Shown one piece after another: positions 1 through 28,633 of a stretch of DNA of 28,633 nt (positions are counted from its first letter, which is position 1; the number at the start of each line of letters is the position of its first letter). The notes under the pieces were generated by a model, which worked only from the letters and a program-made list of their open reading frames with translations, was not told the DNA's origin and searched no databases. Origin of the DNA: a virus; IMG/VR virus record IMGVR_UViG_3300031950_000010, positions 1-28,633 of that record. One strand, written 5' to 3'. The translations under genes and the position numbers were made by a program.

Positions 1-127
1 GCCGCATCATGGCTACTCAGTCGCCATCTTTCCCGCCGCCGCTCGCGCCGGCAGAGCTGATAGCCTTCTGTGCGCGCGTAGCGCCAGACAGTTGCCTCCA
101 CAACAGCACCATGTCCTGTTTCGGCAC
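1..127. repeat. Terminal overlap, left copy (circular contig)
   Basis: These 127 bases recur exactly at the right end of the window. A terminal repeat of 127 nt equals a common assembler k-mer length, so it is most simply read as the overlap of a circular (or circularly permuted) assembly rather than a biological terminal repeat. It includes the 3' end of the 110-aa gene, which therefore appears twice in the window but once in the genome. Confidence 0.9.
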
Positions 128-349
128 CTCCAGCGCACGGGCCAGCCGGAACGCGAGCGCCATGCGGTTGGTTTCGGCGCTGTACCGTTTGCTGCCCTCC
201 CGCAGAAGCTTCAACGCCATGTTGGCCTTTTCGATGGTTGCATCGTCCATCTGGCCGTCGAGCACAGCACGCACGTCGTTGAGTCCTCTCCGCGCGATGC
301 TGTCCAGCTCGCTGGTCAGAATTATCCCGTCATCTTTCTGGTTTGCCAT
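17..349 (-). CDS. 110-aa helical protein downstream of the Cas12-like gene
   Basis: I do not recognise a family. The protein is predicted to be mostly helical, with a hydrophilic, Gly/Ser/Asp-rich tail (about residues 97-110) and no Cys or membrane segment. The ATG at 349 has a strong Shine-Dalgarno site (GGAGG, 6 nt spacer) inside the last codons of the Cas12-like gene, and the two genes overlap by 20 nt, so translation is probably coupled. It is the last gene before the structured leader and CRISPR-like array on the circular map. Position and coupling make it a candidate accessory subunit or partner of the effector, but it could equally be an ordinary early phage protein. Its 3' end is repeated at the right edge of the window (28523-28633) because of the terminal overlap. 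Confidence 0.75.
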   Translation of the reverse strand: MANQKDDGIILTSELDSIARRGLNDVRAVLDGQMDDATIEKANMALKLLREGSKRYSAETNRMALAFRLARALEVPKQDMVLLWRQLSGATRAQKAISSAGASGGGKDGD

Positions 350-1718
350 TTTCTACCTCCGTGAGTTGATAAGAAATTTCTCTCAAGGCTTCGCGGCGCT
401 TTTTGGCTCGCGCCGACCGCCGGCGCAGCTCGCTCTCTGCCGCCCGCTTGCCAGGCTCGGTTGTCACGTCAGCGCCAGCCGTGACGGTGATGCCATACTC
501 ATCGGCCTTGTACGCCAGCAGCTGGCGGAACTGCGCCGCAGGCCAGGCCAGAGCGCCGATCTCGGCGATCTCGATCGTGCCGACAAGTTGAGATCGGCAC
601 CACTGCACGATATCAGCGGTCCAGCGATGCAGGTAGTCGCGCAGCCAGTCCTGCCAGCCCAGCCGCGCGATCGCCTCGCGCTTTCTACGAGCGTGCCCTT
701 TGCGCCGGCCACATTGTGCCAGTACGCGCCGGCGAATTAGATCCCAGTCATCCGATCGCCGCAGCAGGTACTGATAGCGGTCCGTATAGCACTTAGTCTG
801 CGTCTCGGTGCGGACGAGGAACCTGCCGTCGTCCGTCACAGAGATCACGGCGCGGCGCTCGCCAGGCGGCGGCAGGGGCGGCAGAGTCAGCGGATACGTG
901 ATTCGCACCGTGATGCCGCGCCGCTCGACGTGCACCGTCGCTTTCTTCATTGGGATTTCCCAGCGCAGCATCTTGTCTAGAATCGGTCCCTGCCATTCGT
1001 CGCGCGCGGAACCGCGCTTGATCGGAATTTCGATCCACGATCCGCGCAGATCTTTGTGCGACCGAGCGCGCAGTCTCACCACGTACTCGTCGCCGCGCTT
1101 GACGAGCTGGACGCCGGAGTCCTCGCGCCTCGCCTTGCCGGTGACGGACAAAGCAGCATCTGGTCGCCATTCCGGCAACGGCGCGCCGGCGAGGATGCGC
1201 TTGCCCTCGCGCGTCCACACGCCCTGAACCTCCATCTCCGCAGCGCTGTAGGCGTCGCCCGACAGCTCGCCTTTCTCGCGCTGGCGCACCGCTTTGCTCG
1301 GACCGGCCTTGTCGTCCGGCGCGGACGGGGATGTCCAGCCGTAGGCCTGCGCCCATTTCGCGCGCAACATCATGTTGCGGTAGTGGGCCGCCTGCCATCC
1401 GAGATCGCGCAGCTCGCGATACAGTTCGCGGTGCTCTGCATTGGACCAGTCCAGCGCGGCCCGCAGAGCGAGCACGCGCTGGACGGTCCTCGTCGCCCCA
1501 TTCGGGGCTTGCGACGGCATTTCCGCTGCCACGCCACGCGGCGGGTGCGAACCGCCTCGGTTGATATTTCTTTCGTGGTCGGCGTTTGGCGGTGCCGTCG
1601 CTGGCAAACCGCTGGAGCGCCCCTTGTAGAGCTCGGCGATTTTGCGCTCGATCTCCTGCATTGCTGCCGCCTGGCGCTCCACAGCGCGGAGTGCGAGGTT
1701 AAGGTCAGTTTCCGCCAT
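330..1718 (-). CDS. Miniature Cas12/TnpB-like protein, probably RuvC-inactive (type V effector candidate)
   Basis: This is a 462-aa protein. Residues 1-30 form a short helix, 34-75 are low complexity, and 80-130 are a helical segment with R/W/Y residues as in Cas12f-type recognition regions. Residues 200-280 are basic and beta-rich (wedge-like), and 289-412 are RuvC-like. Compared from memory with Un1Cas12f1, the stretch RRRVLAQCGRRKGHARRK, the helix HRWTADIVQWCRSQLVG and the segments before YGITV follow the same order as RuvC-I to post-RuvC-II. The catalytic residues look lost: RuvC-I has only VTDDG (D296/D297) instead of GIDxG; the RuvC-II stretch reads TIEIAEI, with Ala385 where Glu is expected; and the chain ends in an Arg-rich tail without CxxC zinc ribbon or RuvC-III Asp. 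It starts TGATG-coupled to the 50-aa gene, with GGAG 8 nt upstream. With the array across the circle junction it suggests an RNA-guided binder. The alternative is a domesticated TnpB remnant. Confidence 0.75.
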   Translation of the reverse strand: MAETDLNLALRAVERQAAAMQEIERKIAELYKGRSSGLPATAPPNADHERNINRGGSHPPRGVAAEMPSQAPNGATRTVQRVLALRAALDWSNAEHRELYRELRDLGWQAAHYRNMMLRAKWAQAYGWTSPSAPDDKAGPSKAVRQREKGELSGDAYSAAEMEVQGVWTREGKRILAGAPLPEWRPDAALSVTGKARREDSGVQLVKRGDEYVVRLRARSHKDLRGSWIEIPIKRGSARDEWQGPILDKMLRWEIPMKKATVHVERRGITVRITYPLTLPPLPPPGERRAVISVTDDGRFLVRTETQTKCYTDRYQYLLRRSDDWDLIRRRVLAQCGRRKGHARRKREAIARLGWQDWLRDYLHRWTADIVQWCRSQLVGTIEIAEIGALAWPAAQFRQLLAYKADEYGITVTAGADVTTEPGKRAAESELRRRSARAKKRREALREISYQLTEVENGKPER

Positions 1719-1870
1719 CAGAATTTCTCCAACAGTAAGAGCACAATGGCCGCGGTTTCAATGCTCAGAGCTGTTACTGCCGCGGCTAACAACGCCACCA
1801 GCCTTTTCTCGCGCTCGCGGGCGCGATGCAGTTGGAACCAAGTCCTGACATCGTCGTATTGGACGTTCAT
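1718..1870 (-). CDS. 50-aa single-pass membrane protein
   Basis: The ATG at 1870 has a clear GGAGG site 6 nt upstream, so it is preferred over the longer open frame starting at 1945. Residues 1-22 are charged (many R/E), and residues about 24-47 form one hydrophobic helix rich in A, V and L. Topology would be N-in. The stop codon overlaps the start codon of the Cas12-like gene (TGATG), so the two are translationally coupled and made in related amounts. It has no recognisable family. It may be a small early membrane protein, or it may tether or accompany the effector; the sequence does not decide. Confidence 0.7.
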   Translation of the reverse strand: MNVQYDDVRTWFQLHRAREREKRLVALLAAAVTALSIETAAIVLLLLEKF

Positions 1871-1872
1871 GA

Positions 1873-2094
1873 TTACCTCCCGTATTCTCCGCATCGTTGA
1901 ATGTGTCGGATGAACTGAGCTACGCCAGACAGGTACACGCCGCATCGGCAGTATCCGGCAGCGGAACGCAGCTGCTCGACCGCCGCGGCGATTCGGAAAT
2001 CACGCGCGCAGTCCTCGCACAGAGGTGCTGCGCCATCGAGGCGGCCCCACGCCTTCGTGATCTCCATGCCACAGCGCATGCAATTCCTTTGCAT
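1873..2094 (-). CDS. 73-aa zinc-ribbon protein
   Basis: The protein carries two CxxC knuckles near the N-terminus (CMRCG at residues 5-9 and CEDC at 26-29) and a second Cys/His group near the C-terminus (CRCG, then H and C), so it probably binds one or two zinc ions. The start at 2094 follows a GGAGG site. It lies in the leftward early operon, immediately after the PDDEXK gene and 2 nt before the 50-aa gene. Such small zinc proteins in phage early regions often bind nucleic acids or RNA polymerase, but no specific function can be assigned here. Confidence 0.7.
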   Translation of the reverse strand: MQRNCMRCGMEITKAWGRLDGAAPLCEDCARDFRIAAAVEQLRSAAGYCRCGVYLSGVAQFIRHIQRCGEYGR

Positions 2095-2376
2095 CTAGAC
2101 CTCCCTCACATCGGGCAGCCGCTGGCCATCGCGCCAGCGGTGAATGAGTTTGCGCGCGTTCGGCGGGGCAGGAAAATCGCGGAGCAGTTCCATTTCAGCC
2201 GCCCCTGGCCAGTCGCGCGTCTTGACCTGAACGAGTACGATGTCGGCGCTGCCGATGCCGATGACGTCCCACGCGCCGAGACTCGCCGCCGCACGCGTGC
2301 AGCGGTAGCCGGCGGCCTCGAGCAGCGCCATGCTCCGGCGCTCATTCCGCGCTCCCTTGCGCTTGGCATCGCGCAT
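2095..2376 (-). CDS. PDDEXK nuclease, Hjc/VRR-like resolvase
   Basis: The product is 93 aa if translation starts at the ATG at 2376, which has AGGAGG 9 nt upstream; the longer open frame to 2544 has no such site. The N-terminal KGARNERR contains the helix glutamate of the PD-(D/E)XK fold, followed by a small beta core with AWDVIG (Asp) and LVQVKTR (Gln-x-Lys), the usual spacing of archaeal Holliday-junction resolvases and related phage nucleases. The likely role is cleavage of branched DNA formed during RecT-driven recombination and replication, matching its place in the same operon as RecT and the YqaJ exonuclease. It overlaps the 3' end of the 172-aa gene by 35 nt. Confidence 0.75.
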   Translation of the reverse strand: MRDAKRKGARNERRSMALLEAAGYRCTRAAASLGAWDVIGIGSADIVLVQVKTRDWPGAAEMELLRDFPAPPNARKLIHRWRDGQRLPDVREV

Positions 2377-2860
2377 TGTCGCATGCCTCCTCTGCATCAG
2401 CAAGAGCTTGTGCCAGACAATCCAGCTCGTCCGATTCGGCGAACGCAGCACAAGCCGCTTCCCAGCCGAGCGCATAATCCTCGCTGGGGGCCGGATCCGG
2501 CGGGATGAACCCATACTGGAGTAGATCTCGCAGGCATCGCGCACGCCAGATGTGCTCCTGGGAGTCGCGGTATAAAAGACTCCCAGCAGCGATCATCCGG
2601 ATGGCCTCAACCGCTGCTGGCACCTGCGATGAGTAGCTCGCCCGGATCTCATCACACAGCGCGTTCCATCCTCTGACGAACTCCCACTTCGATGGCTCTG
2701 GCGGTGCGATGCCTCGCCAGATCATTTCGCGCGCTGCGGCTGTCGCGGCGATGAGCCGGATGAGGCTCAGGTGGCGGCGGAGCTTGCGCGCGTCGTCAAC
2801 GGCGATCGCGAGCGCCTCGCGCTCGCCCCGCTCCACAACAATCTGCTCGTAGTAATCCAT
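2342..2860 (-). CDS. 172-aa protein with an internal duplicated motif
   Basis: No family is recognised. The sequence holds two copies of a roughly 23-residue motif: G-I-A-P-P-E-P...G-W-N-A-L-C at about 50-69 and G-F-I-P-P-D-P...G-W-E-A-A-C at about 117-137. Each is preceded by a helix containing IWR (IWRG at 47-50, IWRAR at 104-108). This points to an ancient tandem duplication of a roughly 67-residue helical unit. The start ATG at 2860 has GAGGTG upstream. The gene lies between the 124-aa gene and the resolvase in the leftward early operon. Confidence 0.7.
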   Translation of the reverse strand: MDYYEQIVVERGEREALAIAVDDARKLRRHLSLIRLIAATAAAREMIWRGIAPPEPSKWEFVRGWNALCDEIRASYSSQVPAAVEAIRMIAAGSLLYRDSQEHIWRARCLRDLLQYGFIPPDPAPSEDYALGWEAACAAFAESDELDCLAQALADAEEACDNARCQAQGSAE

Positions 2861-2876
2861 GTATCACACCTCGCGC

Positions 2877-3251
2877 TTAGCTGTTGACAGTGGCATCGTC
2901 GCGTCCTTCCCGTTGTTCCGCGCGCGCCAGCTCCGACAGGCGCTCGGCGATCTGAGCCACCTCGGGCGGCCATAGAAGTACGCCACCAGCTGCGGCAGCT
3001 ATCTCGGCCAGATCGCCCCATGCGTTCCCGGCTCGCCAATCATAGCCATTCCGCAGAAATTCCTGGTACCGCATCAGGCGCTGCGCGAGAATCCCTATGT
3101 ACATCGCCGCGAGCACCCCGTAGCGCTCCTCGAGTTCGCGCGCCCGCTCTGATATGTCCTCGTCCGATGCATGAGCTACGACCGCGCCGGTGGCACAGAG
3201 CAACTCCTGCGCGGTCTGACAAATCATCTCGCGGCGGTCCATGAAGGTCAC
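2877..3251 (-). CDS. 124-aa hypothetical early protein
   Basis: Translation most likely starts at GTG 3251, which overlaps the recT stop (GTGA) and has AGGAGG 7 nt upstream; the ATG at 3242 is too far from that site. The protein is largely helical, with an acidic mid-region (DEDISERARELEERYG), a Gly/Ala-rich stretch, and a charged, Glu/Arg-rich C-terminus. It has no membrane segment or metal-binding motif and no family is recognised. It is translationally coupled to recT and so is made with the recombination proteins. Confidence 0.65.
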   Translation of the reverse strand: MTFMDRREMICQTAQELLCATGAVVAHASDEDISERARELEERYGVLAAMYIGILAQRLMRYQEFLRNGYDWRAGNAWGDLAEIAAAAGGVLLWPPEVAQIAERLSELARAEQREGRDDATVNS

Positions 3252-4081
3252 CGCGACGCCTCCTCGCCGCTCACCGCCTCATTCTGGTGCTCGGCAACCG
3301 CCTCGAGCTCGAGCACGGGCTCCTCGCTTAGCGGGTTGTCCTGTGGAATGCCGAGCTCGGCGCGCTCGTCCTGCTCAATGGCCTGCGCCAACTCGATGCT
3401 GATTGGCAGGTATTTGAAGAGCCTGCGAATTACGGTCTTGAGCGACATGGCCTCGTAGTGCGTCTGCCACGGGCCGCTCGTCGCCGATTTGCTCTGCGCG
3501 CGCGCGGCCTCGATTTCGCGACGGGACATCACCTCGAACTGTACGCCGCCATCCTTGAGCTTGGCCACGGCGTAGACGAACCGCAGCTTTTCTGGCTGCG
3601 TGCGGTTCGGATTGTCAAAGTCGGGCACGTGCGTCAAATCGCTGTCCAGCCCGAATTTGACGTCGAACCGATCGCCCTCGTATACCGCGCGCGCCTCGAT
3701 GCTCTGGATCTGCCCGGAGCGCCGCGCCAGGTCGATCATGCCGCGGTAGCCGAGGATGAACTGCACCTCGGTCCGGCCCGCTTTGCGGTTCTCAAACGGA
3801 ACCAGGTAAGCATGACCCAGCGTACCGCCCGGCTCAAGCCCGAGTTGGGCGCAGATCATGATGGCACCGAGAAATGACATCTGATCGCAGCGCGCTAGCG
3901 CCGGATTGCGTCGCACCTCTGTCAGCGCCACGCGCGCCAGCCTGTCCGCCGTGACGTGCCGGGGCAGGGCGAGCGCCATCTGCTGCTTGATTTTGGGATC
4001 GTTGAGTAACGCCGCGATGTCGTTGGTGAGGCGCTGCGGCAGATTGCTGCCTGTCACTGCGGATTTGAGCGCTGTGCTCAT
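3248..4081 (-). CDS. recT: RecT-family single-strand annealing protein
   Basis: This 277-aa protein matches the RecT/Bet-like annealing family in its core: RVALTEVRRNPALARCD, SFLGAIMICAQLGLEPG, HAYLVPF, QFILGYRGMIDLARRSG and the C-terminal Y.AM..KTVIRRL block are characteristic. It coats 3' single strands made by the neighbouring exonuclease and pairs them with complementary DNA in phage recombination and genome circularisation. The true start is the ATG at 4081, overlapping the exonuclease stop (ATGA); the longer frame to 4216 lies inside the exonuclease gene. The acidic C-terminal tail (about 240-277) is typical of proteins that contact host SSB or replication factors. Confidence 0.95.
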   Translation of the reverse strand: MSTALKSAVTGSNLPQRLTNDIAALLNDPKIKQQMALALPRHVTADRLARVALTEVRRNPALARCDQMSFLGAIMICAQLGLEPGGTLGHAYLVPFENRKAGRTEVQFILGYRGMIDLARRSGQIQSIEARAVYEGDRFDVKFGLDSDLTHVPDFDNPNRTQPEKLRFVYAVAKLKDGGVQFEVMSRREIEAARAQSKSATSGPWQTHYEAMSLKTVIRRLFKYLPISIELAQAIEQDERAELGIPQDNPLSEEPVLELEAVAEHQNEAVSGEEASR

Positions 4082-5040
4082 TTCGGCTCCTTGAGAACGA
4101 ACCGGCGAGTGCCGGGTTGGGTGGTGGTGTGCCTCGCGATGAGCTCCGCGGGCACATTGGCCTCGCGGATCACCGCCTCGTAGTCGACGATTTTTCGTGC
4201 TGAGGTGGCGCGCCAAGTAGCAATGGGGCGGCCATGGAGCGTCAGCACACTGCGCTCACCGAGCGCGAGCTTGATGCGTTCAACGGCCGCCTCGTAATCT
4301 CGCTCGGCTTCCGCCATGCGGGTCCGCGCCTCGCGCGCGGCATTGTACGCTGCGATCAGTTCCTCGTCCGCCTCTAGCGACTCTCCGTTGTCGCTGGGCC
4401 ATCCGTGGTCTGCCTCGCGGGCGGTGGATGGAGGGGGAGGGACCCGCGCCAGAACATGATCGCGCCAGAATGTTTCGGCGCGGGCGAACATGGCGGCGAT
4501 GGTCTCATTGTCGCGCTCGATACGCCGCACAACGAGGCGCTGGCCACCGATCAAAGCGGCTACGTCGCACCACGGCAAGCCCGTGATGCCGAGGTACCAC
4601 ATGCACTGCGCTGCGCAGTGCAGCGGAACCGCGTCCGGGTCGTCGCCGCGGCCCCATTCGTGAGCAGCGAATGCGTTGACGGCCTTGCACTCGAGAACGC
4701 CGTCAGCGCCGCGCAGCTCACCGCCGCTCACTCGCGCACGACCGCGCGCCGGCAGCACCACGCGGTCGAGAGTAGCGATCGCCCACTCTCGACCACGCGC
4801 CCTGATCAGCGTGTTGACGCGCTGGATGCGCACACCAGCGCGGGCCGCGTACTCGCGCGCGATGAGGTCCTCGAGCAGCAGCCCCCAACGCATCGACTCT
4901 GTCTCCGGCTGCTCCGCCCCGTCCACCTTGTCGCGGTACACGTCGAGCGGCGTGCGCCACGGACTAAGACCGAGGATGGCGGCGATGTCAGAGCCGCCGA
5001 TGCCGGTGCGGCGGGCCGAGAGCCACTCGTCGCGGTTCAC
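4078..5040 (-). CDS. YqaJ/lambda-exonuclease-type recombination nuclease
   Basis: This 320-aa protein begins with RRTGIGGSDIAAILGLSPWRTP, the signature opening of YqaJ-type viral recombinases. It has the PD-(D/E)XK core: E57 in GLLLEDLIA, then D112 and the E-C-K of GVLECKAVN (about 112-118). The C-terminal 110 residues form a coiled coil plus a small beta domain, an extension often seen in phage homologues. It digests one strand of double-stranded DNA ends 5' to 3' and hands the 3' strand to RecT, encoded immediately downstream with a 4-nt overlap. The start is GTG at 5040 with GGAG 8 nt upstream, overlapping the end of the HTH gene region. Confidence 0.93.
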   Translation of the reverse strand: MNRDEWLSARRTGIGGSDIAAILGLSPWRTPLDVYRDKVDGAEQPETESMRWGLLLEDLIAREYAARAGVRIQRVNTLIRARGREWAIATLDRVVLPARGRARVSGGELRGADGVLECKAVNAFAAHEWGRGDDPDAVPLHCAAQCMWYLGITGLPWCDVAALIGGQRLVVRRIERDNETIAAMFARAETFWRDHVLARVPPPPSTAREADHGWPSDNGESLEADEELIAAYNAAREARTRMAEAERDYEAAVERIKLALGERSVLTLHGRPIATWRATSARKIVDYEAVIREANVPAELIARHTTTQPGTRRFVLKEPK

Positions 5041-5041
5041 G

Positions 5042-5248
5042 CTACTGCTCCTGCCGGATCGCTCCGAACTGGAGTTCTGCGGCGCGAGCCGCGGCTGCCT
5101 CCAGGATCCGCTTGGAGACCGCGCGGCCCTTGAGAACTTGGCTGACGGTGGTGGGCGTTACGCCGAGTTGCCTGGCGAGGCGGCCGATCTCGCCGCGATT
5201 GCGAAGGAGAACGCGCCTTATTTTCGTTAGGCTTATCTCTTGGCTCAT
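5042..5248 (-). CDS. Small HTH (Cro/LacI-like) DNA-binding regulator
   Basis: This 68-aa protein has a clear helix-turn-helix at about residues 15-40 (GEIGRLARQLGVTPTTVSQVLKG), followed by a helical dimerisation segment rich in Ala and Glu. It lacks the extra domain of full CI-type repressors. It is the first gene of the leftward operon and faces the divergent anti-CRISPR operon, so it probably sets the balance between the two programs by binding the TCTCTT sites of the intergenic region. The ATG at 5248 is chosen because it begins the folded domain and lies directly at the predicted transcription start; the longer frame to 5464 runs through the promoter and into the opposing gene. Confidence 0.85.
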   Translation of the reverse strand: MSQEISLTKIRRVLLRNRGEIGRLARQLGVTPTTVSQVLKGRAVSKRILEAAAARAAELQFGAIRQEQ

Positions 5249-5255
5249 CGCCTCT

Positions 5256-5284
5256 CTTATAAATCGTCTCCGCGAGGCCGTCAA
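5256..5284 (-). promoter_or_regulatory. Leftward early promoter (leaderless)
   Basis: On the minus strand, TTGACG (5284-5279) is followed after 17 nt by TATAAG (5261-5256), a near-consensus sigma-70-type promoter. The expected transcription start is about 5249, directly at the ATG of the HTH gene (5248), so the first mRNA would have essentially no leader. It should drive the whole leftward early operon, including recT and the Cas12-like gene. Confidence 0.7.
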
Positions 5285-5350
5285 GCCCCCCCCACGGAAG
5301 GAATTCACTAAGTGGTTGAAAACAAAAGAAAAAAAGTTGCAAGATTTCTC

Positions 5351-5379
5351 TTGACAAAAACCGCTAGTTGTTTTAAGAG
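5351..5379 (+). promoter_or_regulatory. Rightward promoter of the AcrIII-1 operon
   Basis: A perfect TTGACA (5351-5356) is separated by 17 nt from TAAGAG (5374-5379). The predicted transcript starts near 5386, followed by the strong ribosome binding site GGAGG (5391-5395) and the ATG at 5400. The promoter sits inside an imperfect palindrome (5347-5380), consistent with repression by the divergent HTH protein. Confidence 0.65.
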
Positions 5380-5399
5380 AGAAAGTGAAAGGAGGAAAT

Positions 5400-5783
5400 A
5401 TGATCATCGCGAACGCAGTTTCTCTAAACATGATCCCGCCGGATGTGACGTCCGGCGGGATCATCTTCAGGCGGATCAGCCTGACCGAGGCTCAGCGCCT
5501 CGTCCGCGAAGCAAACGAGATCGTGTCCGCGATTGGGCACGCGGACACGGCCCGTCTGGTTGGCCGGCAGCTCGGCGTCGAGCTCCAGGCCGACCGCCGT
5601 ACCGTCTTCCTGGGTGACGAGCTCACGCTCGTCGCCCAGTATGTGGGTCCCCGCCTCCCTGAGGGAACGACCGAGCTCCCTCGGGGGGCGCGGATCGAGT
5701 GGTTCTTGGTTCGCCTCGCGACCGGCGAGGAGCTCGCCGGTCGGGGCGACATGGTTTTCTATCCACAGGGGGCTGGGAGCTAA
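5400..5783 (+). CDS. acrIII-1: AcrIII-1 (DUF1874) viral ring nuclease, anti-CRISPR
   Basis: This 127-aa protein belongs to the DUF1874 family (SIRV1 gp29, STIV B116), which degrades the cyclic tetra-adenylate second messenger and so switches off the ancillary nucleases of type III CRISPR systems. Diagnostic segments are NAVSLNM near the N-terminus, SAIGHADTARLVGRQLG with His47, the basic ADRRTVFL strand, GDELTLVAQ, and GPRLPEGTTEL with Arg85 and Glu88. His47 and Glu88 fall at the same numbers as the residues reported as catalytic in SIRV1 gp29. The protein is slightly longer at its C-terminus. It heads the rightward operon behind a strong promoter and ribosome site, as expected for a protein needed at once on infection. 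Its first codons contain a 14-bp perfect inverted repeat. Confidence 0.93.
   Translation: MIIANAVSLNMIPPDVTSGGIIFRRISLTEAQRLVREANEIVSAIGHADTARLVGRQLGVELQADRRTVFLGDELTLVAQYVGPRLPEGTTELPRGARIEWFLVRLATGEELAGRGDMVFYPQGAGS
5430..5464 (+). repeat. 14-bp perfect hairpin within the AcrIII-1 gene
   Basis: ATGATCCCGCCGGA (5430-5443) and its exact complement (5451-5464) flank a 7-nt loop. It lies 30 nt after the start codon and encodes residues 11-22. In RNA it would be very stable and could slow or gate early elongation; in DNA it could extrude as a cruciform or act as a protein site. It is the strongest of many inverted repeats in this operon. Confidence 0.9.
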
Positions 5784-5796
5784 TCCCAACCCTTTT
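5769..5796 (+). terminator. Terminator-like hairpin across the AcrIII-1 stop codon
   Basis: A run of GGG(G), C and TGGGA (5769-5778) pairs with TCCCA, A and CCC (5784-5792) with one mismatch, and TTTT follows (5793-5796). The TAA stop (5781-5783) lies in the loop. It could attenuate transcription after the anti-CRISPR gene, so that AcrIII-1 is made in excess over the distal genes. The short U-run makes read-through likely. Confidence 0.45.
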
Positions 5797-5812
5797 CGTT
5801 TATGGAGGAGCA

Positions 5813-6175
5813 ATGGACAAGATCGGAAAGGAGCGCCACGTCGCTGACCGGTTGCGCGCCGGCCAGCGAATGACAATCGAGGAACTCGTAAGGGAAGCCG
5901 CCCGGCTCCCCGGCTGGTTCCTGACGGATCGCAACGCCATTCGGCGTCGCGACCCCAATGGGGCACTCCAGTGCCCCATCACCGCAGTGGCCTTCGTCTG
6001 GACCGGGAACTACTACCCGGTCCGTGACAGCATCCTGGTGGCAGCCCGTGCGATCGGGCTGCCGTACGGCCACGCTGTCGCGGTCGCCGAGGCCGCCGGG
6101 CCTTGGTGCACCGTGTTCGATTGCGAGTGGAGGTACCGCCTCGAGCGGGACCTCCTGGGCAAGAGGTACGTCTAA
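5813..6175 (+). CDS. 120-aa protein with CPI motif, second gene of the anti-CRISPR operon
   Basis: The start at ATG 5813 follows GGAGG by 4-5 nt. The N-terminus is charged and helical (residues 1-35). The centre contains the motif ALQCPITAVAFVW and a following helical segment with ARAIGLPYGHAVAVAEAAG. Small proteins with a C-P-I core and a downstream helix ending in an Ala-rich AAD/AEAAG motif occur as uncharacterised phage and plasmid proteins; I cannot name a family or function. Its neighbour upstream is AcrIII-1, so an anti-defence role is plausible by guilt of association only. The gene contains at least seven stems of 8 bp or more. Confidence 0.8.
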   Translation: MDKIGKERHVADRLRAGQRMTIEELVREAARLPGWFLTDRNAIRRRDPNGALQCPITAVAFVWTGNYYPVRDSILVAARAIGLPYGHAVAVAEAAGPWCTVFDCEWRYRLERDLLGKRYV

Positions 6176-6191
6176 ATGGTCGTACCTCTTG
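6160..6191 (+). promoter_or_regulatory. Hairpin hiding the ribosome site of the 264-aa gene
   Basis: CAAGAGGTACG (6160-6170) pairs perfectly with CGTACCTCTTG (6181-6191), leaving the loop TCTAAATGGT, which holds the upstream stop (TAA) and the ATG at 6176. The only Shine-Dalgarno-like sequence (AAGAGG) is inside the stem. Translation of the 264-aa protein should therefore depend on ribosomes finishing the 120-aa gene and opening the stem, a structural form of translational coupling. Confidence 0.6.
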
Positions 6192-6970
6192 AGTTCCAGC
6201 TCGGTCGCCGGGGCGACCTAGTCGCGGTCGCCCCAGATGGCCGGGTTGTTCTCGCCGCGCGCGGCGAGCGCGTAGAGGCGGACGTCCGCTTCTACGTCGC
6301 TCGCCGTCTCGTTTTGACGGCATCTGGCCGTGCGTACATCGCGCACGGCTTGGTGCCGGCTGCCAGCGTGCTAGAGTGCTGGCAGCTTTCCGCTCGTGGG
6401 GCGGAGCTGGCCGGCTACATCTACGATGACCCGGCCCGGCTCCCGACCCACACCCACCCAGCGGTGCGGGCGCACGTGGAGCGCCTGCATCGCGAATATA
6501 CCACCTGTCCGCGCTGCGGCGGCACCAAGGAATCCACTTGGCGGTACTGCCGCCGGTGCAGCGAGGAGCTGTTCCCGCGGGAGCCGCAGCCGGAGTTTGC
6601 GGCGTATCCGGTGGCGGTTCCCGATCCGCCCGATCATCGCTTCCCGTCCGAGCAGGACATCTTGAACGGTGCCCCCATGGTCTGCTCATGTGGGGCGAAA
6701 CTCGAGGTCATCGTGGGCGTCTGCGAGTCCCAGGACCGCGACGACGTTCACGTCGGCATCGCTAGGATCGAGTGCCCGCGCGAGCACGATGACTGGCGGG
6801 TGTGGGGCGAGTCCCTGCCTGCCGAGTGGCGGCGGGTGTGGGATTTGCTCGTGCGCGAGCACTTTTATGGCCCGATTCTCGCGGGCCAGATTATCAACAA
6901 GTACGCGCGGGCGGGAAAATCACCCGCGGAATGGGAGCAGATGTACTGGCTCCCGAGAATTACGGAATAG
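6176..6970 (+). CDS. 264-aa zinc-ribbon protein of the anti-CRISPR operon
   Basis: Residues 1-60 are beta-rich (VAVAPDGRVVLAARGERVEAD...), a possible small barrel. A zinc ribbon follows with CPRCGG at 111-116 and CRRC at 125-128. A second Cys-rich module has C170, C172, C183, C200 and H204, and the C-terminal 55 residues are helical. It is not recognised as a known family. The double metal-binding layout suggests a nucleic-acid or protein-binding role. The ATG at 6176 immediately follows the TAA of the previous gene, in the loop of a hairpin that masks the ribosome site. Its first 220 bases contain five stems of 8-12 bp. Confidence 0.8.
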   Translation: MVVPLEFQLGRRGDLVAVAPDGRVVLAARGERVEADVRFYVARRLVLTASGRAYIAHGLVPAASVLECWQLSARGAELAGYIYDDPARLPTHTHPAVRAHVERLHREYTTCPRCGGTKESTWRYCRRCSEELFPREPQPEFAAYPVAVPDPPDHRFPSEQDILNGAPMVCSCGAKLEVIVGVCESQDRDDVHVGIARIECPREHDDWRVWGESLPAEWRRVWDLLVREHFYGPILAGQIINKYARAGKSPAEWEQMYWLPRITE

Positions 6971-6979
6971 GAGGAGCTG

Positions 6980-7207
6980 ATGAGGCAGCAAGAAGTGCAG
7001 ATTGGCGGCAAATACTTTGCGAAAATCAGTGGCGACCTGTCGGTTGTGAGGATCACTGGCCGCACGCCTTACAGGCGTGGCCGCCTCGACGTGTTCGAGG
7101 CGGTTAACCTCAAGACGGGCCGCCGTGTTCACGTGACCGCCGCGCGGCTGCTGGCTCGCGTGACGGAGGAGGACCTGCGGGGATGGATGGAGAAGGAGGC
7201 CAAATGA
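6980..7207 (+). CDS. 75-aa small basic beta protein
   Basis: The layout is VQIGGKYFAKISGDLSVVRI...VFEAVNLKTGRRVHVTAARLLARV. The pattern Y-x-A-K-x-S-G...V-R-I...A-x-N-x-x-T-G-R-x-V...A-x-R-L-x is common in short phage and plasmid proteins and looks like a compact SH3- or KOW-like barrel, followed by a short helix. Function is unknown. The start ATG at 6980 follows GGAGG, and the stop overlaps the next start (ATGA). A 9-bp stem with 5-nt loop lies at 7081-7103. Confidence 0.75.
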   Translation: MRQQEVQIGGKYFAKISGDLSVVRITGRTPYRRGRLDVFEAVNLKTGRRVHVTAARLLARVTEEDLRGWMEKEAK

Positions 7208-7557
7208 AAATCGAAATTAGAAACAACGGTTGGATCAACGGTAAGGTGTTTTCCGCCCGGTGGCTCGAGATGGGACCGGACGCGGTTGCCATGGCAGCCG
7301 GTTCCATGGCTATTCAAATTCCGACGAGGATCACGGGCGGTGTCGAGGTTAGCGTCGATGCGCCCAGGGGCGTGATCTTGAGGGCGGATAACGTCGAGCT
7401 CAGAATCGAGGCGAACCTCACCCTCAAGATGGAACCCAGCGGGCGTATCACGGTGAGAGCCCCCGGGAAAGAACACACCTTCTCGATCACCACCTGGGAC
7501 ATCGAGGTCGAGGAGCCAGACGCCGAGCCGGAGGTGACGACATGTTCAAGGTCGTAA
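7204..7557 (+). CDS. 117-aa beta-rich hypothetical protein
   Basis: The start is ATG 7204, which has GGAGG 5 nt upstream and overlaps the previous stop (ATGA). The sequence alternates hydrophobic and polar residues throughout (ITGGVEVSVDAPRGVILRADNVELRIEANLTLKME), indicating repeated beta strands such as a small beta-helix or sandwich. The tail (about 100-117) is acidic and Pro-rich. It shows no Cys pairs or membrane segment, and no family is recognised. It overlaps the next gene by 16 nt. Confidence 0.7.
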   Translation: MKIEIRNNGWINGKVFSARWLEMGPDAVAMAAGSMAIQIPTRITGGVEVSVDAPRGVILRADNVELRIEANLTLKMEPSGRITVRAPGKEHTFSITTWDIEVEEPDAEPEVTTCSRS

Positions 7558-7943
7558 GACGAGACGCGCACGGCAGGCTCCTGTCGTGCGCGGTCGAACA
7601 TCCGGAGTTGGTGGTGGAGTACCGACCCGGTTTCTGGTCTGAGGCCCCGGTTGGCGGGCTGCTGGTATTTACGCAATACCAGCCCGCTGATCTCTTGGCT
7701 GTCGCGCTGTACGTCGCCTCGCTGGAGACGTTTGAGGTCTGGACGTGCGAGGTGTCCGAGCGCGTCCGGCTGCCGGAGTTCTCGTTGACCAGGACTGACT
7801 TCAGAGATTTGGTCGAGCTTCTCTGGGGCTCGGAGGACGTCCGAGCGATAAGGCACCAGCTCTGGCCGGCGAGGCTGGAATTCTGGCCTGAGGCAACTCA
7901 GGCTTATCGGAGGGTCAAGATCGTTGAAAGAGTGGGCACGTAA
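7542..7943 (+). CDS. 133-aa hypothetical protein of the anti-CRISPR operon
   Basis: The ATG at 7542 has GGAGG 8 nt upstream, within the previous gene. The protein has an alpha/beta look: a beta hairpin at the start (MFKVVRRDAHGRLLSCAVEH), a core LLVFTQYQPADLLAVALYVAS, then FEVWTCEVSERVRLP, and a helical C-terminus rich in Arg and Trp. Comparable short proteins with an E-V-W-x-C/A-E-V strand occur in phages without known function. The gene has a 13-bp stem at 7565-7592 and a bulged 13-bp stem at 7654-7687. Confidence 0.75.
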   Translation: MFKVVRRDAHGRLLSCAVEHPELVVEYRPGFWSEAPVGGLLVFTQYQPADLLAVALYVASLETFEVWTCEVSERVRLPEFSLTRTDFRDLVELLWGSEDVRAIRHQLWPARLEFWPEATQAYRRVKIVERVGT

Positions 7944-7954
7944 AGGAGGCTAAA

Positions 7955-8176
7955 ATGAAATACGTGAGATTCCAACGTAACGGCAGGCAATACGAATTTG
8001 CCTGCGATAGCTATGGGTACGGTTTGTTCTATCGAGATGAGCGCGACTGGGGATCGTACCATCAGTTTTTGGGGAGCTGCCAGACCCCAAAATTCGAGTC
8101 CCCCGAACAGTTCATCCGGTGGATCCGGCGACGGTACCACCGGCCCGGCAGGGTCGTTGAGGTTCGCTGGGCGTGA
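7955..8176 (+). CDS. 73-aa hypothetical protein
   Basis: The start ATG at 7955 follows AAAGGAGG by 5 nt, one of the best ribosome sites in the window. The protein is aromatic- and Arg-rich (GYGLFYRDERDWGSYHQFLG; FIRWIRRRYHRP). It is probably a small alpha/beta fold that may contact nucleic acid, although no motif proves this. Three stems lie in it: 7983-8005 (8 bp), 8067-8092 (8 bp, TTTTGGGG arm) and 8116-8143 (7 bp). Confidence 0.7.
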   Translation: MKYVRFQRNGRQYEFACDSYGYGLFYRDERDWGSYHQFLGSCQTPKFESPEQFIRWIRRRYHRPGRVVEVRWA

Positions 8177-8179
8177 GCG

Positions 8180-8392
8180 ATGAAAACGGCCAAACGCCGG
8201 TGCCCCAACTGCGGGGCGGAGCTTCCGCCCCGCACAATCATCTCGGCATTCCACTCTCTGGTGGCTTCCCGGCAGACTCCTCACGCCGGGCCCGGGAGGC
8301 CATCAAAGCCTACATCGTGCCCTAAATGCGGCGTGCTGCTGCCATCCGCTTCGGCGGCACGCGGACACTGCCGCAGCAAAAAACAATCTTAA
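8180..8392 (+). CDS. 70-aa zinc-ribbon protein, last gene of the operon
   Basis: The N-terminal CPNCG (residues 8-12) and the C-terminal CPKCG (47-51) with RGHC (61-64) form two probable zinc knuckles joined by a flexible Gly/Pro/Ser-rich linker. The start ATG at 8180 comes 3 nt after the previous stop. The ribosome site is weak, so translation is probably by re-initiation. The TAA overlaps the stop of the convergent holin gene. An 11-bp perfect stem with a 3-nt loop (8210-8234) encodes the first knuckle region. Function is unknown. Confidence 0.65.
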   Translation: MKTAKRRCPNCGAELPPRTIISAFHSLVASRQTPHAGPGRPSKPTSCPKCGVLLPSASAARGHCRSKKQS

Positions 8393-8405
8393 GATTTCTT
8401 GTTTT
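8380..8405. terminator. AT-rich palindrome between converging operons
   Basis: AAAACAA (8380-8386) pairs with TTGTTTT (8399-8405), and AATCTTAAGATT (8385-8396) is itself a palindrome. Both stop codons of the converging genes lie here. On the minus strand the right arm runs into six T residues, so it could end the leftward late transcript. The stem is AT-rich and weak, and the call rests on position. Confidence 0.35.
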
Positions 8406-8631
8406 CGGGGCGATCCGGTTTGTTCGTCCAGTAGCCCCAGAGTGCCGCGACGACGGCACCGGCGGCCAGGCCGATCTGATCCGGATCGCCCTTCAGTAGC
8501 GCCGTCCAGTCCAGCTGCGCCGCGATCAGCCCCGCCGCCACGATGCCCATGATCGTGGTGCGCGTGTCGTTTGATCGCGCGATCGAATTGATAAACGCGC
8601 GAATGATTCGCGCCTTGACTGCAGTCAGCAT
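8389..8631 (-). CDS. Holin-like protein with two membrane helices
   Basis: This 80-aa protein has two hydrophobic stretches, at about 27-45 (IMGIVAAGLIAAQLDWTAL) and 53-69 (IGLAAGAVVAALWGYW), and a short charged, Lys-rich C-terminal tail, the usual holin plan. It follows the endolysin gene with a 7-nt overlap and has GGAGGAG just upstream of the ATG at 8631. Holins make the membrane lesions that release endolysin at the end of infection. The order endolysin then holin, and the position at the end of the late operon, support the assignment. Confidence 0.75.
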   Translation of the reverse strand: MLTAVKARIIRAFINSIARSNDTRTTIMGIVAAGLIAAQLDWTALLKGDPDQIGLAAGAVVAALWGYWTNKPDRPENKKS

Positions 8632-9137
8632 GTCTCCTCCCCGAAAGCTGCTCTAACTCGCCTCTCCCATCCGCGCGCATAGCGCGCGTACCGTTCTCGC
8701 GCAGCCAGCGCGCGATAGAACCGCTCCACCGTCCCCCGGAACGCGCCGAAGGCCGCCCGTCCACGCCGATTCGTCGCCGCCAGCGTGCGCGGACCCATTC
8801 TGCCATCCACGCGCAGCGCCTCGCCGGCAGCATTGAGCGCTTGCTGCCACCACCGCACGCAGCGCTCAGCGCCGACGTTCACCGCCGTGATCAGCAGCGC
8901 CTCCGCGATCGCCTGATCGGTGACCGCTCCGAGCATCAGGGGCTGCCACCAGTAGCGCCGGTAGATTTCCGCTGCACGCTCGCGCGTGATCTCGCGCGGA
9001 TCATCTCGCAGGCCCGCCGCGCGCAGCCAGCGCGTCGTCAAACCGTAGCGCGCCGGGCCAGCGTCTACATCCGCCTCCACGTACTCGCTGCCCTCAAGCG
9101 CCAGCAATTTCCGAATCGCTCGCTCTGCGTCCGCCAC
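8625..9137 (-). CDS. Endolysin, GH108 muramidase with peptidoglycan-binding domain
   Basis: The 170-aa product opens with AIRKLLALEGSEYVEADVDAGPARYGLTTRWL, characteristic of glycoside hydrolase family 108 muramidases. Glu15 in LEG is the presumed catalytic acid, and the G-x-T-x-x-W/L block follows. The centre (ITRERAAEIYRRYWWQP) and the segment VNVGAERCVRWWQQALN...DGRMGPRTLAA match the C-terminal peptidoglycan-binding part (PF09374-like). It cleaves host cell wall glycan at lysis. There is no signal peptide, so export depends on the holin. It starts at GTG 9137 with GAGGT upstream. Confidence 0.9.
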   Translation of the reverse strand: MADAERAIRKLLALEGSEYVEADVDAGPARYGLTTRWLRAAGLRDDPREITRERAAEIYRRYWWQPLMLGAVTDQAIAEALLITAVNVGAERCVRWWQQALNAAGEALRVDGRMGPRTLAATNRRGRAAFGAFRGTVERFYRALAARERYARYARGWERRVRAAFGEETC

Positions 9138-9145
9138 GTTCTACC

Positions 9146-9991
9146 TCACGTCGTCGGATATAGCACCGCGAGCGTCAGTAACTGCCCTCCGGTACGCCGA
9201 TAGTAAATGCACCACCACTGTTTGCCGTCGAAGCTGATGATCGCGTCCATCGGCCAGTCGCCCTCGACGACGATTGCATCCCAGAGCTGGCCGATTAGCC
9301 TTGCTGTATCGCCTATGCCAGTAGGTCCCCAGCCGATCAGAGGCTCGAAAACCGGTACACTGCCATCCATCCACTGCCTCAGCATCGTGCTATTAGCCGA
9401 AATCCGCCATCCCGCCAAGGCGATGGCCCCGTTCCCGTAGGAGTTCGAACCCCAGCCGGCCGTCCCATAGAGCGCGGCCATCCCGACCGAATCGTGGAAC
9501 GGCGCATTATTTGATGCACGAAAAGAATACCTGTCAGATGTATCTGTATCGGACATCGCCGAACATCCTAGCCATCCCACATTCGCAGGCGACAGGAACG
9601 ATGGCAGCCACGGTATCCCGCCGGCCAGATATGATCCTGGCGCGACCGTTCCCGGCGCGATGACACAGAACTGATATGGATTCGCGAACCATCGGTAGAC
9701 GCGGCCAGATACCGCGCGCAGGAACACATCCTGCGCCGGTGCAATCGTTTCACTCACGTTCATCAATCGCGCGCGGGCGCATTGATTCGTACCGCCCGGA
9801 TCGTAGAGCCTGATGCGGATCTGATGGCCGGAAGGCGTGATACCTGAATTCAACTTCCAGTCTCCGCTCGATCCGCTGGCGACGCTCCAGCCCGCGTCTA
9901 CGAGCGCCGCTTTGAGTCCGTCTACGATCGACAGTCTCGTGGGTCCGTCAAACGTTCCCGTTCTCGCTGCTCCGCTGTATTTGATGCCCAT
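9146..9991 (-). CDS. Tail tip or receptor-binding protein candidate
   Basis: This 281-aa protein is rich in Gly, Ser, Trp and aromatics. A short N-terminal alpha/beta part (LSIVDGLKAALVDAGWSVASG) resembles attachment domains of virion tip proteins, followed by a long beta-rich body. It is encoded after the tail hub gene and before the endolysin, the normal place for a fibre or host-recognition protein. The TAATG overlap with the hub gene couples the two. Specific homology is not recognised, so the call rests mainly on position and composition. Confidence 0.6.
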   Translation of the reverse strand: MGIKYSGAARTGTFDGPTRLSIVDGLKAALVDAGWSVASGSSGDWKLNSGITPSGHQIRIRLYDPGGTNQCARARLMNVSETIAPAQDVFLRAVSGRVYRWFANPYQFCVIAPGTVAPGSYLAGGIPWLPSFLSPANVGWLGCSAMSDTDTSDRYSFRASNNAPFHDSVGMAALYGTAGWGSNSYGNGAIALAGWRISANSTMLRQWMDGSVPVFEPLIGWGPTGIGDTARLIGQLWDAIVVEGDWPMDAIISFDGKQWWCIYYRRTGGQLLTLAVLYPTT

Positions 9992-11538
9992 TATCCCGTC
10001 ACCTTCTGCACACTGCCGGTAGCGTACAACTCGCGCGCCATCGGCGGATCATCCGGCATCATGTTCACGCCGTACGTCGTACCGCTCAACAGTTCTCGCG
10101 TGAACGGTACGCTTCCGCCGACGGTCTCGGCGTCGACGAGCACATATGGTCCTGTCCAGCCGAACGACCACTCGCCTGGCGCACCAGCTCCGCCGCCACC
10201 AGCGCCCACGCCAGTGCGCGCCATCTCGACCAGTTTCGCGAAATAGTTTGTGCCAGCGGCAGCGCTCGGCTCGGCATCCGAGAGCTCCGCCTCGATCCGC
10301 ACAATCTCGCCGAAAGGCGACCAGCGAATTGTCCAGCGCACCCGTTCGCAGAACAACGCCTGTGAGATACCGAACATCGACGAATTCACAACGATTCGCA
10401 TTCCCGGCTCGAGATCGCGCCGTCCGATCTCTGCCGTCGCGCGGATGCCGTCGCGCGCATATCGGCGCAGCCTCGCTTGCGCGATCGCGACCATGCCGTC
10501 AGGGTTCACACCGGCTTTTGTGTCCTCGATCGCTTCCCAGAGACCACTGCCTCCCGTCAGGCCTTTCATTCGCTGGATCTCGTCATCGTCTGCCTCCGCG
10601 ATCACTTTGAGACCGTACTCCTGTTGCTCCCACGGATCACCTGGTCTATATCTCACGTCCACGTACGCGCCGCCTTCGGGGGCCTGCCAGTCGAGGTTGT
10701 AAATTCCGCCTGCGCCGATCCAGTGCCAGAAATCATAGCCGCTCTCGGGCGGCTGCTCGCTCGATGGGTCAACGGCTTTGATCGTCTTCGCGACTCCGCC
10801 AACCGAAATCTCGTAGACCTGGTAGACTACCCATCGAGTTGACACCATCCAGGAGCCCGGGCCGGGGAAGAACAAGCTTTCCGTCCATTCATCACCGAGC
10901 TGCGGTATCTCGGTTCTCACCCATTGTTTGTTGCGGTAGTCCTCCAGCGTTCGCGTCACGCGGAGATCGTACACGTCGCGGTTATCATCCGTGATTTGCC
11001 ATGTCGCGTTCCGCGCCGTGAACGTTTCGAAGTGCAAACGTTTCTGATGGTCGATGTACCAAACGCAGCCAGCGATGTCCGCAAGCTGCCTCAATGCCTG
11101 CGCTACCGGCGTATAGTAGAAACTCAGCGATCCAGCGATGAGCTGGTTAGGTGGCGAGCCAGTTACCGTGATGCCCTCGTCGCTCAGCCCGACGGTGACG
11201 ATGTGGTTGATGATGTTCGGCAGATACCAGCCGGAGTAATTCGCGCGCAGCAAGCGCCGCGCCGCGACGTGGTGCAGGTCAACGCATTCCACCTCCGCTT
11301 CGGTCGTTCCTGCGCCGATGATGAGTCGTTCTTCGATGCGCCATATCCAGCCGCGAAACAGCGGCGTCGTCCCATCGTCGATCTCGACGTACTGGCCGAG
11401 CGCCGGCCTCCATCCGCCGGTGTCGCGGAGGTGGAAACGAGCCGACGCGCGGAATGCCAGCTTCCGGTCGAGCACGATGCTCGATGCCGCCAGCCTCGAG
11501 GTTCTGTCAACGCCGCCCACTCGCACCGTGATTGCCAT
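9991..11538 (-). CDS. Tail hub / distal baseplate protein
   Basis: This 515-aa protein begins with a beta-barrel-like domain (AITVRVGGVDRTSRL...LGQYVEIDDGTTPLFRGWIWRIEE) typical of phage tail hub proteins (gp27-like fold). It continues with ALRQLADIAGCVWYIDHQKRLHFE, a segment recurrent in siphophage hub or tail-lysozyme-associated proteins. A Gly-rich break (GVGAGGGGAGAPG, about residues 445-457) precedes a short C-terminal beta unit. It closes the tail tube end and carries the tip protein. It lies directly after the tape measure gene with its ribosome site inside that gene's end. Confidence 0.8.
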   Translation of the reverse strand: MAITVRVGGVDRTSRLAASSIVLDRKLAFRASARFHLRDTGGWRPALGQYVEIDDGTTPLFRGWIWRIEERLIIGAGTTEAEVECVDLHHVAARRLLRANYSGWYLPNIINHIVTVGLSDEGITVTGSPPNQLIAGSLSFYYTPVAQALRQLADIAGCVWYIDHQKRLHFETFTARNATWQITDDNRDVYDLRVTRTLEDYRNKQWVRTEIPQLGDEWTESLFFPGPGSWMVSTRWVVYQVYEISVGGVAKTIKAVDPSSEQPPESGYDFWHWIGAGGIYNLDWQAPEGGAYVDVRYRPGDPWEQQEYGLKVIAEADDDEIQRMKGLTGGSGLWEAIEDTKAGVNPDGMVAIAQARLRRYARDGIRATAEIGRRDLEPGMRIVVNSSMFGISQALFCERVRWTIRWSPFGEIVRIEAELSDAEPSAAAGTNYFAKLVEMARTGVGAGGGGAGAPGEWSFGWTGPYVLVDAETVGGSVPFTRELLSGTTYGVNMMPDDPPMARELYATGSVQKVTG

Positions 11539-11540
11539 GA

Positions 11541-14315
11541 TTACTCCAGCACGTATCCGGCGGACTTCAGCGACCGCGCGATTGTAGTTGCGACATCATC
11601 TGCGATGGTGCGCGCATCTGCCCGAACGCTCACGTTCACGTTCACCGGCACAGTTGCTGGCGCGAGCGCTCGGCCGCCTGACGTCGGCGCGATCGAGCGC
11701 GCCGCGTTCGCCGCCGCGCCAGCGAGACCTTCCAGCATCTGCCGCAGCAGATCGTGAATGCCGGTCAGCAAATTCACGGCCTCCCACGCTGGATCAGCCA
11801 GATTGCGAAGCCACGGCCACCACTGATTCGCAGAATCCTGCAGCGCCTGGAGCTGGCTCAGAATGCCGCGCGTCGTGACCTCGATGCGCGCGACGTCCTG
11901 CTCGATGCGCCGCCCTTGGAAATAGCCGAGAATGCTTGAGATGAGATTCGTTGCGAAATCCAGCCAGCCGGCCAGACCGCCGCCAGCCACGGCTGGTGCG
12001 CCAGCGCCGCCTCCGCCTCCCGCCGCGCCTCCGGACGGCGTCTTCGCGGCAGCGCCGCCTCCGCCGAACACCCGCGCGATTGCGCGTCCGATGTCCTCGA
12101 TCTGTTTGAACAGGCCGCTGAACGCCTGGCCGAGACTCGCGACTTCGCCTTTGATGAGATTGGCGATCGCGCGCGCAATGCCACCGAGCGCCTCCTCGAT
12201 CACGTACCGCAGCGCCGCCCGTGCGATCTGCATGAACGTTTCCGTCATCACGTCGCCGAGCGACTTGCCCTTGAGTATCACGTCGGCAATGCCGCGCGAC
12301 ATGTCAGTAAGTACCGTAGATACTTGTTTGCCCGCCTTCGTCCACGCGTTTTCGTGTTTTTTCACTTCCTCTGTTACAACGCCGATCAGCTTTGGCGTGC
12401 GCCCCATCGCTGCTTCAAGAGTTTTCCAGTGGTCGCCGCTAGACGCCGCGAGCTTTTCCACCGCATCGGAGATCTCCCCTAACTCCGCATGAAGTTGAGC
12501 CCACCATTGCACGCTGCCCACGGCGGCTTGGCGCATCACCGCATCCAGATGCGAGAATAGCACGCCTTGCTCTTTGATCGTAGCGTTCAGCTTCGGCACT
12601 TCGTCCAGCATGAACGCGAGTGGGTCGCGCACGCGCTCCAAGGTTTTGATGTAGTTGTCCCAGGCGACGGAGAGTTCATACGCGGAGATTTTGCCCTGAG
12701 CGAATGCGAGGTGCAGTAAGTCAACCTGCTTTCGTAACTCTTCGAGCCGCACTTCCTCGCGCGTTCGCACGCCGAGCGCAACGAGAGCTTCCGTCAGTTC
12801 ACGCGCCTGGCGTTCCGCTTCGCGCTGCGCCTCAACGAGTCGCCGAGTCTCCTGTTGATCGTCTACCGTCGCCTGGATCTTGCGGCGCGTCGCCTGCTCG
12901 ACTTGTTGTTGTGCGCTCTTGAATAACCCTGCCTGCTCAGCTGCTCTCCGCAAAGCCGCCGCATATTGCTCCGTGGTCATGTTCCCGCGCTCGACCACGA
13001 TGCCGTGTGCGCGGAGCCGGTCCTCGAGCGCTTTCGTCGCGCTTTCGAGATCGCGCATCGCACGCGATGCGTCCCCCGAGACTCCAATGATTTTCTGGTA
13101 GACTGCCGCCGGGAACGCAGCCACGATCTCGATGAATTTGTTCAACGCACCGACTTTACTAACGATGTTCTCGTCAATCCAGCGCCCCAGTTGCCATCCA
13201 GTCCACGCCGCAGCAGTTAGAAGCACGGCCTCTTTGAGCGCGTACAACGCCGCTGTGAGGCCGGTCAAGCCAGCCGGACTAGTAGCCATCATGGCCGCCG
13301 AAGCAGCCGCCGCAAAGTTTCTGAATCCCAGTGAGACAAGATCAAGCAGGGGCGGTATCAGTACTTTGATTTTGTACAGAGCGCCGATCGCCTCAACTAA
13401 CTGACCTACCGCGAACAGTACTGGACCAATCGCCGCAGCCAGCGCCGCAAGTCTGATTGTCCATTCCTGTACTGGTTGAGGCAGCTTGAGAAACCACTCC
13501 ACCATTCCGCGCAACGCATCAATCGCGGTGGTGGCGACGTTCAGCAGTTTCTCGGTGAACGGCACGAGCGCATCGCCGGCCCGTGCGAGCGCGCGCTCGA
13601 TGGCGTCGCGCATGTTTTCCAATTCGTTCTTGATGCCGCTTGTAACTTTGGGCAGTTTCTCAAGCTCAGAAACTAATGTGTTGATGAATTCGCGCGAACG
13701 GATGCCCATTTTCTGGAGAACTTCAGTATCGATCGTCCCAAAGGCCTCCTTGATGATTCGCGCGGCTTGCGGCACGCGCTCCAAAATCGGCTTCAGGTTA
13801 TCCGCGGTGACTTTTCCGCGACTCTCCAGTTGCCCCAGCTGGCGGATGACTTCGTTCAGGTCTTCGCGCCCCCGCCCCACCGTCGCGAGCGCGTTGCCGA
13901 ATGCCTCGATGATTCGCACCGCGTCTTTGAACGCGAACCCGACGGCTTGTAGCTGAATGGCTGCCTGAACCGCTTCTTTGAGCCCAAGCCCGGGCAATTT
14001 CGCGGTCTCAACCAGACGCTTTAGCTGGCGATCGGCTTCCTCCGCGCTGCCGCCGACTGCGATAAGTCCGCGCCGCAGCGCATCCATGTCCGCCGCCGCT
14101 TTTACCGCGATCGTGCCGAACCCGACCAGTGGCGCAGTCAACGCCACGGTAAGCGTGCTACCGACGGACGCGATGTGCTCGCCCAATCGCCGGAAACCGG
14201 CTGCCATACGATCCGTGGTCGATTCGAGCCGGCTCAGCGTTCCCGAGACGCGGGCCATCTCGCGGTCGAATTCCGTGATATCTGCGCCAACTCGAACAAG
14301 CAGATTTTTCGCCAC
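11541..14315 (-). CDS. Tail tape measure protein
   Basis: This is the longest gene in the window: 924 aa from GTG 14315. The N-terminal part (LVRVGADITEFDREMARVSGTLSRLE...) and the following GFGTIAVKAAADMDALRRGL / GLGLKEAVQAAIQLQAVG blocks are those of tape measure core domains (TP901 type). Two hydrophobic zones (about 265-305 and 320-385) would insert in the host membrane. Long coiled coils follow at 400-560, then a Gly/Ala/Pro-rich spacer near 725-760. Its length sets tail length and it leaves the tube ahead of DNA at ejection. It follows the frameshifted chaperone pair, the usual order in siphophages. Confidence 0.95.
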   Translation of the reverse strand: MAKNLLVRVGADITEFDREMARVSGTLSRLESTTDRMAAGFRRLGEHIASVGSTLTVALTAPLVGFGTIAVKAAADMDALRRGLIAVGGSAEEADRQLKRLVETAKLPGLGLKEAVQAAIQLQAVGFAFKDAVRIIEAFGNALATVGRGREDLNEVIRQLGQLESRGKVTADNLKPILERVPQAARIIKEAFGTIDTEVLQKMGIRSREFINTLVSELEKLPKVTSGIKNELENMRDAIERALARAGDALVPFTEKLLNVATTAIDALRGMVEWFLKLPQPVQEWTIRLAALAAAIGPVLFAVGQLVEAIGALYKIKVLIPPLLDLVSLGFRNFAAAASAAMMATSPAGLTGLTAALYALKEAVLLTAAAWTGWQLGRWIDENIVSKVGALNKFIEIVAAFPAAVYQKIIGVSGDASRAMRDLESATKALEDRLRAHGIVVERGNMTTEQYAAALRRAAEQAGLFKSAQQQVEQATRRKIQATVDDQQETRRLVEAQREAERQARELTEALVALGVRTREEVRLEELRKQVDLLHLAFAQGKISAYELSVAWDNYIKTLERVRDPLAFMLDEVPKLNATIKEQGVLFSHLDAVMRQAAVGSVQWWAQLHAELGEISDAVEKLAASSGDHWKTLEAAMGRTPKLIGVVTEEVKKHENAWTKAGKQVSTVLTDMSRGIADVILKGKSLGDVMTETFMQIARAALRYVIEEALGGIARAIANLIKGEVASLGQAFSGLFKQIEDIGRAIARVFGGGGAAAKTPSGGAAGGGGGAGAPAVAGGGLAGWLDFATNLISSILGYFQGRRIEQDVARIEVTTRGILSQLQALQDSANQWWPWLRNLADPAWEAVNLLTGIHDLLRQMLEGLAGAAANAARSIAPTSGGRALAPATVPVNVNVSVRADARTIADDVATTIARSLKSAGYVLE

Positions 14316-14318
14316 GGC

Positions 14319-14555
14319 CTATTTCCTCACGAGCACGCCGGCAGCGCGGAGGGCACGGATCGCCTCCAGCGCGCCGCGCCGCTCACTCACGGGCTGGCCA
14401 GCTGCGCGTCGCGCCAGCGCGCGAAACTCACGGGGCGTGAGTTCCCAGAACTCATCGTTCGACAATCCCATCACGACGCGACCGATCGCCCACAACTCGA
14501 GCCAGGCGTCCGGGTCTACTGGGCCGGCCCCGTCGCCGGCGCTGCCAGTTCCCCC
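14319..14555 (-). CDS. Tail chaperone T-part, reached by -1 frameshift
   Basis: This frame has no good start of its own but stays open from the slippery site to TAG at 14321-14319. It encodes VDPDAWLELWAIGRVVMGLS and then NDEFWELTPREFRALARR, ending in RAAGVLVRK. The FWxLTPxEFxxL block is the hallmark of the second part of siphophage tail assembly chaperones. A -1 shift at GGGGGAA (14555-14549) would join it to the G-part through a Gly/Ser/Ala linker, giving a protein of about 177 aa that binds the tape measure protein. It sits between the G-part and the tape measure gene. Confidence 0.75.
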   Translation of the reverse strand, partial: GGTGSAGDGAGPVDPDAWLELWAIGRVVMGLSNDEFWELTPREFRALARRAAGQPVSERRGALEAIRALRAAGVLVRK

Positions 14556-14854
14556 GGCTCGAATCCCGCCTCGCGCAGTACGGCCTCCGCCGCCTCCATT
14601 ACCGCCGGCGGGGCCGGCAGCAGCTCTTCGAACTCCTCGAGCGTGATGTTGCGCTCAACGCCCGACTCGTACAGCAGCGCTGACATGAGGGCGACGTGAA
14701 AGCCGCCCTCATGCGCGCGCCTGAATGCGTTCGCGCCGAACCGCTGCTCGATTCGGCGCAATGTGCCCCACGTGCAGACCATTCGCCACTCGCGCCCGTC
14801 GCGCAGGGGCAGAACGACCTCGTCGATCGGGCGCGGTTGAATTATTCGCGCCAT
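14516..14854 (-). CDS. Tail assembly chaperone, G-part
   Basis: This 112-aa protein opens with VVLPLRDGREWRMVCTWGTLRRIEQRFG and has an acidic helical C-terminal half (ITLEEFEELLPAPPAVMEAAEAVL). That layout is typical of the short chaperone form lying between the tail tube and tape measure genes in siphophages. It coats the tape measure protein during tail assembly and is not in the virion. Its end lies over the -1 frame T-part, so a minority of ribosomes would make the longer GT form. Confidence 0.75.
   Translation of the reverse strand: MARIIQPRPIDEVVLPLRDGREWRMVCTWGTLRRIEQRFGANAFRRAHEGGFHVALMSALLYESGVERNITLEEFEELLPAPPAVMEAAEAVLREAGFEPGELAAPATGPAQ
14549..14555 (-). promoter_or_regulatory. 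Candidate -1 slippery site
   Basis: On the minus strand the bases read GGGGGAA, with zero-frame codons CCG GGG GAA. The P-site codon GGG re-pairs perfectly after a -1 slip, while the A-site pairing is imperfect. The site lies 11 codons before the zero-frame stop and the -1 frame is open beyond it. It resembles the G-rich slippery sites of lambda-type chaperone genes but is not identical to them. Confidence 0.5.
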
Positions 14855-14857
14855 ACG

Positions 14858-15304
14858 CTATCCAAGCTCCGACGCGCCAGGTCCTCCCTCGTACATCGGC
14901 GGAACGGGCATCACGGTAACCTCGACTTCCAGCAAGCGTCCCGGCTCGTTGCCGACCGGATTTGCTGAGGCGACGCGGCCCTGGAATTCAATGCCCACCC
15001 ACTGCGTTCTCTGATCGTTCGCCGCGTATTCGAGCCGCCAGTAGTACAGGCTCTGGCTCTCGACGCCGTCGCGCAGATCGTCATACCAGGTCGCCGCCGG
15101 GTCCAGACGCGCGCGGAATGTCATCGCACGCAGCCTGCGGAGGCCCGGGCGCGTTGTCGCGTACTGATCGCCGAACGCAGTAATGTCGACCGCCTCCGTC
15201 TCCACAGAGGGCGGCGTGCATTGCCGCAGTCCTGGAATTTTTCTCCATGTAATCGGGCTCGACTTGGCATACCCGACTTTGAATTCACTCAGAAGCTCGG
15301 CCAT
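14858..15304 (-). CDS. Major tail (tube) protein
   Basis: This is a 148-aa protein from ATG 15304, which has GGAGGG upstream; a longer frame to 15340 enters the previous gene. The sequence has the features of siphophage tail tube subunits: an N-terminal strand (MAELLSEFKVGYAKS), VETEAVDITAFGD, RPGLRRLRAMTFRARLDPA, and the late strand IEFQGRVASANPVGNEPGRLLEVEVTVMP. It polymerises into the tube around the tape measure. It is located between the tail-completion genes and the chaperone genes, as expected. Confidence 0.85.
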   Translation of the reverse strand: MAELLSEFKVGYAKSSPITWRKIPGLRQCTPPSVETEAVDITAFGDQYATTRPGLRRLRAMTFRARLDPAATWYDDLRDGVESQSLYYWRLEYAANDQRTQWVGIEFQGRVASANPVGNEPGRLLEVEVTVMPVPPMYEGGPGASELG

Positions 15305-15707
15305 TCTTTCCCTCCCATTTTTGGTCGAGGAGTTTTTCAATTCCTCGTTGAATCATGCCCAGCACGTACTCGCCGAGTAACTGGATCGCTGGCCGGAAAT
15401 AAGGCTTGCCCGACCAGATTCGCGAGCCGTACTCGACGAGCCATGCGTGAGGCGCTTTGCGCATGTTGACGCCGACTAAGACGTTCGCGTATTCCGCTGG
15501 CCCCAGACCGATGAATATGGCGTCGCGGAGGTGTGTTCCGCGCGTCCGCCGCGGATTGTACGGCGCACGATCCACCATGCTGCGGTATAAGATCCGTGCG
15601 CCCTCCTCCGCGATCTTTTTTATCCTCGGATCTCCGCCGATCGCTCGAATCGCGCTCAGCGATCTGCGCAAATCGTCGAGGCCTTCGACTTTGAATTCCA
15701 GCGGCAC
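15285..15707 (-). CDS. HK97 gp10-like head-tail (neck) protein
   Basis: This is a 140-aa protein. The start is taken as GTG 15707, which overlaps the previous stop (TAGTG) and has GGGAG upstream, so that the protein begins VPLEFKVEGLDDLRRSL, the usual beginning of this family. The segments GARILYRSMVDRAPYNPRRTRGTHLRDAI and HAWLVEYGS..WSGKPYFRPAI are diagnostic of the HK97 gp10 family. It takes part in joining the finished tail to the head. Confidence 0.88.
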   Translation of the reverse strand: MPLEFKVEGLDDLRRSLSAIRAIGGDPRIKKIAEEGARILYRSMVDRAPYNPRRTRGTHLRDAIFIGLGPAEYANVLVGVNMRKAPHAWLVEYGSRIWSGKPYFRPAIQLLGEYVLGMIQRGIEKLLDQKWEGKNGRASE

Positions 15708-16081
15708 TAACCAACTCCCGAAAGCTCGATAGCGACGTGGTGGTAGAACTCCGGATCTCTCCCGGATGACCACGTCCGGCCTGTGACCTCAAGATTCACG
15801 CCATCCGCACGAAGTCCGCCCAGCAGCTCGATTATCCGGTCCGCCGCCGCTCGGGCGATCGCCGCCGTCTTGGCGAGCACGCTTACCTGATACACGCCTA
15901 TCCAGCGCCTGCCGACGCCGTCGAATGTCGGCTCGTAACGGTCAACAATGGGACCGTGAACCACGAACGGCATCGGTATCCCGCGATTGTCACCGCGAAG
16001 GCGAATACGTTCTGCTGGAACGATCGCGGTTAGAGCCGCGTCGCCAGTAAGTGTTGCCTGAATGATCTCCTCCGCCGGCAT
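15707..16081 (-). CDS. DUF3168-type tail completion / terminator protein
   Basis: This is a 124-aa protein. The start ATG at 16081 forms TGATG with the previous stop and has GGCGGAG upstream. The N-terminus MPAEEIIQATLTGDAALTAIV and the later RWIGVYQVSVLAKTAAIARAAADRIIELL match the DUF3168 layout (helix, then a beta sheet packing two helices). Its members cap the tail tube and bind the head. The position between head-closure and gp10-like genes supports this. Confidence 0.83.
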   Translation of the reverse strand: MPAEEIIQATLTGDAALTAIVPAERIRLRGDNRGIPMPFVVHGPIVDRYEPTFDGVGRRWIGVYQVSVLAKTAAIARAAADRIIELLGGLRADGVNLEVTGRTWSSGRDPEFYHHVAIELSGVG

Positions 16082-16404
16082 CACTCCGCCTCGCGACAGT
16101 ACAAGTCCATCCATCCGCGCGCGTCTGGCTCGACACTCACGATGTCGAGCAGTCGTCCGCGCATCCGCACGCGCATTGCCGACGTCACGCCATCAATCGC
16201 TCGCGTCCGCAGCACAGTGCGCCGCTCCGCTGTTTCCTGGCCCGGTGCCTGGAACTCACGGCCGCGCGATGGCCCGAATGGCCCGATTCGCGCCCACGCG
16301 CGCGCGAATGTTTGCCACGTAGGCGTCGCCTCGCCCAGAGCGTCCGGCGCACTCGCGCCGCGCCGCTCGATCACGATCAACTCGCGCAGCTCGCCAGCAC
16401 GCAT
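16081..16404 (-). CDS. Head closure protein (SPP1 gp16 / HK97 gp7 type)
   Basis: This 107-aa beta-barrel protein begins MRAGELRELIVIERR, with the middle segment ATPTWQTFARAWARIGPFGPSRGREF and the end RMRGRLLDIVSVEPDARGWMDLYCREA, typical of the phage head-tail joining stopper family. It plugs the portal channel after packaging. It overlaps the end of the first glycosyltransferase gene by 28 nt. In most HK97-like phages it follows the gp6-like connector directly, but here a cassette separates them. Confidence 0.87.
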   Translation of the reverse strand: MRAGELRELIVIERRGASAPDALGEATPTWQTFARAWARIGPFGPSRGREFQAPGQETAERRTVLRTRAIDGVTSAMRVRMRGRLLDIVSVEPDARGWMDLYCREAE

Positions 16405-17114
16405 TCAAGCGGCCTCAGAGTCAGCGGCCCCGCCCATCGCGTGGTCATCGTCGCCGGATACTCGGGCAGGTCGCCGAGCACCATGTGGCGGTAGCCGTCC
16501 TCGACGCGATTGTTCGGATCAACGCGCCGGTACCAATGAAATTTCCTGATCCGGTCCTCGCGGTGGAGGTAGCCGTAGTGCAGCGTCGTCGCGCAAACCG
16601 GCGGTGCGCCGTTCACGCGCCGCGGAACGTTCCCGCAGTGCAGCCCGCCGACGCATGTACTCCTGAAGCGGTCGCTGGGATGATAGAGCCACAGCGAGGG
16701 CCGGAGAAAACGCCCGTAGATGCCATCGACGCGTACCTGATCCTCGCGGTCCCACACGTATAAAATCTTGACCGAGTACACCGACGACAATCGCCGCGCG
16801 ATCATCGCACGAATCGTCGAACGAGCATCGGGCACGAGCACCTCGTCGCCGTCCATCATGAGCAGCCACGTCTCGCCCTCAACGCGTTCGCCGGCGCGCG
16901 CGAGCAGATAGTTTTTGTCGCGCACTTCGTCGAGCCGATCCGGGAACGGCGACGGAATTACCATTGCCCCCGCCTCCGCCGCCAGTCGCGGCGTGTCGTC
17001 GCGCGAATGATCATCGAGGACCAGAACCTCATCGCAGACTGCGCGCATCGCCGCCACTGCGCGCTCAATCCAGCGCGCCTCGTCGCGCACGCGCATCAGT
17101 CCGATCAGCTTCAT
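16377..17114 (-). CDS. Family 2 glycosyltransferase (GT-A), first of three
   Basis: This 245-aa protein begins IGLMRVRDEARWIERAV, with the nucleotide-sugar binding motif VLVLDDHSRDDTP (33-42) and the metal-binding LLMMDGDEVL (85-93), both classic for GT2 enzymes such as those acting on lipopolysaccharide or peptide acceptors. It probably transfers a sugar to a virion protein, modified DNA base or cell surface; the acceptor cannot be read from sequence. It is part of a cassette inserted between the connector and closure genes. The start at 17114 overlaps the 65-aa gene (ATGA). Confidence 0.85.
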   Translation of the reverse strand: MKLIGLMRVRDEARWIERAVAAMRAVCDEVLVLDDHSRDDTPRLAAEAGAMVIPSPFPDRLDEVRDKNYLLARAGERVEGETWLLMMDGDEVLVPDARSTIRAMIARRLSSVYSVKILYVWDREDQVRVDGIYGRFLRPSLWLYHPSDRFRSTCVGGLHCGNVPRRVNGAPPVCATTLHYGYLHREDRIRKFHWYRRVDPNNRVEDGYRHMVLGDLPEYPATMTTRWAGPLTLRPLECVLASCAS

Positions 17115-17308
17115 CGGCGACCGAGTCCTCCGGGTCTCTGCGCCGTCCGTTTGGTCCGTTCACGTCCCCACTCGGCGAGGTATCGGAGCGCGTCGGCAGG
17201 CGCAATCTCGCCCGATTCGACGCGCCGGCGCAAGCGCGCCACCTTTCGCATCCAACAGGCGCGTTCCTGCGCGGCGGCTTTGTTCGCAGAGAGTCTCTTA
17301 GCCCGCAT
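17111..17308 (-). CDS. 65-aa basic protein within the glycosyltransferase cassette
   Basis: This short protein is very rich in Arg, Lys and Ala. A helix (RACWMRKVARLRRRVESGEIAPADALRYLAEWGRERTKR) covers most of its length, with no other motif. The ATG at 17308 has GAGGTG upstream, inside the end of the preceding gene, and the stop overlaps the next start (ATGA). It may be a small DNA- or glycan-associated adaptor. No family is recognised. Confidence 0.65.
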   Translation of the reverse strand: MRAKRLSANKAAAQERACWMRKVARLRRRVESGEIAPADALRYLAEWGRERTKRTAQRPGGLGRR

Positions 17309-17975
17309 TCATCACCTCGTGCAGCATCGCCCGGCCCCATTTGCGCTCGAATATCCGGGCGTGTATCTCCAGATCCTCGATGCGGCGCTCGTACGTCGCT
17401 CGGTTCGCTGCATGGCGGACGATCACTTCATACGTCACGCCGCATCGCATTCCTGCGCGCCCGATTCGCACGCAGTAATCCGTGTCGTCGAACCCGTAGC
17501 CACCCTCGAACTGCTCGTCGAGCAACCCCACGCGCGCGATCGTCCGCGCCGGCAGCGCGACGCAGATGAACGCCACGTCGCGCACTACTCTCCATCCACG
17601 CATCCCAGATCGCCAGCGTTGCGGTCCCCATTTGACCGGCCCGATCACCGCCGCCGCCAGCGCTCCCCAGTTGCCGGCGCACGCCAAACCGAGCAGTTTC
17701 TCCAGCCCGCCTCCCGTAACGACCTCGACGTCGTCGCCCATAATGATCACGTCGCGCCCAGCGGCATAACGCAACCCGATGTTCACGTTCCGCGCATAGC
17801 AGAACGGACGGACGCCGTCCAGCCATGTAACCGGCAAATCGCCGGCCCCATCGCGAGCGCCGTCATCCACGATCGCGATCTCGCCCTTCCATCCGCTCGC
17901 GCGGATGCTCGCGACACATGCGCGCGCGTTCTCAGGTTTCCGCGACGGGATTATGCAAATAGCTTCCGCGCCCAC
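17298..17975 (-). CDS. Family 2 glycosyltransferase, second of three
   Basis: The start is taken as GTG 17975, with GAGGTG upstream; the longer frame to 18344 runs inside the neighbouring transferase gene. The 225-aa product has ICIIPSRKPENARACVASIRASG, IAIVDDGARDGAG, ARNVNIGLRYAAGRDVIIMGDDVEVV (metal-binding D-D) and EGGYGFDDTDYCVRIGRAGMRCG, the expected GT2 order including the late acceptor/base motif. It overlaps the third transferase gene by 25 nt and belongs to the same cassette. Confidence 0.85.
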   Translation of the reverse strand: MGAEAICIIPSRKPENARACVASIRASGWKGEIAIVDDGARDGAGDLPVTWLDGVRPFCYARNVNIGLRYAAGRDVIIMGDDVEVVTGGGLEKLLGLACAGNWGALAAAVIGPVKWGPQRWRSGMRGWRVVRDVAFICVALPARTIARVGLLDEQFEGGYGFDDTDYCVRIGRAGMRCGVTYEVIVRHAANRATYERRIEDLEIHARIFERKWGRAMLHEVMNAG

Positions 17976-18598
17976 TTCGGCACCTCGCGAACGTCCAGCT
18001 TCGACCAGTTCGGCCCGCCTACCGCTCGCGGCGAGCTGTTGCTGTCGTGGATCGTCGCAATGAACGTCCAGGCCGCCTCCGCCGTGACCAGCACTCGTTC
18101 CGTCCATGCCAGCCAGCACAGGGCCGCATCCTCGCCCGTGTCCACGCGCGGAAACGGTCGCGCCATTGCCCATCGCCGCCGGTAGATGAGAGTCGCGCCG
18201 CAGGCGAACCACTCCGGCCCGCGGTAGAGATGCCACTCGCCAGTTCGCAGGTCTACGAACGGTACTACGCGCAGGCCGGCAATCATCGCGCGCCGCGATT
18301 CGATCAACTCGATCATGCGCGCGAGATATCCCGGCCCGTACCAATCGTCAGAGTCCCAGTGCGCGACCAAGTCGCCGCGCGCCCATCCCATCCCCACGTT
18401 CCGTCGCGCACCGAGCGACCCAGGCCATCGCCCGTATCGCTGACCGACTGGTTTGTCGAATGATGGGTTCTGCGGATCGTCGACAATGACTAACTCGCGC
18501 GTCGCGTAAGTCTGTCGCTCGAAGCACTCCAGCGCACGCGCGACCATGTCGCGTCGTCCCGACGTAACGAGGACCACAGACACCAGCGGTTCACTCAT
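17951..18598 (-). CDS. Family 2 glycosyltransferase, third of three
   Basis: This is a 215-aa protein from ATG 18598 (MSEPLVSVVLVTSGRRDMVARALECFERQTYATRELVIVDDP). The DxD-like motif is HWDSDDWYGPGYL, and GEDAALCWLA gives a late acidic motif. These are hallmarks of GT2 enzymes. The ATG overlaps the stop of the 113-aa gene (ATGA). With its two neighbours it forms a three-enzyme set that could build a short oligosaccharide. Confidence 0.85.
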   Translation of the reverse strand: MSEPLVSVVLVTSGRRDMVARALECFERQTYATRELVIVDDPQNPSFDKPVGQRYGRWPGSLGARRNVGMGWARGDLVAHWDSDDWYGPGYLARMIELIESRRAMIAGLRVVPFVDLRTGEWHLYRGPEWFACGATLIYRRRWAMARPFPRVDTGEDAALCWLAWTERVLVTAEAAWTFIATIHDSNSSPRAVGGPNWSKLDVREVPKWARKLFA

Positions 18599-18936
18599 GG
18601 CCGGATTGCTCCGTACGCTATCTCGATGGCGCGACGCAGCGATCGCTCGGTCGCATCCGGGTACCGCTCGCGTAACGCCAGATAGACGATTCGCGCGATC
18701 ACCTCGCCTTTCGAGATCTCGCTGCGCCACAAATTCGGCACGCCTAATTTCTCGGCGAGCGCCAGCAGCTCGTCGTCCGCGCGCGTCGGAGTCATTGCCG
18801 CGGCAATTGTCGCAAGCTCGTACGCCGTACGGAGGTACGGCGAGGCTGCCTCGACGCCGGCCACGAACCGCTCTGCCCATCCCGGCGCGAACAACCGCCG
18901 GAAAAAGTTTGCGATCGCTTCGATCACTTTCTTCAT
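18595..18936 (-). CDS. 113-aa amphipathic helical protein
   Basis: The ATG at 18936 has GGGGAG upstream. The N-terminus KKVIEAIANFFRRLFAPGWAERF is a strongly amphipathic, membrane-surface type helix. The rest is helical, including ISKGEVIARIVYLALRERYPDATERSLRRAIEIAYGAI. It lies between the small membrane protein and the glycosyltransferases and is coupled to both by short overlaps. It may be a virion or membrane-associated protein; no family is recognised. Confidence 0.65.
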   Translation of the reverse strand: MKKVIEAIANFFRRLFAPGWAERFVAGVEAASPYLRTAYELATIAAAMTPTRADDELLALAEKLGVPNLWRSEISKGEVIARIVYLALRERYPDATERSLRRAIEIAYGAIRP

Positions 18937-19160
18937 CGTTTTCTCCCCTCGAGCCCGTCGAGCCGGCGGCATATGTCCGCCACGACGGCCTCGCTCTCGC
19001 GCCGCGACACGAACCGCCCGTCGAGCGATTCGATCAGCTCGGCTTTAAATGCCGACAGCTCCGAGCGGACAGTGAGCTTCACGTAGGTTCCGATCGCCGC
19101 GCCGACGATCGAGGCCGCTGCCAGGGCGACGCCCGCGGCGGCCAACAGGTCTCCCGGCAT
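18933..19160 (-). CDS. 75-aa membrane-anchored coiled-coil protein
   Basis: The start is ATG 19160, which forms TGATG with the previous stop. Residues about 5-26 (LLAAAGVALAAASIVGAAIGTY) are one membrane segment, and the remainder (LTVRSELSAFKAELIESLDGRFVSRRESEAVVADICRRLDGLEG) is a charged coiled coil. The plan resembles small phage membrane proteins of the hemolysin XhlA or spanin-accessory sort, but the place inside the joining block is unusual for lysis genes. Confidence 0.65.
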   Translation of the reverse strand: MPGDLLAAAGVALAAASIVGAAIGTYVKLTVRSELSAFKAELIESLDGRFVSRRESEAVVADICRRLDGLEGRKR

Positions 19161-19768
19161 CACGCTACCCTCAGCATGCCGATCAATGCGTCGAGGCCAT
19201 GGCGGAACGCGACCGCATCCACTGCGGCGCGGTCGGTCACTGTCTCCGCCTCGCGGTTCTCCCACAACGCGCCAGTCATAAGGAGCACGGCTTGCACTGC
19301 CGCGCTTTCCGGCTCTGTGCCGGCGTCCGCGCCGGCGTCGTATTCAACGCGCAGCTCGCCAGCCGTCCGCGCGCACTCGATCGCTCCCGGTATCGTCGAG
19401 GTGTCCGCGACGTAATCCGTGCCCTCGGTGAGTGATTGCCACAGCGACCACGCATCGGACCGCCATTCGACGGACGCGACAGAGCGCAGGGGCGTAGCTC
19501 GCGGAAGCGCGACGCGTCGTGTGGCGGGGATGATCGCGCGCCACGTCGTACGGTAGAACGTTCTGCCCGTAGCCGCCTCGACGTACTCGCGGGCCGCAGC
19601 GACGTATCGCGCCAGCAGACCTACCGCGCGCGCGTCCTCGTCGGGGTCCGACAATTCGGGGACCCGGCAGTGGAGTCTGGCTTGCTCGACGCTCACCAAC
19701 TCCGCTACCGGGCCCGCCACTCGGACGAGAGATACCGGCACGATCCGCTGGCGCACGACCTCCGCCAT
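19160..19768 (-). CDS. Head-tail connector (HK97 gp6-like)
   Basis: This is a 202-aa protein starting at ATG 19768, chosen for its GGAGG site 5 nt upstream over the in-frame GTG at 19774. It contains VSVEQARLHCRVP...DEDARAVGLLARYVAAAREYVEAATGRTF, the conserved helical core of gp6-like connectors, then a beta insert and the C-terminal helices AAVQAVLLMTGALWENREAE. The family forms a ring below the portal. It follows the capsid gene directly as in HK97-like phages. Confidence 0.88.
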   Translation of the reverse strand: MAEVVRQRIVPVSLVRVAGPVAELVSVEQARLHCRVPELSDPDEDARAVGLLARYVAAAREYVEAATGRTFYRTTWRAIIPATRRVALPRATPLRSVASVEWRSDAWSLWQSLTEGTDYVADTSTIPGAIECARTAGELRVEYDAGADAGTEPESAAVQAVLLMTGALWENREAETVTDRAAVDAVAFRHGLDALIGMLRVA

Positions 19769-19802
19769 TCGCACCTCCGATCAGCGCGCGCCGCGCGCGG
19801 GA

Positions 19803-21746
19803 TTACGACAACGTGCCGCGCAGCCACGCTTCAGGCCGGAAAATCGCCAGCGCGACGCGTTCCTCCGCAAGCAGTGTCACCCGATTATTTGTGAAGTCGT
19901 TGGTATCGACGTTGCTGACCTGAACCGCCGACTCCTCGCGGTCGTAGAGGGCGACGGTACCGCGCGCCTGCCCGACAAGAATGTTGCCTGGCGTAATTGC
20001 GCGAGTCGGCACCACCTGGCATCCCCACAGCACCAACTCGCCCGCCTGGATGGGTCCGCCGAGGAAGTAGCCGCTCTGCGAACGCAGCAAAGTCAGTTGC
20101 CGCCAGTTCGCCGGGTGAATGACGATCACGTCGGGGCGGTAGCCCAGCGCCTCGAGTTCCGCCATGATCGCTCCGATGCGGTCGATCTTGTTTGCGTCGC
20201 TCGGAAGATAGGTCATCGCGGCATCGGAGGCAGCATGGTAGATGCCCTGGAGGTGATTGGCCGAGCCATCGCCGTTCAAAATTTCGTGGTCCTCTATGTC
20301 GGCCAAACCTTCGAGTAACTCGTTCTGGATCCGCTCTTCAAGCGCCGCCACGTCGTTCAGGAAAGGCTTCGGCACCTTCACATAGTGGGCCAGAGTAATT
20401 GCGACGACAGTTACTGCCTGATAGGAATAAGTGGCCTCGGGCTTCGCGGCATTCTCAGCTACTGGCGACGCCAGAGTACGTCCGCTCTGGCGCAGAAACT
20501 GGATCGCCGCGCTGTCCATCCGCGCAACAGGGATCACGTCGCGCAGTCGGCGCACGGTGGTCATGCGCCCGACCACGTCGCCCGTGAACTCGGTCGGAAC
20601 ATACGTCGTTCCTGCCGAGGGCCTCGTGATCGCCTTGAACTCAAAGCGCCCGACGTGCACGCGCGTTCCGCCTTGGATAGGCGCACTCGCCAGTTCGCGC
20701 ACTTTCGGGTCTTCCGCGACCAGTCGCCCGATGCTCGCCGGACGCGCCGGCTCGGGCGGCGCAACACTTCGCTTCACCTCAGCGATCGCGTCGCTGACGA
20801 ACCGCTTGACTGCGCCCATCTCATCGCGCAGCTCGTTCCGCAGTTGTTCGATCTGCTCCACTGGTACTCCCTCCCGTTCGTTCACGCGCGCATCCGTCGC
20901 AATCGCGGCGGATCGCGCTTCGATGATTTGCGCGTCGGGCATGGCAGGCAGCGTAACCACGCTTACCTCCCATACCGAGACCTTGTTCAGTTTCCGAACT
21001 GGCTTACCGTCCAGTTCGGCCCACTCCGCGTCGTCCACGGTGTAACCGATGGACAAGCCGCGAATATATCCATCACGAATCTTTCGAAGAATCTTGAGCG
21101 CAGTCTCGTCCGAAGTGTCGAGCCTCGCCTCAAGCTCTAAGCCGGCATCGCTTTCTCTGATGTGCGCCTTGCCGATTACTGACTTGGTGTCGTGTTCCCA
21201 TAGCAGTGGCACTTCCGGACGTTCGCGCACGGACTCGTTGAACGCGCCCTTCACGACGATGTCGCCGTTGAGATCGCGCTTCTCATACACGGACGCGATA
21301 CCGCGGATGACGCCCTCGACGTTTTCATCCGCAGTCGCGGCAAGGTCGAGGCGTTTCAACTCGCGGCCACCAATCGCGATCGCCGGCTCGAAGTCCTTGA
21401 GTTCGGTAGGCTCCCAGCCGGCATCCTGCATGTGAGTCGCGAGGTGCTCCCACACTCCGCGCCTGTCGCGATCCGGAATGTTCGCGCCGCCTCGCGCTCC
21501 ATTCAGCACGGCGATGCCAGCGATGCAGGCGCGAATGTTCGCAGGGCCAGGCGTGCCGTCCGCTGAGACCTCGTGGTGTGGGAATTTGTAGCTGCCTTTC
21601 AGGCGCTCATCGCCGTCCGGATCGCGCCACGCAAAGATCTGCTCGAAGTAACTCCGAGGCTCATCGGTGAGTACGCGCCGGACATTCGCCGCCGCGTCCC
21701 ACGGGGCATCGACAGTATCTGTGTGATGGGGATCAATCGGTGGCAT
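19803..21746 (-). CDS. Fused prohead protease, scaffold and major capsid protein (HK97 fold)
   Basis: This 647-aa protein joins four parts. Residues 1-120 hold an extra domain (YKFPHHEV...NIRACIAGIAVLNGARGGANIPDRDRRGVWEHLATH). Residues 120-275 are a U35-type prohead protease with His185 in LLWEHD and Ser232 in RGLSIGY. Residues 285-330 are a helical, charged delta/scaffold segment (VEQIEQLRNELRDEMGAVKRF). Residues about 345-647 are an HK97-type capsid (GTTYVPTEFTGDVVGRM; EERIQNELLEGLADIEDHEILNGDGSANHLQGI; VSNVDTNDFTNNRVTLLAEERVALAIFRPEAW). The protease must cut itself out and trim the shell during maturation. No separate protease gene exists. The start ATG at 21746 has GGAGGG upstream and overlaps the portal gene by 14 nt. 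Confidence 0.92.
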   Translation of the reverse strand: MPPIDPHHTDTVDAPWDAAANVRRVLTDEPRSYFEQIFAWRDPDGDERLKGSYKFPHHEVSADGTPGPANIRACIAGIAVLNGARGGANIPDRDRRGVWEHLATHMQDAGWEPTELKDFEPAIAIGGRELKRLDLAATADENVEGVIRGIASVYEKRDLNGDIVVKGAFNESVRERPEVPLLWEHDTKSVIGKAHIRESDAGLELEARLDTSDETALKILRKIRDGYIRGLSIGYTVDDAEWAELDGKPVRKLNKVSVWEVSVVTLPAMPDAQIIEARSAAIATDARVNEREGVPVEQIEQLRNELRDEMGAVKRFVSDAIAEVKRSVAPPEPARPASIGRLVAEDPKVRELASAPIQGGTRVHVGRFEFKAITRPSAGTTYVPTEFTGDVVGRMTTVRRLRDVIPVARMDSAAIQFLRQSGRTLASPVAENAAKPEATYSYQAVTVVAITLAHYVKVPKPFLNDVAALEERIQNELLEGLADIEDHEILNGDGSANHLQGIYHAASDAAMTYLPSDANKIDRIGAIMAELEALGYRPDVIVIHPANWRQLTLLRSQSGYFLGGPIQAGELVLWGCQVVPTRAITPGNILVGQARGTVALYDREESAVQVSNVDTNDFTNNRVTLLAEERVALAIFRPEAWLRGTLS

Positions 21747-23019
21747 AATCCCTCCACGCTATGCGCTTGAGACTCGACCCGCTGGCCTCCGCCTCCGCGC
21801 CGGCCATCGCAGTTACGGCTTGCATGTTCAGCTGAATGAAATGCTCGTCGCCACCCGGCACTGGATTGAGGTTCAGCCAGCGCCGCACCTCGTTGATCGA
21901 GTACACGCCCGCCTGGAGCAGCCGCGCCCACGCCTGCGCTTGCGCGCGGAAATTGCCGCGGAGAAACGCCTCGACTTCGTGCTCGGCAAACAGCTCGCCC
22001 GCCGCGCGTTCCTCCGGAGTCAGCAGCGTGCGCCATATGCTCTGCCGCCAGCGCCGCAGCCACGGCGCGAGTGTCTGGGACAGATAGCTGATGTTTTCTT
22101 CCTCGATGTTTGTGTGCGTCGCCCGTTCCAGTTCCGCCAGTTTGTGCGGCGGCAAGCGGAACAAGCGGCAAATCTCCAGCACTTGAAAGCGGCGCTGTTC
22201 GAGTAACTGGCTCTCCTCCAGCGAACCCGTGATGCGCTTGACGGTCGTTCCCTCTTGCAGTACCATCGGCTCGTGCGCGTGCGCGAGACCGACGTGCCAC
22301 TCGGCCACGGCCTCTTTCAGTCGCCGCAGTCCCTCCGCTGTTAGCGGCGGGGCACCGACGGGTCGCTCGAGCACGATGCCCGGCGCAGCTCCCTGGCTGA
22401 ACCAGCGCGCCGCAAATTCCTGCGCCGCGATCGTGAGTCCGAGCACTTGCCGCGCGCGCGCGACGAGATCATCGCCACGCCGGCCAGTCAGCGTGAAACC
22501 GCGCAGGTGGAGGACCTGCCATTGCTCCAGCTCCTCGCGCCCGCCCCGGTAAGATCGGTAGATGTAGACGGGCCGCTCACGCCAGCCCTCGCGCGCTTCA
22601 CGCAGCTCGACGCGGTCCGGATCGATCGGGTAGATCGCGACGACCTCGCCGTCCTCGCGATTGGGGATTCTCTCGATGCGCGCGTATCCGTTCCCCCATA
22701 GCAGCGCCGACGCCGTTACGGCCTCGATGAGATCGCCGGCAGTCATGTCAGGATTCGGAGCATCATGCAGCAGGCGGTAGAGGGGATGATCCGTCGCGCG
22801 TTCCGTCCGTCCGCCGCGCCGGCGGTACAGGTGGAGCGGCAGTGAGGCGACGTCCTCCGCGATGATTTTCACCGCCGCGTATACCGCCGCCGATTCAAGC
22901 GCGGTATCGCGCCCGAGCAGCACTCCGGCGGTCGACGCCGCTGGCCTCTGCGCCGCGCCCATGAGGACGTGAGCCGACTTGCGGAACAGCGGAGCAAGAA
23001 TCCGCCGGAACAGTGTCAT
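21733..23019 (-). CDS. Portal protein (HK97 family)
   Basis: This 428-aa protein shows SAAVYAAVKIIAEDVASLPLHLYRR, HPLYRLLHDAPNPDMTAGDLIEAVTASALLWGNGYARIER, IYPIDPDRVELR, and late segments QVLEICRLFRLPPHKLAELERATHTNIEEENISYLSQTLAPWLRR, all typical of HK97-type portals. It forms the dodecameric ring through which DNA enters and leaves and binds terminase and the connector. No Shine-Dalgarno site precedes the ATG at 23019, while a promoter ends just upstream, which points to a leaderless transcript. Confidence 0.95.
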   Translation of the reverse strand: MTLFRRILAPLFRKSAHVLMGAAQRPAASTAGVLLGRDTALESAAVYAAVKIIAEDVASLPLHLYRRRGGRTERATDHPLYRLLHDAPNPDMTAGDLIEAVTASALLWGNGYARIERIPNREDGEVVAIYPIDPDRVELREAREGWRERPVYIYRSYRGGREELEQWQVLHLRGFTLTGRRGDDLVARARQVLGLTIAAQEFAARWFSQGAAPGIVLERPVGAPPLTAEGLRRLKEAVAEWHVGLAHAHEPMVLQEGTTVKRITGSLEESQLLEQRRFQVLEICRLFRLPPHKLAELERATHTNIEEENISYLSQTLAPWLRRWRQSIWRTLLTPEERAAGELFAEHEVEAFLRGNFRAQAQAWARLLQAGVYSINEVRRWLNLNPVPGGDEHFIQLNMQAVTAMAGAEAEASGSSLKRIAWRDYATD

Positions 23020-23027
23020 CAGTTTTT

Positions 23028-23056
23028 GTTTTAGGGCGCATCACGGGGTATGTCAA
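23028..23056 (-). promoter_or_regulatory. Structural operon promoter (leaderless)
   Basis: On the minus strand a perfect TTGACA (23056-23051) is followed after 17 nt by TAAAAC (23033-23028). Transcription should begin near 23021, two bases before the portal ATG (23019). It lies in the only clear gap (23020-23121) between terminase and portal genes, a stretch that is AT-richer than its surroundings, and would boost head and tail gene expression. Confidence 0.65.
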
Positions 23057-23121
23057 CAGAGTCAGAGAGGAACTGGCAAAAACTGGGGAAAAACGAAGGA
23101 GGAGGCTGTGGAAAACTTCGG

Positions 23122-24777
23122 TCAGACGCCGGTGCCGAGGTCGTAAATGGAGACCGCCTCCGCCGACCGCTCCATGCCCAGGCCGACTGCCATAATCGCC
23201 GCCACTGCCGCGTCAATTCGCGCCGCAGAAGCGCGCCGGTCTGGTTTCACAGGTCGCACGCCGCCGTCCTCGCGCTGTTTGATTCGCAGGCAGTCGATGC
23301 ACCACGAAAGCACCGCATGGCCAGGATGCCTCAGCATCCCCGTCCGCACCAGCGACTCGAAGCCGTTCATCGCCTCGGTATAGCGCTGGTAGGTCTGCCG
23401 CCACTCGACCATGCGCACGCCCGCCGCCGACAGCTCCTGTGCCAACTGGCCGGCGAACATCGGGTCGTATGCGATTGCAGCGATCCGGTACTGATCCGCC
23501 AGTTCGCGCACGCGTCGCGCGACCATCGCATAGTCCACCACGTCGCCTGGGCAAACGGTCACCAATCCGCGCCGCGCCCACTCCCGGTAGCGCTCGCGCT
23601 CGACCGCCAGGCGCGAGCGCTCGATCGCGCCCTCGGGGAGCCAAACGTATGGCATGAGCCACCATACGCCCGCGTTATCGCGGGCCGCGAGCACAAGCGC
23701 TGTGAGGTCTACGCGCGACGACAGATCAAGACCGCCCCACCATACCCAGTCGCGCGCAACCGCGAGATCAAGCGTCCCCACGCAAGCGTCCCAGTCCTCC
23801 GCGCGGATCCAGCGCTCATCGTTCTGGACCCACTGGTTGAGGTGCAAGCGCCGGAACGCGCCCTCGAGCGCGGGCCGCATCCTCGCCGCTTCGAATTCAC
23901 GACGCAGGGCCTCGATCCGCAGAAACGCGCCGCCGGGCTTGATCTCGTGCTCATCACCGAGCGCCGGATTCACATAGCGCCAGACATCCTGGTCTGTCCA
24001 ATCTGCATCTTCAGCAGCCGCGTAGACCACCGGGTAGAACCACTCCGGACACGGCACCACGCCGCGCAGTATATCCACTGCCTCGCGATGCAACATCTCT
24101 GCCACTGGTGACTCGCCGATGATGCCTGCCGTAGTGATCGCATACGTGAGCGGCTGCCGCCGCGCCGCGCCCGCGCCGACCGTCAAAACTTCCCAGAGGC
24201 GAAAGTCTCTCTGGCAGTGCACTTCATCGAAAACGACACAAGACGCATTGTAGCCGTGTTTGCCTGCTACTTCCGCCGTGAGGGCGCGATATATGCCGCC
24301 GGTGGAGGGAACCTTGATGCGCTTGCCGGACTCTAAAACATATCTGCCGCCGCTTGTGAGTCGCTTCAGGTGCGGGGCGTTCAGCACCATCTGAGCGGCG
24401 ACGCTCCAAACAATCGAGGCCTGCTGCAGATCTGCCGCCGCACCGTAGACCTCAGGCTCAGGCTCTCCGTCTGCGAACAGCATGTACAGCGCGATCGCAG
24501 CGGCAAGCTCGCTCTTCCCGTTTTTTTTGGGGATCTCGACGTAGACCTGACGAATTACTCGCCGGCCATCGTCGTACACTCGCCCGAATATCTCGCGAAT
24601 GTCGCGCCGCTGCCACGGCGCGAGAATGAACGGCGTACCGCTCCATTCGCCCTTCGTGTGCGTGAGGAACCGCTCGATGAAGCGGCACGCGTGATCCGCC
24701 GCGGCTGGCTCGAATCTACATCCGGGCGGTATCGGGCACTCGCCCAGCTCCCAAGATGGCAATCTTACTCGCTGCAT
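23122..24777 (-). CDS. terL: Terminase large subunit
   Basis: This is a 551-aa protein from ATG 24777; the longer frame to 24885 runs inside the small subunit gene. The ATPase part has the adenine-binding FILAPWQRRDIREIFG, Walker A-like VEIPKKNGKSELAAA, Walker B CVVFDEVH and the coupling motif TYAITTAG. The nuclease half has WWGGLDLSSRVDLTALVL, with the first metal-binding Asp, and later YDPMFAGQ and DAAVAAIMAVG with further acidic residues. It packages DNA through the portal and cuts the concatemer. The family resembles the HK97/P27-associated type (Terminase_1). Confidence 0.95.
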   Translation of the reverse strand: MQRVRLPSWELGECPIPPGCRFEPAAADHACRFIERFLTHTKGEWSGTPFILAPWQRRDIREIFGRVYDDGRRVIRQVYVEIPKKNGKSELAAAIALYMLFADGEPEPEVYGAAADLQQASIVWSVAAQMVLNAPHLKRLTSGGRYVLESGKRIKVPSTGGIYRALTAEVAGKHGYNASCVVFDEVHCQRDFRLWEVLTVGAGAARRQPLTYAITTAGIIGESPVAEMLHREAVDILRGVVPCPEWFYPVVYAAAEDADWTDQDVWRYVNPALGDEHEIKPGGAFLRIEALRREFEAARMRPALEGAFRRLHLNQWVQNDERWIRAEDWDACVGTLDLAVARDWVWWGGLDLSSRVDLTALVLAARDNAGVWWLMPYVWLPEGAIERSRLAVERERYREWARRGLVTVCPGDVVDYAMVARRVRELADQYRIAAIAYDPMFAGQLAQELSAAGVRMVEWRQTYQRYTEAMNGFESLVRTGMLRHPGHAVLSWCIDCLRIKQREDGGVRPVKPDRRASAARIDAAVAAIMAVGLGMERSAEAVSIYDLGTGV

Positions 24778-25267
24778 ACCGCTTCCAGCCGCCGAGCATG
24801 GCCTCGGCGTCGTCCGCCGCCGCTGCCGCCGCGGCGTCGCCGCCGCCCAGGCCGAACTCCGAGAGCAAGCGGGATGCCAGCTCACAGAGCTTCATCTCGG
24901 CGTCGAACCATGGGGCACGCATCGGGTAGCCCGATTTCGCGCGCCAGACAACGCCGGCCAGCTCCTGGCCGCCTCGCTGGTTCGCCAGGCGGACAAATTC
25001 ACGAACTTCTTCGAGCTTCTCCAGAGCGCCGCACAGCAGCCAGAGCTTCCGCGCGTGCCCCTCGCGGAGAACGCCGGCACGGGCAAGCTGGAGCCTCAAC
25101 TCACGCCAGATGCGCTGGCCGCGGCTGCCGAGCGGCCCGGGCGGGCGGAATTTCTCGCACCCGATGACGTCCTGGCGGCCGCGGGGACGACCGGGCACCA
25201 CGTACCGGCCCAGCGCCTTTTCGCGCCGCTCCTCCTCGCTGGCCGGTTTCGGACCGCGCAAGCCCAC
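24716..25267 (-). CDS. terS: Terminase small subunit, P27 family
   Basis: This is a 183-aa protein. The first residues MGLRGPKP are the family signature of P27-type small terminases. The core GSRGQRIWRELRLQLARAGVLREGHARKLWLLCGALEKLEE contains the helix-turn-helix and oligomerisation helices, and an Ala-rich tail (about 150-158) follows. The start is GTG 25267 with a G-run upstream. It recognises the packaging site and regulates the large subunit, whose gene overlaps its end. The recognition site probably lies in the adjacent gap or HNH gene. Confidence 0.88.
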   Translation of the reverse strand: MGLRGPKPASEEERREKALGRYVVPGRPRGRQDVIGCEKFRPPGPLGSRGQRIWRELRLQLARAGVLREGHARKLWLLCGALEKLEEVREFVRLANQRGGQELAGVVWRAKSGYPMRAPWFDAEMKLCELASRLLSEFGLGGGDAAAAAAADDAEAMLGGWKRYAASKIAILGAGRVPDTARM

Positions 25268-25457
25268 GATCTGCCCCCCCTATCGGAAACTGCCGAGTTT
25301 TTGCGCGCGGCCCGCGCCGCGGGTTCCGGGCCGCCCGCTAAAATTTCGGAATCCCCCCTCCCCGATGGCCGGCCTGGCGGAACGCGCCGGGACGTCTCGC
25401 GCCGGCATTACCGGCCCGCCCGCTGGCCCAGCCATCCCGGCGCGATCGTGCGACGCC
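25268..25457. other. 190-nt gap between HNH and small terminase genes
   Basis: No convincing gene is present; the open frames here are out of register with the coding genes. The stretch is very GC-rich with several short inverted repeats, such as GCGGG...CCCGC near 25318-25342 followed by TAAAATTT, and GCCGG...CCGGC near 25402-25414. It lies between an HNH nuclease and the terminase genes, where cos or pac sites usually sit, but no specific site can be read. Confidence 0.3.
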
Positions 25458-26099
25458 CTATGCGCTCTCACCATCGCGCATCTCCTCCACACAGATACGG
25501 GCGCTTTTCCAGTTTTCGGCGCGCCGGCGCGTCGCCGCGCTATATGGGACAACAGATGTCTCCAGCCACTGCTCGCGCGCGAGGCGAGGTATCGCCGCCT
25601 CGATCATGAGGTCTGCCACCTCGTAGAGTACACGCCATGGGTACGTGGCAGGCCCCGGCACTCGAGTCGCCTGCCCGGCCATCGCGCGCACTAAAGAGCG
25701 CGCATCCAGCCGCACTCGGTGCGGTACGCGCGCCACCAGCATGTCTGCAGGTTCAACGATGGCTGGAACCTCCGTTTCGATTTTAGCGCCAGCCGGGTTT
25801 TCCGCGAAACATTTTTCGCCGGAATGATTTTTCGCGAGCATATTTTGCGCGAGAACATTTTTCGGCACAGATGATTTTTCGCGGCGCGTTTTTTCGGCAT
25901 GGCACTCGCGGCAGAGCGCCCACAGATTGGTGGCGTCCCAAAACAGCTCGCGCCGGCCTCGATGGGGCACGATGTGGTCCACCTCGACCGCTGGTACCAC
26001 GCGACCGGGATGCAGCCCGAATGGATCCGGGCACACCGGCTGGCGCGCGAGGATCAGCTCACGCACGCGCTGCCATCGCCGCCCCTTGCCGGTGCTCAT
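25458..26099 (-). CDS. HNH endonuclease beside the terminase genes
   Basis: The N-terminal part of this 213-aa protein has the HNH fold: C23, VEVDHIVPHRGRR (Asp41-His42), ATNLWALCRECHAEK (Asn58, C63, C66, His67), a zinc-stabilised nuclease motif. Residues 72-110 (SSVPKNVLAQNMLAKNHSGEKC...) are Lys/Asn-rich and encoded by T-tract repeats. The C-terminal half (MIEAAIPRLAREQWLETSVVPY) is helical and of unknown role. HNH enzymes next to terminase genes assist genome end cleavage in HK97-like phages. It starts at ATG 26099, overlapping the previous stop (ATGA). Confidence 0.85.
   Translation of the reverse strand: MSTGKGRRWQRVRELILARQPVCPDPFGLHPGRVVPAVEVDHIVPHRGRRELFWDATNLWALCRECHAEKTRREKSSVPKNVLAQNMLAKNHSGEKCFAENPAGAKIETEVPAIVEPADMLVARVPHRVRLDARSLVRAMAGQATRVPGPATYPWRVLYEVADLMIEAAIPRLAREQWLETSVVPYSAATRRRAENWKSARICVEEMRDGESA
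25798..25895. repeat. T-tract repeats at 15-17 nt spacing within the HNH gene
   Basis: On the plus strand ATTTTTCG-like units start at 25811, 25827, 25842 (ATTTTGCG), 25857, 25874 and 25889 (TTTTTTCGG), with a weaker one near 25798. Spacings are 16, 15, 15, 17 and 15 nt. Each is a short A/T tract followed by CGC or CGG in an otherwise GC-rich gene. They may be protein-binding iterons linked to DNA packaging or a relic of short-unit slippage. Confidence 0.6.
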
Positions 26100-26350
26100 T
26101 TTCCGAGCTCAGTCTCGTGCTGCTGCTGGTCGCCCGCTCCGCGGCGATCACCTCTGCTGCGGATGCGCTCGATGGCGTTCTGCAGCCAGCAGATGATTTC
26201 GCGCAGATCGCGGATGCAGTCGTCCGTGCTGGCATGGCTGCGCCGGAGACCGCAACGCCGGCAGATGCGGTCTGCGACGACATAGTCAGCCCATGATGTC
26301 GGAGGTCTCATTAGACCGCGATCGGCTTCCCTGCCTTCTGTCATAGCCAT
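26096..26350 (-). CDS. 84-aa zinc-finger-like early protein
   Basis: The segment ADRICRRCGLRRSHAS...DDCIRDLREIICWLQNAIERIRSRG holds a CRRC knuckle plus further His/Cys that could bind zinc, followed by a coiled helix. The stop overlaps the HNH start (ATGA), which supports a real gene. The exact start is unsure: ATG 26350 or the ATG two codons later; neither has a strong ribosome site. No family is recognised. Its place between the replication and packaging genes suggests a DNA-related role. Confidence 0.6.
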   Translation of the reverse strand: MAMTEGREADRGLMRPPTSWADYVVADRICRRCGLRRSHASTDDCIRDLREIICWLQNAIERIRSRGDRRGAGDQQQHETELGK

Positions 26351-26381
26351 CGCTTGAACGATCCGCTAATCCCCGGCGCGT

Positions 26382-26879
26382 TCAGCCGCGGAGGCCTGCC
26401 AGCGGCACCTTCAGCGATCCAACGATGGTCCTCTCTCCAGACGAGACGCGCTCCCGCAGCTCGAACTTCTGGGGGGCGTACCGCATCTGCCAGTGCCGGC
26501 GGCAGCAGCCTTCCATGACAGCCGGCATCGGGCACCCGCGCTCGGCGCACCGTGTCGCCGGAGTCTCGGTCGGCGTCGGATGGCAAGCCCGCTGCAGTGA
26601 TGTCATGAAATCGAGCGCGCGCTTGATGATCGGCGCGACCATCTGTGGTGTCTCTCTCGCGATGGCCAGGTAGTACATCACGGACGTGTGATGCCGAAAG
26701 CCAAGCCGACGGCCTATCTGCTTCAGGCTCATGCCGCGCTCGCGGAGTAGCGCGGCAGCCGCGATGCGAGCGATGACGGCACTCCGCTGGCGGCTTTGCG
26801 ACAGCACCACGTCGATGCCAACCTCAGCAGCGAAAGCGCAAGCGAGCACGCAGAGCTTGGATTCGAGCTCGCTTCTCAT
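26382..26879 (-). CDS. DnaA domain IV-like DNA-binding protein
   Basis: This is a 165-aa protein. Residues 27-75 read SQSRQRSAVIARIAAAALLRERGMSLKQIGRRLGFRHHTSVMYYLAIARE, which has the layout of the DnaA C-terminal domain: the helix before, IG-x-x-x-G at the turn, and the R-x-H-T-(S/T)-V signature that contacts DnaA boxes. A Cys/His knuckle (C111, C116, C125/C126, H129) follows near the C-terminus. It lacks the DnaA AAA+ part, so it probably competes with or recruits host DnaA, or binds the phage origin. It is coupled to the replication initiator gene (ATGA) immediately upstream. Confidence 0.8.
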   Translation of the reverse strand: MRSELESKLCVLACAFAAEVGIDVVLSQSRQRSAVIARIAAAALLRERGMSLKQIGRRLGFRHHTSVMYYLAIARETPQMVAPIIKRALDFMTSLQRACHPTPTETPATRCAERGCPMPAVMEGCCRRHWQMRYAPQKFELRERVSSGERTIVGSLKVPLAGLRG

Positions 26880-27889
26880 GTTGCGACGTCCTCACCGCGT
26901 TTTCGGCATGCGCACGGCACGATAGTATCACGGAACTCGTATACCGTCTCGCCGCATCGCGGACACGCGCCGGAGTCTCGCAAATCCCAGCGTGAGTCGT
27001 GAGCATGATTGCTGCGCACCCAATCGGGAAGATCGGTGATGGCCTTCAAGAACAGACCATCGCTCCGCGGTGGTGATGCTCTGGAGCGGTGCCGGATCCA
27101 GCCGAGCACGTACCGCGGATGGATGCCCATGCTGGCAGCCTGCCTGGCGAGCGCGAGCGCCGATCCTGCTCGCGGGGGACGACCAACAGCCGCTGAAATC
27201 TCCTGCTCAACAGCCAGGATCCAGTCCAGATGCCGGCCGATGCTCATGCCGTTGTTGCGATTGTCAACAAACAAAGCCGAGCCGGCAGTTTGCTGATCCG
27301 GATCCGGTGCGGTCGGTTCGGCTGGCTCCGGCTCTGGCTTTGGCTGTGGCTCGGCTACGGCTTGGCTATGGCTATGGCTACGGCTACGGCTACGGCTATG
27401 GCAGTGCGCACACTGTGCGCTCTCCGTGCGCTCGGCGTGCGCATGCTGTGCGCTCGGCGTGCGCTCGGCGTGCGCATGCCGTGTATCTTCCGTGCGCTCG
27501 GCATGCGCACGCCGGTCCGATTTTGCGAGTCTGGATGATCGAGGCGGCCGGCCGTCGGCAAACGACTGGCCCGCCCTGGCGAGCCTGGTGTGGACCGAAT
27601 CCTCGGCATGGTCTGCCCAATCGTGAACCACGAGCCGGTGCTCCTCGTGCGGGTCGAGCAGCCTACACTCGATCAGAGCCTCGATGAGCTCTCGTGACGG
27701 TCGGTCCTCTGGCCAGGCGCAGGCCTCCGCGATCTCGTCATCGGTATAGCGCCCGATGTCGCCGCGCGGGCAGTACTGCGCGGTGAAATGCCAGAGCATC
27801 TCCAGGATGCCCACGGCCCATGCCCGGTTGATCCGGAGCCTGCGCGCAAGCGCGCGAATTTTGGGGTGATCAGGGGTCCCTCGTTTCAC
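26876..27889 (-). CDS. Replication initiator (phage replisome organiser)
   Basis: This is a 337-aa protein. Residues 1-90 (HPKIRALARRLRINRAWAVGILEMLWHFTAQYCPRGDIGRYTDDEIAEACAWP...LIEALIECRLLD) form the winged-helix N-terminal domain of phage replisome organiser/O-like proteins. Residues 120-200 are a low-complexity linker with three 11-residue AHAERT repeats (128-160) and a Ser/Arg/His stretch. Residues 225-300 look like a helical helicase-loader interaction region, and a C-terminal CPRCG/CAC zinc ribbon follows (about 304-330). It starts at GTG 27889 with GAGGG upstream, just after the CRISPR-like array in the transcription direction. Confidence 0.82.
   Translation of the reverse strand: MKRGTPDHPKIRALARRLRINRAWAVGILEMLWHFTAQYCPRGDIGRYTDDEIAEACAWPEDRPSRELIEALIECRLLDPHEEHRLVVHDWADHAEDSVHTRLARAGQSFADGRPPRSSRLAKSDRRAHAERTEDTRHAHAERTPSAQHAHAERTESAQCAHCHSRSRSRSHSHSQAVAEPQPKPEPEPAEPTAPDPDQQTAGSALFVDNRNNGMSIGRHLDWILAVEQEISAAVGRPPRAGSALALARQAASMGIHPRYVLGWIRHRSRASPPRSDGLFLKAITDLPDWVRSNHAHDSRWDLRDSGACPRCGETVYEFRDTIVPCACRKRGEDVAT
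27322..27512. repeat. Iteron-like repeats inside the initiator gene, candidate origin
   Basis: A 21-nt unit beginning GTGCGCTCGGCGTGCGCAT occurs at 27426-27446 and 27459-27479 and, with two changes, at 27492-27512, exactly 33 nt apart. Next to it (about 27322-27402) lie many GGCTAC/GGCTAT-type hexamers. An AT-richer palindrome, TTGTTG...CAACAA, is at 27252-27270. In lambda the origin iterons lie in the linker-coding part of gene O; this layout is closely parallel. Confidence 0.6.
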
Positions 27890-27928
27890 GTCGCTTCCCT
27901 CGCTTTAGCTGGATGCAAATATCTCGGT

Positions 27929-28450
27929 CTCGCACTCCACGATGAATCCCGCATTCGATGCGAACCGGTCAAGGAGAGGGGCCGAGTGACCGGCTACCAC
28001 TCGCACTCCACGACAAATCCTTAGGTCGATGCGACGGCCTGACCAGTACAGATCGGGGTAGTAGAAGCCTCGCACTCCACGGCAAACTCCTCATTCGATG
28101 CGACCTGCGCACGGTGGGGCAAATCATCCTCGCACTCCACGATGAATCTTGCATTCGATGCGACGGCGACATTCTGGTTGGCCGGGTGGTTGCCTACCAT
28201 CTCGCACTCCACGATGAATCCCGAATTCGATGCGACGCTGAAACTGCGAACTGGAGGGAAGCAGGAATGATTCTCGCACTCCACGACGAATCCCCCGCTC
28301 GATGCGACGCGCCGTCCATCTCGGGGCAAAAGCGGCACTCGATCTCGCACTCCACGACAAGTTCCCCATTCGTTGCGACACGCGCCAACCACGCCGCACT
28401 TACCTGATCATAAGCTCGCACTCCACGACAAGTTCCCCATTCGTTGCGAC
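27929..28450 (-). CRISPR. Phage-borne CRISPR-like array, eight 36-nt repeats
   Basis: Repeats lie at 27929-27964, 28000-28035, 28069-28104, 28129-28164, 28201-28236, 28273-28308, 28344-28379 and 28415-28450. The seven spacers are 35, 33, 24, 36, 36, 35 and 35 nt and all differ. On the plus strand every repeat begins CTCGCACTCCACG and ends TGCGAC (TGCGAA in the first); the middle 17 positions vary. Read on the minus strand the repeats run GTCGCA...CGTGGAGTGCGAG, with complementary ends (TCGCA/TGCGA), reminiscent of type V-F repeats that begin GTTGCA and end TGCAAC. The last two copies are identical, and degeneracy grows toward 27929, so the leader end is probably at 28450 with minus-strand transcription, the same direction as the Cas12-like gene. 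No adaptation genes are present. This block is the only long stretch without a gene. Confidence 0.88.
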
Positions 28451-28507
28451 GGCCTCTCGGCAACTCATCGTCGCACAGCAGCTTGCGGACGAGAATGCGA
28501 GAGGCCG
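28450..28507 (-). ncRNA. Structured leader with possible anti-repeat (tracr-like) next to the array
   Basis: On the minus strand CGGCCTCTCG pairs perfectly with CGAGAGGCCG (10 bp). After a small internal loop, CTCGTC pairs with GATGAG (one GU), then CGCA with TGCG, closing an 8-nt loop. The segment ACGATGAGTT (plus-strand 28471-28462) can pair with the repeat segments AACTTGTCGT (repeats 7, 8), GATTCATCGT (1, 4, 5) and GATTCGTCGT (6) over 10 positions using 2-3 GU pairs, so pairing survives the repeat variation. It lies between the 110-aa gene and the first repeat. Confidence 0.5.
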
Positions 28508-28633
28508 CCGCATCATGGCTACTCAGTCGCCATCTTTCCCGCCGCCGCTCGCGCCGGCAGAGCTGATAGCCTTCTGTGCGCGCGTAGCGCCAGACAGTTG
28601 CCTCCACAACAGCACCATGTCCTGTTTCGGCAC
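28507..28633. repeat. Terminal overlap, right copy
   Basis: This segment is identical to bases 1-127. It contains the junction side of the leader region and a second copy of the 3' end of the 110-aa gene (28523-28633, minus strand, truncated by the window edge). On the circular genome, base 28506 is followed by base 1. Confidence 0.9.

Follow-up and report, generated by a model that had tools for sequence, protein, structure and literature searches.

Profile matches, predicted structure and active-site residues together place the protein that is encoded at positions 5400-5783 of the viral contig IMGVR_UViG_3300031950_000010 firmly in the AcrIII-1/Crn2 family. A known anti-CRISPR family thereby gains a new member, which is found in a new genomic combination. 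As judged from the sequence, the by far likeliest function of the gene product is that of an anti-CRISPR ring nuclease. By analogy to characterised relatives, this phage enzyme very probably cleaves the cA4 of a type III system of the host and thereby lets the phage survive, with its gene leading an operon in an exchangeable cassette that lies beside a separate CRISPR-like module. The window, i.e. the whole analysed stretch of 28,633 nt, is circular, as its bases 1-127 are the same as bases 28507-28633, and it corresponds to a complete-looking phage of 28.5 kb that encodes a terminase (TerL), a portal, an HK97-type capsid with protease, a lysis enzyme, RecT, and YqaJ.

The open reading frame starts with an ATG at 5400 and ends with a stop codon at 5781-5783. 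Its product is matched by PF08960 (STIV_B116-like) with an E-value of 5.8e-10 and 39.7 bits, the curated cut-off being 26, and by PHROG 5063 with an E-value of 8.6e-15. Also the sequences of four solved DUF1874 proteins match, among them SIRV1 gp29 (2x4i/6scf), AFV3-109, and STIV B116, and with a profile the best E-value against these three was 6.7e-16. A hidden Markov model that was built from distant relatives only, with the window and its two closest loci (L003 and L004) left out, gave 66.8 bits for the protein, as compared to 8.2 bits for the best of 1000 shuffled versions of it and at most 3.8 bits for all other open reading frames of the window. An assignment to Csx16 was considered and rejected, as the PADLOC match is weak (E 1.6e-5, residues 35-90) and the DUF1874 match, which also spans the N-terminal motif, is stronger; both families include cA4-degrading enzymes (PMC12409355), but Csx16 is a distinct and mostly cellular family.

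The AlphaFold model of the protein has a pLDDT of 84.8, and all of its confident fold matches in the PDB are DUF1874, AcrIII-1 or Csx1-Crn2 structures (Foldseek, VIA). The Z-scores are 12-13 against 6scf, 2j6b, 2j85, 2x4i, and 8y7g, with VIA values of 13.1 for 6scf (SIRV1 gp29 with bound cA4, over 104 residues) and 12.1 for the cA4 complex 8y7g, and the next, unrelated fold has a Z-score of 2.1. Like in SIRV1 gp29, the three residues H47, R85, and E88 are found at exactly these positions in the alignment, and the N-terminal N-A-x-S motif, which extends to N-A-x-S-x-N-M in both virus-encoded proteins, is kept. In 13 aligned proteins, N5, A6, S8, SAIGHADTA, R66, Q80, R85, and LPEG are invariant. 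Among 82 matches from 80 viral loci, the catalytic histidine is present in 80 and the arginine and the glutamate in 81 each, counts that are partly ascertained because the scan patterns included SAIGHADT and RLPEG. The original prediction of a protein that keeps H47, R85, and E88 of the viral ring nuclease family is thus borne out by the profile match above cut-off, by the DUF1874 fold, and by the presence of all three residues. The 66-kb record of locus L200 (G722), from the sample that also gave L003, has two distinct DUF1874 genes in one viral contig, both above the Pfam cut-off, and the catalytic histidine is absent from one of the two matched stretches.

The identity to characterised enzymes is only about 20-27%, and on this ground one could take the protein for a sponge that binds cyclic nucleotides, or for a ring nuclease of another substrate preference, directed against another cyclic-oligonucleotide defence. 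Other viral proteins are reported to be such sponges (PMC12043709), but the complete retention of the catalytic residues and of the N-A-x-S motif, together with the cleavage of cA4 by the tested family members (PMC7213978, PMC12409355, PMC7293037), makes this improbable for the window protein. In the case of an anti-CRISPR ring nuclease, which is the preferred reading and agrees with the location of the gene in a phage, a type III CRISPR complex of the host would detect phage RNA and make cA4, the AcrIII-1 dimer would bind the cA4 as in SIRV1 gp29 and Csx1-Crn2, and H47 would, with R85 and E88 and again by analogy, quickly cut it to linear A2>P/A2-P, so that the cA4-activated effectors or nucleases of the host would remain off and the phage would survive. 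The importance of the histidine is known from SIRV1 gp29, the H47A variant of which is inactive yet still binds cA4 (~25 nM; PMC7213978), and from Crn2, where H495A is inactive (PMC7293037).

The closest relatives of the gene are found in the IMG/VR loci L003 (83% identity at the protein level) and L004 (79%), with which it forms a fully supported clade inside the viral homologues. A C-terminal tail of about 20 residues (~109-127), which is modelled with low confidence, is specific to this clade in the alignment and is one of the differences to SIRV1 gp29; the two proteins are about 20% identical, and the latter belongs to an archaeal rod virus, whereas the window is a tailed phage of small size whose head genes are of the HK97 type. 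A phage-borne DUF1874 protein is known also from the Thermoanaerobacterium phage THSA-485A and is 40% identical. In a survey, AcrIII-1 was detected in 36 of 28,114 phage genomes, more often than any other ring nuclease of phages, but among prokaryotic genomes in just 7, and it is this difference in counts that in the view of the survey authors supports a viral counter-defence origin (PMC12409355).

DUF1874 proteins occur also as Crn2 in type III loci (PMC12409355), and as the window has a CRISPR-like array of its own, the protein might be a regulator of this type that serves a CRISPR system of the host or of the phage, for example by tuning cA4 for the host of a temperate phage. The Crn2 of Marinitoga (8y7f, 8y7g) shares the ring-nuclease domain and the catalytic histidine with the window protein (Z 12.1-12.2) but forms a fusion with an effector in a type III locus of the host, whereas the window protein stands alone in a phage. 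Since the HK97-type capsid, portal and terminase genes are present and the window open reading frames that were scanned showed neither Cas10 nor a further gene of type III systems, such a host-regulatory role is unlikely; moreover, the effector next to the array is type V-like and would not signal through cA4, and the nearest AcrIII-1 homologues are all in viral contigs, which leaves this explanation with a slim chance that is smaller than that of a sponge or of another substrate.

The dN/dS of the gene in comparison to L003 and L004 is 0.20-0.22, and therefore the gene is maintained by purifying selection. A near-perfect palindrome with 23-nt arms lies at the start of the open reading frame and forms a stem in RNA fold predictions. 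It is not conserved in L003 or L004, and it may possibly be an operator or a translational hairpin. A half-site that is related to this palindrome is found at 2494-2509, with 3 mismatches. That the gene is a non-functional or unexpressed relic, as one could suspect from the imperfect promoter match and from the strong hairpin within the initial 70 bases that could hamper translation, is very improbable and the least likely of all explanations, as the low dN/dS of about 0.2 goes along with an intact frame, a strong Shine-Dalgarno sequence, and a conserved active site.

The position of the gene is that of an operon leader, just as had been proposed: it is the first of eight genes on the plus strand (5400-8392) with gaps or overlaps of no more than about 30 bases, and most of the eight are preceded by a strong Shine-Dalgarno sequence. 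The features of this region and of the CRISPR-like module are compiled in Table 1. Upstream of the operon there is a TTGACA-17-TAAGAG element, which is suggestive of the operon promoter on reading the sequence but was not accepted by a consensus promoter scan. The divergently oriented HTH gene heads leftward genes for YqaJ and RecT, and the AcrIII-1 operon opposite of these HTH-led recombination genes has the appearance of an early control region that works in both directions; the AcrIII-1 operon would probably be expressed early. Operon genes 4-6 match no known family in Pfam, PADLOC, PHROGs, or NCBIfam. Because these genes are found beside AcrIII-1 also in L003 and L004, the AcrIII-1 cassette seems to travel as a unit, and by guilt by association the three genes (6980-7943) are candidates for new anti-defence proteins.

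Table 1. Positions of the AcrIII-1 operon, its flanking elements and the CRISPR-like module in the window
Feature	Position	Strand	Description or evidence
Distant TnpB/Cas12-like protein, 462 aa	330..1718	-	NCBIfam guided_TnpB E 3.6e-6; PADLOC Cas12f E 2e-4
Divergent small HTH (Cro/CI-like) gene, ~68 aa	5042..5248	-	PHROG repressor families E 3e-5; start codon and Shine-Dalgarno; 48% identical homologue in L016
Candidate promoter TTGACA-17-TAAGAG	5351..5379	+	Sequence reading; TTGACA at 5351-5356
Shine-Dalgarno AGGAGG (perfect) of the AcrIII-1 gene	5390..5395	+	Sequence
AcrIII-1 (DUF1874/STIV_B116) ring nuclease gene	5400..5783	+	127 aa; H47, R85, E88; profile, PDB sequence and fold matches
Palindrome/hairpin in the AcrIII-1 ORF start	5424..5470	+	Repeat search; stem in RNA fold prediction
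Operon gene 2, 120 aa	5813..6175	+	No match in Pfam, PADLOC, PHROGs, NCBIfam
Operon gene 3, 264 aa, zinc-ribbon-like segment	6176..6970	+	Weak sub-threshold Pfam matches
Operon gene 4, 75 aa	6980..7207	+	63-78% identical genes near AcrIII-1 in L003, L004
Operon gene 5, 117 aa	7204..7557	+	46% identical genes in L003, L004
Operon gene 6, 133 aa	7542..7943	+	43% identical genes in L003, L004
Operon gene 7, 73 aa	7955..8176	+	No family found
Operon gene 8, 70 aa, two CxxC zinc-ribbon-like motifs	8180..8392	+	Weak sub-threshold zinc-ribbon matches
CRISPR-like array, 8 repeats of ~36 nt, spacers mostly 33-36 nt (one 24)	27929..28450	-	Repeat search and repeat/spacer parse
Large leader hairpin before the first repeat	28445..28512	-	Inverted repeat; RNA fold

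It had also been predicted that the same genome combines the anti-CRISPR with a type V-like RNA-guided system of its own. The array part of this holds, as there are 8 repeats, mostly spaced by 69-72 nt, with distinct spacers, whereas the effector is only distantly related to TnpB and Cas12. No Cas12 or TnpB family model in NCBIfam or Pfam was reached above its curated cut-off: the guided_TnpB match has 26.5 bits at a cut-off of 100, and the Pfam Cas12f1-like_TNB match has 13.8 bits at a cut-off of 26.3. In one weak HMM alignment (E 0.17), the RuvC-II glutamate of Cas12f1 is aligned to Ala384, and neither a zinc ribbon nor a RuvC-III aspartate motif was seen at the C-terminus of three homologues. 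The AlphaFold model is poor (pLDDT 51). The Cas12-like protein is probably nuclease-inactive, and if it is functional, binding or silencing would be more likely than cutting; the RNA-guided system may possibly be a binding or silencing module at most. Inactive type V effectors of the binding type are known (PMC12669027; PMC11656645). The module resembles those of inactive type V effectors on phages or plasmids, such as Cas12m (V-M), in having a small Cas12-related protein with an apparently inactive RuvC beside an array, with no Cas1 or Cas2 seen, but there is no family-level match to Cas12m or to any named subtype, only to the general TnpB/Cas12f profile, and this below cut-off.

As the contig is circular, the array adjoins the Cas12-like open reading frame. 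Its repeats have conserved ends (GTCGCATCGA ... TCGTGGAGTGCGAG) and middles that vary within the one array. The exact repeat pattern occurs in only one other viral contig, the record of the sister phage L016, and both L016 and the second sister phage, L017, have arrays of their own with similar repeats and other spacers, none of which are in common. In 185 loci (2.2 Mb), the window spacers have no credible match other than in the array itself, and two spacer cores have no exact match in viral contigs. The leader hairpin folds at -42 to -53 kcal/mol in the window, in L016 (~11710-11780), and in L017 (~11590-11655), where the sequence has diverged and the fold is retained. The hairpins of the window and of L016 contain CTCGCA and TGCGAC, which are the reverse complements of the repeat ends, and on this basis the hairpin could be a tracr-like anti-repeat. 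The effectors of the two sister phages are 86-88% identical to the window protein, and these were the only two other contigs with this family in two scans of 2.9 million viral contigs; like the AcrIII-1 scan, they used short peptide patterns, and contigs may be fragments. Neither the phage collection nor the plasmid collection nor six bacterial genomes gave a match to the Cas12-like protein. In all three phages, the Cas12-like gene is followed by the same gene for a protein of 110 aa (17-349 in the window).

One circular genome of 28.5 kb thus carries AcrIII-1, an array of 8 repeats, and a TnpB/Cas12-related gene. This pairing is real, and it looks rare within the contigs and patterns that could be tested. 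That it is unusual, as originally suggested, agrees with the finding that no more than two further viral contigs have the Cas12-like family and that both of these lack AcrIII-1: PF08960 is absent from the whole contigs of L016 and L017, each with Cas12-like gene and array. In turn, no match to the Cas12-like protein was found in L003 and L004, which have the closest AcrIII-1 proteins, or in THSA-485A, and an exact-repeat scan, which is insensitive to degenerate repeats, gave no array in the fetched flanks of L003 and L004. As L016 and L017 lack AcrIII-1 and L003 and L004 lack the Cas12-like gene, the two modules appear to be exchanged separately, and the sequences indicate that they have been gained and lost independently of each other. 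In L016, the slot of the AcrIII-1 operon between the lysis genes and the HTH gene is covered (4985-5895) and holds two unrelated genes for proteins of 203 aa and 100 aa; this site appears to take up varying accessory genes.

AcrIII-1 itself is common in viral contigs, with 122 relatives from one scan. In 63 AcrIII-1-bearing records, PF07282 gave 5 matches above cut-off and one weak fragment, all of which are TnpB-type proteins or fragments, and as this profile would miss the divergent effector of the window itself, the survey is an imprecise gauge of how rare the pairing is. The array scan of the AcrIII-1-bearing loci covered the fetched flanks and exact repeats, with the same insensitivity to degenerate repeats. 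A repeat cluster in L223 was rejected as an array, as it consists of short palindromes with irregular spacing and is not CRISPR. In the 353-kb phage L013, AcrIII-1 occurs together with an ordinary-looking, intact TnpB-type protein, with no array nearby, and the very large phage of record L227 (G745, 459 kb) has AcrIII-1 and five TnpB/Cas12f-like matches. In the open-access literature, no report was found in which AcrIII-1 is combined with an array on a phage, and according to a review CRISPR systems are rare in phages below 200 kb (PMC11656645).

AcrIII-1 would lie in an exchangeable anti-defence cassette, and the array with the Cas12-like gene would be a separate module that happens to share the genome and works without cA4. 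It is established that type V-like effectors do not use cA4. As no cA4 is made by an effector of this type, the two parts do not contradict each other in function, and AcrIII-1 would spare the phage's own module. One may go further and see in the 28.5-kb phage two complementary layers of conflict, in which the AcrIII-1-led operon of co-travelling, so far undescribed anti-defence genes (75, 117, and 133 aa) blocks type III signalling, while a Cas12-like effector of a new, nuclease-inactive family, with array and tracr-like leader, uses RNA-guided binding to silence rival phages or defence genes of the host and is immune to the phage's own anti-CRISPR, as it does not use cA4; this full picture is speculative and, taken as a whole, rather unlikely. 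In any case, the phage is a concrete example of an anti-CRISPR and a CRISPR-like module in one very small genome.

The genome has a GC content of 64%, and the IVYWREL fraction of its proteome is high (0.44), a value that fits a thermophile and that is influenced also by the GC content. The sister phage L017 comes from cores of the Chocolate Pots hot spring with about 38-51 C (PMC6137239). The phage is probably a virus of a hot-spring bacterium, and AcrIII-1 is thereby extended to a phage lineage that is linked with hot springs. In a search of genome contigs, the bacterial terminases nearest to that of the phage showed no more than about 42% identity and stemmed from a wide range of Bacillota and other taxa, and thus they pointed to no host. 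Also AcrIII-1 is not informative as a host clue, with one distant match in 400 genomes of one phylum and two in 299 genomes of another (36-40% identity).

Two further observations concern other parts of the genome. Between the head and tail modules there are three genes of family-2 glycosyltransferases on the minus strand (16377-18880), two of which overlap, and these may possibly serve surface or DNA modification. Short tandem-like repeats at 27355-27609 lie within the coding sequence of a gene for a protein of 337 aa (26876-27889) and are possibly replication iterons.

What the first reader, a model, noticed from the sequence alone, without database searches (positions are those of the whole stretch)
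27929..28450. CRISPR-like array in the phage genome beside the Cas12-like gene and without cas1/cas2
Seen: eight 36-nt repeats at about 71-nt period with unique spacers, one gene away from the Cas12-like gene on the circular map and on the same strand. Ends of the repeat are conserved and mutually complementary, while the middle varies strongly. The effector-proximal part on the minus strand (CGTGGAGTGCGAG, next to the spacer 5' end) is the most conserved, as expected for the crRNA handle of a type V system.
Basis: partly seen in the sequence, partly recalled or inferred. Interest (0 to 1): 0.93.

Follow-up and report, generated by a model that had tools for sequence, protein, structure and literature searches.

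The report
Phage CRISPR array with dead Cas12
A small bacterial virus carries its own CRISPR array next to a Cas12-like protein that appears to have lost its cutting site, and some of its stored sequences match replication genes of mobile elements in Acidobacteria of the family its close relative infects, so it probably uses RNA-guided DNA binding to hold back rival elements.

Summary
The array is real: eight 36-nt repeats at 27929-28450, spacers 24-36 nt, crRNA sense on the minus strand. It follows a Cas12-like gene (330-1718, minus) and one small gene on a circular phage genome of about 28.5 kb; no Cas1 was found. Two other viral contigs carry the same module with related repeats and entirely different spacers. 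In each array the leader-end repeats are identical and the far ones decayed, as expected if spacers enter at the leader. A long leader hairpin reaching into the first repeat is conserved. The 462-aa protein matches the TnpB/Cas12 WED-RuvC region; even a poor model retrieves Cas12f and TnpB first. All three RuvC catalytic positions and the zinc ribbon appear lost, in all three relatives. One relative's tRNA-Val attachment site matches only Acidobacteriota. In Bryobacteraceae, two spacers of that phage match 33/34 and 34/35, and two window spacers 31/35 and 20/24, in primase and helicase genes of mobile elements (0 of 1000 shuffles each). Best reading: a phage-borne, nuclease-dead type V variant that binds, rather than cuts, DNA of competing elements. 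RNA processing, PAM and silencing are untested. Inactivated type V systems are known (V-C, V-M); this effector and setting appear new.

The parts
27929..28450 (-). CRISPR array, 8 repeats of 36 nt and 7 spacers; leader at the 28450 end; the 27929 end carries the one repeat whose first base differs (TTCGCA)
28446..28512 (-). Leader hairpin: about 15-bp outer stem (arms 28498-28512 and 28445-28459) that includes the first 5-6 nt of the first repeat, with a further paired extension inside
   Evidence: inverted repeat I1; leader folding z = -4.0 in the window and -6.1 in L009; consensus stem kept in 3 phages with one clear compensatory pair
330..1718 (-). Cas12-like effector, 462 aa, with RuvC motifs and zinc ribbon apparently lost
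17..349 (-). Small conserved gene (110 aa, predicted all-helical) whose start overlaps the effector's 3' end; found only in the same three phages
   Evidence: partly repeated at 28523-28633 by the terminal overlap
27965..27999 (-). Spacer 7: 31/35 match in a helicase/primase gene beside a CHC2 primase, in a mobile element of Bryobacteraceae genome G085
28105..28128 (-). Spacer 5 (24 nt): 20/24 match in the DnaB helicase gene that is also hit by spacer 3 of relative L008
26876..27889 (-). Replication initiation protein gene directly downstream of the array on the same strand
   Evidence: phrog_9474, E = 5e-19

Best explanation
A phage-borne minimal type V CRISPR system. The minus-strand early operon (exonuclease, RecT, ..., Cas12-like gene, 110-aa gene, leader hairpin, array, replication initiator) supplies one Cas12-like protein and a set of crRNAs whose 3' repeat handle is TCRTGGAGTGCGAG. 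The RuvC domain keeps its fold but has lost the catalytic residues and the zinc ribbon, so the complex is expected to bind guide-matched DNA without cutting it and to block transcription or replication there. The spacers are directed at replication genes of integrated mobile elements in Bryobacteraceae-like Acidobacteriota, so the likely use is competition with rival elements in a shared cell. New spacers enter at the leader end, probably through Cas1-Cas2 of the host, since no Cas1 was found in the phage. Shown: array, conservation of the module, spacer turnover and polarity, Cas12/TnpB relationship, spacer matches. Inferred: loss of nuclease activity, binding as the mode of action, acquisition in trans, competition as the purpose.
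For: Array and polarity. Same module (effector 85-88% identical, small gene, leader, array) in two other contigs with no shared spacer. Effector: guided_TnpB profile E = 3.6e-6 (below its curated cut-off), PADLOC Cas12f E = 2e-4, profile-profile match to TnpB over residues 207-415 with probability 83%, E = 8.7e-6; Foldseek of the model gives 26 hits at E <= 0.001, all Cas12 or TnpB, best 3.4e-8. RuvC: the TnpB GVDLG motif falls at a gap; the catalytic Glu of RuvC-II aligns with Ala385; nothing aligns after residue 415, where TnpB has its zinc ribbon and RuvC-III Asp; all three relatives agree. Host clade: the tRNA-Val attachment site beside the L008 integrase matches 13 stretches, all titled as Acidobacteriota or groups within it. 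Targets: L008 spacer 3 at 34/35 (E = 5.4e-10) and spacer 1 at 33/34 (E = 1.9e-9) in genome G085; window spacer 7 at 31/35 (E = 1.5e-5 alone, 6.3e-7 with 3 flanking nt); window spacer 5 at 20/24; each 0 of 1000 shuffles. Target genes: CHC2 primase, phage-type helicase/primase, DnaB. One matched strand is sense and three are antisense, which points to DNA rather than RNA as target.
Against: The structure model is weak (mean pLDDT 53), so residue-level statements about RuvC rest on sequence alignments of a diverged protein. No PAM is visible: the 5' flanks of the four matches are AACG, GTCC, GTTC and CCTC. The window's own spacers match at 89% and 83%, so their exact targets were not found, and five of seven window spacers have no match. 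The host was inferred from the relative L008, not from the window phage. Spacer matches come mainly from one metagenome-assembled genome (G085). No promoter or terminator was recognised near the array on the coding strand.
Confidence: 0.72

Rival explanations
1. The system is a type V CRISPR with an active nuclease: the three acidic positions have moved or been replaced (for example Asp297, Glu383 or Glu386, Glu428), and it cuts rival DNA.
For: Asp297, Glu383, Glu386 and Glu428 are invariant in the three relatives; the RNase H-like strand order is kept in the model.
Against: The aligned catalytic positions of RuvC-I and RuvC-II are a gap and Ala385, and the zinc ribbon and RuvC-III motif have no counterpart.
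Confidence: 0.13
2. The protein is an RNA-guided regulator like TldR and serves to tune host or phage genes rather than to fight other elements.
For: Nuclease-dead TnpB relatives that regulate transcription are known from phages (PMC13418256); the array sits inside the phage's own early operon.
Against: No spacer matches its own or the relatives' phage genomes beyond 13 nt; four spacers match mobile-element replication genes; spacers differ completely between close relatives, unlike a fixed regulatory guide.
Confidence: 0.08
3. The Cas12-like protein and the crRNAs act mainly as an anti-CRISPR decoy, imitating host guides so that host effectors are occupied.
For: Phages use single repeats and inactivated Cas9 in this way (PMC11656645, PMC10910872); candidate host genomes encode Cas1.
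Against: A search of the array against 237 Bryobacteraceae genomes returned no strong match lying in the repeat, and the spacers themselves match specific targets.
Confidence: 0.05
4. The repeats are iterons or another regulatory repeat of the adjacent replication initiator gene.
For: The array lies directly upstream of the replication initiator gene.
Against: Unique spacers that differ between relatives, leader polarity, and spacer matches elsewhere.
Confidence: 0.02

Closest known systems
Subtype V-M (Cas12m)
   Same: Compact Cas12 without target cleavage; silences by DNA binding; found on plasmids and some prophages (PMC11656645, PMC10442227, PMC11013384).
   Different: Cas12m2 keeps an HCCC zinc finger and a non-canonical His/Asp/Asp site (PMC10442227); here the zinc ribbon is absent and the protein is 462 aa. 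No Cas12m profile matched.
Subtype V-F / V-U3 (Cas12f and relatives)
   Same: Closest by profile and by fold search; similar size.
   Different: Matches are weak and by sequence cover the RuvC part only; the catalytic motifs and zinc ribbon are lost; a tracrRNA was not established.
TldR, nuclease-dead TnpB regulators of phages
   Same: Phage-encoded, TnpB-derived, nuclease-dead, RNA-guided (PMC13418256).
   Different: A multi-spacer CRISPR array with fast spacer turnover here, and targets on mobile elements.
CasMu-V (Cas12 with loss of RuvC-III, with Mu transposase)
   Same: Cas12 inactivated through loss of the RuvC-III region (PMC10910872).
   Different: No transposase was seen among the window proteins scanned; the large terminase relatives point to an ordinary tailed phage.
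Phage CRISPR mini-arrays used against related viruses
   Same: Virus-borne guides aimed at competitors (PMC11656645).
   Different: Those repeats equal the host's and rely on host effectors; here the phage brings its own effector.

Membership tests
CRISPR array | Direct repeats of about 20-50 nt with unique spacers of similar length | tested here: met
CRISPR array | Leader-end polarity: identical repeats near the leader, decay at the far end | tested here: met
   in all three arrays
CRISPR array | Spacers match mobile elements | tested here: met
   four spacers of two arrays
CRISPR array | Transcribed and processed to crRNA | not testable with these tools
   no RNA data
Type V (Cas12) | Single effector with WED and C-terminal RuvC fold related to TnpB, beside the array | tested here: met
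   weak but concordant
Type V (Cas12) | Active RuvC Asp-Glu-Asp | tested here: not met
   not required of inactivated subtypes such as V-C and V-M (PMC12669027)
Subtype V-M | Cas12m sequence, zinc finger in the TNB domain | tested here: not met
Subtype V-F | Clear Cas12f profile match | tested here: inconclusive
   E = 2e-4 and 0.17 by sequence
Subtype V-F | tracrRNA | tested here: inconclusive
   a conserved leader hairpin contains CTCGCATTC, which can pair with GAGTGCGAG of the repeat (pairing read by eye); no RNA data
CRISPR-associated transposon | Transposase partner | tested here: inconclusive
   none among the proteins scanned with Pfam; not every ORF was scanned
TldR | Single guide RNA beside the gene, host gene target | tested here: not met
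   multi-spacer array; targets on mobile elements

The most novel reading that the evidence does not exclude
The founding member of a phage-confined type V subtype: a Cas12 reduced to a DNA-binding RuvC scaffold without zinc ribbon, working with an obligate 110-aa partner and a leader hairpin that serves as a built-in guide-RNA cofactor, and borrowing host Cas1-Cas2 to collect spacers against competing mobile elements.
Probability: 0.35. Interest if true: 0.87.

Novelty: new variant of a known kind. Interest (0 to 1): 0.77.

Why it matters
A review of CRISPR in mobile elements contrasts phages below 200 kb with the numerous CRISPR systems found in larger ones (PMC11656645); an effector-plus-array unit in a 28.5-kb phage is unusual. 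If it silences rivals by binding alone, it is a very compact natural DNA binder, a case of virus-versus-element warfare with identifiable targets, and a test of whether a virus can fill an array using the adaptation machinery of its host.

Tried and rejected
Spacers against 50,697 phage and 72,556 plasmid records: only chance-level matches. Spacers against 80 loci with related terminases: none above 14 nt. A degenerate search of viral contigs for the spacer-7 motif and a search for the target helicase found nothing. Repeat-handle searches of viral contigs: five other contigs matched one pattern but carried no array or effector. Effector relatives in genome contigs, phages and plasmids: none, only a TnpB at E = 0.3; weak matches in two genomes, E = 0.003 and 9e-4, cover only N-terminal parts and were not followed. 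Many short matches of window spacer 4 to Bryobacteraceae genomes fell to 20-26 of 36 on full-length comparison and were rejected; its best count in G085 is not above shuffles. L009 spacer 2 matches at 29/35 beside a prophage-like terminase gene in G151, but with E = 8e-4 in 237 genomes this is only suggestive. A search of 399 genomes of the class found nothing at E <= 0.001. One call used the wrong strand of a TnpB locus as query; its hit was still a TnpB gene. Rfam: no match.

Full report
Observation. The array is at the stated place. Eight 36-nt repeats lie at 27929-28450 with spacings of 60-72 nt; on the minus strand the seven spacers are 24-36 nt and all differ. The repeat's last 14 nt are 99% conserved and its middle 71%. 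The 12-mer CTCGCACTCCAC occurs eight times, against at most two copies of any 12-mer in 500 shuffles of the region. The first and last 127 bases of the window are identical, so the phage genome is about 28,506 bp and the effector gene (330-1718, minus) is one gene upstream of the array.

Relatives. Of the viral contigs scanned, two encode a close relative of the effector (87% and 86% identical in the best segment; 88% and 85% in the alignment). L008 comes from a 21.7-kb contig and L009 from a 42-kb contig. L008 belongs to a phage close to the window's (87% DNA identity over 12 kb of shared structural genes), whereas L009 shares the exonuclease-RecT-effector stretch but, in the parts held, almost none of the rest, so the module moves between phages. 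Both contigs carry the 110-aa gene, the leader and an array with related repeats. No spacer is shared. In all three arrays the first two repeats are identical and later ones diverge, which sets the leader at the 28450 end and suggests addition of spacers there. No Cas1 was found in the three viral records, while two Bryobacteraceae genomes examined, one of them holding the spacer targets, do encode Cas1; acquisition in trans is an inference from this.

Effector. The protein matches the guided-TnpB profile at E = 3.6e-6 (26.5 bits, below the curated cut-off of 100) and PADLOC Cas12f at E = 2e-4. Profile comparison with two TnpB proteins gives probability 83% and E = 8.7e-6 across residues 207-415. 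The structure model, made from three sequences, is weak (mean pLDDT 53), yet all 26 Foldseek matches at E <= 0.001 are Cas12 or TnpB structures, led by Cas12f at 3.4e-8; TM-scores are low (0.12-0.26), so this supports the fold family only. In the TnpB comparison the GVDLG motif falls at a gap and the match ends before the zinc ribbon and RuvC-III. In the alignment to a Cas12f1 structure sequence (E = 0.17, so used only for register) the RuvC-II Glu faces Ala385. All three relatives share this. Loss of cutting is therefore likely but not proven.

Leader. Upstream of the first repeat the minus strand can form a hairpin with an outer stem of about 15 bp that takes in the first 5-6 nt of that repeat. 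Folding of leader plus first repeat is far better than shuffles (z = -4.0 in the window, -6.1 in L009). The stem is kept in the three phages with one clear compensatory change, G-C to A-U; with three sequences the covariation is slight. Its role is unknown; a guide-RNA cofactor or a regulatory element are both possible.

Host and targets. In L008 a tRNA-Val gene lies beside the integrase, a usual attachment site. A 43-nt piece of it matches 13 stretches among the genome contigs, all from records titled as Acidobacteriota or groups within it, several as Bryobacteraceae. This places the host clade of L008; for the window phage it is an inference from kinship. In the 237 genomes of the family searched, L008 spacer 3 matches 34/35 (E = 5.4e-10) and spacer 1 matches 33/34 (E = 1.9e-9), both in genome G085. 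Window spacer 7 matches 31/35 in another contig of G085 (E = 1.5e-5; 6.3e-7 with three flanking bases) and 29/35 in two further places. Three of its four differences from the best match lie in third codon positions (reading). Window spacer 5 matches 20/24 in the DnaB gene also hit by L008 spacer 3. In the 18 kb of G085 contigs compared, each of these four counts was reached by 0 of 1000 shuffles. The genes hit are a CHC2 primase, a helicase/primase-like gene beside it, and a DnaB helicase; the contig of the spacer-7 match also carries a tyrosine integrase and an HTH regulator, and the DnaB contig carries transposase-related domains. That these are integrated mobile elements is inferred from this content. 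The helicase gene occurs in 26 of 237 genomes, a patchy distribution. No PAM could be read.

Interpretation. The simplest account is a minimal virus-borne type V unit that finds and occupies replication genes of competing elements. V-C and V-M show that inactivated Cas12 proteins can interfere by binding (PMC12669027, PMC10442227, PMC11013384), and V-M sits on plasmids and some prophages (PMC11656645). This effector does not belong to V-M by the tests made, and its tie to V-F is weak; about 50 independent origins of type V from TnpB have been inferred (PMC12669027), and this may be another. No record of this protein was found in the phage or plasmid collections or in the papers read, but the literature library is partial.

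Noticed in passing
window 5385-5783 +: A protein of the STIV B116-like family (PF08960, E = 6.4e-10), a family named after a protein of an archaeal virus, beside a predicted repressor gene on the other strand (5042-5464).
   Followed up: no
L008 4383-5712 versus window 1718-2094: L008 has an integrase and a tRNA-Val attachment site between two genes that directly overlap in the window phage, so the window phage seems to lack the integrase; whether by loss or otherwise is unknown.
   Followed up: partly
L009 8011-8049: The last, decayed repeat of the L009 array overlaps the start region of the next gene, so an old repeat may have become its ribosome-binding site.
   Followed up: no
L152 1500-1534: L009 spacer 2 matches 29/35 beside a prophage-like terminase gene in genome G151; suggestive only.
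   Followed up: partly
window 25458-26099 -: HNH endonuclease gene (PF01844, E = 4.7e-6) near the terminase genes.
   Followed up: no
L150 695-728 and L151 1507-1541: The two near-exact protospacers both have CAGG on their 3' side; two cases are too few to call a motif.
   Followed up: no

What the first reader, a model, noticed from the sequence alone, without database searches (positions are those of the whole stretch)
28450..28507. Structured leader RNA with an anti-repeat that tracks repeat variants through GU pairing
Seen: a stem of about 20 base pairs lies immediately before the first repeat, and its ACGATGAGTT segment pairs over 10 positions with the handle part of repeats 1, 4, 5, 6, 7 and 8 (2-3 GU pairs), and also with repeat 2 (more GU); repeat 3 has one mismatch. 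Inference: a tracrRNA-like co-factor encoded with the array. The exact complementarity is only 7 contiguous bases, so chance cannot be excluded.
Basis: partly seen in the sequence, partly recalled or inferred. Interest (0 to 1): 0.75.

Follow-up and report, generated by a model that had tools for sequence, protein, structure and literature searches.

The report
Guide-RNA leader of a dead phage Cas12f
A small bacterial virus carries a shrunken, cutting-dead relative of the gene-editing enzyme Cas12f with its own array of guide RNAs, and just before the array sits a short folded RNA that can pair with the array's repeats and probably helps load the guides.

Summary
On the minus strand a 72-nt non-coding leader (28451-28522) lies between an operon and an eight-repeat CRISPR array. 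It folds, together with the 5' end of the first repeat, into a strong hairpin.

The two segments pair with adjacent halves of the repeat's last 20 bases, in the right order.

Four loci share the layout (two phage contigs and one Chloroflexota genome contig besides the window). The hairpin, its 51-nt spacing and the 36-nt repeat are conserved in all four. The two-part anti-repeat beats chance only in the window and its nearest relative, so it is not shown to be conserved.

The effector is a distant Cas12f (type V-F) relative without an intact nuclease site. Canonical Cas12f loci carry anti-repeats in the same place.

Best reading: a tracrRNA-like leader serving a nuclease-dead, RNA-guided DNA-binding phage protein. 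"Tracks repeat variants through GU pairing" is only weakly supported. No spacer target was found.

The parts
28451..28522 (-). 72-nt non-coding leader between the stop codon of the 110-aa gene and the first repeat (minus direction)
   Evidence: aligned without internal gaps in 4 loci
28498..28512 (-). 5' arm of the leader hairpin
28445..28459 (-). 3' arm of the leader hairpin; last six bases are the 5' end of the first repeat
28472..28491 (-). 20-nt stretch between the two anti-repeat segments, itself able to form a small CGCA/TGCG hairpin
28507..28514 (-). GATGCGGC, complementary to the 5' end of most repeats (GTCGCATC); forms the base of the leader hairpin with repeat 1
27929..28450 (-). CRISPR array: eight 36-nt repeats (left ends 27929, 28000, 28069, 28129, 28201, 28273, 28344, 28415), spacers 24-36 nt
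330..1718 (-). 462-aa Cas12f-related effector; RuvC-I Asp and RuvC-II Glu replaced, third Asp and zinc finger absent
17..349 (-). 110-aa protein of unknown fold, between effector and leader in 4 of 4 loci
28507..28633 (.). 127-nt terminal repeat identical to 1-127: the contig is circular, so effector, 110-aa gene, leader and array are contiguous

Best explanation
The locus is a phage-borne, nuclease-dead offshoot of the Cas12f (type V-F) lineage: effector, a 110-aa partner gene, a 72-nt structured leader RNA and an eight-repeat array, all read in one direction. The leader is most likely this system's tracrRNA equivalent. Proposed working: the operon and array are made as one transcript; the leader folds as a hairpin of fixed size that the effector recognises; its two anti-repeat segments (28492-28501 and 28462-28471) pair with the last 20 bases of each repeat, next to the spacer, as the repeat/anti-repeat duplexes of Cas12f do; the effector with leader and crRNA binds DNA matching the spacer without cutting it and so blocks or recruits another function, perhaps through the 110-aa protein. 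Shown here: the layout, the hairpin and its conservation, the complementarity in the window and L001, the relation to Cas12f, loss of the catalytic residues. Inferred: transcription as one RNA, use of the anti-repeat, DNA binding, the role of the 110-aa protein, the targets.
For: Layout conserved in 4 of 4 loci: window, L001 (87% identical effector), L002 (86%), L132 in Candidatus Roseilinea (54%). Distance from leader CTCGCA to the repeat is 51 nt and repeat length 36 nt in 4 of 4 (sequences; my count). Hairpin core kept by paired changes: in L132 one C-G to G-C flip and one T-A pair lost on both arms, in L002 G-C to A-T. Two-part anti-repeat: top two hits in the window, 0 of 400 shuffles jointly, 0 of 1000 for the last 22 nt, rank 1 genome-wide in the window and in the L001 locus. 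Effector: profile-profile match to six phage Cas12f proteins, E 5.5e-7, probability 92% over 241 columns; PADLOC Cas12f and Cas12u3 for 4 of 4 members; Foldseek on a model made from the three close relatives alone: first 19 rows all Cas12f, E 3.4e-8; on a better model (pLDDT 72.6) AsCas12f E 4.8e-15, VIA rows 1-17 all Cas12f, Z 19.2 to 13.8. Cas12f loci read here carry anti-repeats 3-63 nt upstream of repeat 1 in 5 of 7 arrays tested (L122 first and second array, L124, L125, L127; L123 and L128 less clear), e.g. TTTCGCATTC in L122.
Against: The hairpin and the anti-repeat duplex exclude each other in large part, and the hairpin wins in the window's folds (leader alone -35.9 kcal/mol). The two-part pairing is not above chance in L002 (370 of 1000) or L132 (295 of 1000), rank 193 and 169. 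The duplex-energy test is weak (z -1.80 window, -0.99 L001). A 72-nt leader is short for a Cas12f tracrRNA (PMC10090079 takes 150 nt upstream of the anti-repeat; passages). Effector identity to Cas12f is 16-21%, and profile hits to solved Cas12f are modest (E 0.0057). The second structural model used Cas12f rows in its alignment; the first had pLDDT 52.7. No spacer target found, so targeting itself is unproven.
Confidence: 0.55

Rival explanations
1. The leader hairpin is a cis element (processing site, stabiliser, or insulation of the array from the upstream gene) and the effector uses crRNA alone, as Cas12m does. The complementarity to the repeats is incidental or a relic.
For: The hairpin is conserved in 4 of 4 loci while the anti-repeat is not. 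The hairpin is the minimum-energy state in the window. Cas12m, another dead effector, works without tracrRNA (PMC11013384, passages).
Against: Two adjacent 10-bp matches in the right order are rare by shuffling in the window. Fixed 51-nt length with diverged loop sequence fits a protein-bound scaffold. The effector groups with Cas12f, whose systems use tracrRNA.
Confidence: 0.25
2. The leader acts only in cis with the first repeat: hairpin plus repeat 1 plus spacer 1 is a natural single-guide RNA, and the other repeats use another route or are silent.
For: The hairpin's 3' arm continues into repeat 1 in all four loci, with paired changes there (third base of the repeat: G-C in window, A-T in L132, G-U in L002).
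Against: The repeats of an array share the same 5' end, so the same pairing could form in trans; arrays hold several repeats in each relative.
Confidence: 0.12
3. The complementarity is chance in a G+C-rich leader, and the hairpin is the only real feature.
For: Not seen in L002 and L132. Energy test z only -1.80 and -0.99. Window and L001 leaders are nearly identical, so they count as one observation.
Against: 0 of 400 shuffles reach the joint match and 0 of 1000 the chained score for the last 22 nt; rank 1 genome-wide; the same kind of segment lies at the same place in canonical Cas12f loci.
Confidence: 0.08

Closest known systems
Type V-F CRISPR-Cas12f (AsCas12f1 group; phage loci L122/L076, L123-L125, L127, L128)
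   Same: Effector fold and profile; small array beside the gene; anti-repeat just upstream of repeat 1 pairing with the 3' part of the repeat; repeat end TGGAGTGCGA shared with L122.
   Different: RuvC residues lost, zinc finger gone, extra N-terminal stretch, 36-nt instead of about 30-34-nt repeats, leader of only 72 nt, extra 110-aa gene.
Nuclease-deactivated Cas12f of PDB 9n9c/9n9m (dCas12f-gRNA)
   Same: Dead Cas12f fold; VIA Z 16.7 and 16.3.
   Different: I saw only the PDB titles; from memory (not from any call) those proteins act with a sigma factor. None is seen here.
Cas12m (type V-M)
   Same: Compact dead effector that silences by binding (PMC11013384, passages; PMC10442227, search listing).
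   Different: Uses crRNA alone; lower structural rank here (Foldseek rows 30 and 32).
TldR, TnpB-like nuclease-dead repressors of phages
   Same: Phage-borne, RuvC-dead, RNA-guided in the same superfamily (PMC13418256, abstract and passages).
   Different: Here there is a multi-spacer repeat array and a leader RNA.
Phage Cas9 with inactive RuvC and phage tracrRNA (variant II-C2)
   Same: Phage-coded effector with inactive RuvC and its own tracrRNA (PMC11656645, passages; PMC12669027, section 9).
   Different: Type II effector, thought to sequester host crRNAs.

Membership tests
Type V-F (Cas12f) | effector homologous to Cas12f | tested here: met
   hhalign E 5.5e-7, Foldseek and VIA top rows all Cas12f; by sequence alone weak
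Type V-F (Cas12f) | conserved RuvC residues and zinc finger | tested here: not met
   RuvC-II Glu is Ala in three and Val in L132; RuvC-I Asp is Thr in three, perhaps kept in L132; third Asp and CxxC pairs absent in 4 of 4 (motif identity recalled)
Type V-F (Cas12f) | tracrRNA with anti-repeat in non-coding DNA between effector and array | tested here: inconclusive
   found in window and L001, not above chance in L002 and L132
Type V-F (Cas12f) | acts as a dimer on one guide, PAM-dependent | not testable with these tools
   no complex prediction and no protospacers
tracrRNA | complementarity to the repeats of the adjacent array | tested here: met
   window and L001 only
tracrRNA | repeat/anti-repeat pairing conserved by compensating changes | tested here: not met
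   fixed-geometry pairs: segment C 10, 10, 8, 5 of 10; segment B 10, 10, 4, 6 of 10 in window, L001, L002, L132; only 4 loci
tracrRNA | expressed and required for crRNA function | not testable with these tools
   needs RNA data
CRISPR array | regular repeats with unrelated spacers | tested here: met
   eight 36-nt repeats, spacers 24-36 nt; spacers of window, L001 and L002 do not match one another
CRISPR array | spacers match mobile elements or other targets | tested here: inconclusive
   no match in phages or plasmids; best of 396 genomes E 3.8e-4, chance level for that many genomes
Type V-M (Cas12m) | dead compact effector guided by crRNA alone | tested here: inconclusive
   Cas12m ranks below Cas12f in fold searches; guide requirement untested
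TldR | dead TnpB-like protein with a single guide RNA and no repeat array | tested here: not met
   eight-repeat array present; definition partly recalled

The most novel reading that the evidence does not exclude
A tracrRNA reduced to one roughly 70-nt hairpin of fixed length that serves as a switch: closed when idle, opened onto the repeat as a 20-bp two-part duplex when the guide is loaded. Its wobble-rich anti-repeat lets one leader serve repeats that have drifted apart within one array. It works with a nuclease-dead Cas12f and a 110-aa partner as a phage-coded, multi-target RNA-guided DNA-binding regulator.
Probability: 0.25. Interest if true: 0.78.

Novelty: new variant of a known kind. 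Interest (0 to 1): 0.6.

Why it matters
Nuclease loss in Cas12 lineages has happened repeatedly (PMC12669027, section 9), but a phage that keeps a dead Cas12f with a multi-spacer array and a very short leader RNA would be a natural, compact, multi-target regulator. It would also bear on how tracrRNAs arise and shrink, because leader, repeat and effector can be compared across four loci that differ in how far the pairing is kept.

Tried and rejected
Leader as a coding stretch: frames differ between relatives and hold stops; rejected. Known RNA family: no Rfam match near the leader. tRNA: none. tracrRNA reaching back into the 110-aa gene: codon conservation is flat except for the last 12 columns (0.82, n=17 codon pairs), too few to use.

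Wider search by DNA: 53 stretches with ATCGTGGAGTGCGAG, 29 with the paired handle and 39 with the hairpin pattern gave by tblastn only L001/L022, L002 and the distant L076 (run on all loci then held). Of the 29 stretches I judged five by eye to be arrays: L022, L080, L076, L060, L077; L060 and L077 have repeats of another kind with an internal GCACTCC/GGAGTGC palindrome.

More relatives: none in genome contigs with the first patterns, none in phages or plasmids, none further in viral contigs; in 396 class, 28 order and 400 phylum genomes only G001 (L132's own genome) is a true member. The weak hit G529 is an ordinary TnpA-TnpB pair without array; the two weak hits in G235 were not examined. 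The 110-aa protein: no Pfam, PHROG, PDB or phage match of value; its one weak hit, in G021, lies in an aldehyde-dehydrogenase-like reading frame (name recalled from sequence).

Spacer targets: none beyond chance. Naive counting of paired changes gives 16 of 27 positions; I do not use that figure, because inner positions are not surely homologous and the six core changes in L132 reduce to about two events once a one-base shift of both arms is allowed. Positional agreement of the best chains in L002 and L132 with the window (45 and 46 of 3000 shuffles) was judged post hoc with tolerances I chose, and half of it follows from the conserved CTCGCA, so it is not counted. Literature: ten searches listed no paper that I recognised as describing this family; the library is open-access and most subscription papers are missing.

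Full report
What is there. The window ends repeat over 127 nt, so it is a circular phage contig, and the minus strand reads in one stretch: Cas12-like effector (1718-330), 110-aa gene (349-17, its stop again at 28523), leader (28522-28451), array (28450-27929), then a replication-initiation-like gene (27889-26876). The repeats are 36 nt with constant ends and a variable middle; spacers are 24-36 nt.

The observation. The two repeat halves abut (17-26 and 27-36) and the leader segments follow in antiparallel order with 20 nt between them. Shuffled leaders reach the joint match in 0 of 400 and the chained score in 3 of 1000, or 0 of 1000 for the last 22 nt. Genome-wide on both strands it ranks first, ahead of the complement of the array itself. 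The energy-based test is weaker (z -1.80, 21 of 400).

Relatives. Three other loci share effector, 110-aa gene, leader and array: L001 and L002 on viral contigs and L132 on a Candidatus Roseilinea contig. The four leaders plus first repeats align without internal gaps, and CTCGCA stands 51 nt before the repeat in all four. The hairpin is kept with paired changes. Fold energies against shuffles: z -4.36, -4.19 and -4.44 for window, L001 and L002 with their first repeat, -1.84 for L132. The two-part anti-repeat is clear in L001, whose leader is nearly the same as the window's, but not in L002 (rank 193; 370 of 1000) or L132 (rank 169; 295 of 1000). The hairpin, rather than the anti-repeat, is therefore what conservation supports; the anti-repeat rests on the window lineage.

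Wobble. Repeat positions 17-26 vary in the window by six distinct bases, all transitions, five keeping the pairing; positions 10-16 vary by four transitions and four transversions. In L001 two of four distinct repeats break the pairing. This is a hint, not a demonstration, of tracking.

The effector. Family scans give weak TnpB/Cas12f matches. A repeat-handle search, made without the protein, brought in L076, a phage Cas12f locus whose repeat shares TGGAGTGCGA and whose protein matches the effector at E 0.001 and AsCas12f at 1e-153. With six such phage proteins the profile match is E 5.5e-7. A model from the three close relatives alone (pLDDT 52.7) finds Cas12f in its first 19 Foldseek rows; a model with ten rows, six of them Cas12f (pLDDT 72.6), gives E 4.8e-15 and VIA Z up to 19.2, with residues 81-278 at 2.9 A over 182 residues of AsCas12f. 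The RuvC Glu is lost in all four, the first Asp in three, and the last Asp and zinc finger are missing. It should bind, not cut.

Comparison with Cas12f RNA. Seven arrays of six phage Cas12f loci were scanned in a like way: five have a clear anti-repeat within 63 nt upstream of repeat 1 (L122 both arrays, L124, L125, L127), two are less clear (L123, L128). Published work gives V-F two repeat/anti-repeat duplexes (PMC11246509, passages) and finds V-F tracrRNAs by anti-repeats between effector and array (PMC10090079, passages). The window fits that anatomy in miniature.

Mechanism. I favour a tracrRNA-like leader for a dead Cas12f-like DNA binder at 0.55. The main doubt is that the hairpin is the more stable and more conserved state; a crRNA-only effector with a cis hairpin is the chief rival. 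Function in the cell is open: no spacer target was found, and the 110-aa protein has no known relative.

Filing. It is not a member of V-F proper, since the nuclease site that defines working Cas12f is lost; it is a V-F-derived variant, and dead Cas12 variants are a known trend (PMC12669027, section 9). Hence 'new variant of a known kind', interest 0.6.

Noticed in passing
window 17-349 (-); L001 6373-6702; L002 6242-6577; L132 1572-1880: 110-aa protein with conserved SAETNRMALAFR stretch, always between effector and leader, without a useful match in Pfam, PHROGs, PDB or phages.
   Followed up: partly
L122 (= L076) 2742-2970 and 4547-4648: A phage Cas12f gene flanked by two separate small arrays with different repeats, each with its own anti-repeat upstream.
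   Followed up: partly
window 3248-5040 (-): RecT-like and YqaJ-like recombination genes side by side.
   Followed up: no
window 27330-27514: Short tandem repeats inside the replication-initiation-like gene.
   Followed up: no
L132 1-5476: Candidatus Roseilinea contig that carries the same operon and phage-like neighbours, pointing to a Chloroflexota host for this phage group.
   Followed up: partly
window 330-1718 (-), residues 54-60: RGGSHPP stretch near the N terminus, conserved in 4 of 4 relatives, without Cas12f counterpart.
   Followed up: no
L002 7009-7046: Last repeat of the L002 array is degenerate and runs into the next gene's start.
   Followed up: no
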